Assembly: GCA_000169115.1 (NCBI GenBank)
Contig: AAVV01000004.1
Location: 186,001 to 250,000, forward strand
Reading direction: 5' to 3'
DNA: 64,000 bases
From: a marine gamma proteobacterium HTCC2080
GTDB lineage: Bacteria > Pseudomonadota > Gammaproteobacteria > Pseudomonadales > Halieaceae
Shown: piece by piece, positions 1-64,000 of the stretch
How the letters are laid out: the number at the start of each line of letters is the position of its first letter
How positions within the stretch are numbered: the stretch's first letter is position 1
Notes under the pieces: generated by a model
Told to the model about the DNA's origin: nothing
What the model saw: only the letters and a program-made list of their open reading frames with translations
The model's database searches: none
Program-made: the position numbers and the translations under genes

Positions 1-778
1 CGAGGTCTTGGCCAACAATATCGTAGCAGGGCTCGCCTGAAACGGCGGCGGGGGTGCCATTGGCGTCGATACACGCGTACACACTCTCGTCCTCGTCGAA
101 CTCTTCATCAAACTTTATCGAGAAGGCGAAGCGCCGAGGTCGATTGGGTTCGCTCTCCTGATCCACTGGATACTGCCGGCTGGTGTTGCCCTGCATCTTG
201 AAGCCAACTTTTTCAACTTGGGTCTCAGTACCGTCAGCATTCAGATAGGTAAAATCTACTTGGCGATACACCTCGCTATGGGAAAAAGACGTCAAGGGTG
301 ACGCACTACCGCTGGCATCGTTGATCGAGTAATTCGCACGGATAGTGTCTAACTCAAAAGCACGCCATTCCTCCAAGGTCATAGTTAAGCGCACTTGGTG
401 TAAACGGTCAGCGGAGAAAAGCTCAGTGGTTGCGTTGCTCGAGCATGAAATGTCAATGTCGGTGACGTCTTGCCCTTCAGTAATGCCCGAGGCACCCTCA
501 ATATCGCAGTCTAGGCGCGGCGGCTCACTGACAATGACAACTTCGTAAGGAGCGTCTGCTCGAGTGAAATCGGCAAAGACAAAAGCCCCGTCTTGATCAA
601 CCTCCAGCTGTGTGTCTCCCAACGCTAAGACCAGGGGCTCGCCAGAGTCTAACCCCGCCACCGTGCCTCCTACTGAAAGCAAAGCATTAGGGTTGGCCGT
701 TGGATCACCACCACCAGCGCCACCCATCAAACTGACAACCGATAATAATTCAGCAAAAAATTTAGTAAGGCTGGACAT
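1..778 (-). CDS. CotH-kinase-like surface protein, 5' part only
   Basis: An open frame of 259 codons starts at an ATG (776-778) behind a GGAG ribosome site and runs off the left edge, so the C-terminal part is missing. Residues about 35-115 form an Ig-like or carboxypeptidase-regulatory-like module (GGTVAGLDSGEPLVLALG, ending in a Cys pair region DIDISCS). After it, LHQVRLTMTLEEWRAF and VGFKMQGNTSRQYP match the start of the CotH kinase-like domain, in which an N-terminal beta segment precedes an R/K-rich SFK-type strand (here RFAFSIKFDEEFDEDES). CotH-family proteins are atypical secreted or surface kinases in the spore-coat and bacterial groups. The N-terminus has a short hydrophobic stretch but no clear signal peptidase or lipobox site. 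Assignment to CotH is by motif resemblance; the catalytic residues lie outside the window. Confidence 0.6.
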   Translation of the reverse strand, partial: MSSLTKFFAELLSVVSLMGGAGGGDPTANPNALLSVGGTVAGLDSGEPLVLALGDTQLEVDQDGAFVFADFTRADAPYEVVIVSEPPRLDCDIEGASGITEGQDVTDIDISCSSNATTELFSADRLHQVRLTMTLEEWRAFELDTIRANYSINDASGSASPLTSFSHSEVYRQVDFTYLNADGTETQVEKVGFKMQGNTSRQYPVDQESEPNRPRRFAFSIKFDEEFDEDESVYACIDANGTPAAVSGEPCYDIVGQDL

Positions 779-1204
779 GTTCTCAACTCCTACTGCACGC
801 CAAAGAGCCTGCTCAAAACCTTATCAACTCAATCGTTAACTTGCCAGACGACTGGTTTGCAAAAGTACTACGAAGCTTGTCGCCTGTTTAAGCAGAAATC
901 TCGAAAATCAACATCCGCTCTGACCGTAGGTTCTAGAAGTTTGATTCGACGAGACAGCATGCAGCTGAAGGCCCCGCAGCGACCATTATGTTAAAAGGCC
1001 ATTGCGAGATTGAGACGCTCCTGAATTCCACACCAGAGTCACTGCTCTTACGAGTTTCAGCGTGCTAGTAAAGTCGCATTGGATATACTCTGCATAGAAA
1101 GCCGCAAGATTGATTACGTTTCAGCCCGCGATGAACAGGTAAGCAGCACACCCAAGCAGCCGATTCCTACTACACTCTTTTTATAGGGGTAGACCTGAGC
1201 GCCA
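779..1204. other. intergenic region, no gene seen
   Basis: A 426-bp gap separates the homocysteine methyltransferase stop from the CotH-like start, both on the minus strand. No convincing coding frame, strong hairpin or RNA gene is visible. The gap should hold the promoter of the CotH-like gene, but no clear -35/-10 pair can be picked by eye. Confidence 0.5.
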
Positions 1205-2224
1205 TCAGGCCCTTTTACGTCGACCGCGCCGGGAGCTTGTCTCTGAATCGGCAGCGTTGGGGTCGGGTAAATTCTTCCAAGCGACACCCAAAGCCAGGTC
1301 CATGGCAGCGGCATCAAAGGTCCCTTTAGAGGTACTGTTGAGTGCCTCGACCATAGCGGCAACGTGTTCTGGCGTAGTGCCACAACAACCGCCAATGACA
1401 GTGGCACCGGCGTCTCGGGCAAAAACAGCGTACTGCGCCATGAGCTCAGGGCTGCCGTGATAATGAATGGCACCGTCGACATACTCTGGAATCCCGCAGT
1501 TACCTTTGGCTGCTACGGGTATCACTGAGTTAGTTGCCAGCATCTCACGGGTGGAGTGCATTAATTCAGCGGGGCCCACGCCACAGTTTGCCCCCATCAC
1601 ACTTAAGCCCAGTTCCTCTGCACACTGTACAAAGTCCGTCGGGGTAATACCCATCATGGAGCGTTTAGCCGTATCAAACGTCATGGTGGCGCAAACGGGT
1701 AGCCCGGTCTTTTTACCGGCCTCCGCCGCCGCTGCGACCTCTTCATTAGCCGACATGGTTTCAATCCACAGAACGTCAGCTCCACCCTCCGCCAAGGCCT
1801 CCGCTTGCTCGGTGAAACAAGTGACTGCGGCTTCATAAGTTAGAGCTCCCATAGGCTCAAACAGCTCCCCCGTGGGGCCAATAGACCCTGCCACTAACGC
1901 CTTTCGACCGGTTTTTTGGGCGTGCGCTTCCACCGCTTGTCGTGCCAAGTTTGCCGCGGCGATATTGAGTTCGCGGACACGGTTTTCGGCTTGGTGCAGT
2001 TTCAGGCGCAAGGCATTACCCCCAAAACTATTTGTAAGAATCAGGTCAGACCCGGCAGATAAAAACTCTCCGTGGAGCCAGAGCACGTCTTCAGGTTTTT
2101 CTAAACACCAAAGCTCAGGCGGGTAACCGGCCTCTAGCCCACGCCCAAAGAAATTTGACCCAGTGGCGCCATCAGCGACACACCAACCTTTATCGGCAAT
2201 CAGTGCTGAGATTGGATTTTCCAT
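1205..2224 (-). CDS. homocysteine S-methyltransferase family protein (betaine-homocysteine type)
   Basis: This cytosolic zinc enzyme transfers a methyl group from a donor such as glycine betaine, dimethylglycine-like compounds or S-methylmethionine to homocysteine, making methionine. The family's three zinc-binding cysteines are visible: Cys214 in GANCGVGP and the pair Cys280-Cys281 in GGCCGTTPEH. The N-terminal VADGATGSNFFGRG and LTNSFGGN match the barrel's substrate strands. A longer frame reaches 2314, but the ATG at 2224 has AGGA eight bases upstream and gives the family's usual N-terminus and length (339 residues), so it is preferred. The C-terminus is a basic tail (SSRRGRRKRA). It lies downstream of the sulfatase on the same strand with a 96-bp gap. 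Similar genes in marine proteobacteria act in betaine catabolism; the actual methyl donor cannot be read from sequence. Confidence 0.82.
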   Translation of the reverse strand: MENPISALIADKGWCVADGATGSNFFGRGLEAGYPPELWCLEKPEDVLWLHGEFLSAGSDLILTNSFGGNALRLKLHQAENRVRELNIAAANLARQAVEAHAQKTGRKALVAGSIGPTGELFEPMGALTYEAAVTCFTEQAEALAEGGADVLWIETMSANEEVAAAAEAGKKTGLPVCATMTFDTAKRSMMGITPTDFVQCAEELGLSVMGANCGVGPAELMHSTREMLATNSVIPVAAKGNCGIPEYVDGAIHYHGSPELMAQYAVFARDAGATVIGGCCGTTPEHVAAMVEALNSTSKGTFDAAAMDLALGVAWKNLPDPNAADSETSSRRGRRKRA

Positions 2225-2320
2225 GACGGCCATCCTGTGCATATAAAAGTGAGTGCGCGGGATGATACCTAAATATTTACGCCATGCATTGGCAATTTTC
2301 CGGCGGCCAACCAACCCGCA

Positions 2321-3883
2321 CTACTGACTGGGACCAGTGGCCCCTGCACTCTGTCCCGCTCGGGCGCGCATCTGCAGCATCTGTTGCATTTGCTGCATCA
2401 TGCGGTCAATCGTAAAACTGGCGGTTGGCTGACGCGGCGGAAATTCCTGAAAGGTTCTCAGCCACTTACCCACTTCCTGCTGTGTCGGTACAAACAGCCA
2501 CAGCTGGTCTGCAAAAAATCGCGCGTACGCACTCGAATCGATCGACGTTTCATAGGGATCGGTGCGCAGGTTGACAATGCGCGGAAAATTAAGCGACTCA
2601 CGAGGCCCACCCCAGCCTTCCATTTGGAAAGCGAAATGAATTTTCCAATCGTTCCAACGCATCGCGTTTAAATTTGCATTGTCGTCGAAGTAGAAAACCG
2701 TGCTGCGACCACTTGCCCCCTCTCCAGCCAACAGCGCACGCTGATCATAGCCATCTAGGTGCACTTTGAAGGTTTTATCACCCACACGGTGACCTCGCTT
2801 AAGCTGCTCCCCGATGTCAGGCTGCCCCGCCGCCGCAAGGAAGGTTGGCAACCAATCCTGGTGCGACACGATGCCATTGATGACTGTGCCGGGCGCCACA
2901 ACTTCAGGCCAGCGAATCAATGCCGGCACTCGAAACCCACCTTCCCAAGTGGATCCTTTCTCTCCACGGAAGGGCTCTGCGCCACCATCGGGGTAAGTAT
3001 TTGTCTGCGAGCCATTATCGGTGGAGTAAACGACGATGGTGTTATCGGCGATACCCAAAGATTCCAACCGGTCCAACACGCGCCCTACATGATGGTCATG
3101 CTCCTTCATGCCGTCGGCGTACAAACCATAACCTGAACTGCCCTGCCATTTAGGGGCCAATCGGGTCCACACATGCATCCGAGTCGTGTTAAGCCACACA
3201 AAAAATGGTTTGTCGCTGGCGTGCGCCTTTTCAATAAAATCCAGTGCCGCATTGGTAAACTCTTCGTCGGCGGTTTCCATACGCTTGCGGGTCAACGGTC
3301 CGGTGTCCTCTACCTTGCCATCACTGTAGGAGTGAATCACGCCACGAGGAGCAAACCGCTTATGAAATTCCGGGTCTTTAGGATAAAAGTACGTCTCGGG
3401 TTCCTCTTCAGCGTTTAAGTGATAGAGGTTACCGAAAAACTCATCAAACCCGTGGTTGCTTGGTAGAAATTCGTCTTTATCACCCAGATGATTTTTACCA
3501 AACTGACCGGTGGCGTAACCCAGTGGTTTTAGCAACTCAGCAATCGTAGGGTCCTCCGGCTGCAGACCAATGTCCGCCCCCGGTAGGCCTACTTTGAGCA
3601 GCCCAGTGCGCAATGGATGCTGCCCCGTAATAAAGGCAGAGCGGCCTGCGGTACAGCTCTGCTCTCCGTAATAGTCGGTGAACATGGCACCTTCTTGGGC
3701 GATGCGATCGATGTTAGGGGTTCGGCTGCCCAGCATCCCACGGTGATAGGCGCTGATATTTGACCAACCAATATCATCGCCCCAAATAACAAGAATATTG
3801 GGCTTATCGCTGGCTGCGCTCACTGCATTACCCGAAATAGCCAACAGTAATAGGACGAATACTGGCCTGAATATCCTTATCAT
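2321..3883 (-). CDS. exported arylsulfatase-type sulfatase
   Basis: This hydrolyses sulfate esters in the periplasm or outside the cell. The 520-residue protein has a Sec signal peptide (MIRIFRPVFVLLLLAISGNAVSA), the metal-binding GDDIG at about 36-40, and the C-T-A-G-R signature with Cys77 as the residue oxidised to formylglycine. Calcium and sulfate ligands of the alkaline-phosphatase fold are also present (FGKNHLGD; STDNGSQT). The frame opens further upstream, but the ATG at 3883 has GAGGG at good spacing and puts the signal peptide at the N-terminus. The C-terminus is Met/Gln-rich (MMQQMQQMLQMRA) and not typical of the core fold. A formylglycine-generating enzyme would be needed; none is in the window. 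It follows the amidohydrolase with a 108-bp gap. The substrate is unknown: aryl sulfates or algal sulfated glycans are both possible. Confidence 0.88.
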   Translation of the reverse strand: MIRIFRPVFVLLLLAISGNAVSAASDKPNILVIWGDDIGWSNISAYHRGMLGSRTPNIDRIAQEGAMFTDYYGEQSCTAGRSAFITGQHPLRTGLLKVGLPGADIGLQPEDPTIAELLKPLGYATGQFGKNHLGDKDEFLPSNHGFDEFFGNLYHLNAEEEPETYFYPKDPEFHKRFAPRGVIHSYSDGKVEDTGPLTRKRMETADEEFTNAALDFIEKAHASDKPFFVWLNTTRMHVWTRLAPKWQGSSGYGLYADGMKEHDHHVGRVLDRLESLGIADNTIVVYSTDNGSQTNTYPDGGAEPFRGEKGSTWEGGFRVPALIRWPEVVAPGTVINGIVSHQDWLPTFLAAAGQPDIGEQLKRGHRVGDKTFKVHLDGYDQRALLAGEGASGRSTVFYFDDNANLNAMRWNDWKIHFAFQMEGWGGPRESLNFPRIVNLRTDPYETSIDSSAYARFFADQLWLFVPTQQEVGKWLRTFQEFPPRQPTASFTIDRMMQQMQQMLQMRARAGQSAGATGPSQ

Positions 3884-3991
3884 CGCGCTTCCCTCAATGT
3901 TTTTTACGCTTAGCACACTGTCGCTGCACTTATTTTTATCTCACTGGGCTTTTTGAACTCTTAAGATCAACACAGCAGCCCAGAGGGTTAT

Positions 3992-5455
3992 TTATTCTTG
4001 TGACAGATCATCCCCTCGCAGCGCTCGATAGTGCAACACCCAATCGGCGTGATCATCTGGTCCGTTAGGACCTATCTTCCCCTTGGCAGATTTGAGCAGT
4101 GCCTGAGGATCGTATTCGACACCCGCTTTGAACACTCGATTTACATGGCGCGCAGCTTTGATGTCTTGTAACGGGTTCCCCTGCACCACAATTAGGTCGG
4201 CTTGCTTACCGGCTTCGATAGAGCCCAGGCGATCATGAACACCTAGAGCCCGAGCACCGTTTAGAGTTGCGGCCTGTAAAACCACGGCATTAGGAAGGCC
4301 GGCATGATGCATGGCCCATAGCTCACGGTGATAGGCGAATCCAGGGAGCAACAAGGTGTAGACCGGTTCATCCGTTCCAACAACCAACAAATCACGTCCA
4401 CCCGCCTCATAAAGCAACCTCAGCTCCCGTTCACGTTGGGCAAATTCTTTGGCGCCGGACTCAGGAGGCGGATCACCCCGTGCCGTAAGAAGTTCCTGGG
4501 TATAGGGTGTGAAGTACTGCGCCTCATTGGTCCACAGCATGTCATCTGGGTGAGCCCGTCGTTCATTAATTCCACCGTACATTTGCAAGTTGGCGTCGTA
4601 ATACACCTCGTGCTCAAGCATCAGATCAATCACCTCGGGCAACTCAGCACTGCGCTCGCCGCCACTACCTAAAGTGAGCTGATGCTCGACGCGATCAAGA
4701 CCCATTAGAATCGCTGCTTGCAGATCAACGTCGTACTCCACATTGTAATTCGCGAGGTGGGACGCCGTTGTCATCCCGTGTTTGTGCGCTTGATCAATCA
4801 GGATGCGCATCTCTTCCGGGGTAGCCTGTTTGATTTTGATACTTGAAACGCCGGCTCGCTGCCAGACATCCACTTCGTTACGGATCTCCGTCTCAGTAAT
4901 ATCGTTAGGCCAACCAATACACTCATCTGCCGCCACTTTGACGCTGTACTCGCAGCGAAACGCGCCGAAATACGGACCAGAGGCGAATAAGCGAGGACCA
5001 ATAGCCTCGCCCGCATCAATACGATCGCGCTGCGCAATGACCCGCTCTGGATAATACTCACCCGCCGACCACGTTGTAGTAACGCCGTTGGCGAGGAATA
5101 AAGCGCCGTTGTAGATCACTTCCTCAACGCGGCCCTCATCGATCAGATCGAGATTGTAGTGGGCATGCAGATCAAACATACCCGGCAGAATTGTCTCGGC
5201 TTTATCTAGGACGATCAAACGAGTTGTCGCGAGGGGAAAATCGGCGGGATTTACACCAAGCTCGGCAATTCTCCCGGCGCGAATAAGGATACCTGGGTTG
5301 GCCTGACGCTGATCACTAAACCCATCAAACAACCACCCACCTTGAATGATTGTGTCAGGCAAAGGTACCGATGAAGGATGAAGCCATTGCGCCCAAATTT
5401 GAGGTGAGACCAGCAAAAAAATCGCTGCCCAAAAGATACGGACTGTGCCCCTCAT
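3992..5455 (-). CDS. exported amidohydrolase-superfamily protein
   Basis: This is a secreted metal-dependent hydrolase of the imidazolonepropionase/prolidase-like branch. From the ATG at 5455 (GGGG six bases upstream) the protein is 487 residues, with signal peptide MRGTVRIFWAAIFLLVSPQIWAQ. Metal and catalytic residues typical of the superfamily are visible: His97 and His99 in LHAHYN, Lys207/209 in SSIKIKQ as the carbamylated-lysine candidate, His233 in TASHL, His258 in RVEHQL, and Asp362 in GTDEP. The C-terminal strand LGSIEAGKQADLIVVQGNPL completes the small beta domain. It sits between the RND permease and the sulfatase on the same strand. Substrates in this branch include dipeptides, cyclic amides and carbamates; the specific one cannot be deduced. 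Confidence 0.85.
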   Translation of the reverse strand: MRGTVRIFWAAIFLLVSPQIWAQWLHPSSVPLPDTIIQGGWLFDGFSDQRQANPGILIRAGRIAELGVNPADFPLATTRLIVLDKAETILPGMFDLHAHYNLDLIDEGRVEEVIYNGALFLANGVTTTWSAGEYYPERVIAQRDRIDAGEAIGPRLFASGPYFGAFRCEYSVKVAADECIGWPNDITETEIRNEVDVWQRAGVSSIKIKQATPEEMRILIDQAHKHGMTTASHLANYNVEYDVDLQAAILMGLDRVEHQLTLGSGGERSAELPEVIDLMLEHEVYYDANLQMYGGINERRAHPDDMLWTNEAQYFTPYTQELLTARGDPPPESGAKEFAQRERELRLLYEAGGRDLLVVGTDEPVYTLLLPGFAYHRELWAMHHAGLPNAVVLQAATLNGARALGVHDRLGSIEAGKQADLIVVQGNPLQDIKAARHVNRVFKAGVEYDPQALLKSAKGKIGPNGPDDHADWVLHYRALRGDDLSQE

Positions 5456-5538
5456 GATAGACCCCTTTATTGTTATCTCCTCAGCCACTGACGAAAGCAC
5501 CGAAGCGTAATCAATCTATCGGAGCCCATAAGGTTGCG

Positions 5539-8500
5539 CTATGTCCGTCTGCCCCGAACCCCATAAAGCGTCGCATACAGCACGGGGATGACCCCCAGCG
5601 TGAAAACGGTGGACACCAATAGCCCCCCCATTATTGCTAGCGCCATAGGTTCCCACATCTCTCCGCCTCCCAGATATAGCGGCAATAACCCCAATACCGT
5701 TGTCGCGGTGGTGAGTATGATGGGGCGAGATCGTTGAACCGCTGCATTAAGAATGGCGTCTAGGTGCGACGCCCCCGCCGCTAACTCCAAGCCTATGCGC
5801 TCCAACAAAACGATGGCATTGTTGATAACAATACCCGCAAGGGAAACCACGCCCAATAGCGTCATGAAACCAAAAAATGACTGCCCCAATAGCAGGCTTG
5901 CCACCACACCGATCAACCCCAAAGGTATCGTTGTTAAAATAATGGCCGACTTTCTCAGAGAATTGAACTGTCCTACTAACAATAACAGTATGAGGAATGC
6001 GGCAATCGGAAGCTTGGCACCAATAGCTTCATTGGCATCGCCTGAACTCTCACTTTCACCGCCAAGCTCTATGCCTATGCTAGGACCCCAAACCTCTCGC
6101 TGCGCTTCCAACCAGGGCCCGATGAGCAGCATTCGATCGGCTGCCGTGACACCAGGCTCTAGCTGAGCGCCAACTGCAACGGTGCGAATACCGTCGCGTC
6201 GATAGACTTTGGCAATGTCCCAAACCAGTTTTACATCCGCTACCTGTCGCAGCGGCACCGCCTGCCCGCTAGACTGGTTGTACACCGACAGTGAGCTGAC
6301 TTTATTAATGTCATGTAGCGTCGAGGCTTTTGAGCGTAAAACAACCGGAATAACATCTTCGCCCTCACGGTATTCTGTCAGTTGAATCCCCGTTAACCCC
6401 GCCTGCATTGATAAGGCAATATCCTGATTGGTAATACCCACTCGAACGGCACGGGCCTGGTTTATGCGCACCTCAAGTTTTTTCTGGCGCTGCCCCCAGT
6501 CATCACCAATATTACGCAGCCCCCCGACCTCTTGATATTGCTTTTTAACGGCATCTACAGCGTTAAATAAGGCCGTTGAATCAGTCCCCGACAACCGGAT
6601 TTCCACCGGGTTATCGACTGCCGGCCCGTTCTCAATCAGACGTGTTTTGAGCTCAAGGTCGGGATACCGATCCTCGGTAAATTCCTCAAGCTCTTGGCGA
6701 ATAGTGGCAATCGCACCGGAGGATGAGGTATTCACCACCATCAACGCAAAGCTCGGTGTAGGCGGCACCGGGTTATGTGACAGCACAAAACGCGGGCCAC
6801 CGCTGCCCACATAAGTCACCCAATCCCGTACCCCTACATCACTATTGAGACTCGCCTTTAATTGCACCAGATATTGCTCTACTTCTGTAACGATTCTCTG
6901 GGTTTTATCGATGGACGTGCCGGTTGGCAATTCAAATTCGACGGTAAAATAGCTGCGGTCAGAGGGCGGAAAAAACAACTTGGGTACAAATTCAAAGCCA
7001 CGCAGTGCTGCGACAAAGACGACTGCTGTCAGCAGCAGCGTAACTGTGCGGTAACGCAGCAGCCCGTTGAGCGCCTGACGATAAAGTCCCTCCACCTTTG
7101 ATGGTGCAGTCACCACGTCCGTCTTAACTCTAAGAAATAAGACACATAACAAAGGAATAATTGTGAGGGATACCACCCAGGAACTCAGCAGAGTAATGGT
7201 TACCACTTTAAATAAAGACGCCGTAAATTCACCGACACTCGACTCAGCGAGATAAATGGGAAGGAATGCCGCTGCGGTGGTTAGCGATGCCGTCAGCAAC
7301 GGGGTTCTTAACTCTGCAGAGGAACTCAAAGCAGCGTCGAAAGAGGTCTGCCCCTTCTCCATGCGCACCATAATGTTCTCTGACATCACGATGCCATTAT
7401 CGACCAGCATACCCAGAGCTATGATCAGCGCCGCAAGGGATATTTGATCGAGCCCGATACTTAGAGAAGACATCACAATAATCGACAGCAGCATGGTGAT
7501 CGGAATAAGACTCGACACCACGAGACCGGTTCTTAGCCCCAGAGTTGCCAACATAACCACTGAGACCACACCAATAGCTTGCATCAAGTTAGCGACGAAA
7601 CCCTTTACTTTGTCCTCCACTTCTTGGGGTGAAAAGTTAACGAGCTTGAATTCAATGCCAATGGGGTAGGTGTCGTAAAAATCAGCTATCGCGCTCTTCA
7701 CCGCCCGTCCTAGCTCTATGTTGTTACCTCCCTCGCGCATCGCGATCGCAATTCCAATGCCCGGGTCACCATTAATGCTGACCAATTCCTCAGGGGGGTC
7801 AACGTAACTTCTGCTTAGGGTTGCTACATCTCTCAACTGAAAGAGCTGATTCGTCTCAGGCAGGCGTAACAAGGTTTCACCAATCTCTTCAATAGACTCA
7901 AAATTACCGCTGGGCTCCAAGGAGATGCGCTCATCGCCCAGTTGAAGCTGCCACTGAGACCACAATATTTCGCTCTTCCAGGATCTGCGTGAGTAAACCA
8001 GGAGACAAACCCAGGTCAGCAAGGCGCGCGTTGTTGTACTCGACAAACACACGCTCCTCTTGAATCCCAAGAATTTCAACTTTGGCAGTATCTTGTATTT
8101 GCAGGAAAACGGCTTTTATCTCGTCAGCGATCATATCTAACTCGCTGAAGGTAAAACCTTCTCCAGTAAGTCCAACGACGATGCCGTAAACATCACCAAA
8201 GTCATCATTCACCTCGGGAACCGATACACCCCCGGGAAGTTCATTCGCGATGCTATCGATTTTTCGGCGCAAGTTATCCCAGATTGGCCGCATCTCACTG
8301 TAGCTCTCACGGATATTCACGCTAACGATGGATACGCCGTTGCGGGACTCACTCTGCACAAAGTCGAGCTCGGGCAACTCTTTAACGACTTCCTCTATCG
8401 GCGAGGACACTAGGGCTTCTACTCGCTCTGCCGCAGCCCCTGGAAAGTAGGTGACAACTTGTGCGGTTCTTATGATGAAGCCGGGATCGTACGCCCGAGG

Positions 8501-8596
8501 CATGTTGACGAAAGCCTGCAAGCCGGCCAAAACAATGACCGCCAATACGACCCAAGTAACGCGATTATTTTCAATCGCGAGGCGTGTCAGTGTCAC
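5539..8596 (-). pseudogene. RND efflux permease, broken by a frameshift
   Basis: Together the two frames encode about 1019 residues of an inner-membrane RND transporter, the normal length. The first frame (8596 to 7931, 221 residues) has TM1 and the first porter segments ending in LEERNIVVS. The second frame (read from about 7950 to 5539) resumes with QLQLGDERIS and contains the remaining TM helices and GEFTASLFKVVTITLLSS-type motifs. At the junction, bases 7951-7954 form a 4-base stretch where 3 or 6 are needed, so one extra or two missing bases break the frame. No other stop interrupts the second part, which argues for a very recent mutation or a sequencing error. The start overlaps the membrane-fusion gene by ATGA, giving translational coupling. 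Hydrophobe/amphiphile (HAE) type is likely from the fold; the substrate is unknown. Confidence 0.82.
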
Positions 8597-9675
8597 GGCT
8601 GAGTCACCTGGCTAATTCTTACGAGCAAACCGTCTTGAAGTTTACTCATGCCTGCCGTGATGAGTCGATCGCCGGGCTCCACGCCCGAGAGCACCTCAAG
8701 CCCCGAACCCGTTAACTGACCAACCCGCAGACGTCGCTGAGCAACGACAGCCGTGCCATCGCCATTGGACATAGCGACAAAGGCGAAAGGCCCTTTCTGA
8801 TCGGACAGCACAGCAATGGCCGGCACGAACAAAACTCCCGAAGACGCCCTGGCTGTCGGGCTCTCCAAGCGTACGGTCGCTGACATTCCGGGCAGAATAT
8901 TGAAGTCTTCTGTGTTGGGAAACTCAAAGGTTACTTCAAAAGTATTCGTGCCATCAGAAGCGCGAGTCGCCACTTCGTTAAGCACCAAAGGAAAGCGTCG
9001 ATCGGGAATTGCATCAAAAAAGGCACTCACGATAATGTCTTGATCACGGCGCGCGCCGATCATGACGCTTTCGGGCACATCAACTTTTACGGAAAGCGTC
9101 GAGACATCGTGCAAGGTATAGACCAGTTGCTGTGCAACGATCTCCTCGAAGTTTTCAACATAGCGCACGGCAATAAATCCCGCGAAAGGGGCTCGCAGTC
9201 TTGTCGCATCAAGATCACGCTCTGCCGACTCAAAACTAGATTTAGCCGTACTGGAGGTCGCTTCGAGCCGCTGGTAATCGGACCGCGAGATACCCCCGCT
9301 TTTAATCAAGGTTTCTCCCCTTTGAAAATCGGCAAACGCCTGTTCGTATTCAGCTTTGCGCGCCCGCAGGCGAATTTTCTGATCCTTATCATCGAGCTTA
9401 GCAACCAACTGCCCCACGGTGACCTCGTCGCCTTCAAGGGCCAAGAGCTCCAACAGCTCACCTGACACGCGAAAAGCCAAATTAGCGACCTTAGAGGCTT
9501 CAACTTTCCCGGGAAATTCCTGCCAAGCACCGGCATGGGATCCGTCTAGAACAATCGTACGCACTAACCTAGGTTTTGACGGCTCAGGTGCCGACTGATC
9601 TGACTGGCCGCAAGATACCAAGGCCAGTGACGCCAGTAGGCCACCCAATATAAATCGCGCCGATAGACTTCCCAT
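8593..9675 (-). CDS. RND efflux periplasmic adaptor (membrane fusion) lipoprotein
   Basis: This adaptor links the inner-membrane RND permease to an outer-membrane channel. The 360-residue protein begins with a lipoprotein signal (LALVSCGQSD; acylated Cys22). It then has the half-lipoyl segments (WQEFPGKVEASKVANLAFRV and DGDEVTVGQLVAKLDDKD-like text), a short coiled-coil hairpin (residues about 105-160), a second half-lipoyl strand (LRAPFAGFIAVRYVENFEEI), and beta-barrel and membrane-proximal domains. Its stop overlaps the permease start by four bases (8593-8596). No outer-membrane factor gene is adjacent, so a TolC-like channel encoded elsewhere would have to serve. The ribosome site is weak (GAG about 11 bases upstream). 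Function would depend on whether the frameshift in the permease is real. Confidence 0.9.
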   Translation of the reverse strand: MGSLSARFILGGLLASLALVSCGQSDQSAPEPSKPRLVRTIVLDGSHAGAWQEFPGKVEASKVANLAFRVSGELLELLALEGDEVTVGQLVAKLDDKDQKIRLRARKAEYEQAFADFQRGETLIKSGGISRSDYQRLEATSSTAKSSFESAERDLDATRLRAPFAGFIAVRYVENFEEIVAQQLVYTLHDVSTLSVKVDVPESVMIGARRDQDIIVSAFFDAIPDRRFPLVLNEVATRASDGTNTFEVTFEFPNTEDFNILPGMSATVRLESPTARASSGVLFVPAIAVLSDQKGPFAFVAMSNGDGTAVVAQRRLRVGQLTGSGLEVLSGVEPGDRLITAGMSKLQDGLLVRISQVTQP

Positions 9676-9850
9676 GGTTTTATTACTCTCAGTTGGTGGT
9701 GTGCAGTGTACCTAACTGCTGCGAGTTATTTCGCAAGGTTACCCGGGCACACCAAAGCTTTACAGCGATCAAAGCTCCACCCAAAGGGCCATAGCAACAA
9801 GTCTGGGCAAGCGGCAAATGCAACATCAGTAGCAGCATTGGCGGCAAAAA

Positions 9851-10675
9851 TCAGGGCTTATTAAATACCGGCTGGCGCTTTTCCATAAAAGCGGAGACCG
9901 CCTCTTGATGGTCGGGGGAAGCGGCGCATCGAACCAGCCGGTCCGCTTCCAAGGCTAGACACTCCTGCAACCCTGCTTGAGATGCGCGATTGATGTTCTC
10001 TTTCATATAACCCAAGGCTACTGCGGGGCCGTGGGCAATGTGGCGCGCCAATTCTGCGACGGTCGAGGTCAGGGCGTCATCGGCGACGACCGTATTAAAA
10101 ATACCTAAATCCAAGGCCTCGTTTGATTGAACTCGACGCCCCGTAAAATAAAGCTCTTTGGTTTTCCCGGGACCCACCAAAGCATTGAGCAACCAGCTGC
10201 CACCATAATCGCCCGAGAAACCTACATTACGATAAGCCGTGGTTACAAACGCCGATTCACAGGCGATTCGAAGGTCACAGGCCAATGCCAGACAAAAACC
10301 CGCCCCCGCAGCAACGCCCGGCAGCGCGGCAATGGTGGGTTTAGCGTGGTTGTGAAGCCGCAGAGTGAGCGTCTCCTGTCGGTGGACAAGCTGGCGAACC
10401 TGCGCCTCCTGACTTAAGGCTTTGGATTGATCCGCCGACACGTTATCAGCCAGTCCCGAAATATCACCACCGGCACAAAACGCCGATCCAGAACCGGTAA
10501 TAACAATACACCCCACATCATCTCTGAGCTCTAGATCCAGCAATATCTGGCGGAGTGCAGGGGTTAATCGATCCGAGAGCGCATTGCGTTTCTCAGGGCG
10601 ATTCAGGGTCACAGTCGCAACGCGGTCATCTAGGCTCGCGAGTAATTCATCGGTACCGGTATCCAGCATTTCCAA
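9851..10675 (-). CDS. enoyl-CoA hydratase/isomerase family protein
   Basis: This crotonase-fold enzyme acts on acyl-CoA thioesters. The oxyanion-hole segments are clear: SAFCAGGDISGL near residues 65-75 and PGVAAGAGFCLALACD near 119-134. At the usual second catalytic glutamate position the protein has Asp156 in SGDYGGSWLL, the pattern of PaaG-like isomerases and some lyases rather than classical hydratases, which suggests isomerase chemistry (inference). The TTG at 10675 has AGGAG nine bases upstream and is chosen; an ATG two codons later is an alternative. It starts 16 bases after the Baeyer-Villiger monooxygenase stop, so the two are probably cotranscribed. That pairing would fit breakdown of a cyclic ketone or steroid-like substrate through CoA esters. 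Confidence 0.85.
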   Translation of the reverse strand: MEMLDTGTDELLASLDDRVATVTLNRPEKRNALSDRLTPALRQILLDLELRDDVGCIVITGSGSAFCAGGDISGLADNVSADQSKALSQEAQVRQLVHRQETLTLRLHNHAKPTIAALPGVAAGAGFCLALACDLRIACESAFVTTAYRNVGFSGDYGGSWLLNALVGPGKTKELYFTGRRVQSNEALDLGIFNTVVADDALTSTVAELARHIAHGPAVALGYMKENINRASQAGLQECLALEADRLVRCAASPDHQEAVSAFMEKRQPVFNKP

Positions 10676-10691
10676 GATGACTTACTCCTGC

Positions 10692-12596
10692 CTACTCATG
10701 AGTCGAAAGCTCCAGCCCATCGAGCTTGCCTTTGCGCCGCCATTTCGCCATCAAGCCAAAAAACTCCATAGGGCCTCCGCCATAAAACGTATTTTGTGGC
10801 TGAAACTGCACGTGACCCTCGTTGTTGTAATAGCCGGGGGTACAGGACTTTTGAAAATCTTCGGTTAATCGCGCTTTTTGAATAACGGTTTTTACCCAGT
10901 TAGATTCCGCTTTCGCGCTAGCTTCGACCCGAGTCGCACCCCGTTTTTGGAGCTGTTCAATAATATAGGCCGCATGAATACTGTTTTCGTCTAACGCATA
11001 GGTGAAGGCTGCAGTAAACCCGGACTGGATCGGTCCAAAGAAAAAACTGTTAGGAAAACCCCGAGCGTGTAAGCCGTGAAATGTTGCCATGCCGTCTTGC
11101 CACTTCTCGGTTACCGTCAACCCGTTCACGCCTTCAATTGAGTAGCCAGCGCGTCGAGAATAATCGGTGCCCACCTCAAAGCCCGTCGCAAAAATAATGC
11201 AATCGACCTCGTATTCCTCACCGTCAAACACCACGCCCGTCTCGGTAAATGTCTCAACGCCACGGCCGTCTGTATCAACAAGGGTGACACTGTCTCGATT
11301 AAACGACTTTAGGTATTCATCGTGAAAGCAGGGCCGCTTACAAAACTGTCGATAATATGGCTTGAGTGATTCCGCTGTTGATTTTTCTAAGACAACTTCG
11401 TCGGCTCTAGCGCGAACTTTTTCCATTTTCTCAAAGTCCGCCATCTCCATTTTCTGCATCAAGCCCATGTATTGAATGGCCCTGTCCATCAAATATTGCT
11501 TAAGACCGCGCTCACGCCGCTTGCTGGAAAACACACCTTGAACCGCCCACAAGGCAAGCCGGGCTTTACTTGGCATGCTATCGCCTAGACCCCCGAATAA
11601 ATTTCGGAACGCCTCTGTCCAGCCATCACCGACCAAATCTTCCTTAACCGGCAGACCTGACATAATTGATTCAAAATTAGTTTGTCTTCGCTTTTGCCAG
11701 CCAGGCGTCTGTTTCGAAATCCAGTCGGGATTGGTTGGTTGATTGTCACGAACATCAATAGAAGACGGCGTTCGTTGAAACACGTAGAGCGCCTTTGCCG
11801 AAGCCGCCAAATGAGGCACACATTGCACTGCAGTCGCCCCAGTTCCAATAACAGCCACCCGTTTGTCTGCAAGTTGGCTCAGGTCGCCAAACGTAGTGCC
11901 ACCTGTGTAGGCGTAATCCCAGCGGCTGGTATGAAATGTGTGTCCCTTAAACTGATCAATGCCCTTAATAGCAGGTAGCTTAGGTCTGTTGAGCGGGCCA
12001 TTAGAGTGAATAACAAAACGGGCCTGAAGCTGGTCGCCGCGATCAGTTACTACCTGCCAGCGCCGACTGGATTCCTGCCAGACCACTTGTCTTACCTGTG
12101 TTTGCAGCAGAGCATGTTCATGTAGCCGGTAACGCTGTGCCAAAACCTCGCAATACTCTAGGGTTTCCTCTGCATTGGTGTACTTTTGTCGGGGAACAAA
12201 TCCCGTTTCCTCAAGCAAAGGAAGATAAACATAAGCCTCTATATCGCAAGAAGCTCCGGGGTAACGGTTCCAGTACCAGGTTCCACCGAAACCGCCGCCT
12301 TTTTCGATCAGCATAAAATCGGTAATTCCGGCGTCCCGGAGTCGAGCAGCCGCCAGCATACCGCCGAAACCGCCCCCAATAATCACGACCTCAACGTCCC
12401 GAACAACTGAATCCCGTGTCATTCCGGGGGTAATGTAAGGATCGTCGACGTAGTGAGAAAAGTCGCCGGTAACCTCAACATACTGGTCATTGCCATCAGC
12501 TCGAATGCGCTTATCACGCTCAAGACGATACTTCTCTCGCAGTGCTTGGGGGTCGAAATTGAGCGTGCCGCCCTGCTGCGCAGCCGTACTAGTCAT
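10692..12596 (-). CDS. flavin-dependent Baeyer-Villiger-type monooxygenase
   Basis: This is an FAD- and NADPH-dependent monooxygenase that typically inserts oxygen next to a carbonyl, giving esters or lactones. The 634-residue protein has the FAD Rossmann motif GGGFGG at 74-79, the Baeyer-Villiger fingerprint FKGHTFHTSRWD at 216-227, and the second nucleotide motif GTGATA at 251-256. GGTWYWNRYPGASCD is the usual FAD-contact strand. It has an extra N-terminal segment of about 65 residues before the fold, as in cyclopentadecanone- and steroid-type enzymes. It lies between the cytochrome b gene (41 bp upstream) and the enoyl-CoA hydratase (16 bp downstream), so likely in one transcript. Substrate class is not readable. 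Confidence 0.9.
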   Translation of the reverse strand: MTSTAAQQGGTLNFDPQALREKYRLERDKRIRADGNDQYVEVTGDFSHYVDDPYITPGMTRDSVVRDVEVVIIGGGFGGMLAAARLRDAGITDFMLIEKGGGFGGTWYWNRYPGASCDIEAYVYLPLLEETGFVPRQKYTNAEETLEYCEVLAQRYRLHEHALLQTQVRQVVWQESSRRWQVVTDRGDQLQARFVIHSNGPLNRPKLPAIKGIDQFKGHTFHTSRWDYAYTGGTTFGDLSQLADKRVAVIGTGATAVQCVPHLAASAKALYVFQRTPSSIDVRDNQPTNPDWISKQTPGWQKRRQTNFESIMSGLPVKEDLVGDGWTEAFRNLFGGLGDSMPSKARLALWAVQGVFSSKRRERGLKQYLMDRAIQYMGLMQKMEMADFEKMEKVRARADEVVLEKSTAESLKPYYRQFCKRPCFHDEYLKSFNRDSVTLVDTDGRGVETFTETGVVFDGEEYEVDCIIFATGFEVGTDYSRRAGYSIEGVNGLTVTEKWQDGMATFHGLHARGFPNSFFFGPIQSGFTAAFTYALDENSIHAAYIIEQLQKRGATRVEASAKAESNWVKTVIQKARLTEDFQKSCTPGYYNNEGHVQFQPQNTFYGGGPMEFFGLMAKWRRKGKLDGLELSTHE

Positions 12597-12637
12597 TTAC
12601 TATCATCCGCTTCTTAGTGACAGGTTCCGTCCACGCG

Positions 12638-13129
12638 TCATCGTCCAAACCCAATACGCTTAAGTAACGGAACCCCGTGGCCGAATTGAATAATCATAAC
12701 GGCTAAGACATGCAGTGCCGCCAAAGCAACCAACGCATGTGCAAGCCATTCATGGACATTTTGCAACCATTCTTCTCCCCAAAACGCATCGAGATCCTGC
12801 ATCCATCCGGTAACGGCCAGCAGTAGCACGAGCGCCAGGATTACAACAATCATCCAACTACCAGCGGCACTGTGGTTTTCGTGATCTGTGTACCTGCCAG
12901 CGAGGCTTCTTAGGTCTTGCAGCACTAGCCCCGGCGCCAAACTCAAGCGGGCGAAGCTAGCATCACCGCGACTGAAAAAACCTGCCACCACGCGCAACAC
13001 AACCAATGCACCTAGTACCCAGCCCAACCATTCGTGGAGCTCACCACCCGATTCCAGAAACTCATAATTAACCACGATGCCCAGAGACAACAGCCAGTGG
13101 AAACAGCGTATTAAAAAGTGACGCCTCAA
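12638..13129 (-). CDS. cytochrome b561-type membrane protein
   Basis: The 163-residue protein has about four transmembrane helices and histidines spaced as in the Ni/Fe-hydrogenase b-type/cytochrome b561 family: His11 in FHWLL, His32 in LHEWLGW, His126 and His131 in VHEWLAHALVAL, and His140 in ALHVLAVM. It probably binds one or two hemes b and moves electrons across the inner membrane. The start appears to be TTG at 13129, just after the PepSY stop, implying translational coupling. PepSY plus b-type cytochrome pairs of this kind recur in gammaproteobacteria; the electron partner is unknown. It precedes the monooxygenase by 41 bp, which could be coincidence or a shared transcript. Confidence 0.8.
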   Translation of the reverse strand: MRRHFLIRCFHWLLSLGIVVNYEFLESGGELHEWLGWVLGALVVLRVVAGFFSRGDASFARLSLAPGLVLQDLRSLAGRYTDHENHSAAGSWMIVVILALVLLLAVTGWMQDLDAFWGEEWLQNVHEWLAHALVALAALHVLAVMIIQFGHGVPLLKRIGFGR

Positions 13130-13134
13130 ATGGG

Positions 13135-13410
13135 CTAATCCACCTCTTTTTTCACAATGGCGCCATTGGCCATATCGAAATACACCTCAACGCGCTGTTC
13201 TTCACCCGATGCTAATGACTCCCAGCCATAAATCTCATAGCAGTTGTCATCAACCTTAAATTTTTTGATGGCGAAACCGTATTCATTAACGATTTTCTTC
13301 TGCAAATCCAAAACACTCATCCGTTCCGATTCGGCATACTCTGCACAATCAGCACCTGCAAGCACTGCTTGAGACATCAGCATTAACAAACCTAGAAATA
13401 CCTGACGCAT
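13135..13410 (-). CDS. small periplasmic PepSY-domain protein
   Basis: The 91-residue product starts at the ATG at 13410, which has a textbook AAGGAG seven bases upstream; a longer frame to 13536 lacks this. The signal peptide is MRQVFLGLLMLMSQAVLA. The mature part (MSVLDLQKKIVNEYG, then KKFKVDDNCYEIYGWES and VEVYFDMANGAIVKKEVD) follows the PepSY pattern, in which a helix packs on a sheet ending in a D-x-x-x-G turn. PepSY domains bind peptides or modulate neighbouring redox and protease proteins. It lies five bases upstream of the cytochrome b gene, so the pair is very likely co-translated. A palindrome 41-58 bp upstream of its start may be an operator. Confidence 0.82.
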   Translation of the reverse strand: MRQVFLGLLMLMSQAVLAGADCAEYAESERMSVLDLQKKIVNEYGFAIKKFKVDDNCYEIYGWESLASGEEQRVEVYFDMANGAIVKKEVD

Positions 13411-13450
13411 TAACTTACTCCTTTTATTAAAAACGTGAATAACTGGGAAT

Positions 13451-13468
13451 TGTTGTCGGTCGACAACA
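13451..13468. promoter_or_regulatory. palindromic operator candidate upstream of the PepSY/cytochrome genes
   Basis: TGTTGTCG at 13451-13458 and CGACAACA at 13461-13468 are perfect 8-bp inverted arms around a 2-base centre. The site lies 41-58 bp upstream of the PepSY start codon, where a dimeric repressor (TetR or MarR type) or an activator would bind. No regulator gene is adjacent, so the binding protein is unknown. Confidence 0.5.
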
Positions 13469-13838
13469 CACGTAAACGGAACAAAAGACTGCATTACGTT
13501 CACATGCTCCTGCAAGACCCTTTTAAAAAGGGGCATTGCGGGTTTTATGACCTACTGATACGACAATAAACAAAAAATCCCGTCGAGCCCATTTTGCTAC
13601 AGTATTTGCGGATTAGACATCTATTCCAATAATCCGTTCCATCGCAGACTGCTTTGTAGCGCTGGGGATGAGTGAGCAGCTTGAAACAGCAAAATTCGGC
13701 AACAATTAAAATTTTTTGGGGGGGCTGCAGCAGGCGCCTATAGTTTCACGTAGAAGCCGACCAGATCATCGAAGGGCCACCCAAAGCCGTGCCGCTAAGC
13801 CGGCGAAACTTTAGATCAGTCTAAGCCAAACCATGGGG
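13469..13838. other. intergenic region, no gene seen
   Basis: Apart from the palindrome at its edge, this stretch of 370 bp carries no supported gene. It contains a poly-G run (ggggggg near 13720) and lies between the 3' end of the acyl-CoA ligase gene and the promoter side of the PepSY gene. No strong hairpin terminator was recognised. Confidence 0.4.
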
Positions 13839-15512
13839 CTAACCCACAGCAGCGATATCTGCCTGAAGATCACCTCTCAGCACTTTCCCCATAGGGTTGC
13901 GCGGTAATGCAACTAAGTAGCTTATTTTCTCGGGCAGCTTAAATTTTGCTAACCCTTGAGCCTTTAAAAAACCGCAGACCTCCTTCAGAGAGGGGGGATG
14001 ATCGGCGTCTTTTGGCACCAAACATACACAGACACGCTCACCCAATGCCTGGTCTGCATAGGCACACACTGCAGCTTCACGTACCTGGGGATGACTCTCA
14101 ATTAAGGTATCAAGTTCTGCGGGAGAAATTTTCATACCACCGCGATTAATGATGTCCTTGCAGCGTCCTACGATGCGGTAATAGTGGGTCGGCGCGGCAC
14201 TAATTTCCACTAAATCACCACTGCGGAAAAAACCGTCTTCAGTAAAAACATCGGTATCTTCTGTGCCAAAATAACCATCAAATACAGTTGCCCCAGCAAA
14301 GCATAGCTCACCAACGGCACCCGGTTCGTCCACCTCTAAGCCTGTGTCCGGATCAATAACCTTGCTTTGAACAGCGTGGTGACAGCGTCCTGGCCACTCG
14401 AGCCCAGGCGTACCAAATCGCGGAAAGTACGCAGCGCGCATCTCACTACTTGGCACTGTTTCGGGTGTCGCAAAGAGCGCCAGACCTTCGTTAGAACCAT
14501 AAAAATTAATCACCGGTTTTTGGTAATCATTTTCGAATGTGGCAATCATCGCGGGCGACAACGGCGCCGACCCAGAGCCTACTGCTCGCAACGTACTAAA
14601 ATCAAATTGCTGCCAAAACTCAGGTTGCGCTGCCAGCTGGTTTAACAGCGCGGGAGGTGCAATCGTGAAGTGTATTTTTTCATCCTGCATTTGGGTCAGA
14701 TATACCGCCGGATCTAAAGGGTGGTGAAGAATAAGACCGCAGCCTAACTCTGCTGCGGCAAACAAAAATCCTCCAATAGCCGCCATATTGACCAGTGGAA
14801 AAGGGTTTAAAAGCCGATCTCCCCTTTGGTAGCCCCCCGCCTCTGCCGTTGCCCGCGCGGTGGCCAGCCACATATTGGCTGAACGAGGCACACCTTTGGG
14901 CGTACCTGTTGTACCCGATGTCCAGCATACGGTTAACACTCGATTAGCGGGGTCATTCAGACTTCGGCTGTAGGTTGCCAGTGTCCGGGTGCCCTTAAGC
15001 GGTACGGAGCTGGCAAGACACTCAAGGTCGTCACCAATGGCCAACACCGGAAGCCGCGGCAGTACATCTCTCGCGGTTTGAATGAGTGACTGACCTTTAA
15101 AACTGGGGCAACCAATAAACAGCGTGGTCTGAAGGGTGGTGCTGAGCTGTGTTATTTCATGAGCGCCGTACTGGACCGGTAAAGGTGAAATTATGGCTCC
15201 CAACTTACTTGCTGCATAAAAACAGACCACCAGCTCTACAATATTGGGCAGCTGGACCATAATACGGCTACCGGGACCAATACCACGTTCCAGTAACTGA
15301 AGGGCCAGTGCCGTACTCGCAATATCAAGATCGGAAAAGCTGAGTCGTGCCGGAGGCATACCCGTCAGCTCCATTTTGTCAGGCTGATCCGCCACCGCCA
15401 GAGCATGAGGCTCCTGAGCCACTCGCTCGGCCAGCAAACCATGCAGGCTATCTTGGCCCCAAAACCCACGCTCCGTGAGCGCTCTAATACGTGTATTAGT
15501 GCTCGTTTGCAT
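13839..15512 (-). CDS. class I adenylate-forming acyl-CoA synthetase/ligase
   Basis: This activates a carboxylic acid as acyl-AMP and transfers it to CoA. The 557-residue protein has the phosphate-binding loop TSGTTGTPKG at 198-207, the A5-type motif NFYGSNEGLALF, the A7 motif RSGDLVEI, the hinge GRCKDIINRGGMKISPAELD near 447-466, and the C-terminal catalytic Lys543 in NPMGKVLRGDL. Domain order and length are typical of the ANL superfamily (fatty-acyl, benzoate/cyclohexane carboxylate or 2,3-dihydroxybenzoate-AMP-ligase-like subgroup). It is divergent from the Rieske oxygenase, with 236 bp between the starts, so the two may share regulation in an aromatic or terpenoid acid pathway (inference). 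The substrate pocket cannot be assigned by eye. Confidence 0.88.
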   Translation of the reverse strand: MQTSTNTRIRALTERGFWGQDSLHGLLAERVAQEPHALAVADQPDKMELTGMPPARLSFSDLDIASTALALQLLERGIGPGSRIMVQLPNIVELVVCFYAASKLGAIISPLPVQYGAHEITQLSTTLQTTLFIGCPSFKGQSLIQTARDVLPRLPVLAIGDDLECLASSVPLKGTRTLATYSRSLNDPANRVLTVCWTSGTTGTPKGVPRSANMWLATARATAEAGGYQRGDRLLNPFPLVNMAAIGGFLFAAAELGCGLILHHPLDPAVYLTQMQDEKIHFTIAPPALLNQLAAQPEFWQQFDFSTLRAVGSGSAPLSPAMIATFENDYQKPVINFYGSNEGLALFATPETVPSSEMRAAYFPRFGTPGLEWPGRCHHAVQSKVIDPDTGLEVDEPGAVGELCFAGATVFDGYFGTEDTDVFTEDGFFRSGDLVEISAAPTHYYRIVGRCKDIINRGGMKISPAELDTLIESHPQVREAAVCAYADQALGERVCVCLVPKDADHPPSLKEVCGFLKAQGLAKFKLPEKISYLVALPRNPMGKVLRGDLQADIAAVG

Positions 15513-15748
15513 ACGCCGCCCCCAAAGCTGATTCAGCTCAACGCGTTGCTTAACTATCTTTATTATCGATTCCTAGACTACAGGGTGTGCCCATTTTTTA
15601 CACGAGAAACTACACAAAGCCCCACCTAGTTCACGAAGTATGGCGCTATAAAACTGAACTAACGGCAGGAGTAGCTGAAAGATAGGTTGAATCTGTTTAG
15701 ACTCACCGGCTGTCTTTTTATATATCCGCCGCCGACTGCAGCGGGTTC

Positions 15749-16912
15749 GTGGTAACTGAATTGGATGACGACGTGAATCAACCGGCCGACATAAAGACAC
15801 TCCCCCTGCTCAGTGAACAAGAGACCATCGAACGTATCTTCCAGCATATCGATAACCGAACCACCGACCTTGGCGACACCGTGTGGCAAGAGCCCGTAGC
15901 GCACTACCACAGCCAAGAACGGTTCGACGCCGAGCTGTTGCTGCTCCGACAATCACCTATTCCTTTTTGCCCCTCTGCCGCGCTGCCTGAAAACGGCAGC
16001 TACGTCGCCCGCTCGGCCTCGGGTACGCCATTGCTAGTTGCTCGCGGCAACGACGGTGTGGCTCGAGCATTTATCAACGCCTGTCGCCACCGCGGCATGC
16101 AAGTCGCTAGTGGCCAGGGGTGTCAGAAGAACTTTTCCTGCCCTTACCACGCCTGGACCTATGGCCTTGACGGGGCACTGAAAGGCATACCGGGGCAAGC
16201 AGCGTTCCCCGGCTTGGATAAGCAGGAACACGGCTTGGTAGAGGTAAGCGCTCGGGAGTTTGGTGGACTTATCTACGTACAACAGATTGGCCAGATAAGC
16301 GATGAGGCTCTCAGCGACAAACCTCATTTTTTTACGCCCGATCAAGTTTGCTTTGATCAAAGCGAAGTTGCTGATAACGCCAATTGGAAATTAATCACTG
16401 AGACGCTCCTTGAGGGGTACCACATTAAGTCGCTGCACCAAGAGACCTTTTACCCCTTTGGTCTAGATAACATTAATGTCGTTGAGGTTTTCGGGGCTAA
16501 CGCACGCGTTGTTTTTCCTTTTAAACGTATTGAAAAGCTACGCGACCTCGCACCTGAGGATCGGAAGCTAGATGGCATGGTCACCTCGGTTTATCACCTG
16601 TTCCCTAATGCCAGTGTGTCGCTCCTCTCAAAACACGCTAGCCTCACCATCATGGAGCCGCTCAGTCCCACAAGGACCCGTTTAGTGAGCTATTATGTGA
16701 TGAACTCCTCAACCGATGATCGTCCGATAACGCTGGAGGCCGCGCAGCGCGACGTCGAGTTTGTCAATAATGCGGGACAGGTTGAGGATCGCGCCGCTGC
16801 CTGCGCCATTCAAGAAACTGTGAGCACACCAGCGAATCCTCACCTGACCTTTGGCTATTTTGAAAAAGCCATTGTCAACTTTCACCAACAGCTCGCGCAA
16901 AAAATATCCTGA
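15749..16912 (+). CDS. Rieske non-heme iron oxygenase, alpha subunit
   Basis: This is a ring-hydroxylating or demethylating oxygenase component. The Rieske [2Fe-2S] ligands are Cys112 and His114 (ACRHRG) and Cys131 and His134 (CPYHAW), in the usual C-x-H...C-x2-H arrangement. The mononuclear iron histidines His225 and His230 lie in LLEGYHIKSLHQETF. Length (387 residues) fits family alpha subunits. The start is GTG at 15749 with only a weak GCGGG upstream; no better in-frame ATG precedes the Rieske domain. There is no beta subunit, ferredoxin or reductase gene beside it, so it may be a homotrimeric enzyme fed by electron carriers from elsewhere. Neighbouring, divergent acyl-CoA ligase suggests a catabolic role. 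Confidence 0.88.
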   Translation: MVTELDDDVNQPADIKTLPLLSEQETIERIFQHIDNRTTDLGDTVWQEPVAHYHSQERFDAELLLLRQSPIPFCPSAALPENGSYVARSASGTPLLVARGNDGVARAFINACRHRGMQVASGQGCQKNFSCPYHAWTYGLDGALKGIPGQAAFPGLDKQEHGLVEVSAREFGGLIYVQQIGQISDEALSDKPHFFTPDQVCFDQSEVADNANWKLITETLLEGYHIKSLHQETFYPFGLDNINVVEVFGANARVVFPFKRIEKLRDLAPEDRKLDGMVTSVYHLFPNASVSLLSKHASLTIMEPLSPTRTRLVSYYVMNSSTDDRPITLEAAQRDVEFVNNAGQVEDRAAACAIQETVSTPANPHLTFGYFEKAIVNFHQQLAQKIS

Positions 16913-16935
16913 ACTGAGGCCTAGGGCAAACCGCC

Positions 16936-17073
16936 ATGACTCCATTGGGCGTCGCTTGCCTTCTGGTTTTCTGGGGCTCAGCTATGGTCGTGTGCCGCAA
17001 CATTTGCGTTGTAAATAGGCGCCAAAAATTACTCGCCAAAACAGCACGACTTGTCGCTATGATGCAGACATAG
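16936..17073 (+). CDS. possible 45-residue membrane peptide
   Basis: A short frame (ATG 16936, TAG 17071-17073) encodes one hydrophobic segment (VACLLVFWGSAMVV) followed by a basic tail (NRRQKLLAKTARL), a topology seen in single-pass small proteins. No good ribosome site is visible, and it sits in the gap between the Rieske gene and the carboxypeptidase. It may be spurious. Confidence 0.25.
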   Translation: MTPLGVACLLVFWGSAMVVCRNICVVNRRQKLLAKTARLVAMMQT

Positions 17074-17090
17074 CAGCCCGAGATTCGCTC

Positions 17091-19706
17091 ATGAAACAGG
17101 TATTAAAACTCCTCAGTCTTCTAGTGCTCACCGGAACCACATCAGTGAGCTGGTCTAACGCTTTGTCCTTGGAAGACATCTTGGCAACCACACCCGAGCT
17201 CAGGAGTGACCTGCCCTCGCCTACAACAGCGACTGGAGTCGCGGTAGGAGAACGCCACTGGTATCACCATGAAATTGTGGACTACCTCGATACCCTTGCA
17301 GCAGCGTCCCCTCGCATGGTGGCACTTGGATCTCATGCCAACAGCTACGGCGGGCGCTCCTTGGTGAGCTACGCCATATCCTCTGAATCTAATATTGCCA
17401 AGCTACAAGATATCAAAGCCGCCCGTGCCAAAATCATTGATCCTGCCAGTGGCCTAGAGGCCACCAAGCAACCCGCTGTAATGCATATGATGTACAGCAT
17501 TCACGGTAACGAGCCCAGCGGTAGTAACGCCTCTCCCCTAGTTGCCTACTACCTCAATGCGTCTTTGGATCCGGCGATTACAGCGCAGCTTGAAGACGTA
17601 GTGATTATTTTTAACCCCATGCTCAATCCCGACGGCCTCGACCGCTTCGCACACTGGACCAATAGCCATCGCGGGCAAGTCCCCAGTCCTGACGCCAATG
17701 ACCGTGAGCACCGGGAGTATGTTCCCAATGGGCGAACCAACTACTACTGGTTTGACCTCAATCGCGACTGGCTGCCCCATCAACACCCCGAAAGTCGCGG
17801 CAGACTCGCCTTGTTTCACACCTGGAAGCCCAATGTGCAACTCGATTTTCACGAGCAAGGCAGTAACAGCAATTTCTTTTTCATGCCGGGAAAACCTGAG
17901 CGCACCAACCCCCTCACACCGCCCATCAATCAAAAATTGACCGCCAAAATTGGCGAGTACCATGCACGGGCTTTTGATCGAGAGGGTGTTCTTTATTTTA
18001 GCGAAGAGGGCTACGACGACTTTTTTATGGGTAAAGGTTCGACCTATCCCGATCTGTTTGGTTGTGTTGGTATTTTATTTGAGCAACCGTCTTCCAGAGG
18101 AAGCCAACAAGATGTCATCAGTGGCCGCCTTACCTTTCCAGACACCATTACCAATCAATTTAGGGCCTCTCTATCATCACTTGAGGCCACGGCCGCACTC
18201 AAAGATGAGTTGCTCGCCTACCAGCAAACGTTTTATCAGGACAGCGCCAGCCAAGGTGATTCAGGTTATTACCTTGCCGCCGCCAACGGCGACCCAACAC
18301 GGCTGCGAGAATTTGTACGGATTCTTGAGGGCCATGGCATTGTCACGGAAGCCCTGCGTCAAGATACTGAAGTCGAGGGCAACACCTATGTAGCCGGGTC
18401 GACCATTGCAATTCCCCTCAACCAACTTCAGTCGACCTACTTGAAGACACTTTGGAATCGACAGCTGGAGTTTGAAGAAAACGTTTTCTATGACGTCTCC
18501 ACCTGGACCCTGCCTTGGGCTTTTAATTTGCAGCACACACGAGAGCCCGTGACCCGAGTGAAAACAACCGCAATTACTCAGGATTTTTTAGCTCTCAGCT
18601 CAACCCTTGCAGCATCTAATATTGGCTACCTGATCGACTGGCGCGACAGTGCCTCACCGAGCTTGCTCTACGGACTGCTCGAAGCAGGCGCCAATGTACG
18701 GGTAGCCCAGCGACCATTTACCGCTTCAATTATCGAACAAGGGCGTATTGATTTTGGCTATGGCTCACTACTGGTCACCCCCCGCCTCAACGACAGTATT
18801 CCAGTGTCGGCATTAGCTCTACTGAAGAATGCCGCAGACAGCGGGCTACCGGTTTACCCGGTGGCCAGCAGCCATACCGTTCAGGGTATCGACTTGGGCA
18901 GCCGCGATTTCCATGTTCTTCAAATGCCCAAGGTGCTGATCGCGACGGGTGCGGGCACTAGCGCATACGACGTTGGAGAAATCTGGCACCTGTTGGACCG
19001 TCGCGTTCAAATGCCGATAACCATGGTCGATACCCACCAATTGCCTCGCATTAATCTGGCAGACTACACACACGTTATTTTGACCAATCCACTAACCCAA
19101 TCACCCGATCAACTCACCAATAACCTGAGCACCTTCGTTAGTAATGGCGGAGTGTTATGGGCGCAAGGTGCCGCCACCATTGACTGGCTAAGCGATGAAA
19201 ATTTAACGATCGTAAACTGGCGCACTACCGAGGCCTCGAGCGCTAGTAAAAAAGCTAGCGCAGCCATAGCACAGGGTGATACCGAAGCCTTTGAAGCGCT
19301 GCTTCCGCAGCGCCAACCCTATGCAACAGCGCGGGATGAAGCGGCTTTTAAACTAGTACGCGGGGTCATTTTGGAAGGCCAAATTGATGCCACCCACCCC
19401 CTTGGTTATGGCTTCACCGACGAGGTACTGCCCATGTTTCGCCGCAGCGCGAACTTTATGGCCCGATCTGAAAATGCCTATTCAACGCCGGTGTTGTACA
19501 GCGCAACTCCCTTACTCTCAGGCTATATGTCAGCTGAGAACCAAGCTCTGGCATCGGGTTCAGCAAGCCTAATTGTAGATGCTCGAGGCAAAGGCGCTGT
19601 GGTGCTGGCTCTCGATGCCGTGACCTTTAGGGCATTTTGGTGGGGCACGCAGAAGCTGTTGCTCAACGCATTGTTCTTTGGAGAGTTATTGGAGGAACCG
19701 CGTTAG
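17091..19706 (+). CDS. exported M14-family zinc carboxypeptidase
   Basis: This is a secreted metallopeptidase of 871 residues with a Sec signal peptide (MKQVLKLLSLLVLTGTTSVSWS). Zinc ligands His138 and Glu141 in SIHGNEPSG and His254 in LDFHEQ, and the general-base Glu331 in ILFEQ, are in the M14 order. Arg- and Asn-bearing segments for substrate carboxylate binding lie between them (DLNRDW). After about residue 400 comes a long C-terminal region resembling the class I amidotransferase-like/DJ-1-fold extension found in large M14 proteins of gammaproteobacteria. It is monocistronic by appearance; its last four bases overlap the convergent GST gene's stop. It probably scavenges peptides in the periplasm or outside the cell. 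Confidence 0.88.
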   Translation: MKQVLKLLSLLVLTGTTSVSWSNALSLEDILATTPELRSDLPSPTTATGVAVGERHWYHHEIVDYLDTLAAASPRMVALGSHANSYGGRSLVSYAISSESNIAKLQDIKAARAKIIDPASGLEATKQPAVMHMMYSIHGNEPSGSNASPLVAYYLNASLDPAITAQLEDVVIIFNPMLNPDGLDRFAHWTNSHRGQVPSPDANDREHREYVPNGRTNYYWFDLNRDWLPHQHPESRGRLALFHTWKPNVQLDFHEQGSNSNFFFMPGKPERTNPLTPPINQKLTAKIGEYHARAFDREGVLYFSEEGYDDFFMGKGSTYPDLFGCVGILFEQPSSRGSQQDVISGRLTFPDTITNQFRASLSSLEATAALKDELLAYQQTFYQDSASQGDSGYYLAAANGDPTRLREFVRILEGHGIVTEALRQDTEVEGNTYVAGSTIAIPLNQLQSTYLKTLWNRQLEFEENVFYDVSTWTLPWAFNLQHTREPVTRVKTTAITQDFLALSSTLAASNIGYLIDWRDSASPSLLYGLLEAGANVRVAQRPFTASIIEQGRIDFGYGSLLVTPRLNDSIPVSALALLKNAADSGLPVYPVASSHTVQGIDLGSRDFHVLQMPKVLIATGAGTSAYDVGEIWHLLDRRVQMPITMVDTHQLPRINLADYTHVILTNPLTQSPDQLTNNLSTFVSNGGVLWAQGAATIDWLSDENLTIVNWRTTEASSASKKASAAIAQGDTEAFEALLPQRQPYATARDEAAFKLVRGVILEGQIDATHPLGYGFTDEVLPMFRRSANFMARSENAYSTPVLYSATPLLSGYMSAENQALASGSASLIVDARGKGAVVLALDAVTFRAFWWGTQKLLLNALFFGELLEEPR

Positions 19707-20737
19707 GGGCTAAGCGCTAAAAATTTAAGGCAGCCAGTATCGTGTAGAAATTCTGTTAAGGCAGGATGCTCGCTCACCGAAGCAAACTGACTGCGCAGAC
19801 GCGTGAAACCCTGAGCCGGATACTTAAAGGTCTTTTGATAATAGCGCTGCCCGGCCATGGTGAGTCCCGTTTGCTTCTCTCCCTTCTCCCAAGCGCGAGC
19901 ATTGGCCGCCGCCCAAGCCAAGAAGCGGGGCCCCACTTCCTCAGAAAAAATGGGGCGCAGTGTTAGCGTTAGATTCTCCAGCGCCTCAAAGTCACCCAGA
20001 AGCTCCGGCGACTCCATGCGCTTGATCCAAGCCACGACCGAGGGTCCTTTATCTTCCAAAATTTTGTGGCAACTCGGATCAGTAAACGCCTGATGCAATT
20101 GCCCCCAAAGACCAAAATCTGCCAGAGCGGGCCGCCCTCCAAACAGATAGAAACGCGACTGCAGGTGCAGCTCAAGCAGCTCAACAAGCCGGGCAAAGGA
20201 GGACACCAAAATAGGCCGATTGTTATCGGTAGACCCCGCGAAGGCCATGCGAGGCACCATACGCCTAACCATTAAGGGCGCTATTAAAGGCCTCATGAGT
20301 CTACCAAGCCAGGGAGCGGTCAAGCCGCCCAGGCTCCCTTCAGCGAGGGTACGGGACCGTCGCTTCTGATCTGCAACATAGCCCCAGCGATAGTGGAACA
20401 TCAGCTTATTAGCCCACTCATCGGCGTACTCCTCTAAGAGATCGGACAAAAAGTGCAGCGCCGGATCTTTAGGATGAATCCCGGGTTCCGGATGACGTTC
20501 TTCAAGAAGTTCTAAGATGGGAGTTGAGTCTTGCATCGCTGTGCCGTCGGGCAAAAATAACAGCGGTATCAGCGGCACCTTGGCATGTTGTTTAAATAAC
20601 TTGTTGTGGGCGAAGCGATCCAGCCATTGGTGAGGGACTTGCTTGTATCGTAATGCCGATCGAACCTTGAGGGTATAGCCCGACTCAGAGCGTCCCATGA
20701 GGTTGTACTCGTCCGGCGTGGGGTATTGCTGGCTCAT
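19703..20737 (-). CDS. glutathione S-transferase family protein
   Basis: The N-terminal half is thioredoxin-like: YTLKVRSALRYKQVPHQWLDR, then KVPLIPLLFLPDGTAMQDSTPILELLEERHP containing the cis-proline and the Ser of the glutathione gamma-glutamyl site. An all-helical GST C-domain follows, with LFGGRPALADFGLWGQLHQ as the conserved N-capping segment. The ATG at 20737 has GGGAG seven bases upstream and is chosen over one ten codons earlier, giving 344 residues, longer than most GSTs. It lies downstream of the exporter gene on the same strand (gap 154 bp) and ends convergently with the M14 gene. Substrate unknown. Confidence 0.8.
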   Translation of the reverse strand: MSQQYPTPDEYNLMGRSESGYTLKVRSALRYKQVPHQWLDRFAHNKLFKQHAKVPLIPLLFLPDGTAMQDSTPILELLEERHPEPGIHPKDPALHFLSDLLEEYADEWANKLMFHYRWGYVADQKRRSRTLAEGSLGGLTAPWLGRLMRPLIAPLMVRRMVPRMAFAGSTDNNRPILVSSFARLVELLELHLQSRFYLFGGRPALADFGLWGQLHQAFTDPSCHKILEDKGPSVVAWIKRMESPELLGDFEALENLTLTLRPIFSEEVGPRFLAWAAANARAWEKGEKQTGLTMAGQRYYQKTFKYPAQGFTRLRSQFASVSEHPALTEFLHDTGCLKFLALSP

Positions 20738-20891
20738 GGTGGCTCTCCCTGTGTCCGGAGCGCTCATTACATCAAGGGCGCTTCAAGCCTCAAATACCAC
20801 AGTACGAAATCTAACCACCGCAGCATACACCCATTGCCATGACGCTAAAAAAGCCGGCAAATTCTCTCCTTACATGAGACCTGAATGATAC

Positions 20892-23189
20892 CTAGGCCGA
20901 AACTTCCCCACGGCGATCCAAAAATCTATCCAGCTTTACCAGTAAAGGCGGCAAAAACAGTAGATCTAAAAGTAATGCCACCACAATAATTGGTGTGAGC
21001 ATCAGGGCAACGTTTTGATAGTAATAGGTGTTGGAGAACACCAATATAAAGGTACCCATGGCCAACGCTGCAGTGGTGATGGTAATCGCCGAGCCGGCTT
21101 TATCGAGGGAATAACGTACCGCCTCGTCAGGGTCTTCACCGGCTTTACGGGCCGCCATGTACTTGCTGAGTACGTGCACCGAATCATCGACCACCAAACC
21201 AATGCTGATCGAAAATAACATTAAAATGTATGGGCTCAGCTGACCCACAAAAAGGCCCCAAACCCCAAAGACAACAGCGGGTGGCAGCAGGTTAGGCGCG
21301 ATACTGATGAGCCCGTAGCGAACGCTGCGCAACCCCACCAGCATGGTTAACGTAATCAACAAAAAGCTGACCGTGAACCCTTCAAGCAGCTGCCTTGAAA
21401 TAGTGTCGTTGAGCCGCGCGTACAAAATGGTGTTGCTGCCATGCAAGACCCGATAGTCTGGATTTATATTGGCGGTATGCCAGGCTTCGATTCGTTTATT
21501 GAGCTCGAGCAGCTGGACATTGGATAAATTAGACGTACCTACCACCACGCGCACCGTGGTGTACTCAGGATCGAATATAGGCTCTAAGTGTGGCTCTATC
21601 TCCTGCACCAACTGATAACCCACCAAGTAGTCGATCACCTGCAGGTTGTCGTCGGGCAATATGTGCCAAGCCTCATCGTTGTCGTTCTCAGCCTCGTTAA
21701 GGGTCTTCAGCATTCCCACGTAGCTGTTCACCACACTGACATCGGGCTGCTCTTCTAGCCAATCTGCAAAGCGCTCGACCTCCAACATAAATGCAGGGTC
21801 GGCAATGCCATAGTACTGGCCGCTATCGATCGCATAAACCAGCGACTGATCATTGCCGATTTTCTCGGCCAGTGCGGTGATCACCCGATGAAAATCAGAG
21901 TCCTTATCGATAAATTCAAAGCGATCAAAATCGACTTTATTAAGAGGCAGCATTGCAAGGCAGACGACAATAATGACCGACAGCCCCCAAAACAGTGCGT
22001 TACCTCTTTGTGTGACGAGGTCGGACACCCGCCGGATCATGCCGCGCACACCCAGCGGACGGGGAATTCGGCGGGTTGGCACCCACATGATCAGGGCAGG
22101 CAATAAGGTTAGGGTGACCAAATAAGCCCAAACAACGCCCATAGCAACGGCGTTGCCAAAACCATAAATGCCCGCGGACGAACAGTAATTGAGACTGAGA
22201 AAGCCCATGGCGGTTGTCACGGTTGCTAAGGTGACCGGCTGTAGGTTCAGTCGCAAACTCTGCTCCAGAGCTTCCAGTTTGCTTAGACCCTCATGCAAGC
22301 CCTGCAAGTAAATCGAAATAATATGAATGCCATGGGCCATGGCAATGGTCAGAACGACGAGTGGTCCCATATTAGAGATTTGGTTAAAGGCAAAGCCCGA
22401 CCAACCAACGGTGCCAATGGTGAGCAAAATACCCAGAAAGGAAACCACCAAGGTACACAGGGCATAAACCAATGAGTTGAGGCAAAGCCACAGCAATAAG
22501 GTCGTTGCTAAAGCCACCAAAGGTGCCAAGTTGTTTCGGTCTTTGATTTGCGCGTTGTAACTGTCGAGTTCAAATAAGTCATTGCCCAAGACATAGATTT
22601 CAACCCCTGGGTAATCGCCTCGTAGCCGATCTCGCAGTGCCACCACCGATCGCGCAATTTCAAGGCGCTCGGATAGCCCTTCGCCGCTGGGGCGGTACTT
22701 AAAAATAGCCAGTGCCATGTCGCCATCTCGGGCGAGTTGAGTCTTTACCAAGTCTTCATCAGCTAGGGCAATGTCTCGAACCTCAGCGAGGTCGTTATCG
22801 CTCAAGCTATCTACTGGCGGAAGTAAGTACTGACGTCCGTAAATGGTTTCATCGACCGCATTGAGTCGGTAATTAACCATCGAGCCCACCGCGACGGCCG
22901 ACTGCACCTCACCAAAGCGCGCATGCAGCGCCTCCATGGCGGTCAGTGCCTCGCGGTTAAATATGTCTCCGTCTGGCGCAATGAAGGTAAATAACGCCGA
23001 TCGACTACGAGGAAAATCGGCCTCGACAGCTTTAACCTCAGCCGCATAGGGGTCGTCCTCTGGCAAAATGGCGTCAGAGCGCGGGTCGATACTCGTTTTC
23101 GTGACGCCCCAGCCGACGACAATGCTGACGATTATTGTCAAAACCGCCAGCAGCGTTCGTCGCTCTACCAGCGTGCGTGCTAAATCCAT
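20892..23189 (-). CDS. RND-superfamily (MMPL/HpnN-like) exporter
   Basis: This is an inner-membrane transporter of 765 residues with a TM helix at the N-terminus, two large periplasmic loops, and two blocks of about five TM helices each, the two-fold RND layout. LFSISIGLVVDDSVHVLSKY is the conserved TM4/TM10-type segment carrying the acidic proton-relay residues. DPRSDAILPEDDPYAAEV after TM1 is typical of the MMPL/hopanoid-exporter branch rather than the 1000-residue drug pumps. Relatives move lipids, hopanoids or sterol-like molecules. It has no adaptor gene. Its start is 128 bp from the divergent redoxin-copper monooxygenase gene, and a GST follows it. Confidence 0.82.
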   Translation of the reverse strand: MDLARTLVERRTLLAVLTIIVSIVVGWGVTKTSIDPRSDAILPEDDPYAAEVKAVEADFPRSRSALFTFIAPDGDIFNREALTAMEALHARFGEVQSAVAVGSMVNYRLNAVDETIYGRQYLLPPVDSLSDNDLAEVRDIALADEDLVKTQLARDGDMALAIFKYRPSGEGLSERLEIARSVVALRDRLRGDYPGVEIYVLGNDLFELDSYNAQIKDRNNLAPLVALATTLLLWLCLNSLVYALCTLVVSFLGILLTIGTVGWSGFAFNQISNMGPLVVLTIAMAHGIHIISIYLQGLHEGLSKLEALEQSLRLNLQPVTLATVTTAMGFLSLNYCSSAGIYGFGNAVAMGVVWAYLVTLTLLPALIMWVPTRRIPRPLGVRGMIRRVSDLVTQRGNALFWGLSVIIVVCLAMLPLNKVDFDRFEFIDKDSDFHRVITALAEKIGNDQSLVYAIDSGQYYGIADPAFMLEVERFADWLEEQPDVSVVNSYVGMLKTLNEAENDNDEAWHILPDDNLQVIDYLVGYQLVQEIEPHLEPIFDPEYTTVRVVVGTSNLSNVQLLELNKRIEAWHTANINPDYRVLHGSNTILYARLNDTISRQLLEGFTVSFLLITLTMLVGLRSVRYGLISIAPNLLPPAVVFGVWGLFVGQLSPYILMLFSISIGLVVDDSVHVLSKYMAARKAGEDPDEAVRYSLDKAGSAITITTAALAMGTFILVFSNTYYYQNVALMLTPIIVVALLLDLLFLPPLLVKLDRFLDRRGEVSA

Positions 23190-23277
23190 ATTTTAAACAG
23201 TGCTCCATCCTTGACGGCGGTTTTATAGCACAAAGCACATGGAAACTGAGCCTGATGTCGGTAAAATAATGGCAGCT

Positions 23278-23295
23278 GCGCTGCTGTAACAGCGC
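23278..23295. promoter_or_regulatory. short inverted repeat in a divergent promoter region
   Basis: GCGCTG at 23278-23283 and CAGCGC at 23290-23295 are perfect 6-bp arms around six bases, lying just upstream of the ribosome site of the multidomain monooxygenase and in the region shared with the divergent exporter. It could be an operator or a leader hairpin, and six-base arms can occur by chance. Confidence 0.25.
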
Positions 23296-23317
23296 TAAAG
23301 ATCTGCAGGAGACAGGC

Positions 23318-25114
23318 ATGAAAGGGTTCATGAGCATTGCGATAGCAACGAGCATTTTAATCGGGCAATTAGCCTACGCTGGCGAGTCGCAACGCATTGG
23401 TGACTTTGCGCTGCTTGACCAAACCGGCAAACACCACAAATTGAGCTGGTATGGCGATCAAAAGGCGATTGTCATTTTCGTGCAGGGCAACGGCTGCCCT
23501 ATTGTTCGCAACAGCGTGCCCCAGCTGCGCGCAATTCGCGATCAGTATGCCGATCAGGGGGTGCAATTTTTTATGCTCAACCCACAACCCCAAGATAATC
23601 GCGCCACTGTCGTCGCCGAAGCGGCTGATTTTGGTTACGACTTCCCCATACTCATCGACGAAACGCAGCTTATCGCCGAATCCCTGGGTGTCGATCGCAC
23701 GTCTGAGGTTTTCATTATTAACCCCCAGACTCAGGAAGTGGTGTATCGCGGGCCGGTCGATGATCGTCTGCACTACGAAACGCAAAAAGCCGAGGCTAAC
23801 AATGACTACTTACGCGATGCCTTGGACGCACACCTCGCGGGAACCCCCCTGCCTAGTAACGTACCCGAGGCCCCGGGCTGCCTGATTACTTTTGCGGCCA
23901 AAGAAGCCCACGAAAAAACACCGCCCACTTACTCGGCGGATATCGCACCAATACTCGAGCAGCACTGTGTAAAATGCCACCACGTGGGAGGCATTGGCCC
24001 CTGGGCCATGACCGAGCACGCCATGGTGCAGGGTTGGTCGCGCATGATGAAAGAAGTGCTGCTGACCCGCCGTATGCCCCCCGGCCAGCTCGACCCCCAT
24101 GTGGGACGCCCGGTGCAAGAGGCTGCCGGGTTATCAGCCGAGCAACTACAAACTCTGGTGCACTGGATTGACGCTGGGGCACCCGGTGATGATCAGCCTG
24201 ACCCCTTAAAGGCACTGGCATTTAGCGACGCGACATTTTCACTCGGTGAGCCCGATATTGTTCTGACGGTACCTGCTCAGGAAATACCAGCGACCGGGGT
24301 TATTGATTACCGCTACGTGCCAGTACCTCTCAATCTTAAGGAGGACATCTGGCTGCGCGCCGTGGAGTACGTACCCGGCGATCGAAAAGTTCTACACCAC
24401 GTCATCACCTACCTCTCTAGCCCCGCTGATCGCACAGCTGGAGCCGGTAGCGACGATGGCGCATTAGGCGATTCGATTGGCGGCTTTGCCCCCGGTCGCC
24501 AACCCGATATTTGGCGAGACGACTCTGGCGCACTGATTCGCGCGGGCTCCAGTTTATTGTTGCAAATGCACTACACCACCACTGGTAAAGCAACCACCGA
24601 TGAAACTCAAATCGGCATTTATCTTCACGATAAACCACCTAAGTACGTGATGTCTGGAGGCTCTGCAGGCCAGCGTCGATTTCTTATTCCACCTAACGCC
24701 AAAGAGCATCCTCTTGAGGGCGTGCAGGAAATTGAACGCGATGCCCTGCTATATAGTCTGATGCCCCACATGCACTACCGTGGCAAGCACATGAAATACA
24801 TTGCCGAGTACCCCGACGGCACCTCAGAGGTGCTGCTATCCGTGCCCAAGTACGATTTTAACTGGCAGTTTAATTATCAGTTAGAAGAGCCAGTGCTGCT
24901 TCCCGCAGGAACACGCCTTATCGCCCGGGGTGCTATGGATAACTCAGACCGCAACCCCTATAACCCCAACCCCAACATGCCCGTGCGGTTTGGCTTACAA
25001 ACCATGCACGAAATGTTTTTCGGATTTACCACCTACCGCTATTTGGGGGATACGCCCGAGAGCTTGGCAGCTAACCCCAAAGCGGGAGTAGACGGTGGGC
25101 AAGCTGGACGATAA
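23318..25114 (+). CDS. redoxin - cytochrome c - copper type II monooxygenase fusion
   Basis: Three domains lie in one exported polypeptide of 598 residues (signal peptide MKGFMSIAIATSILIGQLAYA). Residues 25-180 are a redoxin/AhpC-like domain with a single active cysteine, Cys60 in GNGCP. Residues 203-290 hold a mono-heme cytochrome c (Cys217, Cys220, His221 in CVKCHH). Residues 300-580 resemble the peptidylglycine/dopamine-beta monooxygenase fold: His360-His361 and His418 fit the CuH site, and His484, His486 (PHMHYRG) and Met566 fit the CuM site. Ribosome site AGGAG is well placed. Such fusions are known in Planctomycetes and marine bacteria, but the substrate is not. The layout suggests that electrons pass through the heme to a copper hydroxylase in the periplasm. 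It is divergent from the MMPL exporter. Confidence 0.8.
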   Translation: MKGFMSIAIATSILIGQLAYAGESQRIGDFALLDQTGKHHKLSWYGDQKAIVIFVQGNGCPIVRNSVPQLRAIRDQYADQGVQFFMLNPQPQDNRATVVAEAADFGYDFPILIDETQLIAESLGVDRTSEVFIINPQTQEVVYRGPVDDRLHYETQKAEANNDYLRDALDAHLAGTPLPSNVPEAPGCLITFAAKEAHEKTPPTYSADIAPILEQHCVKCHHVGGIGPWAMTEHAMVQGWSRMMKEVLLTRRMPPGQLDPHVGRPVQEAAGLSAEQLQTLVHWIDAGAPGDDQPDPLKALAFSDATFSLGEPDIVLTVPAQEIPATGVIDYRYVPVPLNLKEDIWLRAVEYVPGDRKVLHHVITYLSSPADRTAGAGSDDGALGDSIGGFAPGRQPDIWRDDSGALIRAGSSLLLQMHYTTTGKATTDETQIGIYLHDKPPKYVMSGGSAGQRRFLIPPNAKEHPLEGVQEIERDALLYSLMPHMHYRGKHMKYIAEYPDGTSEVLLSVPKYDFNWQFNYQLEEPVLLPAGTRLIARGAMDNSDRNPYNPNPNMPVRFGLQTMHEMFFGFTTYRYLGDTPESLAANPKAGVDGGQAGR

Positions 25115-25142
25115 CACTCACTGCCTAAATGGAATCTCAACC

Positions 25143-25182
25143 ACTGCCGGCATTTGATAAGCCCTACTGCAAAACCGGCAGT
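25143..25182. repeat. inverted repeat upstream of the outer-membrane protein gene
   Basis: ACTGCCGG at 25143-25150 and CCGGCAGT at 25175-25182 are perfect 8-bp arms around 24 bases. They lie 29-68 bases after the multidomain monooxygenase stop. They could form an mRNA 3' hairpin or a looped operator. Confidence 0.35.
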
Positions 25183-25309
25183 CTCGAGTGGGTATGATAC
25201 GGATAAAATTGAGGCAGTAGCCTTACCGGGACGCTGGCTGTTGAGAAGCGCCAGCCTTGGAATGAATGCGGGAAGATGTAGTAGCGCCGGAATGTTCCAA
25301 AATTCTTGC

Positions 25310-25334
25310 CGGGGTCGACTACCCCGATCTTTTT
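25310..25334 (+). terminator. candidate rho-independent terminator
   Basis: CGGGGT at 25310-25315 and ACCCCG at 25321-25326 form a 6-bp stem with a five-base loop, followed by atc and five T's (25330-25334). It lies about 200 bp after the monooxygenase stop and 75 bp before the next start, separating the two transcripts. Confidence 0.5.
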
Positions 25335-25408
25335 ACTACCAAGCATGCCTGTTTGCCATGTTAGTCCCATCACAACAGACCCTACTTTTCTCATCTGGGA
25401 GATCCGTT

Positions 25409-26176
25409 ATGAAGCCACACAAGCTGCCCCCGCTCACCAAAATCACTGCACTTCTCACAGCGTTAGTGCTTTTTTTTGGTGGCACAACCAGCGCTGCGGC
25501 AAACGACAAAAGCGGCTGGTCCAACCAGGCGTTAATCTACATTTTAGCGCCTACCCTAGACGGCACTAGTGGAATTGGCCCCTTCGACACCGAAGTGGAT
25601 ATGGACGCGGCGGATGTATTTGACGCACTCGATGGCGCATTTTTGGGGGCGTATCGAGGTGAGGGCGAGCGTTTTGGCATACAGCTCGATATCGTCAGCA
25701 TGGATCTGAAAATGGATGGCGAGGGTGACCGTGGAGCTCTGGCAGGCGAGGTAAAGGTCGAGCAAACAACGGTTATTACAACGGCATCTTGGCGCCTTAA
25801 CAAAGAATTTCGACTCCTAGGAGGCGCCCTCTTTAATGACTTGTCCACCGGCGTTTCTCTAACCGGACCTTCTGGCACACGCCAACAGAGCGCGGGAGAC
25901 GACTGGGTAGACCCTATCGTTGGAGTCGCTTATGAAACGCCGCTGGGTGCGCACTGGGATTTCTCTGGCTCTGCTTTGGTCGGTGGTTTTGGCGTGGGCT
26001 CCGAAAGTGTCGTGGTGCTCACTGGCAGTTTCGCCTATCGATTCAATCATTGGTCAAGCCTAACGCTGGGCTATCGCTACCTCGATTTTGATTACGAAGA
26101 TGGCGAGGGAGCCGACCGTTTCAAGTTCAACATGAAGCAATATGGGCCGGCTGTTGGGGTTAGATTCGATTTTTGA
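25409..26176 (+). CDS. outer-membrane beta-barrel protein
   Basis: From the ATG at 25409 (GGGAGA upstream) the protein is 255 residues with signal peptide MKPHKLPPLTKITALLTALVLFFGG...SAAA. The mature part consists of alternating amphipathic strands (GIQLDIVSMDLKM, TVITTASWRLN, FRLLGGALFND, SGSALVGGFGVG, SLTLGYRYLDFDY) and ends in Phe (VGVRFDF), the C-terminal signature recognised by the BAM complex. It resembles small barrels with four to eight strand pairs that form a DUF-type OmpW/OmpA-like group. It may be a pore or an adhesin; function is not readable. An 11-bp direct repeat spans its stop codon (26170-26180 and 26184-26194). Confidence 0.75.
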   Translation: MKPHKLPPLTKITALLTALVLFFGGTTSAAANDKSGWSNQALIYILAPTLDGTSGIGPFDTEVDMDAADVFDALDGAFLGAYRGEGERFGIQLDIVSMDLKMDGEGDRGALAGEVKVEQTTVITTASWRLNKEFRLLGGALFNDLSTGVSLTGPSGTRQQSAGDDWVDPIVGVAYETPLGAHWDFSGSALVGGFGVGSESVVVLTGSFAYRFNHWSSLTLGYRYLDFDYEDGEGADRFKFNMKQYGPAVGVRFDF

Positions 26177-26352
26177 GGCGTAATTTTTGAGGCGCTGTGA
26201 GGCAGTGGTGTTCCCCAACGACGGTTTAAGGGGCCATGGATTTCATGAGCCAGCGCCATAATTAGACACTGCAATATGAGCCACTGCATTGCTTTTTAGT
26301 CGCCCAGATCTTCAGACCCGCACCGCGCTACAACCCCATCCGATCAGCGGCT

Positions 26353-27297
26353 TTATCGCCGGCAATAGGCCCACAGACACAGCTGCTGCAATGCCACTGT
26401 CGCCCCCGCCAAAGCTGTAATCTCACTGACATCGTATGGGGGGGCCACCTCGACCACATCCATGCCCACCAAATTTATACCTCGCAGGTTCTGCAACAAC
26501 TGCAGGGCTTGATGTGTAGAGAGCCCACCCACAACGGGTGTTCCCGTGCCCGGAGCAAAACTCGGGTCGAGACAATCGATATCGAAGGTGAGGTAACAGG
26601 GCCTGTCACCCACAATGCTTTTTACCCGCTGAGCAATAGCAGCCGCACCTTGCTCATGCACCGTAGGGCCATCAAAAATATTAAAGCCCATGGTCGATTC
26701 GTTGTAGGTGCGCAGACCTATCTGGGCCGAATGTTCAGGCACCACTAATCCTTGTTTTGTGGCGTGATAAAACATCGTGCCATGATCGATGCGTTCACCA
26801 TCATCTTCCCAGGTGTCAGAGTGCGCATCGAAGTGAATCAACGCTAAAGGTCCGTACTTTTCAGCGTGAGCTCGCAACAACGGATATGAGACAAAGTGAT
26901 CGCCACCCATAGACAGCAGGGCAGTATCGGTAGCCAGAATAGCTTTAGCCTGCTGATAAATTTGCTCGGGCACTTTCTCGGGAGTACCTGCATCGAAGGG
27001 GCAGTCGCCATAGTCAACGATTGCCAGTTCTTCCAACGGTGAAAAATCCCAGCCCTGAACCTGATTTTCCCAGGCCAAACTCGCCGAGGCAGTGCGAATA
27101 CCTCGCGGGCCCAGTCGCGTGCCCGATCGGTTGGTGGTTGCAAGGTCAAAGGGCACACCGAGTACCGCAACATCGACCCCGGTCAAATCTCGGGTGTAGC
27201 GGCGGCGCATAAAGCTGGTGATGCCGCCATAGGTCGACTCGTCCTGAACGCCTTTTAGGCTCTCACGAGTCATTGCAAAATCGGTTTCTAACGACAT
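26353..27297 (-). CDS. ureohydrolase (agmatinase/guanidinobutyrase family)
   Basis: This binuclear manganese enzyme releases urea from a guanidino compound. The metal ligands follow the family order: His134 (SMGGDHF), Asp157, His159 and Asp161 (FDAHSD), Asp239 and Asp241 (FDIDCLDP). The length of 314 residues is typical of agmatinases. The substrate loop SFAPGTGTPVVGG is the bacterial agmatinase/guanidinobutyrase form rather than that of arginase. GGGAGG lies 11 bases before the start. It stands alone on the minus strand. Agmatine would give putrescine, which could connect to the polyamine-oxidising gene at 31.6 kb, but the specificity is not certain. Confidence 0.85.
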   Translation of the reverse strand: MSLETDFAMTRESLKGVQDESTYGGITSFMRRRYTRDLTGVDVAVLGVPFDLATTNRSGTRLGPRGIRTASASLAWENQVQGWDFSPLEELAIVDYGDCPFDAGTPEKVPEQIYQQAKAILATDTALLSMGGDHFVSYPLLRAHAEKYGPLALIHFDAHSDTWEDDGERIDHGTMFYHATKQGLVVPEHSAQIGLRTYNESTMGFNIFDGPTVHEQGAAAIAQRVKSIVGDRPCYLTFDIDCLDPSFAPGTGTPVVGGLSTHQALQLLQNLRGINLVGMDVVEVAPPYDVSEITALAGATVALQQLCLWAYCRR

Positions 27298-27620
27298 TAG
27301 GGTCGGGGCCTCCCAACAGCTTTCGAGTTAAGCACGTCACAGTGCGCGCGATGCTATCCGAACGTAATATCGCGCTTCTCTACCTCGCTGTCACTAATAA
27401 CCCACCTTGGGTCGTCATTTAGTTTTAGCACTCAGGCAGACACAGAACAGCTGCGGTATACGTTATCAGTCACGCTTCACTCAACAGGAAACGCTATCGC
27501 GAGTCTTGCAGGTATTTTTCAGCACGGCGCGTTGTGTTGCGACAGGGCATTAATGGACGTTTTCGGCACTTAGGAATGGGATGAGTCCACGCTATTTAGC
27601 GAACCTCGCTGCGAGATTAT
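27298..27620. other. intergenic region, no gene seen
   Basis: A 323-bp gap separates the ureohydrolase start from the stop of the enolase-superfamily gene; both are on the minus strand. It must contain the ureohydrolase promoter. No convincing frame, RNA gene or strong hairpin was found. Confidence 0.4.
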
Positions 27621-28829
27621 CTATCGAACAGGCTCAGATCCCATCTCTAAATGTAGCGACCCACCTTGCCACGGGTTCGCCCTGGCAACCGCTTCATTGA
27701 GTGAAACACCCAATCCGGGTTCGGTAGAAGGGATGACGTATCCATTTTGCCACTGTACCGGCTTATCGAGTAACTCGGCCTGAAAGCCCCCCCAGATTTC
27801 AATACCTTCGAGTATTAGGAAGTTCGGCGAACAGGTAGCCAATTGAATATTGGCCGCCCCTACTATCGGGCCGCAGTACATATGTGGCGCAAGCTGGGCG
27901 TAGTGCACCTCGGCTAATGCCGCTATTTTTTTGGCCTCCAAAAGGCCACCAACGCGTCCGAGGTTAAGCTGCAAAATAGAAGCGGCGCCGTCTGCCAAGA
28001 CTCTGGCAAATTCGTACTTAGTGCAAAGTCGCTCCCCCGTAGCCACGGGAATAGAGGTAGCTTGAGCAACACGAGCCATGGCTGCGGTATTTTCAGGAGG
28101 TGTGGGCTCCTCGAACCAAAGGGGGTCGTAGGGCTCAAGTCGCTTAGCGAGACGAATAGCACCAGCCGGAGAGAATTGTCCGTGAGTTCCAAAAAGCAGA
28201 TCCACTTCGGGACCAACAGCCTCCCGAATACGGCGAGTGAACTTTTCAGAGCGGTCTAGCTCCTGCCCCGTAGGCATACCTCCGTCAAACACAGTGTAGG
28301 GCCCCGCGGGGTCAAATTTAACCGCGGTAAAACCCTGTTTGACGTAGTCTAAAGCCCGCTTTGCGGCCCTGTCAGGATTAACATAAACGTGGTCCGTATC
28401 CTCCGGATCTGGATAGACGTCACCTGCCGCAGGATAAATATAGGTGTAGCTACGTAAGCGGTCGTGAACTTTTCCACCCAGCAGCTCATACACCGGTTTG
28501 TCACAGGCCTTACCGATAATGTCCCAACACGCCATTTCTAAAGCAGACAGAACGCTAACCAACGATACGTCAGGACGAAGGTTGTAGCCCGCACCGTAGA
28601 TTCGACGCCAAAGCCTTTCAATATGAAAAGGATCATGGCCAAGGACAAATCGTTCCGCGGTATCTCTGAGCATGATTTCCACGGTTTCGGCACTGAAAGT
28701 AGCGCAGTACACTTCACCATAACCGACGATGCCCGTATCGGTTACCAGCTTCACAAAAATAAAATAACGCCCACCAAACCGCGGTGGTGGATTGCCAACG
28801 ACGAAAGTTTCGAACTCTTTAATCACCAT
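27621..28829 (-). CDS. enolase-superfamily dehydratase/racemase (mandelate racemase-muconate lactonizing type)
   Basis: This TIM-barrel enzyme abstracts a proton alpha to a carboxylate, as in sugar-acid dehydratases. The N-terminal capping domain (residues 1-125) includes the 20s loop (NPPPRFGGRYF). The magnesium ligands are Asp210 (VDLLFGTHG), Glu240 (WFEEP) and Glu266 (ATGERL). His216 and the later His in APHMYCGP are candidate acid/base residues, as in the ManD/galactonate-dehydratase branch. The 402-residue length fits. Its ATG overlaps the stop of the upstream alcohol dehydrogenase by one base (28829), so the two are co-translated. A D-sugar acid or related hydroxy acid is the probable substrate, by inference. 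Confidence 0.85.
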   Translation of the reverse strand: MVIKEFETFVVGNPPPRFGGRYFIFVKLVTDTGIVGYGEVYCATFSAETVEIMLRDTAERFVLGHDPFHIERLWRRIYGAGYNLRPDVSLVSVLSALEMACWDIIGKACDKPVYELLGGKVHDRLRSYTYIYPAAGDVYPDPEDTDHVYVNPDRAAKRALDYVKQGFTAVKFDPAGPYTVFDGGMPTGQELDRSEKFTRRIREAVGPEVDLLFGTHGQFSPAGAIRLAKRLEPYDPLWFEEPTPPENTAAMARVAQATSIPVATGERLCTKYEFARVLADGAASILQLNLGRVGGLLEAKKIAALAEVHYAQLAPHMYCGPIVGAANIQLATCSPNFLILEGIEIWGGFQAELLDKPVQWQNGYVIPSTEPGLGVSLNEAVARANPWQGGSLHLEMGSEPVR

Positions 28830-29908
28830 TAAAAAATGACCACGTTACGTAATGCCTCGCCCCGTTTGACCGAAGCAATGGCTTCATTAATTTCCTCTAA
28901 TGCGTACCGCCCACTGATCATCTGATCAAGCTTGAGCTCACCGCTCTGGTACAAAGCCGCTAACTTAGGAATGTCGCGCTTCACTGATCCTGACCCCATC
29001 TTAGATCCCAGTACAGACTGACCGCGCGCTGCTAACTCACCCGGGTCATACTGTGCCATGACACCCGATGCCGGCATTCCAACAATGACAGCAGTACCAG
29101 ACTTCGCCAAAAAACTGACTGACTGCTCAATAGCCGCCTTCGCACCCACAGTGACAAATACGTAGTCAACGCCGCGACCGGCAGTCAGTGCAATAACCTG
29201 ATCGATACAGTCTTTTTCAGCGCTATTAACAGCGTGTGTCGCTCCAAACTGCTGGGCAAGCTCCAACTTATCATCAAGTAAATCGAGCGCAATAACCTGT
29301 GAAGCACCAGCATGCACCGCACCCTGAATACTGTTAATCCCCACACCACCACAGCCGATGACAGCCACCGTACTGCCCGCCTTAACCTGCGCAGTATTGA
29401 CCACGGCACCAAAGCCCGTGAGTACACCACAGGCCAATATTGATGCGACGTCCAATGGAATGTCTTCTGGAATCACACAAACCTGGCTTTGCTCTACGAC
29501 CACCTGCTCTGCAAAAGCACCGCTATTGAGCCCTTGGGAGACAACTTGGCCACTGCTATCAGATATTGGGCTCTGCTGATCTAGAGGAAAGGCACCGTCG
29601 CACTGGGTTTCAATCGACTGATTACAATAGTGACAGTTACCGCAAGAGCGAATAAGTGTTACCACCACGGGATCACCCGGCTTCAAATCTACGACACCCG
29701 AACCGATGGACTCCACGACACCTGACGCCTCGTGACCATAAACTGCGGGTAAGTCTCCACCCCAACCGCCATCAATTAAAATGACATCGCTATGACAAAT
29801 GGCACAGGCGGTTAGCCGAACCTTGACCTCACCCGCTTTGGGTTCGGCAATGTCTAATTCTTCAATGGTCAGGGGATGTCCAAAGGCCCGGCAAACAGCT
29901 GCTTTCAT
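28829..29908 (-). CDS. zinc-dependent medium-chain alcohol dehydrogenase
   Basis: This NAD(P)-dependent oxidoreductase of 359 residues carries catalytic zinc ligands Cys38 (CAICHSD) and His59 (VYGHE) and structural zinc cysteines 89, 92, 95 and 103 (CGNCHYC and TQCDG). The Rossmann motif is IGCGGVG. The layout matches class III-like and aryl/alkyl alcohol dehydrogenases. AAGGA lies nine bases before the start. It is the first gene of a two-gene operon with the enolase-superfamily enzyme, overlapping by one base. It diverges from the 3-hydroxyisobutyrate dehydrogenase-like gene 91 bp away, suggesting one catabolic regulon. Confidence 0.9.
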   Translation of the reverse strand: MKAAVCRAFGHPLTIEELDIAEPKAGEVKVRLTACAICHSDVILIDGGWGGDLPAVYGHEASGVVESIGSGVVDLKPGDPVVVTLIRSCGNCHYCNQSIETQCDGAFPLDQQSPISDSSGQVVSQGLNSGAFAEQVVVEQSQVCVIPEDIPLDVASILACGVLTGFGAVVNTAQVKAGSTVAVIGCGGVGINSIQGAVHAGASQVIALDLLDDKLELAQQFGATHAVNSAEKDCIDQVIALTAGRGVDYVFVTVGAKAAIEQSVSFLAKSGTAVIVGMPASGVMAQYDPGELAARGQSVLGSKMGSGSVKRDIPKLAALYQSGELKLDQMISGRYALEEINEAIASVKRGEALRNVVIF

Positions 29909-29999
29909 TTTTCGTTTTCCTTGGGCGTTGAATCCAGTAATTTACCAACTGTAACGTGCTGATTTCATAAATCACGATGTCCAGAAGGATAACACCACG

Positions 30000-30969
30000 A
30001 TGCGGGTAGGATTTATTGGCTTGGGTAATGTGGGATCAAAGCTAGCGGGCAGCCTGCTCCGCAATGAGATGTCCTTAATCGTTCGAGATCTAACAAGCCC
30101 TGGCAAAACCGTTCCTGGATGGCGGCGCGCAATGGGCCAACTCCCCTGCTGAAATGGCAGAGGCCGCTGACGTGATCATTACGTGTTTGCCGAGCCCAAA
30201 GGCCTGCGCAGAGGTTATGGAGGCCGAAAACGGGGTCATTGCAGGCCTAGGGCCCGGCAAGATCTGGATAGAAATGAGCACCACCGACCACCGAGAGGTA
30301 CAACGCTTGGGGCACAAGGTCGCGCAGACTGGCGCAGACCCCGCTGACTGCCCGGTTTCAGGTGGCTGTCATCGCGCCGCAACCGGCAACATCGCTATTT
30401 TAGCGGGCTGCGAACGGCCGGTTTTCGAAAACATTTTACCCTTGTTAACCGTGCTGGGGCGGCGGATTTTACACAGTGGGCCCCTGGGCAGTGCTTCAAA
30501 AATAAAGGTAATGACCAACTACTTGGCAACCGCCAATTTGGTAACCCTCTGTGAGGCGCTGGTGACAGCCCAACAGTCTGACCTCGACCTAGCCACCGTT
30601 TACGAAGCTATTCGTATTTCGTCGGGTAATTCCTTTGTTCATGAAACCGAAAGTCAGGTCATCCTAAATGGCAGCCGTGACATTAACTTCACCATGGACC
30701 TTGTGCTGAAAGATATCGGCTTATTTCAAAGCATGGCCGACCAGGCCGGTGTACCTCTGGAAATCTCTCCCCAGCTGATCAAGATCTTTGAAGACGGACA
30801 GGCTCGGTTTGGTGAACGCGAGTGGTCACCCAATATTATTCGGCGCCTTGAAGAGGCCTGTGGTGCGCAAGTGTTAGCAGAGGGCTTTCCCGCACAAATG
30901 CATGATAACGAGCCCGAGGAGCCGGGTTATGAAGTAGTACCGCCGGGGAAAGGGCAACAACGCCTATGA
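30000..30969 (+). pseudogene. 3-hydroxyisobutyrate dehydrogenase-like gene with a frameshift
   Basis: The ATG at 30000 (AAGGA ten bases upstream) begins the Rossmann motif MRVGFIGLGNVGSKLAG. After Asp30 the frame leads to an early stop; the rest of the protein continues in the next frame with LAKPFLDGGAQWANS. The discrepancy lies within bases 30090-30099: ten bases where nine or twelve are needed. Downstream motifs of the beta-hydroxyacid dehydrogenase family are intact: DCPVSGGCHRAATGN (substrate binding), GSASKIKVMTNYL with the catalytic Lys, and an all-helical C-domain. Restored, it would be about 322 residues. Whether this is a pseudogene or a read error cannot be decided here. It diverges from the alcohol dehydrogenase operon. 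Confidence 0.8.
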
Positions 30970-31096
30970 GCTATGAGTGCGAGCACCTCGCCGCCCATGC
31001 GCTATTCCTACCCTATAAGCGCGAGCACGCAAGTCAGCGAGTTTGTTATGGTAGGCCAAACGAGTACGGCACCTCTGACTTAGGATCTATGACCCC

Positions 31097-31549
31097 ATGA
31101 GAAATATCTATCACTCCTTATTACTAACCGGCGTAGTACTGGTCTCCCCGCTGATTGCCAGCGCTGATAGCGACCAGACCGCGGGAGATTGGTTTAAGAA
31201 TTCTTACGGTCCCTTGTGGGCAGACACCCCCTACCAAGATATTGAAGCGATTTTGACGCACTACCATAGCGAGATCGTGACCCATGGCTCGGACGGCTCA
31301 CTCAGCACCACGCCCAGCCGAGAATGGCTTACAGCCCCCATGGATAGCTGGCGGGAAGAAGGCTGGGTTCGTGCCGAATTAACCGACATGACAGCCACTA
31401 GTATTAATGCTGCAACCACTGGCGTGATGACCGTTTGGACCGACTACTACGCCGGCGACGTCACCGAAACAAGTTGTGGTTGGTATTTGGTGGATGCCAT
31501 TAACAATGAATGGAAAATCACCCATTACGCCGACACACCCTGCTCCTAA
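31097..31549 (+). CDS. secreted NTF2/SnoaL-like protein
   Basis: The 150-residue product has a signal peptide (LLLTGVVLVSPLIASA). The mature part has the cone-shaped NTF2-like pattern: helices at YQDIEAILTHYHSEIVTH, then strands WVRAELTDMTATSI, GVMTVWTDYYAG, CGWYLVDAI, EWKITHYADTPC. Two cysteines near the end could form a disulfide. AGGA lies 11 bases before the ATG. The fold serves enzymes and binding proteins; no catalytic residues can be assigned. It precedes the Tat flavoprotein by 79 bp and may be cotranscribed. Confidence 0.65.
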   Translation: MRNIYHSLLLTGVVLVSPLIASADSDQTAGDWFKNSYGPLWADTPYQDIEAILTHYHSEIVTHGSDGSLSTTPSREWLTAPMDSWREEGWVRAELTDMTATSINAATTGVMTVWTDYYAGDVTETSCGWYLVDAINNEWKITHYADTPCS

Positions 31550-31628
31550 TTCTCACTGCTCAAAGACAGCGAGACCTTTACGATCGAAGTGAGTGCTTGT
31601 TAAACATGATGAAAACGAGGACCGACCA

Positions 31629-33521
31629 GTGACACGGAAAACCGATGAGCAATTGGGTATGCATCGATCGATTACTCGCAGGGATTTCGTTCAAGGTAGC
31701 AGTCTAGCTGTGCTGGGCGCCGTCACCTCGGGCGCTTTCAGCGTCACCGCAACGACGGCAGCCGAAGCGGCCTCAGCACGCACACCCGGCAGCTATTACC
31801 CGCCGACCAAAACAGGGATGCGCGGCTCTCACAATGGTGCCTATGAAGTAGCCCATGCCCTAGCAAGACAGGGCGCAAGTTTTGATAACCCCGAAGATAC
31901 CGGTGAGGAATACGACCTTGTGATTGTCGGGGCCGGCATTTCTGGCCTCGCCGCAGCGTATTACTATCGTAAGCGCTTTGGCAACGACACGCGCATTTTG
32001 TTGCTTGAAAATCACGATGATTTTGGGGGACACGCCAAGCGTAATGAATTTCATCAGGGTGGCAGCATGGTGCTCTCCCTTGGCGGCACTCACAATCTTG
32101 AGTGGTGGCAGTTTAGTGATGCCGTGAAAGACTTTATGGATGAGTTCGGCGTTGATGTAAAAGCCATGCTCAAGAACATGGATTTCGATTACGGGCAGAG
32201 CGCACCAAACAGCCCCGCTATGTGGTTTGACGAAGACACCTATGGCGTTAACCGACTCGTGCCACGTCTCGATCTCAACAGGCGGCTAACTGCCGACACG
32301 ATCGATCTAATCCCAATTTCTGAAGCGGGACGTGAATCGCTGAAAGCTTTCTATGGACGCAGCGATGATGTTTTCGCCGAGCTCAGCGAATCTGAAACCG
32401 ATGAGCTGCTTTCCAGTATTAGCTATCCCGATTTTTTGCGGAAATATGGCGGCCTCACTGAAGACGCAGTACAGCTCTTTGACAAAAAAGAGCACGGCGC
32501 CTGGGGCATTGAAATGCGCGCACTCTCCGCCAACGATGCACTCTGGGACGACAACCCTGGCCGCCACTTAATGGGTGACGAATGGTCCTATGAAGGCCGT
32601 GATTACCCGGCGGCGCTGTGGCCTGATGGCAATGCCAGTTTGGTGCGCCTCATGGTGGCGGGCTTGCTGCCACACGTTGCACCCAACGTCACAGCCGACA
32701 ACGTCGCCCTCGCCAAATTTAACTATGCCGCACTTGATGAGCCTGAAGGTGCCGTGCGTTTGCGTCTCAATGCCACCGTCGTCAACACGATAAATACCGA
32801 GACGGGCGCCAGCGTCACTTATGCCGAAGGCGGTCAACTGAAGAGGGTGACAACGAAACATGCAGTCCTCGCGTGTTACCACAGCGTGATTCCCCATCTG
32901 TGCCCTTCTTTACCTGAACAACAAAAGGAAGCGCTCAAGTACCAGGTCAAAATCCCCCTCATACTCACCAATGTACTAATTCGCAATACCGATGCGCTTG
33001 ATAAGCTAGGTGTGGACGGCATCAATTGCCCAGGGCGCTTGCATGCCCGCCTCTTTTTATTCCGCGGCATTAATAACGGTGGCTATGACCATGCCGCAGA
33101 CGACTCAGGTCCAGTCTCCCTGGTGTTCTGGGGGTCTATATCGCCCCCCGATGACGCTATTGATCTCAAGAGTCAGTTGCGCGCATCGCGACAAAAATTG
33201 CTCGATTTATCCTTTGAGGATTTTGAACGAGAGGTTCGCACTGTGCTCAATGACCTGTTGGGCCCCGAGGGCTTTGACGTCAATGAAGATATTCTGGCCA
33301 TTACGGTTAACCGCTGGCCCCATGGTTATGCCTATGAGTACATGGATCTTTGGGATCCCGATTGGGCGGAGGGTGAAGCCCCCCACGAAATCGCCCGCCA
33401 ACCCTTTGGCGCCATTGCCATTGCCAACTCTGACGCGGGGGCTTCGGCCTATACCCATGTCGCGATCGATGAAGCGTATCGTGCTATTGGTGAACTGCCT
33501 CACAACAGCGAAACCACATAG
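31629..33521 (+). CDS. Tat-exported FAD oxidoreductase, spermidine dehydrogenase-like
   Basis: From the GTG at 31629 (GAGG eight bases upstream) the protein is 630 residues. A twin-arginine motif TRRDF at about 16-20 followed by a hydrophobic run ending in EAA marks Tat export of a folded flavoprotein. The FAD Rossmann motif is VIVGAGISG near 100-106, followed by LENHDDFGGHAKRNEF. The N-terminal phrase QLGMHRSITRRDF and overall length resemble periplasmic spermidine dehydrogenase of Pseudomonas and related bacteria. That enzyme cleaves spermidine using an external electron acceptor. The assignment rests on motif resemblance; substrate could be another amine. A GTG 12 codons earlier is an alternative start. 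The NTF2-like gene upstream may be a partner. Confidence 0.72.
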   Translation: MTRKTDEQLGMHRSITRRDFVQGSSLAVLGAVTSGAFSVTATTAAEAASARTPGSYYPPTKTGMRGSHNGAYEVAHALARQGASFDNPEDTGEEYDLVIVGAGISGLAAAYYYRKRFGNDTRILLLENHDDFGGHAKRNEFHQGGSMVLSLGGTHNLEWWQFSDAVKDFMDEFGVDVKAMLKNMDFDYGQSAPNSPAMWFDEDTYGVNRLVPRLDLNRRLTADTIDLIPISEAGRESLKAFYGRSDDVFAELSESETDELLSSISYPDFLRKYGGLTEDAVQLFDKKEHGAWGIEMRALSANDALWDDNPGRHLMGDEWSYEGRDYPAALWPDGNASLVRLMVAGLLPHVAPNVTADNVALAKFNYAALDEPEGAVRLRLNATVVNTINTETGASVTYAEGGQLKRVTTKHAVLACYHSVIPHLCPSLPEQQKEALKYQVKIPLILTNVLIRNTDALDKLGVDGINCPGRLHARLFLFRGINNGGYDHAADDSGPVSLVFWGSISPPDDAIDLKSQLRASRQKLLDLSFEDFEREVRTVLNDLLGPEGFDVNEDILAITVNRWPHGYAYEYMDLWDPDWAEGEAPHEIARQPFGAIAIANSDAGASAYTHVAIDEAYRAIGELPHNSETT

Positions 33522-33642
33522 CCCGCAACGGCCAGACCTGTTTTTGGCAAGTTTCAGTTGTGACGTTGCTATGGAATGGTTAATACCGCCGAGGCACCGC
33601 ATTACGGCCGTGGTCGGCGAAGGAAAACAAAAGCTTCAGTAG

Positions 33643-34599
33643 CTAGGCTTGACCTTCTGACGCGCCGTTTTCACCCGTGCCAATAACATCATCAATGCGA
33701 CGCTCAACAACACTCGCCGGATCTTGGTGAATTACAATATCGGCACCGGGTATGGCTTGGCGCAATGCCGCCTCACGGTTATCAGCAATCTTGTGCGACT
33801 CGGATAAATGCATCTCATCATCAAGCTCAAGATGCAACTGAATATATACCGTACGGCCCGACACCCGCGTCCGTAAATCATGGGCCCCCAACACCTGAGG
33901 GTGGTCTGTCGCAATGCGTAAAATATCGTCGCGCTGGTCATCAGGCAGCTCGTGATCCAAGAGATCGTTCAACGCCTCTTTGGCGATCTGCCCGGCGCTG
34001 TACAAGATGTAAATAGCAACGCCTAGAGCAAACAGTGGGTCCATGGCATACCAACCCTGCTGGGATAACAACAGCGCCACAATGATGGCGGCATTGGTAA
34101 GCAAGTCAGTTTTGTAGTGCAACGAATCGGCCTTAATAGCCACCGAATTCGTTCGGCGAATTACGTAAGCCTGAATAACCAGTAAAATCAGAGTGGCCAC
34201 AATCGCAAATGCCATCACCGCCAACCCCACACCCAGCTCATTAATCGGCCTTGGCTGAACCCATCGTTCAATAGATTCAATAATGAGGAACAGACCCGAG
34301 CCAGCAATGAACATTGCCTGAGCGAGACCCGCAATTGATTCGGCCTTGCCATGACCGAAGCGGTGCTCGCTGTCAGGGGGGGCCAATGCGTAGCGCACCG
34401 CAAACAAGTTGATCACAGAGGCCCCGGCATCAAGCAGCGAATCGACTAATGAAGCCAGAACACTGACAGAGTTGGTGGTGATGTAAGCGGCGAGCTTCAC
34501 CGCAATAAGGATCCCAGCGGTCGTCACCGATGCGTAGGTCGCCAACTTCAGAAGTCGGCTGATTTCTGCACTTTCAACATGGGAGTGGTGATCGCTCAT
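33643..34599 (-). CDS. fieF: cation diffusion facilitator, FieF (YiiP)-like
   Basis: This inner-membrane Zn/Fe exporter exchanges divalent metal for protons. The 318-residue protein has six TM helices. The transport-site residues match YiiP: Asp53 and Asp57 in ASLVDSLLDAGAS and His161 and Asp165 in SLHYKTDLL. HRFGHGKAES carries the loop that forms the dimer/metal bridge. The cytoplasmic C-terminal domain has metal-binding histidines (LHLELDDEMHLSESHKIAD). It is alone on the minus strand and diverges from the proline iminopeptidase. Family identity is strong; iron or zinc preference is inferred. Confidence 0.9.
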   Translation of the reverse strand: MSDHHSHVESAEISRLLKLATYASVTTAGILIAVKLAAYITTNSVSVLASLVDSLLDAGASVINLFAVRYALAPPDSEHRFGHGKAESIAGLAQAMFIAGSGLFLIIESIERWVQPRPINELGVGLAVMAFAIVATLILLVIQAYVIRRTNSVAIKADSLHYKTDLLTNAAIIVALLLSQQGWYAMDPLFALGVAIYILYSAGQIAKEALNDLLDHELPDDQRDDILRIATDHPQVLGAHDLRTRVSGRTVYIQLHLELDDEMHLSESHKIADNREAALRQAIPGADIVIHQDPASVVERRIDDVIGTGENGASEGQA

Positions 34600-34928
34600 G
34601 GTCCTATGATGCCAGAGCCTAAGGTTAGGATCTCTACCTTGTTAGGCACTTCTGACAGCACCGTGCCGTGGGCGAAGTGCAATGGATGAAGTGCCGCACG
34701 TGAAATGCTACACGCCTTGCGAAAATCCCCCTGTAATTAACAACGAAAATTCCTGCTCGACCAACAAATGCGCAATTTTTTAATAGGTTTTGTTAACCAA
34801 AGATCCTTCAAATCATTGGCCCATCGCATTCGAATGGCAGCGCATCAACTTTTAGCCGCCTGTTTGCTTGCAACATGACGACGACCTTGTAGTCTTACGC
34901 CACCCAAAAATTGTTTTCAAGGAACCCA
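34600..34928. other. divergent intergenic region, no gene seen
   Basis: This 329-bp region between the divergent cation exporter and proline iminopeptidase should hold both promoters. A loose symmetric element (CCTAAGGT near 34618 and ACCTTGTTAGG near 34636) lies close to the exporter start and could be a metal-regulator site, but the arms overlap imperfectly. Confidence 0.35.
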
Positions 34929-35873
34929 ATGGAATTTCTGTACCCCCCGATTGAACCCCGACACCACGGCTGGCTAAACGTTGGCGATGGTCACGAAATT
35001 TATTTTGAAGAATCGGGCAATCCTGAGGGCAAACCCTGCATCTTTGTGCACGGTGGTCCTGGGGGCGGGTCATCTCCGGAAGCTCGGCAATTTTTTGATC
35101 CCGAGCGGTATCGCATTGTGGTGTTTGACCAGCGCGGCTGTGGTCAGTCGCGACCCCATGCCTCGCTAGAAGCCAATACGACTTGGCATTTGGTGTCGGA
35201 CATAGAACGGCTGCGGGAATCCTTAAATATTAAACAGTGGTTAGTATTTGGCGGATCATGGGGAAGTACGCTCGCCCTCGCCTATGCACAAACGTATCCC
35301 GAGGCCGTCACCGAGCTGGTGCTGCGCGGTATTTTTCTATTACGCCCTCAGGAAATTCACTGGTTTTATCAAGAGGGTGCCAGCGCGCTGTACCCCGACA
35401 CCTGGCAAAACTACCTGGCACCCATTCCGGAAGCCGAACGCGGTGATTTAGTGACCGCCTTCCATAAACGTTTGACCAGCGACGATGAAGCGACTCGCCT
35501 CGCCGCCGCCCGGGCTTGGTCGGTGTGGGAAGCGTCAGCGAGCTTCCTCATTCAAAATGGCGATTTTATGGAAAAGTTGGACGCCCCCGATGCCGCTCTT
35601 GCGATGGCGCGTATTGAATGTCACTACTTTGTTAACGACGGATTTTTTGATGGCCCCAATGAGCTAATAGAAAATATCGATCGAATTCGGCACATACCCA
35701 CAGTGATTGTGCAGGGGCGATACGACGTCGTGTGTCCCCCAGTAACCGCCTGGGATTTGCATAACGCCTGGCCCGAAGCCGAGTTTAATCTCATACCCAA
35801 TGCCGGACATTCGGCCTTCGACCCCGCCAATACCCAAGCCTTGGTGGCGGCAACTGATAACTTTGCCGCTTAA
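34929..35873 (+). CDS. pip: proline iminopeptidase (alpha/beta hydrolase, S33)
   Basis: This cytosolic peptidase removes N-terminal proline. From the ATG at 34929 (AAGGA close upstream) it has 314 residues beginning MEFLYPPIEPRHHGWL, the usual start for the family. Motifs are the oxyanion loop HGGPGGG at 41-47, the nucleophile Ser110 in GGSWGS, the acidic residue in GRYDVVCP, and the catalytic His in NAGHSAFD. DQRGCGQSRPHAS is diagnostic of bacterial Pip. A frame opening at a TTG at 34911 lacks a ribosome site. Confidence 0.92.
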   Translation: MEFLYPPIEPRHHGWLNVGDGHEIYFEESGNPEGKPCIFVHGGPGGGSSPEARQFFDPERYRIVVFDQRGCGQSRPHASLEANTTWHLVSDIERLRESLNIKQWLVFGGSWGSTLALAYAQTYPEAVTELVLRGIFLLRPQEIHWFYQEGASALYPDTWQNYLAPIPEAERGDLVTAFHKRLTSDDEATRLAAARAWSVWEASASFLIQNGDFMEKLDAPDAALAMARIECHYFVNDGFFDGPNELIENIDRIRHIPTVIVQGRYDVVCPPVTAWDLHNAWPEAEFNLIPNAGHSAFDPANTQALVAATDNFAA

Positions 35874-35899
35874 CATAGACACCGTGGTCTATGGCCTTG

Positions 35900-35945
35900 C
35901 TCAGCCCGCCTAGAGCCCTCGCTAGCGGGAGGGCTGAGCCCGCTT
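35900..35945 (+). terminator. candidate terminator hairpin after proline iminopeptidase
   Basis: AGCCCTC at 35914-35920 pairs with GAGGGCT at 35929-35935 (8-base loop), and CTCAGCCC at 35900-35907 can alternatively pair with GGGCTGAG at 35931-35938. A TTTT run follows at about 35942. The short T tract makes it only moderately convincing. Confidence 0.4.
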
Positions 35946-36150
35946 TTAGGCTGTAGACCTGCATCCGCAGCGGCACAAAGGGTTCTGTTGGGCTGCAAAC
36001 TTAGTGCGGCCTATTGGTACAGCCTAGTTATTGCGACCTGAGCGCCACCACATCGGCGAGGACGACTTAGCAAGCTCGGTTTGCTTAGCGTTGGGATCAT
36101 CCGCATTCAGCGCTGTGGTATTCTGTGTTTTTTTCAAATTGAGTCCCAAT

Positions 36151-37971
36151 ATGCGCCTTTTCAAGCGAATTGCCATTGGCACCCTATTACTGGTTATCAC
36201 TGTTACCACGGGCGCCGCCTTCTGGTTCTGGATTACCCCCGTGGGCGTCAACAACTACGTCAATAAAGTATCACTGCAACTGGCCACTGACTCCCCAGAG
36301 TTGCTCACCAGCATTGGCCTTATCGATAACACCTTCCTTGATTTTCACAGTGGTAAATTGAGTGACTACACTCAGGCCGGTGAAGAGGAGTCTTTGGAAA
36401 CCCTGAGGCAGGCTAGAGCCGGGCTCGATGCCTATGGCCCTGAGGGCCTCAAGGGGCAAGAGCTACTTAGCTGGAAAATTGCCGCCTGGTTCTTCGACGA
36501 TATACTCAGGCAATCGGAGCGAGAATACAGCGGCTACCGCATTAACCAGCTGAGCGGCGTTACTGTAAACCTGCCCGAATTTCTCACTGACACCCATGCC
36601 ATCATCGACCGCCGCAGTGCCGAACGCTATGTAGCACGTCTGAAAGAGTTTGGGCGCGTACTGCGCGAGAGTCGCGACCGCGTGATCGATGACCGCGACC
36701 ATGGCGTGGTCCCTCCCGACTTCATTATTGAAAGCGCACTGGTTGGCATGCGCAAATTCGTCGCAGGGGGCGTCTCGGAAAACATTCTGATCACCTCATT
36801 ACCTGAGCGCTTAGCGTCAGTAGAAGAACTCGACGATGACAGCCAAGCCCAGCTCCAAGCCGCAGCCGAAGAAGTTGTTAGCGAAGCTGTGATTCCCGGC
36901 TACGAGGGCATCATTGCGCTCTTTGAAGACATGGCCTTAACCGCTAATCACGATGCCGGAGTTTGGCGTTTACCCGACGGCGAAGCCATTTATAAAGACC
37001 GGCTGCTTTCGAGCACCTCTACTGATTACAGTCCTGAAGAAATTCACAATACCGGACTCGCCGAGGTGGCTCGTATTGCTATTGAAATGCACGCCATTAT
37101 GGATGCCCAAGGAATACCCGAGGGCCCTTTGGGTGAGCGCGTGCAGGTGGTTATGGAGGACCCCAGCCAACAGTTTCCTAATACCGATGAAGGTCGAGAG
37201 GAAATGATTGAATATCTAAAGGCCTTTGACGCCAAAGTGTTGGCGCAGGCTGACCAGTACTTTATTACCATTCCCCCTCAGCCCCTGGACATTATCAGGG
37301 TGGCCCCTGAGAGAGAGGACGCCTCACCGGGCGGCTATTACAGCGGGCCGGCTCTCGACGGTTCACGGCCAGGTCGGTTTTATATCAACCTGAAAGATAC
37401 CGCTGACAATCCGCGCTGGAAGCTCCCCACTTTAATGATTCACGAGGGATCCCCAGGACATCACTTCCAAATATCTGCGGCACAACTCATTGAAGACGTG
37501 CCCATGCTGCGCAAGCTGTCACCGTTTACCGCTTTTGCAGAGGGCTGGGCACTGTATTCGGAGCGCATTGCCAAAACCGATATGGGTTTGTACGACGATG
37601 ATCCTCTGGGTGATTTGGGACGTCTGCAGGCCGAGATGTTTCGTGCCGTACGCTTAGTCGTAGACACGGGCCTGCACGCCAAACGCTGGAGCCGTGAAAA
37701 GGCCATTGAGTACATGGTGACCAATACGGGCATGACCGAAGACGAGGTAACCCGAGAGATCGAACGCTATGTGGTGATACCCGGCCAGGCAACCGCTTAT
37801 AAAACCGGACAACTGGCCCTGCTCGACTTACGTGCCGAAGCCGAGGCCCAGCTGGGTGACCGTTTTGACGTGCGAGAATTTCACGAGCTGGTGCTCATGA
37901 ATGGCGCGATGCCCCTGGCCCTGCTGCGCGAACAAGTGGAAAACTGGATTGCACAACAGGCTGGCTCCTAA
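36151..37971 (+). CDS. membrane-anchored DUF885 metallopeptidase-like protein
   Basis: From the ATG at 36151 the protein is 606 residues and begins with an uncleaved-looking signal anchor (MRLFKRIAIGTLLLVITVTTGAAFWFW), so the body faces the periplasm. The DUF885 signature is a zinc-binding HEGSPGHH at about 431-438 with AEGWALYSE near 463-471 supplying the third ligand. The family belongs to a gluzincin-like peptidase group and is mostly uncharacterised. YYSGPALDGSRPGRFYINLKD is the conserved approach strand. The ribosome site is weak (GAG ten bases upstream); an upstream in-frame extension of 40 codons would bury the anchor and is disfavoured. No operon partner. Confidence 0.82.
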   Translation: MRLFKRIAIGTLLLVITVTTGAAFWFWITPVGVNNYVNKVSLQLATDSPELLTSIGLIDNTFLDFHSGKLSDYTQAGEEESLETLRQARAGLDAYGPEGLKGQELLSWKIAAWFFDDILRQSEREYSGYRINQLSGVTVNLPEFLTDTHAIIDRRSAERYVARLKEFGRVLRESRDRVIDDRDHGVVPPDFIIESALVGMRKFVAGGVSENILITSLPERLASVEELDDDSQAQLQAAAEEVVSEAVIPGYEGIIALFEDMALTANHDAGVWRLPDGEAIYKDRLLSSTSTDYSPEEIHNTGLAEVARIAIEMHAIMDAQGIPEGPLGERVQVVMEDPSQQFPNTDEGREEMIEYLKAFDAKVLAQADQYFITIPPQPLDIIRVAPEREDASPGGYYSGPALDGSRPGRFYINLKDTADNPRWKLPTLMIHEGSPGHHFQISAAQLIEDVPMLRKLSPFTAFAEGWALYSERIAKTDMGLYDDDPLGDLGRLQAEMFRAVRLVVDTGLHAKRWSREKAIEYMVTNTGMTEDEVTREIERYVVIPGQATAYKTGQLALLDLRAEAEAQLGDRFDVREFHELVLMNGAMPLALLREQVENWIAQQAGS

Positions 37972-38543
37972 AAGGCCCACCACGGCGAACAACACAATGG
38001 CCTACCTGGGTAGGCCACGAGTGAAGGTAGGCCATGACGGCCCCATCGCTGCGCTCGACGATACGCCATTAAACGCTAACGCGAGCCATGCATACCATGC
38101 ATAGGAGCCTTTTAAAGCGAGCACGTTAAAGCACGTACATGAAAACGAAGGCAAAGCGGCAGAGGGTCGTAGCCAACAATGTGATCACGCGTTCAAGGCA
38201 CTAGTTCTCGGCATCAGTTCTTGGCATCAGTTCCTGCCACCCGTTCTGGGCATGCGTCGATGAAGACGCATCCGTTATAATTGCGGTCGGGGCCAAAGAA
38301 AGCGGCAAAAGCTTTTAAAGGTGACAACCCAGACCCCCATTAAGAGGTAATGCTGCAATGGGCCTCACTTTTTAATAGGGCTCAAGCAAGTAAGGCTCAA
38401 GAACCTGAGATAAGACGCCTTGTTGTTTTGAGCAACGCCTCCCCCCTAATTCATCTGGGGTTTTACAAATGACTGACCGACATTTAATCTCTGTGGCCTG
38501 AATATTTTAAAAGCGCCACCTACCTAAAAAAAAGGGCTACGCC
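37972..38543. other. intergenic region with a short tandem repeat
   Basis: The 572 bp between the DUF885 gene and the aldehyde dehydrogenase contains no supported gene. A 13-bp unit AGTTCTCGGCATC (38203-38215) is repeated with one change as AGTTCTTGGCATC (38216-38228) and starts a third time. GGCTCAAG occurs twice (near 38380 and 38395). A CCCC...GGGGTTTT element near 38445-38466 could be a weak terminator. Confidence 0.4.
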
Positions 38544-40004
38544 ATGACCGCACCTGAACCCCAACTGACCACCGCTGATGTTCTGACACAACTCAACGCG
38601 ACTTTGAACAGCCAGAAACAGAGCTATCTTGCCGAAGGCGCTGTCAGTGCTGAAGTGCGCATGGATAGACTCGATCGTGCTCTGGATATTTTGGTGCGTC
38701 ACGCCGAGCGAATCAGTGAAGCCATGAATGCTGACTTCGTCTGCCGCCCTCGACAGATCAATATGATGACCGATGTCGCCGGGTCGATCGATTGCATCAA
38801 GCACAACAAAAAGCATCTAAAGCGCTGGATGAAATCTGAGTCACGACCCAGTAAGTTTCCACTGGGCCTACTGGGCAGCCGCTCAAAAATTGAGTATCAA
38901 CCCAAAGGTGTCGTGGGCATTATTGCCCCCTGGAACTTCCCCGTTGCCATGGTGTTTGAACCCCTAGCTAGCATTTTGGCGGCGGGCAACCGTGCCATGA
39001 TTAAGCCTTCAGAGTTCACGCCAAAAACTGCCAATTTACTGGCTGAAATTATTGCCGAAGCTTTTGACCCCGATGAAGTGACCGTGATCACCGGCGGACC
39101 CGATGTTGGCCAGGCATTTTCAGCGCTGCCTTTCGACCACATGATCTTTACCGGCGCTACGAGCATTGCCAAGCACATTATGGCGGCCGCAGCGAAGAAC
39201 CTCGTTCCAGTGACACTAGAGCTGGGGGGCAAGTCGCCTACTGTTATCTCTCGCAGCGCCGACCTCGAGCTTAGTCTGGAGCGAATTATGAGCGGCAAGT
39301 GCCTCAACGCCGGTCAAATCTGTATTGCCCCCGATTACCTTATGGTGCCTGAAGAATCCCTCGATGAGGTGATTAAAATCACGCAATCAGTGGTTGGGCA
39401 GATGTACCCCACCCTCCTTGATAACCCTCAGTACACATCGGTCATTAACCAGCGCCACCATGACCGTTTGTCGGGTTACCTTGCCGATGCGGAAAGCCAG
39501 GGCCTGCAGGTGATTCCCATTAATCCGGCGGATGAATCTTTTGAGACGTCGACAAGCATGAAGATTCCGCCGACCATGGTGATTAACCCCACGGATGACG
39601 CCAAGTGTATGCAGGAAGAAATGTTTGGCCCGATTCTGCCAATCGTCACTTATCGCAGCTTTGACGACACCATTGACTACATCAACAGCCATCCACGTCC
39701 GTTAGCGGCCTACTACTTTGGTACCGATGCCGCCGAGGAAGAGAACTTCCTCCAGCGCACCACCTCGGGCGGCGCCTGCGTCAATGACGTTATGTTCCAT
39801 ATGCTGCAGAAAGACCTGCCCTTTGGCGGCGTCGGTCCCAGCGGCATGGGGGCTTACCACGGCATTGAGGGCTTTAAGACCTTCAGCCACGCCAAGTCGG
39901 TGTACAAGCAAACCCTGTCCTTCAATGTTTCGAAGCTCGGTGGTTTCTTACCACCCTATGGCGACGCCGCAGAGAAAGCGATTAAAGCTCAGGTTAAACG
40001 CTAA
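38544..40004 (+). CDS. calB: coniferyl aldehyde dehydrogenase-type NAD(P)+ aldehyde dehydrogenase
   Basis: This oxidises aromatic or medium-chain aldehydes to acids. The 486-residue protein carries the glutamate in LELGGK (Glu226) and the nucleophile Cys260 in AGQICIAPDY, plus the cofactor segment IAPWNFP and GATSIAKH. The N-terminal LNATLNSQKQSYLAEG and the C-terminal FSHAKSVYKQ match coniferyl aldehyde dehydrogenases, a branch of class 3-like enzymes that often lack oligomerisation tails. AAGG lies eight bases upstream of the ATG. It is followed by a TetR regulator and a CurA-like reductase on the same strand, suggesting an aldehyde or aromatic-response cluster. The symbol is by family resemblance; the substrate could be another lipophilic aldehyde. 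Confidence 0.82.
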   Translation: MTAPEPQLTTADVLTQLNATLNSQKQSYLAEGAVSAEVRMDRLDRALDILVRHAERISEAMNADFVCRPRQINMMTDVAGSIDCIKHNKKHLKRWMKSESRPSKFPLGLLGSRSKIEYQPKGVVGIIAPWNFPVAMVFEPLASILAAGNRAMIKPSEFTPKTANLLAEIIAEAFDPDEVTVITGGPDVGQAFSALPFDHMIFTGATSIAKHIMAAAAKNLVPVTLELGGKSPTVISRSADLELSLERIMSGKCLNAGQICIAPDYLMVPEESLDEVIKITQSVVGQMYPTLLDNPQYTSVINQRHHDRLSGYLADAESQGLQVIPINPADESFETSTSMKIPPTMVINPTDDAKCMQEEMFGPILPIVTYRSFDDTIDYINSHPRPLAAYYFGTDAAEEENFLQRTTSGGACVNDVMFHMLQKDLPFGGVGPSGMGAYHGIEGFKTFSHAKSVYKQTLSFNVSKLGGFLPPYGDAAEKAIKAQVKR

Positions 40005-40042
40005 GCCGCTGACAAAGACAATGCGGTTACTCGTTGTCACAC

Positions 40043-40060
40043 GGGCCAGTTCGCTGGCCC
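40043..40060 (+). terminator. UUCG hairpin between aldehyde dehydrogenase and TetR genes
   Basis: GGGCCAG (40043-40049) and CTGGCCC (40054-40060) flank a TTCG tetraloop, a very stable RNA hairpin. No T tract follows, so it may slow or attenuate transcription or protect the upstream mRNA end rather than terminate outright. The TetR ribosome site AGGAG begins 8 bases after it. Confidence 0.5.
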
Positions 40061-40078
40061 CAATAACAGGAGCTCACC

Positions 40079-40726
40079 ATGGCTGAGCTAAAACGTCGCG
40101 CGGTTACTGACGCTCAGAAGCAGTTCCGTCGGCAAGAAATACTCGACGGCGCCCGGGCCTATTTTGAAGCCTCAGGCTATGAAGGGTTTACGATGACCCG
40201 GCTGGCGGGTCGGCTGGGCATTGTTAAAGGCACGCTGTATCTGTATTTCCCCACTAAAGAAGCGATCATTCTCGCGTTATATGCACGGGCCCTCGAGGAC
40301 TGGTGCGAGGCGGTAAAAGTGGAGCTTGCTACGCCGATAGCCGGCGACGATTTTGTCCAGCTGTTTTACGACACCGCCACCGCCGACCCCATACTGATAC
40401 CCATACTGACGCGGCTTGAACATGTGATTGAACACAACATATCGGTTGAACTGCTGGTAGAGGCGAAGCGTCACTTTCAAACCTGCTTCGAGAGTATTGC
40501 CGACAAAACACAAAGCGCCCTTGGCCTGGCACCGGAACAAGCCCGTGAACTCATCTTGACCTTGGGGGTATTGCTCTCGGGAGCGTCCCAAAGTGATCAG
40601 GGTCCATCGCTGGAGGGAGAGGTGCTACCCCAGGACGTGCTTGATTTTATCGACAGCCTGTCTTCCGAACGCATCTTTGTCACCAACGGCCGGCGCATAC
40701 TGGCGGGCATTCGTGGCGGTCAGTAA
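40079..40726 (+). CDS. TetR/AcrR-family transcriptional regulator
   Basis: The N-terminal helix-turn-helix is textbook TetR: RRQEILDGARAYFEASGYEGFTM then LAGRLGIVKGTLYLYFPTKEAII (residues about 18-63). The C-terminal ligand domain is helical and ends near residue 215. Perfect AGGAG spacing supports the ATG at 40079. The gene lies between the aldehyde dehydrogenase and the CurA-like reductase, so it probably represses one or both in response to an aldehyde or hydrophobic ligand (inference). No clear operator was identified by eye near either start. Confidence 0.88.
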   Translation: MAELKRRAVTDAQKQFRRQEILDGARAYFEASGYEGFTMTRLAGRLGIVKGTLYLYFPTKEAIILALYARALEDWCEAVKVELATPIAGDDFVQLFYDTATADPILIPILTRLEHVIEHNISVELLVEAKRHFQTCFESIADKTQSALGLAPEQARELILTLGVLLSGASQSDQGPSLEGEVLPQDVLDFIDSLSSERIFVTNGRRILAGIRGGQ

Positions 40727-40905
40727 ATCCTTGATCTACACATCTCACAGCAGAGCTACCGCACCTCGACATTACCGCGCTCATTCTGCAAGGGCTGTTG
40801 AATTACCCCCGAGACAGCCCACAGTTACCCGCACTTTCAGACCGACTTATGAGTGGGCGTGAACACCTTGCCCATCTATTTCTAACGTAACCCCCGGAGA
40901 CTCCT

Positions 40906-41925
40906 ATGACCGTAAACCGACAGTGGCTGCTGGCCAAACGCCCCGACGGCATGATTGGCCCCGACAACTTTAAATACACCGAGACCCCTGTGCCCACCCC
41001 GGGGGATCAGGAAGTGCTGATTCGCAATTTGTACTTTTCCTTTGACCCTACCCAGCGCAACTGGATGGTTGATCGCCCCAGTTACCTGCCGCCGGTAGGT
41101 TTGGGTGAAGTGATGCGCGCAGGTTCAGTAGGTCAAGTCGTGGAGTCGCGTCACAGCGACTTCAACGTGGGTGACCTGGTGCAAACCACCGGCTGCTGGC
41201 AAGACTATGTGGTGTTAGCACCCGGCGAGGGCCCTATGGGTCTTAACGTGTTGCCTCCAGGCGTACCCCCCGAGCTCATGCTTTCTGTGCTGGGCATTAC
41301 CGGCATCACCGCCTACTTTGGGCTGCTCGATGTTGGCAAGCCCATAGCTGGAGACACCGTATTGGTCTCAGGGGCTGCCGGGGCGACCGGGTCGGTTGCT
41401 GCCCAAATTGCCCGTATTAAAGGCTGCCGCGTGGTGGGCATTGCCGGGGGTCCTGAGAAGTGTGCCTGGCTCACCGATAGCGCCAAGCTCGATGTCGCCA
41501 TTGACTACAAAGCCGGTGATTTAGATGCCCAAATCGGTGCCGCCTGCCCCGACAAGTGGAATGTCTTTTTTGACAACGTCGGCGGCAGCACGATGCAGGC
41601 AGCCCTCAACCACATTTCTCTCAATGCTCGAATCGCCATGTGCGGCGGCATTTCGGGTTACAACGATATCGAGCCCCAGCCCGGCCCCAATAACCTAATG
41701 AACCTGGTGACCAACCGTGGCCGCATGGAGGGGTTTATTATTCTCGATTACCTCCATCGTGCCGCCGAGGCCGTACAGGAATTGATCGGCTGGGTGGGCT
41801 CAGGGGAAATTCAATATCAGGTTGACGTGCAGGAAGGGTTCGACAACATTCCCGCTACCTTGCAGCGGCTGTATACCGGCCAGAACAAAGGCAAGCAGTT
41901 ACTTAAGATTGCCGACCCCGAGTAA
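40906..41925 (+). CDS. CurA/LTB4-dehydrogenase-type NADP-dependent oxidoreductase
   Basis: This medium-chain reductase without zinc reduces alpha,beta-unsaturated carbonyls or related double bonds. Length (339) and text fit the leukotriene B4 12-hydroxydehydrogenase/curcumin reductase group: RQWLLAKRPDG at the N-terminus, SFDPTQRNWM, the nucleotide-binding GAAGATGSVAAQIA, and DNVGG. GGAG lies six bases before the ATG. It follows the TetR gene by 179 bp on the same strand. With the coniferyl aldehyde dehydrogenase it suggests handling of enals or phenylpropanoid aldehydes (inference). Confidence 0.88.
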   Translation: MTVNRQWLLAKRPDGMIGPDNFKYTETPVPTPGDQEVLIRNLYFSFDPTQRNWMVDRPSYLPPVGLGEVMRAGSVGQVVESRHSDFNVGDLVQTTGCWQDYVVLAPGEGPMGLNVLPPGVPPELMLSVLGITGITAYFGLLDVGKPIAGDTVLVSGAAGATGSVAAQIARIKGCRVVGIAGGPEKCAWLTDSAKLDVAIDYKAGDLDAQIGAACPDKWNVFFDNVGGSTMQAALNHISLNARIAMCGGISGYNDIEPQPGPNNLMNLVTNRGRMEGFIILDYLHRAAEAVQELIGWVGSGEIQYQVDVQEGFDNIPATLQRLYTGQNKGKQLLKIADPE

Positions 41926-41932
41926 GACTCAC

Positions 41933-41969
41933 CGCAGCCGGGGCCCGTTTTACTCGGGCCCCGGCTGCG
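41933..41969 (+). terminator. 15-bp perfect GC-rich hairpin after the CurA-like gene
   Basis: CGCAGCCGGGGCCCG (41933-41947) pairs perfectly with CGGGCCCCGGCTGCG (41955-41969) across a seven-base loop. It starts eight bases after the CurA-type stop codon. No U tract follows; the heptamer array begins four bases later. It may work as a strong pause or terminator on either strand between the convergent CurA-like and HxlR genes. Confidence 0.6.
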
Positions 41970-41973
41970 CTGC

Positions 41974-42075
41974 TAGGGCTTAGGGCTTAGGGCTTAGGGC
42001 TTAGGGCTTAGGGCTTAGGGCTTAGGGCTTAGGGCTTAGGGCTTAGGGCTTAGGGCTTAGGGCTTAGGGCTTAGG
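41974..42075. repeat. heptanucleotide tandem repeat (TAGGGCT)x14
   Basis: Fourteen perfect copies of TAGGGCT (41974-42071) are followed by a partial TAGG copy. Perfect identity shows it is young or actively slipping. It sits just after the GC hairpin between convergent genes, so no reading frame is disturbed by copy changes. Similarity to telomere repeats is superficial. Confidence 0.95.
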
Positions 42076-42118
42076 CAATATTGGGCCACGCCCGGAATAC
42101 ACAAATACAACGAAAGTG

Positions 42119-42490
42119 TCAGGTCTTTGTATGGCCATCCAAGTGCTGCTCACCAAAAACCTTCATGGCGCGCAGCATGGGTTTCAGTGCCTTGCCCCGC
42201 TCCGTGGGTATGTATTCAAACCGGGGCGGACGCTCCTGATACGGCACTTTGTCCAGAAGCCCAAGTCCTACTAATTTGCGCAGCCGATCGCTTAATAAAT
42301 TGGTGGGAATGCGCTCTCTACTGGCGCAGAAATCGGCAAATGTGCGGCCCTTTAAAAACAGAGCATCGCGCATAATGAGCAAGGTCCAACGATCTCCCAT
42401 GAGATCTAGCGACCTTGCAATAGGACAAGGCGATCGATGCTCAATTGCCTTCACTGAAGTGGAGGTGGTATTTTCGGTGTCGGGCTTCAT
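42119..42490 (-). CDS. HxlR-family winged helix regulator
   Basis: From the ATG at 42490 the product has 123 residues. The HxlR signature is complete: CPIARSLDLMGDRWTLLIMRDALF (the conserved Cys precedes the recognition wing), RIPTNLLSDRLRKLVGLGLL as the helix-turn-helix, and PPRFEYIPTERGKAL as the wing. HxlR/YodB proteins sense electrophiles, quinones or hypochlorite through that cysteine. Its ATG overlaps the MATE stop by ATGA (42487-42490), so the two are co-translated. An inverted repeat upstream of the MATE gene is a good candidate for its operator (see 43898). A longer reading from 42523 would need a start inside the MATE gene. Confidence 0.9.
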   Translation of the reverse strand: MKPDTENTTSTSVKAIEHRSPCPIARSLDLMGDRWTLLIMRDALFLKGRTFADFCASRERIPTNLLSDRLRKLVGLGLLDKVPYQERPPRFEYIPTERGKALKPMLRAMKVFGEQHLDGHTKT

Positions 42491-43845
42491 GGTGTGCTTT
42501 GACCCCGCCTTAAGGCACCCCATTTTAAGGCGCTCACCATAATGATGCCGTAAATAACCATGCCGAATCCTGCGGCGTAAAATACTCCCGCCAATCCCCA
42601 GTCGGTGACGTTGATAAGAATAAGGGCACCGCCCACCGCCAGAATTGCTCTGAGCAAGAGTGATACCACTGGCCAGAACATAACGCCCGCACCCTGACAG
42701 GCAAAGTACAAAGACAAACCCAAGCCCTGAAAAGCAAAGCAAGGCCCAACAATTTGTATGTACTGCTTGGCCGCTGCCTGCACAATAAGGTCTTCGGTGA
42801 ATGCGGGAATCCAGAGCTCGGGAAACACCGCCAAACTTAAGCCAATGACCCCGGCTAACAGTGCTGATCCCATACCGCCCACCCAACAAATGCGCTCGGC
42901 CCGTTTAATATCGCCGGCACCGACGCTCATGCCCACCAGGGATGTCATTGAAGCGCCAATACCAAATACCAGCGGAATTAAAAGAAACTCAATGCGCGAG
43001 CCTATGCCGTAGCCGGCCAGTGCCTGTTCACCAAAGCGCCCAATAATTGCCGTTAAGCAAAGGATGCTGGTGACCGTGAGCACCGGTGAGAGGGCCGCGG
43101 GCAGCGCCACCTTTAAAATCTCTCTAAAGTGCCGGGCCTCAAAACCAAACTGAGCCCAGCGAATGTTGATAACCGTGTTACCCACGATCAGTCGCAACAG
43201 CATGACCCCACTAAGCAGGCCCGCAGTGACCACAGCCGACACCGCAGCACCGACAATGCCCAGCTGCGGGGCACCAAAAGCACCGAGGACAAGGGCACCC
43301 GAGAGTGGCACCTGTACAAAAGCACTGGCAGTCATAACCAGCGCCGGAAATTTCATGTCGCCCATGCCACGATAAATGGCGCTGACCACACCCATTAACC
43401 AGAGAAAGATGCCCCCCGAAAACAACACCAGGCAGTAGCTTACAGCCTGATCAAGAATGTCGTTGCTGCCTCCCAGAAAGCGCAAAAAAGACACCCCAAA
43501 AAGCCCGAACAGGGTTAACAGCAGCAAGGCCCCCAGAGCGGCCAGCGCCAGTGCATGCCAAATGAGTTGTTCGCCACGCTCGCGATCACCCGCTCCCAAG
43601 GCCCGGGCAATAGCCGAGGCAACAGCCCCGCCCATGGCACCGCCAGACAGGGTTTGGGTAAGCATTAACAGCGGAAATACCAGCGCTATGGCTGCCAGAG
43701 AAGCACTGCCCAGCTGACCAATAAACCAAACCTCGGTCATGCTGACACCGGCCTGAATAAAAAAGGCAATGCTATTGGGTGCCGACATTCGGGCTAGCAA
43801 AGGTATGGGGGGCGCAGTTAGTAAAAGGCGGGTTCGATCATCCAT
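42487..43845 (-). CDS. MATE-family efflux transporter
   Basis: This is a 12-helix inner-membrane cation- or proton-coupled drug exporter of 452 residues. N- and C-terminal six-helix bundles are recognisable, with GVSMTEVWFIGQLGSASLAAI for the conserved first helices and GIGASMTSLVGMSVGAGDIKRA, the MATE-type repeat at the second half. It forms an operon with the HxlR gene downstream (ATGA overlap). The divergent small membrane protein gene starts 140 bp away. Substrates are probably lipophilic cations or quinone-like compounds, consistent with HxlR sensing (inference). Confidence 0.9.
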   Translation of the reverse strand: MDDRTRLLLTAPPIPLLARMSAPNSIAFFIQAGVSMTEVWFIGQLGSASLAAIALVFPLLMLTQTLSGGAMGGAVASAIARALGAGDRERGEQLIWHALALAALGALLLLTLFGLFGVSFLRFLGGSNDILDQAVSYCLVLFSGGIFLWLMGVVSAIYRGMGDMKFPALVMTASAFVQVPLSGALVLGAFGAPQLGIVGAAVSAVVTAGLLSGVMLLRLIVGNTVINIRWAQFGFEARHFREILKVALPAALSPVLTVTSILCLTAIIGRFGEQALAGYGIGSRIEFLLIPLVFGIGASMTSLVGMSVGAGDIKRAERICWVGGMGSALLAGVIGLSLAVFPELWIPAFTEDLIVQAAAKQYIQIVGPCFAFQGLGLSLYFACQGAGVMFWPVVSLLLRAILAVGGALILINVTDWGLAGVFYAAGFGMVIYGIIMVSALKWGALRRGQSTP

Positions 43846-43897
43846 AACGCGGTAGTCATTTAACGAATGTTGGCAGCAGGGGTTGCATTAGTAAGGT

Positions 43898-43922
43898 AGT
43901 CACTTTAATAATGCAAGTGACT
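43898..43922. promoter_or_regulatory. inverted repeat, probable HxlR operator
   Basis: AGTCACTT (43898-43905) and AAGTGACT (43915-43922) are perfect arms nine bases apart, in the promoter region shared by the divergent MATE-HxlR operon and the small membrane protein gene. A related half-site, AGTCATTT, recurs near 43854. HxlR operators characteristically contain spaced GT(A/C)ACTT-like half-sites, so autoregulation is likely (inference). Confidence 0.55.
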
Positions 43923-43984
43923 TCTGAATCTTTAAAAAAAAGCACGCAATAACGAATAACAAATAAAAACAGTGAGGACGTTTT

Positions 43985-44353
43985 ATGGATTATTGGTTAC
44001 TGATGGGCGGCGCGGCGCTGTCACTGGTGGGCGGCTTGTTTCACGGCATTGCCGGTCACAAAATTTATATGAGCAACATAAACGGCAGTAACCTTGAGCA
44101 GATAGCAAAAACGCTAAGCCTGGTGAGCTGGCATATGTTTACGATATTGCTCATCGTGGGCGCAGGCACCTTGGTTTGCATTGCCTACGAGCCCGCCATG
44201 GCGCTCATGGCCTACCCCATTATTTTGGTCAATGCCGGCGGGGCGCTAATGTTTCTCGCCGTGGGGCTGGGGGGGCATGGCCAGCTACTGCGCTTACCCG
44301 GAATGTATCTCATGAGTGGCACCGCTATTTTGGCGTGGCTGGGTATCAGCTAA
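43985..44353 (+). CDS. small four-helix membrane protein of unknown function
   Basis: The 122-residue protein is almost all hydrophobic, with four predicted TM segments (WLLMGGAALSLVGGLF; HMFTILLIVGAGTLVCIA; AMALMAYPIILVNAGGALMFLAV; MYLMSGTAILAWLGIS). Histidines (HGIAGH, WHMF, GHGQ) occur at helix ends. GAGG is seven bases upstream of the ATG. It diverges from the MATE-HxlR operon and shares the inverted repeat, so it may be controlled by the same regulator. I do not recognise its family. Confidence 0.6.
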   Translation: MDYWLLMGGAALSLVGGLFHGIAGHKIYMSNINGSNLEQIAKTLSLVSWHMFTILLIVGAGTLVCIAYEPAMALMAYPIILVNAGGALMFLAVGLGGHGQLLRLPGMYLMSGTAILAWLGIS

Positions 44354-44419
44354 GCGTCTGTGCTGGCGCTAGGCTTGGGCTTGCAGTTGCGGTTGCGGTT
44401 GGAATTGCTGTTGAACACG

Positions 44420-44447
44420 GTAAATTCATAACATGTTATGAATTTAC
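44420..44447. repeat. perfect 28-bp palindrome
   Basis: GTAAATTCATAACA is followed immediately by its exact reverse complement, centred at 44433/44434 with no spacer. It lies about 70 bp after the small membrane protein stop and 140 bp before the stop of the convergent GST gene. An AT-rich palindrome of this length can extrude as a cruciform or bind a dimeric protein; it may also be a bidirectional terminator. Confidence 0.85.
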
Positions 44448-44483
44448 TAGCACTGGGCTTACGCAACCGACACTGGGGCCAGT

Positions 44484-44531
44484 ACAAGCTAGGGCCTGCA
44501 CAAACTAGGGCCTGCACAAGCTAGGCCCCGG
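44484..44531. repeat. 16-bp tandem repeat, three imperfect copies
   Basis: ACAAGCTAGGGCCTGC (44484-44499), ACAAACTAGGGCCTGC (44500-44515) and ACAAGCTAGGCCCCGG (44516-44531). It lies just downstream of the palindrome between convergent genes. Its CTAGGGC core recalls the heptamer array 2.5 kb away, perhaps by chance. Confidence 0.8.
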
Positions 44532-44590
44532 TAAATTTTAAGCCAAACACCACTCAGCTCGGGTTTGCACCCAAGCACCCTCAGGCCCGT

Positions 44591-45241
44591 TCAACGGCCA
44601 CTGCTTTTGGCAAACATAACTTCGGGCTCGTCAGGCTGCCAGGGCGGGTACTTGGCCATGATGCCAGTGAAGGTATCTGACACCAGCCAGTCGTTTAACC
44701 ATGTGCGCACTGTTGGATAAGGTGCGTCTAGCCACCAGGTGGGGTCGACACCGGCAAACTGCCGCACAAAGGGAAACACGGCCACGTCGGCTCGTGTCGC
44801 CCGCTCACCGCCCAACCAGCGCTGTGCGCTTAGGCGTTGCTCCAGGTCACCAATAAACTCCTCGGCCTGCTCGCGGTAATACACCGCCGATTGTTCCGGA
44901 TGACGGTCGGCATATTTGTACTTATCGAGCCAGCCCTTAAAACTCCCATCGCAGGCGTTAATAAGCGCGGCTGTTTCGGGGGAGGCGTCACACCAGCTAT
45001 TGGGATCATTTTGCTCAAGGGCCCAATCGATAATGGCGAGGCTCTCTTCGATCACCGTACCGTTTGATAAAACCAGCACCGGCACCGTCGCCTTTGGCGA
45101 GGCCTCAATGAGTGCGGCAGGTTTATAACGCAGTACGACTTCTCGCAGGCTCACTGGGGTGTCCGATGCCCAAATGGCCATACGCGCGCGCATGGCATAG
45201 GGGCAGCGACGAAAGGAATACAAAATAGGCAGCGGACTCAT
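44591..45241 (-). CDS. glutathione S-transferase
   Basis: From the ATG at 45241 the protein has 216 residues. ILYSFRRCPYAMRARMAI is a glutaredoxin-like start with Cys in CPY-x-R as the redox or GSH-binding residue, and KATVPVLVLSNGTVIEESLAIIDW has the cis-Pro and Glu/Ser of the GSH site. The helical domain has RATRADVAVFPFVRQF. It resembles bacterial GSTs of the omega/beta-like group, which act as thiol transferases or reductases. It stands alone on the minus strand and diverges from the ethanolamine permease about 100 bp away. Confidence 0.88.
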   Translation of the reverse strand: MSPLPILYSFRRCPYAMRARMAIWASDTPVSLREVVLRYKPAALIEASPKATVPVLVLSNGTVIEESLAIIDWALEQNDPNSWCDASPETAALINACDGSFKGWLDKYKYADRHPEQSAVYYREQAEEFIGDLEQRLSAQRWLGGERATRADVAVFPFVRQFAGVDPTWWLDAPYPTVRTWLNDWLVSDTFTGIMAKYPPWQPDEPEVMFAKSSGR

Positions 45242-45342
45242 GGCGCCTACCCTAACAGGGCTTCGGCTTAGGGCACAGACGGCAGCAGACGGCTTGAGCG
45301 AGTCGGGGTAAGCTAGGGCCATAGGCCAATGGAAGTAATGCC

Positions 45343-46800
45343 ATGCGCGAAGACAGCAGCAGCAATAGCACCGGTTTGAAGCAGGGCGCGGTCGATTATG
45401 AATCTGTGGACAGCGGCTACCTAGAGCAACGCCAGCTTAAGCAAGGCACGGCAGGGTGGATTTTGCTGGCCGGGCTGGGGGTGTCTTATGTGATCTCGGG
45501 CGATTTTGCCGGCTGGAACTTTGGCTTTGCCCAAGGGGGCTTTGGCGGCATGTTTATTGCCACGGTGCTTATTGCCCTCATGTACGGCTGCATGGTGTTT
45601 GGCCTTGCCGAGCTGTCGGCCATGATTCCCACCGCGGGTGGCGGCTACGGCTTTGCCCGACGCGCCATGGGCCCGGTAGGTGGCTTCTTAACCGGCACGG
45701 CAATTTTACTGGAGTACGCCATTGCCCCCGCGGCCATTGCCGTTTTTATTGGCGGCTATACCGGCGCCCTCTTGGGTGTGGATGGCCCCATTATTTACGC
45801 CCTGTTCTACACCATATTTGTGGGCATTCATTTGCGGGGTACCGGTGAAGCCCTGAAAATTATGCTGGTCATTACCGCCGTCGCGGTGCTCGCCCTTTTA
45901 CTGTTTGTGGTGGGCATGCTGCCGCACTTTTCCTGGGACAACCTCACCGACATGCCGGTTAACACCGACGCGGTGGGTGCCAGTATTTGGCTACCCGAGG
46001 GCTACTGGGGTATTTGGGGGGCCATTCCTTTTGCCATTTGGCTATTCCTCGCGGTTGAGGGCGTGCCCCTTGCGGCCGAAGAAAGTAAAGACCCGACCCG
46101 GGATATGCCCAAGGGCATTATTACGGCCATGCTCATTTTATTGCTGCTGGGTGGCTTGGTGTTGTTTCTGGCACCCGGGGGTTCTAGCGCTGCGCTAATG
46201 GCAGACCACGCTGCGCCGTTAGTAGGTGCCCTGCAACACGTGTATGGCGAAAACTCGGTGCTGGCCACTGTGGTCAATGTAGTGGGCCTCGCGGGGCTTA
46301 TCGCCAGCTTCTTTTCTATTATTTTTGGCTACTCACGACAGGTGTTTGCCCTGTCACGCGCGGGGTATTTGCCGCGCTGGCTGTCGGTGACCAGCGCCCG
46401 CAAAGTGCCCGTGCTGGCCCTGATCGTACCGGGCGTGTTTGGCTTTGCCCTGTCGCTCACCGGTGCGGGTGACCTTATGATTACTATGGCGGTCTTTGGT
46501 GCCACGCTGTCTTACGGGCTGATGATGGCCTCACATATTTTGCTGCGTTTGAAAGAGCCCGATCTTGAGCGCCCCTACCGCACCCCCGGGGGCATACTCA
46601 CCACTAGCATTGCCTTGGTACTATCGGTGGTGGCCTTTGCCAGTACCTTTGTGGTGAGTCGCGAAGCAGCGCTGTGGTCGGCTGTTTTCTACGGCGCGCT
46701 AGTGGCTTACTTTGCGCTGTATAGCCGGCATCATTTGGTGGCTCAGGCCCCCGAAGAAGAATTTGCGGCACTAGCCAAGGCCGAAGCCGAACTGCAATAG
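45343..46800 (+). CDS. eat: ethanolamine permease-like APC transporter
   Basis: This amino acid/polyamine/organocation permease of 485 residues has about 12 TM helices and an N-terminal hydrophilic tail. The text after residue 35 (GTAGWILLAGLGVSYVISGD, FAGWNFGFAQGGFGGM, LAELSAMIPTAGGGYGFARR, GFLTGTAILLEYAIAPAAIAVFIGGY) is characteristic of ethanolamine permeases. GGAA is suitably placed before the ATG. The next two genes on the same strand (glutamine-synthetase-like ligase and iron alcohol dehydrogenase) support uptake of ethanolamine or a similar short amino alcohol; the exact substrate is inferred. Confidence 0.85.
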   Translation: MREDSSSNSTGLKQGAVDYESVDSGYLEQRQLKQGTAGWILLAGLGVSYVISGDFAGWNFGFAQGGFGGMFIATVLIALMYGCMVFGLAELSAMIPTAGGGYGFARRAMGPVGGFLTGTAILLEYAIAPAAIAVFIGGYTGALLGVDGPIIYALFYTIFVGIHLRGTGEALKIMLVITAVAVLALLLFVVGMLPHFSWDNLTDMPVNTDAVGASIWLPEGYWGIWGAIPFAIWLFLAVEGVPLAAEESKDPTRDMPKGIITAMLILLLLGGLVLFLAPGGSSAALMADHAAPLVGALQHVYGENSVLATVVNVVGLAGLIASFFSIIFGYSRQVFALSRAGYLPRWLSVTSARKVPVLALIVPGVFGFALSLTGAGDLMITMAVFGATLSYGLMMASHILLRLKEPDLERPYRTPGGILTTSIALVLSVVAFASTFVVSREAALWSAVFYGALVAYFALYSRHHLVAQAPEEEFAALAKAEAELQ

Positions 46801-46918
46801 AGAGCGGCTGTTAATAACTGCGACTGATCGCTAGTGATGAGTCACTGCAATTAAGCGCTGTAATGAGAAGCTTTAATAAACAGCAGCGATCTATGCTGCC
46901 ACGTGTATCGCCACAGGC

Positions 46919-46944
46919 GGTTGGGGTTTCGATACCCCATAACC
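46919..46944 (+). promoter_or_regulatory. leader hairpin before the glutamine-synthetase-like gene
   Basis: GGTTGGGGT (46919-46927) can pair with ACCCCATAACC (46934-46944), with a two-base bulge, around a six-base TTCGAT loop. It ends 33 bases before the GTG start and could be a leader structure or a pause site. GCAGC...GCTGC near 46881-46899 is another small arm pair. Confidence 0.3.
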
Positions 46945-46977
46945 ACTGCAGCAACCTGAAGAGGGAACCCCACTACC

Positions 46978-48357
46978 GTGCTAACACCTCAAGACATAAA
47001 CAGCGTTGACGATGCCAAGCGTATTGTCAGCGAGCGCAACCTAAGCCACGTCAAAATTGGCTTGTTCGACATTGACGGCGTCATGCGGGGCAAATACCTG
47101 CGTAAAGAAAAGTTCTTTGCCGCCCTCGATAAAGGCCTGGCCTTTTGCGACGTGGTGCTGGGCTGGGACTCTGGCGATCAGCTCTATGAGGGTGTTGGCG
47201 TGGAGTACACCGGCTGGCACACGGGTTACCCCGATGCCCCGGTGCAAGTGGTGCCCGGTAGCTGCCGAGACATTCCTTTTGAACCGGGCATGCTGCTGTT
47301 TTTATGTGAGTTTGCCGGCGACGCCGCAGCACTTTGCCCCCGCAACGTGTTGGCCCGCACCCTAGAGCGCGCCGCCGACATGGGCTATACCGCCCACGCC
47401 GCTTTTGAATACGAGTTCTTTTTGTTTAACGAAACTCCCCATTCGGTGCGACAAAAAAATTATCAAAACTTACAGCCCATAACGCCGGGGTTTTTTGGTT
47501 ACTCCATGCTGCGCAACTCGGTGTACGCCGAGCTGTATCAAGAGTTATTAGATATGGGTGAGGCCATGGGCTTTCCCATTGAGGGGCTGCATACCGAGAC
47601 CGGCCCCGGAGTCATTGAAGCCGCACTGGTCGTAGATGAGGCCGGCAACGCTGCCGACAAAGCAGCACTGTTTAAAACCTTCACCAAAGTCTGGGCCCAG
47701 CGCCGTGATCTTATGGCCACCTTTATGGCCAAATGGTCCAACGACTACCCAGGACAGTCGGGGCACATTCATGTGTCACTGCGCCACAAAGACGACGGCC
47801 GTTCAGCATTCTTTGACGCCGACCAACCCCTCACCATGAGCGACACCCAGCGGCATTTTATTGGCGGGCAACAGCGCTACATGCCCGAGCTGCTGGCCAT
47901 GGTGGCCTCTACCGTGAACGCCTATACCCGCCTGGTGCCGGGGTTCTGGGCACCCACCGATGCCACCTGGGGCTGCGAAAATCGCACCACCGCCCTGCGG
48001 TTAATACCGGGTAGCGACAGCTCTCAGCGGGTGGAATATCGCGTAGGGCCGGCCGACGCCAACCCTTACTTGGCCCTGAGCGCGGCCTTGGCCTCGGGGC
48101 TTCAAGGTATTGCCGAGGGCCTCGAGCCCGAGCCCATGGTAGAAGGCAACGCCTACGACCAAACACACCCCGGGCACCTCGCCCTGCCCCAATCGCTAAG
48201 CGATGCCACCGCGTTATTTAAGCATTCCCGCACGGCGCGCAGCCTGTTTGGTGATGCCTTTGTCGACCACTTTGCCGCTAGCCGGCAGTGGGAAGCCTCG
48301 GAGCATCGCAAGCACGTGAGCGACTGGGAACTGCAACGTTATTTCGAAATTATTTGA
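46978..48357 (+). CDS. glutamine synthetase-family gamma-glutamyl-amine ligase
   Basis: This ATP-dependent ligase of 459 residues with a GTG start (AGAGGGA about 11 bases upstream) shows glutamine-synthetase motifs: EYEFFLF with metal glutamates, ETGPGVIEAAL, the substrate histidines in SGHIHVSL, arginines in NRTTALRLIP and RVEYRVGPADANPYL. Unlike GlnA it lacks the C-terminal adenylylation tyrosine (NLYDLP-type) loop; the N-terminal IGLFDIDGVMRGKYL replaces the GlnA start. These features fit the GlnA-like group that glutamylates amines such as ethanolamine or isopropylamine. Position between the ethanolamine permease and the alcohol dehydrogenase suggests it makes gamma-glutamyl-ethanolamide (inference). 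Confidence 0.82.
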   Translation: MLTPQDINSVDDAKRIVSERNLSHVKIGLFDIDGVMRGKYLRKEKFFAALDKGLAFCDVVLGWDSGDQLYEGVGVEYTGWHTGYPDAPVQVVPGSCRDIPFEPGMLLFLCEFAGDAAALCPRNVLARTLERAADMGYTAHAAFEYEFFLFNETPHSVRQKNYQNLQPITPGFFGYSMLRNSVYAELYQELLDMGEAMGFPIEGLHTETGPGVIEAALVVDEAGNAADKAALFKTFTKVWAQRRDLMATFMAKWSNDYPGQSGHIHVSLRHKDDGRSAFFDADQPLTMSDTQRHFIGGQQRYMPELLAMVASTVNAYTRLVPGFWAPTDATWGCENRTTALRLIPGSDSSQRVEYRVGPADANPYLALSAALASGLQGIAEGLEPEPMVEGNAYDQTHPGHLALPQSLSDATALFKHSRTARSLFGDAFVDHFAASRQWEASEHRKHVSDWELQRYFEII

Positions 48358-48367
48358 GCCCATACCT

Positions 48368-49543
48368 ATGACAACAGAACCCGTTGACTGGAGTTTTCCC
48401 ACCCAAATGGCCGTAGGCCCCGGGCGCATTGCCGAGTTGCCTGAGTTTTGCCAACAGCAGGGCATACGGGCACCGCTCATTGTGACCGACCCGGGCTTGG
48501 CCGCCCTGCCCATGGTCGCGGCCATAAAAAACGCCTGTGATGACGCGGGCATGACCAGCGGCGTGTTTGCCGATGTTCAGGGCAACCCGACCCTTGAAAA
48601 CGTTGAGGCCGGCGTAGTCGCTTTTCATGCTGGCGATCACGATGGCGTAGTGGCCTTAGGCGGCGGCTCGGCCCTTGATGCGGGAAAAGCCATTGCCTTT
48701 GCCTCGGGGCAAAACCGCCCCCTGTGGGACTTTGTTGACGTTGAAGACGGCTGGATGCTGGCCAAGAGCGAGGGCATTGCCCCGATTATTGCTGTACCCA
48801 CCACCGCAGGCACGGGGTCGGAGGTGGGCCGAATTTCGGTGATCACCGACAGCGCCCAACACCAAAAGCGCTTGGTATTTCACCCTCAGATACAGCCCTC
48901 GGTGGTTATTTTAGACCCCGAGCTGACCCTGAGTTTGCCCAGTCACTTAACCGCAGCCACGGGTATGGACGCCCTGTCTCATAGCCTTGAAGCCTATTGC
49001 ACCCCGGCTTTTCACCCGATGGCTGAGGGTATTGCCCTGCGGGGCATTCGCCTGACACAGCAATATTTGGCTCGGGCCGTTTACGACGGCAGTGACCTTG
49101 AGGCGCGCACCCAATTGCTGGTGGCGTCATCGATGGGGGCCACCGCGTTTCAAAAAGGCCTGGGAGCCATGCATGCCCTCGCCCACCCCATGGGGGCGCA
49201 TTACAACGCTCATCACGGGCTGCTCAACGCTATTGTTATGCCCTATGTTTTGCACGCCAATCGCAGCGCTATTGAGCCTAAAATTACCGAGCTGGCCCGA
49301 TACCTCGATTTGAAAAACCCTAGCTTTGACGCCTTCTTTGATTGGGTGTTAAACCTGCGAGCAGAAATAGGCATTGCCCCACGGCTTCTCGACATTGGCA
49401 TTGATGACAGCGACGCCGAGCTTATTGGCGAAGAGGCCGCGGTAGACCCCACCGCCGCGACCAACCCTATTGCCTTTAGCCCTGCCCAATACAGCGCGCT
49501 GTTTCGCAACGCCGTAAACGGAGAGTTCGACGCGATAGGCTAA
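48368..49543 (+). CDS. iron-containing alcohol dehydrogenase
   Basis: This is a group III metal-dependent NAD(P)+ alcohol dehydrogenase. The metal ligands are Asp201 and His205 (ATGMDALSHSLEAYC), His269 and His283 (GAMHALAHPMGAHYNAHHG), spaced as in FucO. The dinucleotide loop is VVALGGGSALDAGK at about 94-107. It is 391 residues long and starts ten bases after the glutamine-synthetase-like stop, so the two are cotranscribed. It could oxidise the hydroxyl of gamma-glutamyl-ethanolamide to an aldehyde for later cleavage (inference). No aldehyde dehydrogenase or gamma-glutamyl hydrolase follows directly. Confidence 0.88.
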   Translation: MTTEPVDWSFPTQMAVGPGRIAELPEFCQQQGIRAPLIVTDPGLAALPMVAAIKNACDDAGMTSGVFADVQGNPTLENVEAGVVAFHAGDHDGVVALGGGSALDAGKAIAFASGQNRPLWDFVDVEDGWMLAKSEGIAPIIAVPTTAGTGSEVGRISVITDSAQHQKRLVFHPQIQPSVVILDPELTLSLPSHLTAATGMDALSHSLEAYCTPAFHPMAEGIALRGIRLTQQYLARAVYDGSDLEARTQLLVASSMGATAFQKGLGAMHALAHPMGAHYNAHHGLLNAIVMPYVLHANRSAIEPKITELARYLDLKNPSFDAFFDWVLNLRAEIGIAPRLLDIGIDDSDAELIGEEAAVDPTAATNPIAFSPAQYSALFRNAVNGEFDAIG

Positions 49544-49905
49544 GCCTAGGGTGAGGCTAAATTGAGATGAGGGTGGTCCGAGGGTTACCCGCACCTCTTT
49601 ACCTGCGCCTGGCTCCTGGCTCCTGACTTCTGGCTACCGGCCTCGCCGCATGGCTGCGCACTATGGGGCTGCTGGGCCGCTTAGCGCCCTGTCATGTCGC
49701 GCTTACCCATTGTGCACCAAACGATAAACCTCTCGTAGCCGTGGGTAACGGCACGGGCACGGACATGCACGTAAAGCTAAAAAAGCCCCTGCCATAATTC
49801 GCCACATTTGATCGCCGTTGCACAGCACTGCATAACGGTGCCGCCACCTTTGTTTGTCTTAATGAGGATCTAGCCCCCTTGGCAGGCAACCCGGAGCGAC
49901 ACGTT
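49544..49905. other. intergenic region, no gene seen
   Basis: A 362-bp stretch between the iron alcohol dehydrogenase and the next exported protein. It has only short CTGGCTCCTGGCTCCTGACT-type repetition near 49610-49640 and no supported gene or strong terminator. The promoter of the next gene is not obvious. Confidence 0.35.
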
Positions 49906-50667
49906 ATGGAACACTCACAGCACACGCAAAAACTGGCGACTACAACTACCCTCAGCGCAACAAACCCACCAGCGAACGGCCGCAAGAACAATCTCACCCG
50001 AAAAACTCACCCACGGTGTGCCCGAGCCCACCGCCGCTCGTTACGCCGAGCCTTCCGCGAAGCCATGCGCCGAGCGCTCAGCAAAAAGTCTGTGCTTGCG
50101 GGGCTAGCGGCTGTTGTTGCCCAGGGCAGCCACGCTGAGACCAGCGCCACCCTCTCGAGCTACGCACCCGTGTTTAAAGATGCCGGGGGCTCGGCCTACG
50201 TGCTGTTGAAAAGCAATAATGTGGCCGACAACTATTTGGCGATTCACTTTGACGCGACCCAGCGCTGCCGTGCCACCCTGACGGTGCTCGACTACTACCT
50301 GCAAACCTTCGACGAAGAGGAAAAAGCTTCCTGGCAGGAACTCAATGGACGGCGATTCCCTACGGCCATGCAGGCGCAAATCGGTGATGCACCCCGAGGG
50401 GAAATTAACGCCCAAATACACTTCGAATTTGATGAGAGCGATAGCCCCCAAGGCTTATTGTCGGTGAGTTTTAAGGCCAGCACCCGCTTCATTCAAGACC
50501 TGCAAGAACAGCCACAAGCCGACCTGCGCTACCGCAAAGCCAGCGGCGAATGGACAGACGCACTGAGTTATTCGCTGACCTCAGCCCAAGCAGGCATCGG
50601 TTCGGCCATGGGACATTGTAAGGAGTGGGCTAGAGAGGTTCGGGGGCCTGAGGTGATTGTGATGTAA
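49906..50667 (+). CDS. secreted protein of unknown function with an Arg-rich N-terminus
   Basis: The frame from the ATG at 49906 (GGAG nine bases upstream) gives 253 residues. Residues about 30-58 are Arg/His-rich (HPRCARAHRRSLRRAFREA), then MRRALSKKSVLAGLAAVVAQGSHA looks like a signal peptide. An alternative start at 50065 would place that signal peptide at the N-terminus and is attractive. The mature part is beta-rich with no recognised motif. It ends just before the left border of the defence island, at a 12-bp palindrome. The Arg-rich segment may be real or an artefact of choosing the upstream start. Confidence 0.55.
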   Translation: MEHSQHTQKLATTTTLSATNPPANGRKNNLTRKTHPRCARAHRRSLRRAFREAMRRALSKKSVLAGLAAVVAQGSHAETSATLSSYAPVFKDAGGSAYVLLKSNNVADNYLAIHFDATQRCRATLTVLDYYLQTFDEEEKASWQELNGRRFPTAMQAQIGDAPRGEINAQIHFEFDESDSPQGLLSVSFKASTRFIQDLQEQPQADLRYRKASGEWTDALSYSLTSAQAGIGSAMGHCKEWAREVRGPEVIVM

Positions 50668-50691
50668 GGTCGCCACTCTGCCTAAATCATC

Positions 50692-50744
50692 CCTGCCGGC
50701 AGGTAGCACAGAAGTGATTATTGTGTAGCTTTATACGACACAAT
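50692..50744. promoter_or_regulatory. palindrome and inverted repeat at the start of the restriction-modification locus
   Basis: CCTGCCGGCAGG (50692-50703) is a perfect 12-bp palindrome. ATTGTGT (50720-50726) and ACACAAT (50738-50744) are perfect 7-bp arms 11 bases apart, 76 bp upstream of the methyltransferase ATG at 50820. The second is well placed to be an operator controlling methyltransferase synthesis; the first may be a terminator for the preceding gene or a junction relic. Confidence 0.35.
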
Positions 50745-50819
50745 TGATTCAATAATGGGCACTCCCCTGGACTCAGATCCGCAACTCGTGCTTTAATCAT
50801 CTATATAGATGGGTGGGGA

Positions 50820-52211
50820 ATGGCTCGCCCACCAAAAGGTAGCTTAACGAGTATTTTGAGTGCATTTATGAAAAACACACCCTTAACGATGATCGATTTA
50901 TTCGCTGGTTGTGGTGGATTATCTCTAGGTATGGAGCAAGCGGGATTTACGCCCATCTTTGTGAATGAGCTAAATGATGACGCACGTGCCTCTTATTTAC
51001 TGAATCGAGACTTCGATCTAAAAGGGAAGCCATTTAATCAATGCCATGAGCTTCACTCCGCTGACATATACGAGCTCACACAAAGCCGACTTAAGCAGCT
51101 CAAAAAACATTTGCTCGATCTTGGCCTCATTACAGACCATGACTCCCACACCTCACTAGATCTAATTTGTGGCGGACCACCTTGCCAAGGCTACTCTGGC
51201 ATCGGTCATAGAAGATCTTATGCCGTTGAGAAAAAAGATGTGCCCTCAAACCAGCTTTACGAAAAAATGGCAGAAATTATCGAATTTTTCAGACCCAAAA
51301 TTTTCCTATTTGAAAATGTAAAAGGCCTGCTTTCATCAAAGTGGACCGATGAGGGTGCTAAAGGCGAGATTTGGCAAGATGTTTGGAATCGGTTTAACGC
51401 GATCGAAGGCTACACGATTCATTGGCAACTTGTCTCTGCGAAAGACTACGGTGTGCCACAAAATAGGCCTAGGGTTCTGCTGGTAGGTATACGCAACGAC
51501 GCGATGATGTCAGATTTGGAAAAGCTCCAGCCCATAGTCGAGGCACAAGCTTATGATATTGGAGCTGCGGTCAAATGGGGCTTTCTTCCAGAGCCTACGA
51601 AAGACTATCCCGATCCAAAAATTCTGCTGGGAGATTTGGTGGATGATCCGGTGAAAGATATCCTCCTCAGCGGTAAATATCCGAATGATTTCTCTACAAA
51701 GCGCTACCCAAAGTCAGCTTCCCACAAGCTTCAAAAGCAGCTAAGAACTAGACCTGGAAGTAAAAGTGCCGAGCGAAAAGGCAATGAAGTTACGGAACAT
51801 GAGTACAGCAAACATAAACCATCGGTAGTAAAGAAATTTGCCGCTATGATTGAAAACGACGGCGTTATCCCCGATGAATTCAAGACAAAGAAATTTGCAC
51901 AAAGACTATTAAAGCCCGAGTGGCCACCTGAAGGGCCGAACATTACCGCCACGTCATTACCGGATGACTACGTTCACTTTAGTCAACCTAGAACATTGAG
52001 TGTCCGTGAGTGGGCGCGACTACAGATGTTTCCAGATTGGTATCGGTTCGCAGGTAAGCGCACGACAGGTGGAACCCGCAGGGCAGGCAACCCACTTGAG
52101 GGCAATTTTGACAGAGAGGTCCCGAAGTACACCCAAATTGGAAATGCGGTTCCGGTGAAACTCGCGCTGGAAATTGGTCGGCATTTCGCAACAAAACTGC
52201 TAAACCAATAA
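50820..52211 (+). CDS. DNA cytosine-5 methyltransferase of a type II R-M system
   Basis: This makes 5-methylcytosine in a specific DNA site, protecting the cell from its own nuclease. The 463-residue protein has the conserved motifs in order: DLFAGCGG at 26-33 (AdoMet binding), GGPPCQGYSG with nucleophile Cys122, ENVKGL with Glu165, QNRPRVLLVGIR, and at the C-terminus TQIGNAVPVKLA. The variable target-recognition region lies at about 230-400. The start is uncertain: ATG at 50820 has a close GGGG, and ATG at 50868 (giving MKNTPLTMIDLF) is the alternative. The nuclease gene follows on the same strand about 200 bp later. Base use is visibly more AT-rich than the genes before it, which suggests transfer. 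Confidence 0.92.
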   Translation: MARPPKGSLTSILSAFMKNTPLTMIDLFAGCGGLSLGMEQAGFTPIFVNELNDDARASYLLNRDFDLKGKPFNQCHELHSADIYELTQSRLKQLKKHLLDLGLITDHDSHTSLDLICGGPPCQGYSGIGHRRSYAVEKKDVPSNQLYEKMAEIIEFFRPKIFLFENVKGLLSSKWTDEGAKGEIWQDVWNRFNAIEGYTIHWQLVSAKDYGVPQNRPRVLLVGIRNDAMMSDLEKLQPIVEAQAYDIGAAVKWGFLPEPTKDYPDPKILLGDLVDDPVKDILLSGKYPNDFSTKRYPKSASHKLQKQLRTRPGSKSAERKGNEVTEHEYSKHKPSVVKKFAAMIENDGVIPDEFKTKKFAQRLLKPEWPPEGPNITATSLPDDYVHFSQPRTLSVREWARLQMFPDWYRFAGKRTTGGTRRAGNPLEGNFDREVPKYTQIGNAVPVKLALEIGRHFATKLLNQ

Positions 52212-52417
52212 GCAATGATCTTTACCCTGACCTTCAAAGTCAGATGACTTAAGAGTCGGATTTCAATGACGACTTTAATGCATCGACCCCAAAAATCTAC
52301 AGCACCCATGGCTGATATTTAACACCGCTAATAATCGCGACAACTAATCATGTTGTTGACTCCCCAGCCTCTCTCGATTTCAATCAAATGTATATCGTAG
52401 GGTTGGGATAACTTGAA

Positions 52418-53626
52418 GTGCTGTCATCCGCTAACATTAATGTCGCTGAAACACTCCAGAAATTCAAAGATAGAGGTATCGCGGTTGGATTCATAGTCCC
52501 GACAGAGACGGGATTAAACAAGTCGATTATGGATGCTCATGACAACTTGAGACGCTTCTTAAGTAAGCACGGCATCCACGACTATGAGGAACAGAGCCAA
52601 GGGACAGACAACAAGAAAATACTTCCTACCCTACTTTTTTCCAGTAACGAAGTCCTCGAAACCAGTACATCTCTATATCGACCAGAAACAAAATCTGGGG
52701 ACCCCAGAATTTGGATATACAAGCTAGGGGGTTTCGCTAACCCTGGCGACCTAATAGCGGTAGCGGCCACAGAACAGCGCCTAGTTGCAATAAACTGCTC
52801 TCAATCAGACCTCAACAACTTACTTTCGCCGACTAATCAAGACTTAATGAAGCTCTTCCCCATCTCGGCTCGTGAAATCTCCGATGCAGCTAACAAACTC
52901 TTAGAAATGCTCTCTGAAGTTTCACGCCAAGGGTTCATTAAGACTATGAGGGCAGGTGATACAGGGGTTGGATACACCCTAGAAACGCTCCTTGGCATTG
53001 AAGCAAATAGTAAGAAAACCCCAGACTATAACGGCATTGAGCTAAAGAGCAGCAGGACCAGCAAAGCGGGCAACAAACAATCAACGGTCTTTTCTCAAGT
53101 CCCCAACTGGAAGCTCAGTAACCTCAAAGGGTCTAAAGACATCCTCAACAAACACGGCAGATTCAATTCCAGCAAAGGGCGCGACCAGCTGTATCACGAG
53201 ATATCGTGTACAAAACTCAACTCCTATGATCTGCAGCTTGAGCTGAAAGATGACTGGGAGGAGCTTCGCCAAATTTACCTACCTGATGGAAATAAAGAAA
53301 GAAAAGAAACAGATGTTGTATGGCAGATGGATAAGCTGATTGAAAGGGTGGAAGAAAAGCACCAAGAAACTATGTGGGTCTCAGCAGAGACTCGGGGGAA
53401 ACAATCCGATGAAGAGTTCTGGTACACCGCAGCGAAGCACACCACCGGACTAGACCCCACGGCACTACCCATACTCCTTGAGGCAGGATCTATGACTGTC
53501 CATTACCTAATTAAAAGGACGCCGTCTGGTGCGGCAAAAGATCAGGGGTATCTGTTCAAACTGGCCCCGAAGTACCTGCCAATACTATTCGCAAATTCGG
53601 TTACCTATAATCTAACAAGGCGCTAG
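52418..53626 (+). CDS. MvaI/BcnI-family type II restriction endonuclease
   Basis: The C-terminal part shows the hallmark of this family: GYTLETLLGIEANSKKTPDYNGIELKSSR, with Asp203, Glu208 and Lys210 as the PD-(D/E)xK-like catalytic set. MvaI and BcnI cut CCWGG and CCSGG, so a CC-N-GG-type site is possible but not proven. The first 170 residues form an extra domain (GLNKSIMDAHDNLRRFLSKH, RPETKSGDPRIWIYKLGGF) that MvaI and BcnI lack; it may bind an effector site or DNA. The start is GTG at 52418 with a poor ribosome site, perhaps keeping nuclease synthesis low. Paired with the C5-methyltransferase upstream. Confidence 0.85.
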   Translation: MLSSANINVAETLQKFKDRGIAVGFIVPTETGLNKSIMDAHDNLRRFLSKHGIHDYEEQSQGTDNKKILPTLLFSSNEVLETSTSLYRPETKSGDPRIWIYKLGGFANPGDLIAVAATEQRLVAINCSQSDLNNLLSPTNQDLMKLFPISAREISDAANKLLEMLSEVSRQGFIKTMRAGDTGVGYTLETLLGIEANSKKTPDYNGIELKSSRTSKAGNKQSTVFSQVPNWKLSNLKGSKDILNKHGRFNSSKGRDQLYHEISCTKLNSYDLQLELKDDWEELRQIYLPDGNKERKETDVVWQMDKLIERVEEKHQETMWVSAETRGKQSDEEFWYTAAKHTTGLDPTALPILLEAGSMTVHYLIKRTPSGAAKDQGYLFKLAPKYLPILFANSVTYNLTRR

Positions 53627-53661
53627 TCACCGATAAGAGAGCTCTTAGCTAAACGTGTTGT

Positions 53662-53904
53662 CTAACTCTGGAAGTGCTTCACCATGACATCAGGTGGGGA
53701 CAGGTCCCGAATGTATATATTTTTACACGCAGTCCAGAATTTAGTTCCGTTTCGAAGGTCCACTTCATCCTTCTCCCTAGTCACGGATTTCTGCTCGAAA
53801 TTTTTTCTGGAAAGCACACCCAAAAGCCACCAAGAATGAAATCTCTCTAACCCGCGCTGCGCACCCTTGGTCCTCTCAAGAAATAAGAATGCGTGACCAT
53901 CCAC
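53662..53904 (-). pseudogene. gene remnant of unknown origin
   Basis: A frame of 80 codons from a GTG, which stays open about 48 bases further upstream without a start, gives HAFLFLERTKGAQRGLERFH and FEQKSVTREKDEVDLRNGTK. The composition looks like a real protein, with aromatic and charged residues, but there is no ribosome site and no recognised motif. It looks like the C-terminal relic of a truncated gene. I cannot name its family. Confidence 0.3.
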
Positions 53905-53940
53905 TGCTTGGTGATCATAGTTGTATAGAGGAGCACTACA

Positions 53941-53990
53941 CTCAATCAGATCTCATTAATTTACTTTCGCGGACTAATCAAGACTTAATG
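53941..53990 (+). repeat. decayed duplicate of part of the restriction endonuclease gene
   Basis: These 50 bases match 52800-52849 inside the nuclease gene at 45 of 50 positions. The translated frame keeps TQSDLINLLSRTNQDLM against SQSDLNNLLSPTNQDLM (residues 128-144 of the nuclease). The similarity stops at both ends, so this is a fragment, not a second gene. Divergence of about 10 percent indicates that it came from a related but different allele or is old. Confidence 0.75.
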
Positions 53991-54363
53991 TCGGTATTGC
54001 CTCGGCGCGCCAAAAAGCCTTGTCATGGTGGTCCTGCGTGATCCGAAACTTTATGTTAAAAAGTGCTCAGACCCATTTCTCGTTAGGAGAAATCTACTAT
54101 TTTAGGTGCCGCCAGAGCGCAAAAAATGGACAGAGTAGTCCAACAGGCCTTCCCTTTAGAAGAGCCATGTTTGAGATGCCTGCCTCCTACGGTTCAGCAT
54201 CGTGCAATGCCGCTCGCCAGAAATTTCACTATACTGACGATACTAAACGGTGGTCAGAACAAGTAAAAAACCCCGTCCCGACTGTAATTCTATCGTGAAA
54301 TTAAAAGTGCGTGTGCCTTATGTCGCCACGGGAAGAGCTTGAGCGCTGCTCAAAAAATCAAAC

Positions 54364-56004
54364 CTAAGTAATGACGTTTGATCCTTGTGAGTAAAAATTA
54401 AACGCTTCATCACTACTGGTTAACACGTCTAGACGTGCTGTCGCCCGCGTGAGACCAACAAATATGTCCTCCTTACCTAACGCCCTGCTAGTATCCGGCA
54501 AATCCATCTCGATCAAAACAACATGCGCTGCCTCCAGCCCTTTGAATGACTTGATCGTAGAAAAATAGACATAGCCCTCTTCGCCCAATTTTGTGAGGTC
54601 AGTCGTTAGCTCTAACTTGTGCCCCACCTTGTCAGCTCTTCCCATGCAACTGTTGTCGAGTGCGTATGGACTTAAAATAACCGAGCCTCCTCGAGGGTAA
54701 AGCTCGTGAGCTGCACTCCATGCGCGTAGTGCCATCATTTCCGTTTTTACCAAAGAAACGGTCGGAGGAAGTCCCTCGGCCATACCCGGCATTGACCTAA
54801 AATCAGTTCCGCATATGGTATTAGTGGCTGTGTTAATGCCAATAGGATTTCTGCAGTTATGCACCAACTTAAAGGTGACGTCAGGCCAGTTTTGCATCTC
54901 TTCAGCATCATGGTAGAGGCTCTGATTAAAGTCAGAAAACATAAGGAACTGCGGGCGGCCGCTATCCTTTAAAAGAAAACGAAGCGCAAAAACTCTCTCA
55001 CCTAAAAAGTCTTGCCCCTCGTCGACGATAATGAGGTCGTGTTGGTAATCGTTAACCTGGTCGATGACCCTTTCAGGCAAAGTATGGGTGAAAAAGTCTG
55101 AGCTACCATTATTTCGAGCAGAGGTAAGGTCAGTGAACAATTTATCGACCGAGTGTATCGAGCTTGATATATCCGGAAACTTCAGCTTTAAAAATTGAGC
55201 AAGCGCCTTGTTAAAGCAAACGTATATAGCGCTCTTGCCCTCGCCGAGAGCGGCTTGGAGCCGCCATATAGCCAACAACGTCTTTCCTGACCCCGCTGGC
55301 CCTATTACCCCCACATCTCTTAGCTCAAAAATGCCCTTAAGTGCTGCAAATTGTTGCTCTGTGAGGCTCTCCACCTGATGAGCGGTTTCCTCACTTTCTA
55401 ACTCAGTGTCCGTCGGCTCTACTATGAAGTTGCCATTAACCAAAAACTTGCCACATTTTTCTGCCAAGGATCGACTGAATTGCGTTGCAAGTGATTCAGG
55501 CCCTCGGTCTCGAAGCGTTGTCAAAACGACCTTTTTCAGTGACCCAATATCACGCTTGCTTACGACGGAATTGGGGTGGTACATGTCTAAAGCTCCTGTA
55601 ACTTTCCCATTGGGATAGACGACTACCCAACCAAACAAGCCAGGGAAAAATTTGTGCCCAAGGAGATCCGCAAGTCTACTGGTTAAATTATGTGAATTAC
55701 GGGTGGCCTGCTCAGGCGGAGGAGTAATCTTTTGTTTAGACCCGTCTCTCTTAATCAGAAGCCAGTCACCAGCATCCGTTACGGAAATACCTGTCGAGCC
55801 CTTTACCTCAATGACCACGAGACCTTTTTCCGGAACTAAGACAACAAAATCCGCCTGCCCATCACGAATGTAACCAGCTTCCTCGCGGCAGGAATAAGAT
55901 ACATCACACACCACGATCCAGTCGTCGGGTAGCTGCCGCTGCAGTTCTCTCTTTACAACCTTCTCCCACCGGTCGGAAGGAGAGCCCCCTATCACCCTCG
56001 CCAC
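54364..56004 (-). CDS. NERD nuclease-domain/SF1 helicase fusion protein
   Basis: The 546-residue protein joins an N-terminal NERD (nuclease-related) domain to a UvrD-like helicase. NERD residues Asp52, Glu66 and Lys68 (QADFVVLV, VIEVKGS) fit a restriction-like catalytic site. Helicase motifs are the Walker A loop GPAGSGKT at 235-242, the Walker B VDEGQD at 327-332, motif IV-like HNCRNP, STIKSFKGLEA (motif V) and GLTRATARL (motif VI). The GTG start at 56004 touches the stop of the upstream giant helicase gene, with GGAG eight bases before it, so the genes are co-translated. NERD-helicase fusions occur in phage-defence islands; role here is inferred. Base use matches the rest of the island. Confidence 0.88.
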   Translation of the reverse strand: MARVIGGSPSDRWEKVVKRELQRQLPDDWIVVCDVSYSCREEAGYIRDGQADFVVLVPEKGLVVIEVKGSTGISVTDAGDWLLIKRDGSKQKITPPPEQATRNSHNLTSRLADLLGHKFFPGLFGWVVVYPNGKVTGALDMYHPNSVVSKRDIGSLKKVVLTTLRDRGPESLATQFSRSLAEKCGKFLVNGNFIVEPTDTELESEETAHQVESLTEQQFAALKGIFELRDVGVIGPAGSGKTLLAIWRLQAALGEGKSAIYVCFNKALAQFLKLKFPDISSSIHSVDKLFTDLTSARNNGSSDFFTHTLPERVIDQVNDYQHDLIIVDEGQDFLGERVFALRFLLKDSGRPQFLMFSDFNQSLYHDAEEMQNWPDVTFKLVHNCRNPIGINTATNTICGTDFRSMPGMAEGLPPTVSLVKTEMMALRAWSAAHELYPRGGSVILSPYALDNSCMGRADKVGHKLELTTDLTKLGEEGYVYFSTIKSFKGLEAAHVVLIEMDLPDTSRALGKEDIFVGLTRATARLDVLTSSDEAFNFYSQGSNVIT

Positions 56005-59000
56005 TTATGACTCTCCTACCCTTCTTGCAATAATCTTTAGGCCCGGATTTTTACTCGGTTCATATTTCCCTCCAGCCTTGCGCTTTGCAGCTTTTTTCCC
56101 CGGTATCTGCCGCAAGCTTACAAGTTCTGGAGCGCTACCTTTAGTGACCTGTCCATCTGAAATGAGCCACTCGCCATCTTCCGCTGACCACAAATCTTGA
56201 GGGGTAAGTTTCATCCAGCTCGAATCAAGCCAATCAAAGGTGTCACCAATATCCGTATCCATCCACATATCAAAAAAGGTATCGTCAGCGCCGGAATCTG
56301 TGCCCTCTAACATCACATCGTGAGTCATAAAAATATCGCGATTATCTTTGTTTCCTATTACCCAAGAAACGCGTCGCTCTATATTGAAAGTATCTATCAA
56401 CATGACATGATTGCAGCCTGACACCTCCAAAAGTTCATCTATGGACTTTGAAATTAGAGTCCCCTCGCCAGGGCGATAGGACCAAAGGGGATGGGCAACA
56501 ATATTCATGTAAGTCTGAGAACCCTTGGTACTGACTACTCCTATAATTGGCGAGTCGTCATCCAGCCTACGGACACTATTTTCGTCTTCTCCCAAGGCTG
56601 CAGCCAACATTGATGCAGCCTCAGTAGCACGAGCTACCCAATCCCCGTTCACAGACGATAAGGCCACTGAATAGTCTCTAGAAAAACCAGGCATGTAATC
56701 GGCATCGCGTAAAACGGAAAGTAAATCTATACCCAACTGCCAGTCGATCAGCCCATGAATATTCTTGTTTCTAAAGCCCTTTAACAACGCATCGGGACTT
56801 CGCCAACTCTCACCCAAAGAAGCGCGCTCATTTGCCTCTATAAGAAACCTACCCATCTGAGCTAAGTTGCCCTCTGCACTGGTGCAACCCAGCAATAAGG
56901 CGCTCCAATTCCTGTTGGCCCAATCAACTAACCCTGCGCCATTTGGGTGCTCATCGGCTAAATAAAGCTCAGCCCCACTCGACTTATCAGTGCTATGAAA
57001 GTGGACGGATGCGATTTCAATGGAAGTTGAATCAACATCTAGCTCCAAGGCGATTGCGCGTTGAAGAATTGTTGCAGCTGAATACCAAGCCGCTCTGCGA
57101 GCTGCGACTTGCCTATCGACATCAAAAAAACCCAGACCGTTACCGTCGTTGGCCCTTATACCCAAAAGGTCTGTCGTTTTCGGAGCAAAAAATCTAACGC
57201 TCACATCCGGCGACTGATCAGCTGTTACCCAGATATCCTGCGAATCAGAGAAAACCTTCTGCGGATTTTTATCGGAGCTTTTTGGTGGAACTGAAACTAC
57301 TCCAACCCTCTTGAATTTAAAGGAACCGCCAGACATCTCCTTGCTAACTTTATAAACCTCGCCCTGAGCACTAAACGACAACTCAGCTCGCCCCTCTTTC
57401 CGAATTTTCGCATCAATCAATTTCGGCGATACCACCACAGACGTCGCGGCTTTAGACCTATTTGAATCCGCATGACTGGTCGGAGTATCGACTTTGAAGT
57501 CTGTGATAAACGCGACTGGCGTCACTGCGCAATATCGCTCCGCCTGCGAATCTCCACAACTCGGACAGACGACAAACGAATCTTCATCTACTTCTTCCAG
57601 TTTTATCTCATGTACTTGAAAATGTCGGCATGCTTTGCAAAAGATTTGCCGCTGAACAGAACTGACTGCAGGTGTCTTAACCTCCCAATTTCCATTTTTA
57701 TATCCTGAGGGACGAATATGTCCGGATATACCTTTCACACTCAATAGCCTCTTATCCCACACCAACTCATTATTTGGAGCGAACTCCAGAATCGCCTGAG
57801 AAAGATCTCGATCTAAGGTCTTCGGCTCATTGCTGGATGATGCGTTTGGTAGGTCAAAATAAAGATCCCTCACCATCGTTGGCATACCGTACATCGGGAG
57901 TACACCTGCCTCAGCTAGCGATGAAGCTACGCCCTTATCTAAGTCTGCCTGACTGGACAGGATCTCATCACACAACGGCAATAATTTTTCTGTTGCGTAC
58001 TCAAAGAGAGTGTCGGCTTCAATTTCGGTTCCACGCGCTATCTCAGCCGCGCATTTTTTTATTGTCACGGTGTTTGTCGCTAACCAAGTCGATATTGCCT
58101 GCTTAAGCTTTGGGCTTTCTAAAAAATCTCTAACCACGCCCATTTCCCCATTGGTATCAGGAGGGCTGCCAGAATCCTCCCAGGTCATCCCAGCCTGTCT
58201 AAACCCTAATCGGAGAACCTCCTTGGCCATTAGTCGGCGCGCAAGGATAGCTTGATCTGATCCAACTGATAGTGAAGGCTGTGGGGGAGTACCACCCGTC
58301 ATCTCTTTTGGATGATCAAAATGGATTCGATCGTGAGTCTGACCGCGTGAGTACGTAAGTGCGACTGAAAAAGGCTGCCTCTTTCGGCCTGCCCGACCTA
58401 CTCGCTGCTGATAATTAAACCGCTCTGGTGGCATATTTGCTTGCAATACCGCTTGCAGCGAGCCTATATCAACTCCGACCTCCATTGTGGTAGTTACCGA
58501 TAACAGATCAATCGCATCTACAGCTGGATTAACGTCCCGAGAGGTCGAATCATCTTCAATAATTTTTTCGTTCTCGTAAAAAACTTCTCGGAAGTGACGC
58601 TGACGTTGAGACTGCGCTGTTGTCTGCCCAGTAAGCTCTTCAGCATGCACTCTCAGGTTAGAGTCCTCGCTGCTCGCGAGCAGCGCATAATAATTTTTGT
58701 CTATGAGGCTACCTGCTGTCATGACACGATCGTTTGTAGATAGAGACTTAAAGCATCTAGAACATACTTTCCCAGAGTCATGCAGATGAATTCGTCCACA
58801 CGAAGGACACTCTATGACTTGAGAGCTTGCATCAACGACGGTTATCCAAAGATACGACAGCTCTACAACCCCCCACTGGTGTTGCGCAGATTGAAGCTGC
58901 GTCCTTACCGCCTCTTGCAACGTGCCCATTTGTGTTGTCCAAGTGACTGCACAAGCCTCCAGATAATTTAAAATCCGCTTTTTCTTTTCGGATCTAGATT

Positions 59001-62000
59001 TGTTATTTGGCTCGTCATCCCTCCATGCTTCAGCCCCACCCTGATCGAATGGATAGGGATTAACCAAACGCTCCTCCGTCAAAATTCGGAGAACTGAAGA
59101 ACATATCTCAGAGAAAGTCTGGACCGTTAAGCTTCCGGGAGGAGTAACCTTCGAATTAGGTGGAATAACGAAATATCCAAACCCTTTCGCTTCCAAGTCG
59201 TATAGCAATTTACCTGAAATGGCCTTCCATGACGCTTTTCGAATTTCCTGACCCAAATTTCGTAGGAGCGTCCCATCTTCCGAAGTGAGCTCATCGCTCG
59301 GTCTTAAAGAGGGCATCCCATCTGTAAAATCAAACAGTTCAGGCCACCTCTGAAACCTCACATCTGGACCAGCCGGCGGCACGCCGAGCTTCACCAGATT
59401 CGACCAAAGCCCAGACAGCGGTTTGTCTGGCGTAGGAATACTGAAGACGTCATCTAGCCGCACTGTCTCTGGCGTTGCTAATCTCGACTTCGCCACACGA
59501 TCTTTTTTAAAGTCATCCGCGAGGTCTGGATATTCAGTGATCGTTTTGTAGTCTTCGAATACGGATACTATTTCCCTAAATGACTGATCGGGTAATGACG
59601 CCTTGAGCCGAGTCAAAAATTTCGCGCCTGCCGAGATACCCTCTGCATCACATATTTCGAGTAATTGTTTAATCGCGACAAAATTTGAATTTTTTACATT
59701 AGACGATATCTCATCGAGTACGAAGTGTTGAATGAGGTGAGACCATTGCTCTTTCTCGACATCGTCAGCTAGCCTTGCTGCCGCTTGCCTACTATCTGAG
59801 AAAGCCACCAATTTCTTCGATGAGCCCTTGGGTAAACTCATCATTAAATGCTTAGACAACAATAAAGACATTTGCACCAAACCCGTCGCAAATGCTCGGA
59901 TAGGTGAATAGCGCCCCCCCTTGCGGCGTGAATAGTCTGAATGGCACTGGGGGCACTTTTGCGGCATAGCCTTGTAGTCAACACTCTCTTCTGGAGATGC
60001 AATTAAATCAAAGAAAAGGCAATGCACCTCGCTTTTTGTGATGTTTTCAAAGGTACCAAGCGTCACTACACCACTTTCAAAGTCATAAATAGCCGGTTGC
60101 CAAGACGCTTGAGCCCTAGAGACAGGATCTCCAAAAAAACCTCGAGCAATTGAGCCCTGCTGCCAGTCTTCAAGACTGTCGGCGGCCGAATCCTTTGTGG
60201 GTAACAAGTAGATTACACCGATGGTGGCGTAGTCGGTCTCATCTGTTCGAACAACAGATCCATCATCAGGTAACTGCTCAGGATTACCTGGTAGAAAAGA
60301 TAGTTCTGTCTTTACTTTAGATAAAGGAATGCGAAAGCCCGAGAGCAGTTGAGTACCGCAGCATTCACAGTACAAAACCTCAAGCAATCTATTCTTAGAG
60401 AGCCCTGTTGCAGCTTCAGCCGAGAGCTTACCAACCCGCCTTCTTTCATCTGATCCATATTCAGCTAAGTTGCCCGTCGCCCAAACGCCAGAGATATTCT
60501 TCATCATCCAGTGAAATCTGAGTCTAGGCAAATTCAAGTTGCCTAGATTTGGATTAGCAGCAGAAGCTCCAACAACTCTGAGCAACGCCCCTCCTGCCCT
60601 TTCAGCAGAATTCTTTGAGGCAAATGGGAACCAGCCTTTTACCACCTCAGAAAAAGGGGTCGCTCTGTATCTTTCTTCAACAGGGTCAAAAAATGGCTGG
60701 AGTAAGTATTCGGCGGAGCCAAAGCGGCTGAGGATCTCGTATGCGTTGTCCAGCAAATCAGGGGATAAAGCGCCGTCGTTGGCTGTATCTAAGGCATCAA
60801 ATAATTTCTGGCCCAAGGACGGGCCCGAGATCGCGACAGGTTTATAAACTAGCTCGCCTGCTTCGATGTGAAATGAAGCCTTCGCCTGAGGTAATGACAA
60901 GCCAAACATGGCTCCAAGGAACTCATAGCTTGAGGCATCTGTTCCGTCCAAAGATGCACTCGATGCCAAAATTCGTAGCTGAGTGCTAGTAGCGTCAAGC
61001 CCGAGGCGAGCAAGGAAAAGTCGAATTAAGTAGGCCACTTCTGTTCCATCAGCCCCTCGATATAAATGGAGTTCGTCAATAACTAACTGGAAGACATTCC
61101 TTGGATCTTTAAGCCAACTTCTTGTGGCGTCGAAAACATCAGCGTCGGATCTGTCGTCCGGGTAATCAGGGTGCTTTTGACGCATGAGCATAATCGAAAG
61201 CATGCTCGTATTAGTAATTAGAATATCGGGAGGAGATCGCTGCATTTCCCATCGGTGAAACATCTCCGCAGAATCAACATTAACTCTGGGAATGAAAGAC
61301 CTTTGATCGATTAGTCTGTCCAGCTCAACATCAAGCCTTTTCACCTCCACGCCATCATTTTGCGCGAGCGCGTGAGATATCAGTTTTTGCAGTGAGGTTA
61401 TTTTTTTATCTAGATCTTCACTCTGCTTAATTGCAGATTTTAGCTTGGTTCTAAGCTCCCCCCGCTTGCTAAGATTAGACTTCGATCCACCTGCTCCATC
61501 ACTAATTACTGGATGGCCTGAAACGGGGGTCGAGCCATTGTATCTACCAAATCGGATTCGGTTGCCCTCGACATATTCATCGAGGACCAGACGCGATTTC
61601 TCTGAATCTAATGCAGACCGTAGTCTAGATATCTGGTCTTCAACTAGTGCATTCATTGGATAAAGAATCAAAGCTCGGACTGCCGGAACCCGCGACTCTC
61701 CTCTGAGTTGACTGGCCGTATCGGACCATTTTGGTAAGGATTTTTGAGTCCACTTCGATGCATTCGGAATAGAAGGTGCAGCCCAACGCTGCTTAGGGGA
61801 ACAAGCTTCGCTAACTATCTGTGCCAAGACGGGTAGAAGAAACGACTCCGTCTTTCCTGATCCAGTACCCGTCACGACAACTGCATGTTTGCCTGACAAG
61901 CTTTGTTTAAGCATATTTTGCTGGTGTGTATACAACGCAAACTCATCGGGCACCAAACCCTCGGACACCAATGCTTTGAATGCTGCAATAGCCGGCGCAG

Positions 62001-62253
62001 ATAAGCCGGGAAGACCGGACTGATCGAGTTCAGTTACATGAGATCCGGTTTTGTATTCTGGAAGCGGTTCCAACATAGGTTCTTGGAAAAAAGCGCCTGG
62101 CTCATCCAGTATCCGCTTTCTCTCTTCCTCAAAGGATGGCGAGTTGGTTCCAAAAGCCGACGTCACATACTTCTGCAAAAACCAACGCAAATCATGGAAA
62201 GCACCCATTGGATCGTCAGAAATCTTTCTTACGCTGCTTTTCCCGTTGCTCAT
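56005..62253 (-). CDS. giant DEAD/DEAH helicase with DUF1998-like C-terminus, DruE-like
   Basis: The protein has 2082 residues. The N-terminal helicase core has a Q-like motif LYTHQQNML (107-115), Walker A GTGSGKT (129-135), LYPMNALVEDQ (197-207), DELH (393-396) and SSASL (431-435). The second RecA domain has TTMEVGVDIGSL and the arginine-finger motif QQRVGRAGRKRQ near 1280. Cysteine pairs CECCG, CPQC, CPSCGRIH...CSRC and CKAC...CPSC are probable zinc sites. LADEHPNGAGLVDW near 1757 resembles the DUF1998 core. Size and layout match DruE of the Druantia antiphage systems, but the assignment is from family resemblance. It overlaps the upstream gene by four bases and abuts the NERD-helicase gene. 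Confidence 0.82.
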   Translation of the reverse strand: MSNGKSSVRKISDDPMGAFHDLRWFLQKYVTSAFGTNSPSFEEERKRILDEPGAFFQEPMLEPLPEYKTGSHVTELDQSGLPGLSAPAIAAFKALVSEGLVPDEFALYTHQQNMLKQSLSGKHAVVVTGTGSGKTESFLLPVLAQIVSEACSPKQRWAAPSIPNASKWTQKSLPKWSDTASQLRGESRVPAVRALILYPMNALVEDQISRLRSALDSEKSRLVLDEYVEGNRIRFGRYNGSTPVSGHPVISDGAGGSKSNLSKRGELRTKLKSAIKQSEDLDKKITSLQKLISHALAQNDGVEVKRLDVELDRLIDQRSFIPRVNVDSAEMFHRWEMQRSPPDILITNTSMLSIMLMRQKHPDYPDDRSDADVFDATRSWLKDPRNVFQLVIDELHLYRGADGTEVAYLIRLFLARLGLDATSTQLRILASSASLDGTDASSYEFLGAMFGLSLPQAKASFHIEAGELVYKPVAISGPSLGQKLFDALDTANDGALSPDLLDNAYEILSRFGSAEYLLQPFFDPVEERYRATPFSEVVKGWFPFASKNSAERAGGALLRVVGASAANPNLGNLNLPRLRFHWMMKNISGVWATGNLAEYGSDERRRVGKLSAEAATGLSKNRLLEVLYCECCGTQLLSGFRIPLSKVKTELSFLPGNPEQLPDDGSVVRTDETDYATIGVIYLLPTKDSAADSLEDWQQGSIARGFFGDPVSRAQASWQPAIYDFESGVVTLGTFENITKSEVHCLFFDLIASPEESVDYKAMPQKCPQCHSDYSRRKGGRYSPIRAFATGLVQMSLLLSKHLMMSLPKGSSKKLVAFSDSRQAAARLADDVEKEQWSHLIQHFVLDEISSNVKNSNFVAIKQLLEICDAEGISAGAKFLTRLKASLPDQSFREIVSVFEDYKTITEYPDLADDFKKDRVAKSRLATPETVRLDDVFSIPTPDKPLSGLWSNLVKLGVPPAGPDVRFQRWPELFDFTDGMPSLRPSDELTSEDGTLLRNLGQEIRKASWKAISGKLLYDLEAKGFGYFVIPPNSKVTPPGSLTVQTFSEICSSVLRILTEERLVNPYPFDQGGAEAWRDDEPNNKSRSEKKKRILNYLEACAVTWTTQMGTLQEAVRTQLQSAQHQWGVVELSYLWITVVDASSQVIECPSCGRIHLHDSGKVCSRCFKSLSTNDRVMTAGSLIDKNYYALLASSEDSNLRVHAEELTGQTTAQSQRQRHFREVFYENEKIIEDDSTSRDVNPAVDAIDLLSVTTTMEVGVDIGSLQAVLQANMPPERFNYQQRVGRAGRKRQPFSVALTYSRGQTHDRIHFDHPKEMTGGTPPQPSLSVGSDQAILARRLMAKEVLRLGFRQAGMTWEDSGSPPDTNGEMGVVRDFLESPKLKQAISTWLATNTVTIKKCAAEIARGTEIEADTLFEYATEKLLPLCDEILSSQADLDKGVASSLAEAGVLPMYGMPTMVRDLYFDLPNASSSNEPKTLDRDLSQAILEFAPNNELVWDKRLLSVKGISGHIRPSGYKNGNWEVKTPAVSSVQRQIFCKACRHFQVHEIKLEEVDEDSFVVCPSCGDSQAERYCAVTPVAFITDFKVDTPTSHADSNRSKAATSVVVSPKLIDAKIRKEGRAELSFSAQGEVYKVSKEMSGGSFKFKRVGVVSVPPKSSDKNPQKVFSDSQDIWVTADQSPDVSVRFFAPKTTDLLGIRANDGNGLGFFDVDRQVAARRAAWYSAATILQRAIALELDVDSTSIEIASVHFHSTDKSSGAELYLADEHPNGAGLVDWANRNWSALLLGCTSAEGNLAQMGRFLIEANERASLGESWRSPDALLKGFRNKNIHGLIDWQLGIDLLSVLRDADYMPGFSRDYSVALSSVNGDWVARATEAASMLAAALGEDENSVRRLDDDSPIIGVVSTKGSQTYMNIVAHPLWSYRPGEGTLISKSIDELLEVSGCNHVMLIDTFNIERRVSWVIGNKDNRDIFMTHDVMLEGTDSGADDTFFDMWMDTDIGDTFDWLDSSWMKLTPQDLWSAEDGEWLISDGQVTKGSAPELVSLRQIPGKKAAKRKAGGKYEPSKNPGLKIIARRVGES

Positions 62254-64000
62254 AATTCAATCCACAGCTTGCAGTCCAACTTCGAGGCCAGAATCGAAGC
62301 AATATATTCGGGTACACCTTCATAAACCAGCCAAGTACCCTCAGCCATGTCGTGATACACAGCAGGTACAGAGGCGACCTTTCGCATAGATTCCTCGCAG
62401 AACAGCTCAAATCTATCATCCGGCGAATTGTCAGAAGTTAAGCATTTTACTTTTGTTGGAAGGAGTCCCGCAGAAGCGCACAAAGCGCGCTCTACAATAG
62501 AGGGCAATCGCAGTCGGGCAGGCAGAATTAGCGAGTTAGTTTCAGAGCGGTAACACAAAGGCCATGGACTCAATGCGGGATAGCCGGGCAACGTGCTTGC
62601 GAAGTCAATAAAAGATGTAAAAGCCAACCACACAGCCCAACTTGAGTCCTCGATATAACTATACGTTGCACGATCCTCTTTGTTTATAGATCCCAGCATA
62701 GATACCCGCATAGCTGGAATGATTGGATCGTCTAGTCGGAATAACTCGACCTGCCTACTTGCATCTACCTTCATGCTGCCCAAAGCATCGGTAGTGAAGC
62801 GAGCCTGATTAGGATTAAATCGCTCCAGATTAGACGGACTACTTCTCTCCGCTATGGTTCTCTCACCAATTCTTGACCGCAACCCCGAAACTGAGCCCGC
62901 CCAACTCAATATGTTCGCCGCCGGATTTGCAACCATAAAAAAATTATTATCCCGAGCGAAAGAATGTAAGCTTCGAGAGTCACTAGTCTCCCAAAAAATA
63001 TTAAGAATCCCTCTAAGGGCAAAAACACGTACCTCGTTCGCCTTAATCAGATTCACCCATACAATTTGTCGGAAAGTTCCCGAAAACCTCCATCGGGAGA
63101 GGTTTGGATTAGTCGTATCGCAGACCTCATAAATTATTGGCTCGCAAGCGTGAATTCTTATTAGATGACCTCTTTGATCCGTCTGAATTTCGAGGTGCCC
63201 TAAGGACTGCATGTCGTACAAAAAAGGTATGGGCGACAACCATTTATCCGAAGATGAGAGGTTTAGTCTACTGATTAGCTGCTTTGCCTCTCCAAATAAG
63301 AGCGAACCTTTAGACGCTAGCGCATCCATAAATTGCACTGATAACCAATCTGTAGGCGAGGTTTCAATTTTCCAGCTATCAAACAAAGAGGGCTTTTGGT
63401 AGCGATCAAAGTTGGGGGTCAAATGAACGGCATCTTCTGCAGGAAGTGTGTAGCCCCTAATGCCGTTCGAATCCAACCTAGGTTCACCGTAAATTCCTAC
63501 TGAAAAATCTTTATGTAGCCCAACCGCAGCACCTGCCTCAGACGCTATTTTCAGTCTCTTAGTACAAAGTTTTTTACTACCCTGCTTAACACTAAGCTCA
63601 AACTGCAGCTTATTGCTGCCTTCCAGACGCGCGAGCGAGTAATGCTTCGCAGAAACATGTTTTTGTCCACTTTTGGAGCCTAGTGAGGGAGCTAGCTCCG
63701 TAATGGTCAGCCCATCACACTCAAGCACAGAATTCGGTGGCATTTGCACCTCGACGTGTGGCAGATCGTAGTCAAGATACATTCGTCCCCCCGCCCTCTG
63801 AATAACGCAACCGCCGTAAAAGGAGATACGAGCACGCTCTTCGGCACCGCTGTCGTCTCCAATCAATCTTTGCACCGCCGACCGTTCACTGGGGCGAAGA
63901 TCATCAACATGCTCGATCACCCACAACCCCCACTTCGAGGACAGCCCATCAGTATCAGCAATCCGCTCAAACTTCGAGCCAAGCTCATTCCCCAACTGCT
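62250..64000 (-). CDS. large protein encoded ahead of the DruE-like helicase, 3' part (DruH position)
   Basis: The visible 583 codons run off the right edge with no start; the first Met-like codon (TTG at 63995) is probably internal leucine. The stop overlaps the helicase ATG by ATGA (62250-62253), so the products are made together. The sequence is soluble, mixed alpha/beta, with no motif I recognise. In Druantia type III a protein called DruH is encoded beside DruE, and this gene occupies that position, which is context, not homology. AT-rich like the rest of the island. The full gene and any upstream partners lie outside the window. Confidence 0.6.
   Translation of the reverse strand, partial: QLGNELGSKFERIADTDGLSSKWGLWVIEHVDDLRPSERSAVQRLIGDDSGAEERARISFYGGCVIQRAGGRMYLDYDLPHVEVQMPPNSVLECDGLTITELAPSLGSKSGQKHVSAKHYSLARLEGSNKLQFELSVKQGSKKLCTKRLKIASEAGAAVGLHKDFSVGIYGEPRLDSNGIRGYTLPAEDAVHLTPNFDRYQKPSLFDSWKIETSPTDWLSVQFMDALASKGSLLFGEAKQLISRLNLSSSDKWLSPIPFLYDMQSLGHLEIQTDQRGHLIRIHACEPIIYEVCDTTNPNLSRWRFSGTFRQIVWVNLIKANEVRVFALRGILNIFWETSDSRSLHSFARDNNFFMVANPAANILSWAGSVSGLRSRIGERTIAERSSPSNLERFNPNQARFTTDALGSMKVDASRQVELFRLDDPIIPAMRVSMLGSINKEDRATYSYIEDSSWAVWLAFTSFIDFASTLPGYPALSPWPLCYRSETNSLILPARLRLPSIVERALCASAGLLPTKVKCLTSDNSPDDRFELFCEESMRKVASVPAVYHDMAEGTWLVYEGVPEYIASILASKLDCKLWIEL

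What the first reader, a model, noticed from the sequence alone, without database searches (positions are those of the whole stretch)
54364..64000. Druantia-like operon with an added NERD-nuclease/helicase gene
Three minus-strand genes are tightly coupled (4-bp overlap, then abutting stop/start): an unrecognised large protein, a 2082-residue DUF1998-type helicase resembling DruE, and a NERD domain fused to a UvrD-like helicase. The DruE-like core points to antiphage defence, but a NERD-helicase as a co-translated third member is not part of the canonical Druantia sets I know (DruA-E, DruM/F/G/E, DruH/E). Two helicases with different cores plus a nuclease domain suggest a variant that loads on foreign DNA and degrades it.
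Basis: partly seen in the sequence, partly recalled or inferred. Interest (0 to 1): 0.85.

Follow-up and report, generated by a model that had tools for sequence, protein, structure and literature searches.

The report
Druantia defence variant with NERD nuclease-helicase
Three tightly packed bacterial genes form an apparently undescribed branch of the Druantia anti-virus defence family, in which a nuclease fused to a second helicase is a fixed third part and a swappable DNA-methylation gene usually lies next door.

Summary
The first gene, cut by the window's end, is 1000 aa and is a fusion of DruF and DruL, the Druantia subunits that are separate in type IV. The second is a DruE (PADLOC DruE2 1627 bits; DISARM DrmA 30). 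The third is a NERD nuclease fused to a GajB/UvrD-like helicase.

The trio is a unit. All 12 DruE relatives fetched carry it in the same order (five are near-copies), as does one more genome: 14 loci in three phyla. Their DruEs form one supported clade inside type II/IV Druantia, and the three proteins' distances correlate at 0.93-0.97. The NERD and helicase active sites are invariant in 14 of 14; DruE's C-terminal segment keeps no such nuclease motif.

A cytosine methyltransferase lies within about 4.2 kb in 12 of 14 loci but does not co-evolve with the trio. An undescribed ~140-aa domain of the window's MvaI/BcnI-type restriction enzyme is fused to the DruF-DruL protein in two relatives (weakly a third). 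In other type II/IV loci the gene after DruE is a nuclease in 5 of 13.

I read it as a new Druantia variant that may borrow restriction-modification parts for specificity. Antiphage function is untested.

The parts
62250..64000 (-). Gene A, DruF-DruL fusion (1000 aa); the window holds its C-terminal part (582 codons), and the gene runs on to a position equal to 65252 on the contig
   Evidence: PADLOC DruF4 E 5e-26 over residues 8-270 and DruL4 E 8e-6 over 900-996; family HMM aligns residues 6-517 with separate DruF and 750-1005 with separate DruL of type IV loci
56005..62253 (-). Gene B, DruE (2082 aa), SF2 YprA-family helicase with DUF1998 module
56344..56646 (-). DruE residues about 1870-1970: nuclease-like segment without a conserved PD-(D/E)xK motif
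54364..56004 (-). Gene C, NERD nuclease fused to GajB/UvrD-like SF1 helicase (546 aa)
   Evidence: Pfam NERD and UvrD_C_2; PADLOC RTasNERD-Hel 110 bits and C3a187 67 bits; profile matches DNA helicase IV and GajB chains in PDB
55663..55971 (-). NERD domain of gene C (residues 12-114): E14, D52, E66-V-K68 invariant
50820..52211 (+). C5-cytosine DNA methyltransferase (463 aa), swappable DruM-like neighbour
   Evidence: Pfam DNA_methylase 1e-57; best PADLOC models MTase_II 233 bits, DruM2 171 bits; 60% identical to the methyltransferase of the Druantia locus L067
52418..53626 (+). MvaI/BcnI-family restriction endonuclease (402 aa)
   Evidence: Pfam MvaI_BcnI 4.6e-55; R.MvaI in PDB E 7e-15
52418..52837 (+). 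N-terminal domain (about 140 aa) of the restriction enzyme, shared with gene A of L008 and L015 and with a GmrSD-type protein of L006
   Evidence: 46% identity over 140 aa to L008 gene A, E 2e-36; L015 E 3e-13; L006 and L007; alignment A6

Best explanation
It is a three-gene variant of Druantia in the type II/IV branch: druFL (DruF-DruL fusion), druE, and a NERD-helicase gene. Shown by sequence: gene identity, co-inheritance of the three, intact active-site residues in the NERD-helicase, no conserved nuclease motif in DruE's C-terminal segment, and an adjacent but exchangeable C5 methyltransferase. Inferred mechanism: the methyltransferase marks host DNA; DruFL, helped in some members by a recognition domain shared with type II restriction enzymes, detects foreign or unmodified DNA (or a structure on it) and loads DruE; DruE opens the duplex as an SF2 translocase; the NERD-helicase is the nuclease in trans that unwinds and cuts the exposed DNA.
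For: Trio in 12 of 12 DruE relatives and in G676. The 13 trio DruEs in the tree form one clade, SH-aLRT 100, inside the type II/IV DruEs (quick tree). Distance correlations A-B 0.974, A-C 0.933, B-C 0.954, each p 0.0001, without near-copies. Gene A aligns co-linearly with separate DruF and DruL. NERD E14/D52/E66/K68 and Walker A/B residues invariant in 14 of 14. No conserved acid/Lys pair in DruE residues 1870-1985. In 5 of 13 non-trio type II/IV-like loci the gene after DruE is a nuclease: PDDEXK_1 in L035, L043, L058, Vsr in L044 and L046; L067 and the type I-like L037 and L062 have another SF1-helicase protein there. Methyltransferase within about 4.2 kb in 12 of 14 trio loci (Pfam-confirmed in 8, the other four being near-copies of L004's). 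Restriction-enzyme N-domain fused to gene A. Published: Druantia III DruE is a 3'-tail-loading helicase with its own PLD nuclease (PMC13192584, passages).
Confidence: 0.58

Rival explanations
1. The trio senses a DNA structure or a phage protein, like Druantia III, and the neighbouring methyltransferase and restriction enzyme are a separate type II R-M system gathered in the same defence island.
For: The methyltransferase distances do not follow the trio (r 0.04). The window's R-M pair is on the other strand, ends 737 bp from gene C and is complete in itself. The N-domain occurs in MvaI/BcnI enzymes on plasmids: 7 of 7 records hit are annotated so, and 5 of the 6 regions fetched hold no match to the gene A, B or C profiles. 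Druantia III loads on 3' ssDNA without any reported methylation mark (PMC13192584, passages).
Against: Methyltransferase near 12 of 14 trio loci; a methyltransferase is a named component of type II (PMC8565338; PMC10273834, both passages); the R-M N-domain is physically fused to gene A in L008 and L015; L067 has druFL-druE-SF1 helicase-MTase-REase on one strand.
Confidence: 0.38
2. The NERD-helicase fires as a suicide effector on host DNA once DruFL/DruE detect infection (abortive infection).
For: NERD in PglW has been proposed as a backup suicidal nuclease in BREX type 2 (PMC12839542, passages).
Against: Its steady place as third gene and close co-evolution fit a core enzyme better than a backup; ARMADA, with a parallel SF1 helicase gene, is reported as non-abortive (PMC12458937, abstract and passages).
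Confidence: 0.15
3. The NERD-helicase is a hitch-hiking independent defence gene that happens to sit behind druE.
For: Distant homologues (27-31% identity) occur elsewhere: after DrmA-DrmB in a Rhizobium DISARM-like locus, after MTase-Vsr in G162 and G209, behind an unclassified 1463-aa ORF in G237, and without such neighbours in Thermomicrobium.
Against: 14 of 14 trio loci keep it in the same place with 0-23 bp spacing or a 1-bp overlap; B-C distance correlation 0.954.
Confidence: 0.03

Closest known systems
Druantia type IV (DruE, DruF, DruL; PADLOC)
   Same: DruE of the same branch and the same DruF and DruL sequences, co-linear with gene A; by gene content the trio is closest to this type
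   Different: DruF and DruL are one gene here (fusions also occur outside the trio, in L061 and L067); the NERD-helicase is an extra, fixed gene; the cyanobacterial type IV loci L041, L042, L048 have no nuclease gene directly after DruE, while L035, DruL-type, has PDDEXK_1
Druantia type II (DruM, DruF, DruG, DruE)
   Same: Best DruE model is DruE2; a C5 methyltransferase is nearby in 12 of 14 loci, in L004/L009 71-74% identical to that of the type II locus L058 (DruG 1735 and DruF 1713 bits there)
   Different: No DruG match in gene A or C; the methyltransferase is outside the operon and exchangeable; the gene after DruE is a NERD-helicase
ARMADA type II (PMC12458937, passages)
   Same: A YprA-family helicase followed by a GajB-like SF1 helicase with a fused N-terminal nuclease-type domain
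   Different: ArmD carries a RelE-like RNase, not NERD; no BrxHII- or PglX-like gene was recognised among the ORFs next to the operon
DISARM-like locus of Rhizobium pTA1_2 (L073)
   Same: DrmA-DrmB followed at 1 bp by a 27%-identical NERD-helicase
   Different: Split DrmA/DrmB helicase; no DruF/DruL recognised
RTasNERD-Hel / C3a187 (PADLOC)
   Same: NERD plus UvrD-type helicase architecture
   Different: The RTasNERD-Hel model is labelled DRT (which I recall as reverse-transcriptase defence); I recognised no reverse transcriptase among the ORFs around the operon, by reading only

Membership tests
Druantia (any type) | DruE helicase | tested here: met
   DruE2 1627 bits over residues 13-1971; DrmA 30 bits
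Druantia (any type) | Antiphage activity | not testable with these tools
   no experiment possible
Druantia type IV | DruF | tested here: met
   DruF4 E 5e-26, N-terminal 270 residues; HMM alignment to residue 517
Druantia type IV | DruL | tested here: met
   as C-terminal part of gene A: DruL4 E 8e-6; separate DruL ORFs hit the gene A family HMM at 750-1005. Fused, and the window protein alone is a weak hit
Druantia type IV | lacks DruM and DruG (PADLOC definition, PMC8565338 passages) | tested here: inconclusive
   no DruG hit; a C5 methyltransferase with DruM2 hits lies 2.2 kb away on the other strand
Druantia type II | DruG | tested here: not met
   no DruG model hit to gene A or C at E 0.01; DruG models hit L044, L045, L046, L049, L058
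Druantia type II | DruM (C5 methyltransferase) | tested here: inconclusive
   present 2.2 kb away on the other strand; DruM2 171 bits but MTase_II 233 bits
DISARM | split DrmA and DrmB | tested here: not met
   single 2082-aa gene, DruE-type
ARMADA type II | BrxHII-like and PglX-like genes with YprA helicase | tested here: inconclusive
   not recognised among the neighbouring ORFs; only part of these were scanned with PADLOC
Type IV CoCoNuT (Bell 2025 name for Druantia I/II) | inactivated CnuB-like GTPase | not tested
   the paper's passages name the feature; no CnuB profile was compared
NERD nuclease | PD-(D/E)xK catalytic residues | tested here: met
   E14, D52, E66, K68 invariant in 14 of 14; their catalytic role is inferred from the fold family

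The most novel reading that the evidence does not exclude
This Druantia branch is an ATP-dependent restriction-modification machine assembled from interchangeable parts: a swappable 5mC methyltransferase defines self, a portable recognition domain shared with MvaI/BcnI-type restriction enzymes aims the DruFL sensor (or sits on a companion REase or GmrSD protein), and a co-evolving DruE plus NERD-helicase engine destroys the unmarked DNA. If so, Druantia II/IV-type systems can get their target specificity from type II R-M parts, and the trans nuclease replaces a degenerate one on DruE.
Probability: 0.28. Interest if true: 0.82.

Novelty: new variant of a known kind. Interest (0 to 1): 0.6.

Why it matters
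What Druantia II/IV systems sense and which subunit cuts DNA appears to be open in the papers I could search. This branch gives a compact three-gene version with an obvious, mutable nuclease and a natural domain fusion that ties the sensor to a restriction-enzyme family with known targets. It makes two questions directly testable: whether the methyltransferase is the self mark, and whether DruE acts as a loader for a nuclease supplied in trans. It also adds the NERD-helicase to the list of nuclease partners that recur behind YprA/DUF1998 helicases (PDDEXK_1, Vsr and, in a DISARM-like locus, a related NERD-helicase).

Tried and rejected
No sign of phage carriage in what was searched.

Synteny with congeners: the flanking genes gave no usable empty site. 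The alcohol dehydrogenase had only 39-44% homologues, in 12 of 24 congeners; the DUF763 gene was in 1 of 24.

DISARM and repair-helicase identity for gene B was rejected by PADLOC and NCBIfam scores. The NERD-helicase as DruG was rejected. My first wording that a nuclease after DruE is a rule was dropped on recount: 5 of 13 non-trio loci.

Rows dropped: L010 (DruE split over two ORFs) was left out of the DruE tree and DruE correlations. Near-copies of L004 (L005, L009, L013, L014) were left out of the second set of correlations; with them in, methyltransferase-DruE correlation is 0.92 (p 0.0006) and methyltransferase-NERD-helicase 0.905 (p 0.0011). G1438 is the same contig as L012 and was not counted twice. 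Of 17 plasmid DruE hits I read 10 (H5-H10, H13, H14, H17, H18).
Full report
What is there. Three minus-strand genes lie in one tight block: gene A (1000 aa, window 62250 to a position equal to 65252 on the contig), gene B (2082 aa, 56005-62253) and gene C (546 aa, 54364-56004). A and B overlap by 4 bp (ATGA); B and C abut. The window ends inside gene A; the contig, G000:C22, continues.

It has no Pfam match at E 0.1 and no NCBIfam match. PADLOC gives DruF4 (5e-26, residues 8-270) and a weak DruL4 hit at the C-terminus (8e-6, residues 900-996). A profile of 14 gene A proteins aligns residues 6-517 with the separate DruF of cyanobacterial type IV plasmids (L041, L042) and residues 750-1005 with their separate DruL. 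Such fusions are not unique to the trio: PADLOC's two long DruF2 models (1011 and 1030 aa) hit DruL proteins with their C-terminal parts, and L061 and L067, which lack gene C, encode fused proteins that fit those models end to end.

Gene C is a NERD nuclease fused to an SF1 helicase; its profile matches DNA helicase IV and GajB chains. In 14 of 14 homologues E14, D52, E66, K68, the G-P-A-G-S-G-K-T motif (235-242) and D328-E-x-Q-D332 are invariant. It is the only trio protein in which I found a complete nuclease motif; gene A has no recognised one.

The trio is a unit. A scan of GTDB genome contigs with DruE returned 12 relatives (of 19 pattern matches), and 12 of 12 carry A-B-C in the same order. 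Five of these (L004, L005, L009, L013, L014) are near-copies (68-85% identical in gene A). G676 adds one (L036): 14 loci with the window, about ten lineages. They lie in Gamma- and Betaproteobacteria, Limnochordia (Bacillota) and Planctomycetales. In a tree of 31 DruEs the 13 trio rows form one clade (SH-aLRT 100) inside the type II/IV part; it is a quick tree without bootstrap, and several non-trio rows have long branches. Pairwise-distance correlations without near-copies are A-B 0.974 (n 9), A-C 0.933 (n 10) and B-C 0.954 (n 9), each p 0.0001. The scan was seeded with exact DruE peptides, so it samples near relatives. In three partly overlapping samples of 398, 385 and 394 genomes, six genomes besides the window's had a DruE2-model match above 1000 bits, and 2 of the 6 hold the trio (G676, and G1438 = L012). 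It is rare: no ortholog-level NERD-helicase in 37 sampled relatives (one weak helicase hit) or in 368 other genomes of a class sample (three hits at 27-29% identity), which suggests horizontal acquisition here.

A nuclease after DruE recurs, but is not a rule. Of 13 non-trio type II/IV-like loci read, the next gene is PDDEXK_1 in L035, L043 and L058 and Vsr in L044 and L046: 5 of 13. The rest: GmrSD_N in L049, a methyltransferase in L045, a DruF-like gene in L060, a ParB_N-like gene 607 bp away in L061, and no nuclease directly behind DruE in L041, L042, L047 and L048. Vsr may also be a repair companion of the methyltransferase. L067 has a different SF1-helicase protein there, whose relatives also follow DruE in the type I-like loci L037 and L062 (34-36% identity); its N-terminus looks nuclease-like to my eye only. 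0 of the 13 has gene C itself; L067's protein scores 21 bits with the gene C profile. Distant gene C relatives sit behind DrmA-DrmB in a Rhizobium DISARM-like locus and behind MTase-Vsr in two genomes, so this kind of nuclease-helicase is reused.

The methyltransferase and the shared domain. A C5 methyltransferase lies 92 to 4133 bp from the trio in 12 of 14 loci; 8 are confirmed by Pfam and the other 4 are 88-92% identical to L004's or to each other. L010's contig ends early, and L036 shows none in what is held. L004's and L009's are 71-74% identical to that of a true type II locus, L058. Without near-copies the methyltransferase distances do not follow DruE (r 0.04, p 0.33, n 8); with them r is 0.92. 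I read this as swapping. In the window it is paired with an MvaI/BcnI-family restriction enzyme. The first 140 residues of that enzyme match the N-terminus of gene A in L008 (46%, E 2e-36) and L015 (32%, E 3e-13), and weakly in L007 (E 2e-4); a GmrSD_N protein beside the trio in L006 (34%); and a full MvaI/BcnI-like enzyme beside the trio in L007 (37% over 392 aa). So 5 of 14 trio loci carry the domain, in three kinds of protein, and 9 do not. On plasmids 7 of 7 records hit carry MvaI/BcnI enzymes; of six regions read, one (L067) is a druFL-druE-SF1 helicase-MTase-REase array on one strand, with a 60%-identical methyltransferase and a 41%-identical restriction enzyme, and five have no match to the gene A, B or C profiles. 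The domain has no convincing Pfam or PDB match.

How it probably works. Reported for type III: DruE unwinds from 3' single-stranded tails and carries its own PLD nuclease; DruH is the likely sensor, and partners are thought to set the trigger (PMC13192584, passages). By analogy DruFL would be the sensor, DruE the loader and unwinder, and the NERD-helicase the nuclease. The methyltransferase as self mark is the least certain step; published type II lists a methyltransferase as a component (PMC8565338 and PMC10273834, passages). The fusion of a restriction enzyme's domain to DruFL is the best hint that sequence or methylation recognition feeds this machine.

What is known. I found no paper that joins Druantia with a NERD-helicase or with MvaI in the library's main texts. 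Searches: Druantia + NERD gave two papers, one on TALON's NERD and one listing NERD in Mokosh and Nhi-like systems; NERD/UvrD/antiphage/helicase gave 31, of which 15 were listed and three opened; NERD + DUF1998 + helicase gave only Bell et al.; Druantia + MvaI gave none; Druantia/DruE/DruF gave nine, and Druantia type II/IV/V terms 65, of which 30 were listed, most on other meanings of 'Drul'; a search with DruG was swamped by the word 'drug'. The CoCoNuT paper's main text has no NERD and, in the passages shown, names only Druantia type III (PMC11090510). Supplements could not be read, and Bell et al. mention unappreciated diversity in types I and II, so the trio may be in their tables. I therefore call it a new variant of a known kind.

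Noticed in passing
L002:16925-18006 (+), contig just beyond the window: An XRE repressor plus ImmA/IrrE peptidase pair (PADLOC capH 46 bits, capP 82 bits) lies upstream of and divergent from gene A. An HTH + ImmA/IrrE pair also sits next to the N-domain R-M pair on the Acinetobacter plasmid L068. It may control the island.
   Followed up: no
L073:1967-8620: Rhizobium plasmid with DrmA, DrmB and a NERD-helicase at 1 bp, preceded by a GajB-like helicase: a DISARM-like array with a NERD-helicase.
   Followed up: partly
L067:12226-14193, L062:12246-14222, L037:13981-15945: A second family of SF1-helicase proteins (about 655 aa) directly behind DruE; relatives lie on or beside DUF1998 features on Sinorhizobium plasmids.
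   Followed up: partly
L006:20583-22211 (-): The restriction-enzyme N-domain fused to a GmrSD_N (DUF262) protein beside the trio.
   Followed up: partly
L004:18956-22069 (-) and near-copies in L005, L009, L013, L014: A 1037-aa protein with N6_Mtase and weak Eco57I matches between the NERD-helicase and the C5 methyltransferase; the four near-copies are 88-91% identical to it.
   Followed up: no
L077:8171-11320 and L078:5941-9090: MTase-Vsr-NERD-helicase arrays in two genomes of different families (G162, G209); the NERD-helicases are identical at 526 of 533 residues, suggesting recent transfer.
   Followed up: partly
L010:4061-10325: DruE is split over two overlapping ORFs in this Planctomycetales MAG, a frameshift or an assembly error. 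Left as it is.
   Followed up: no
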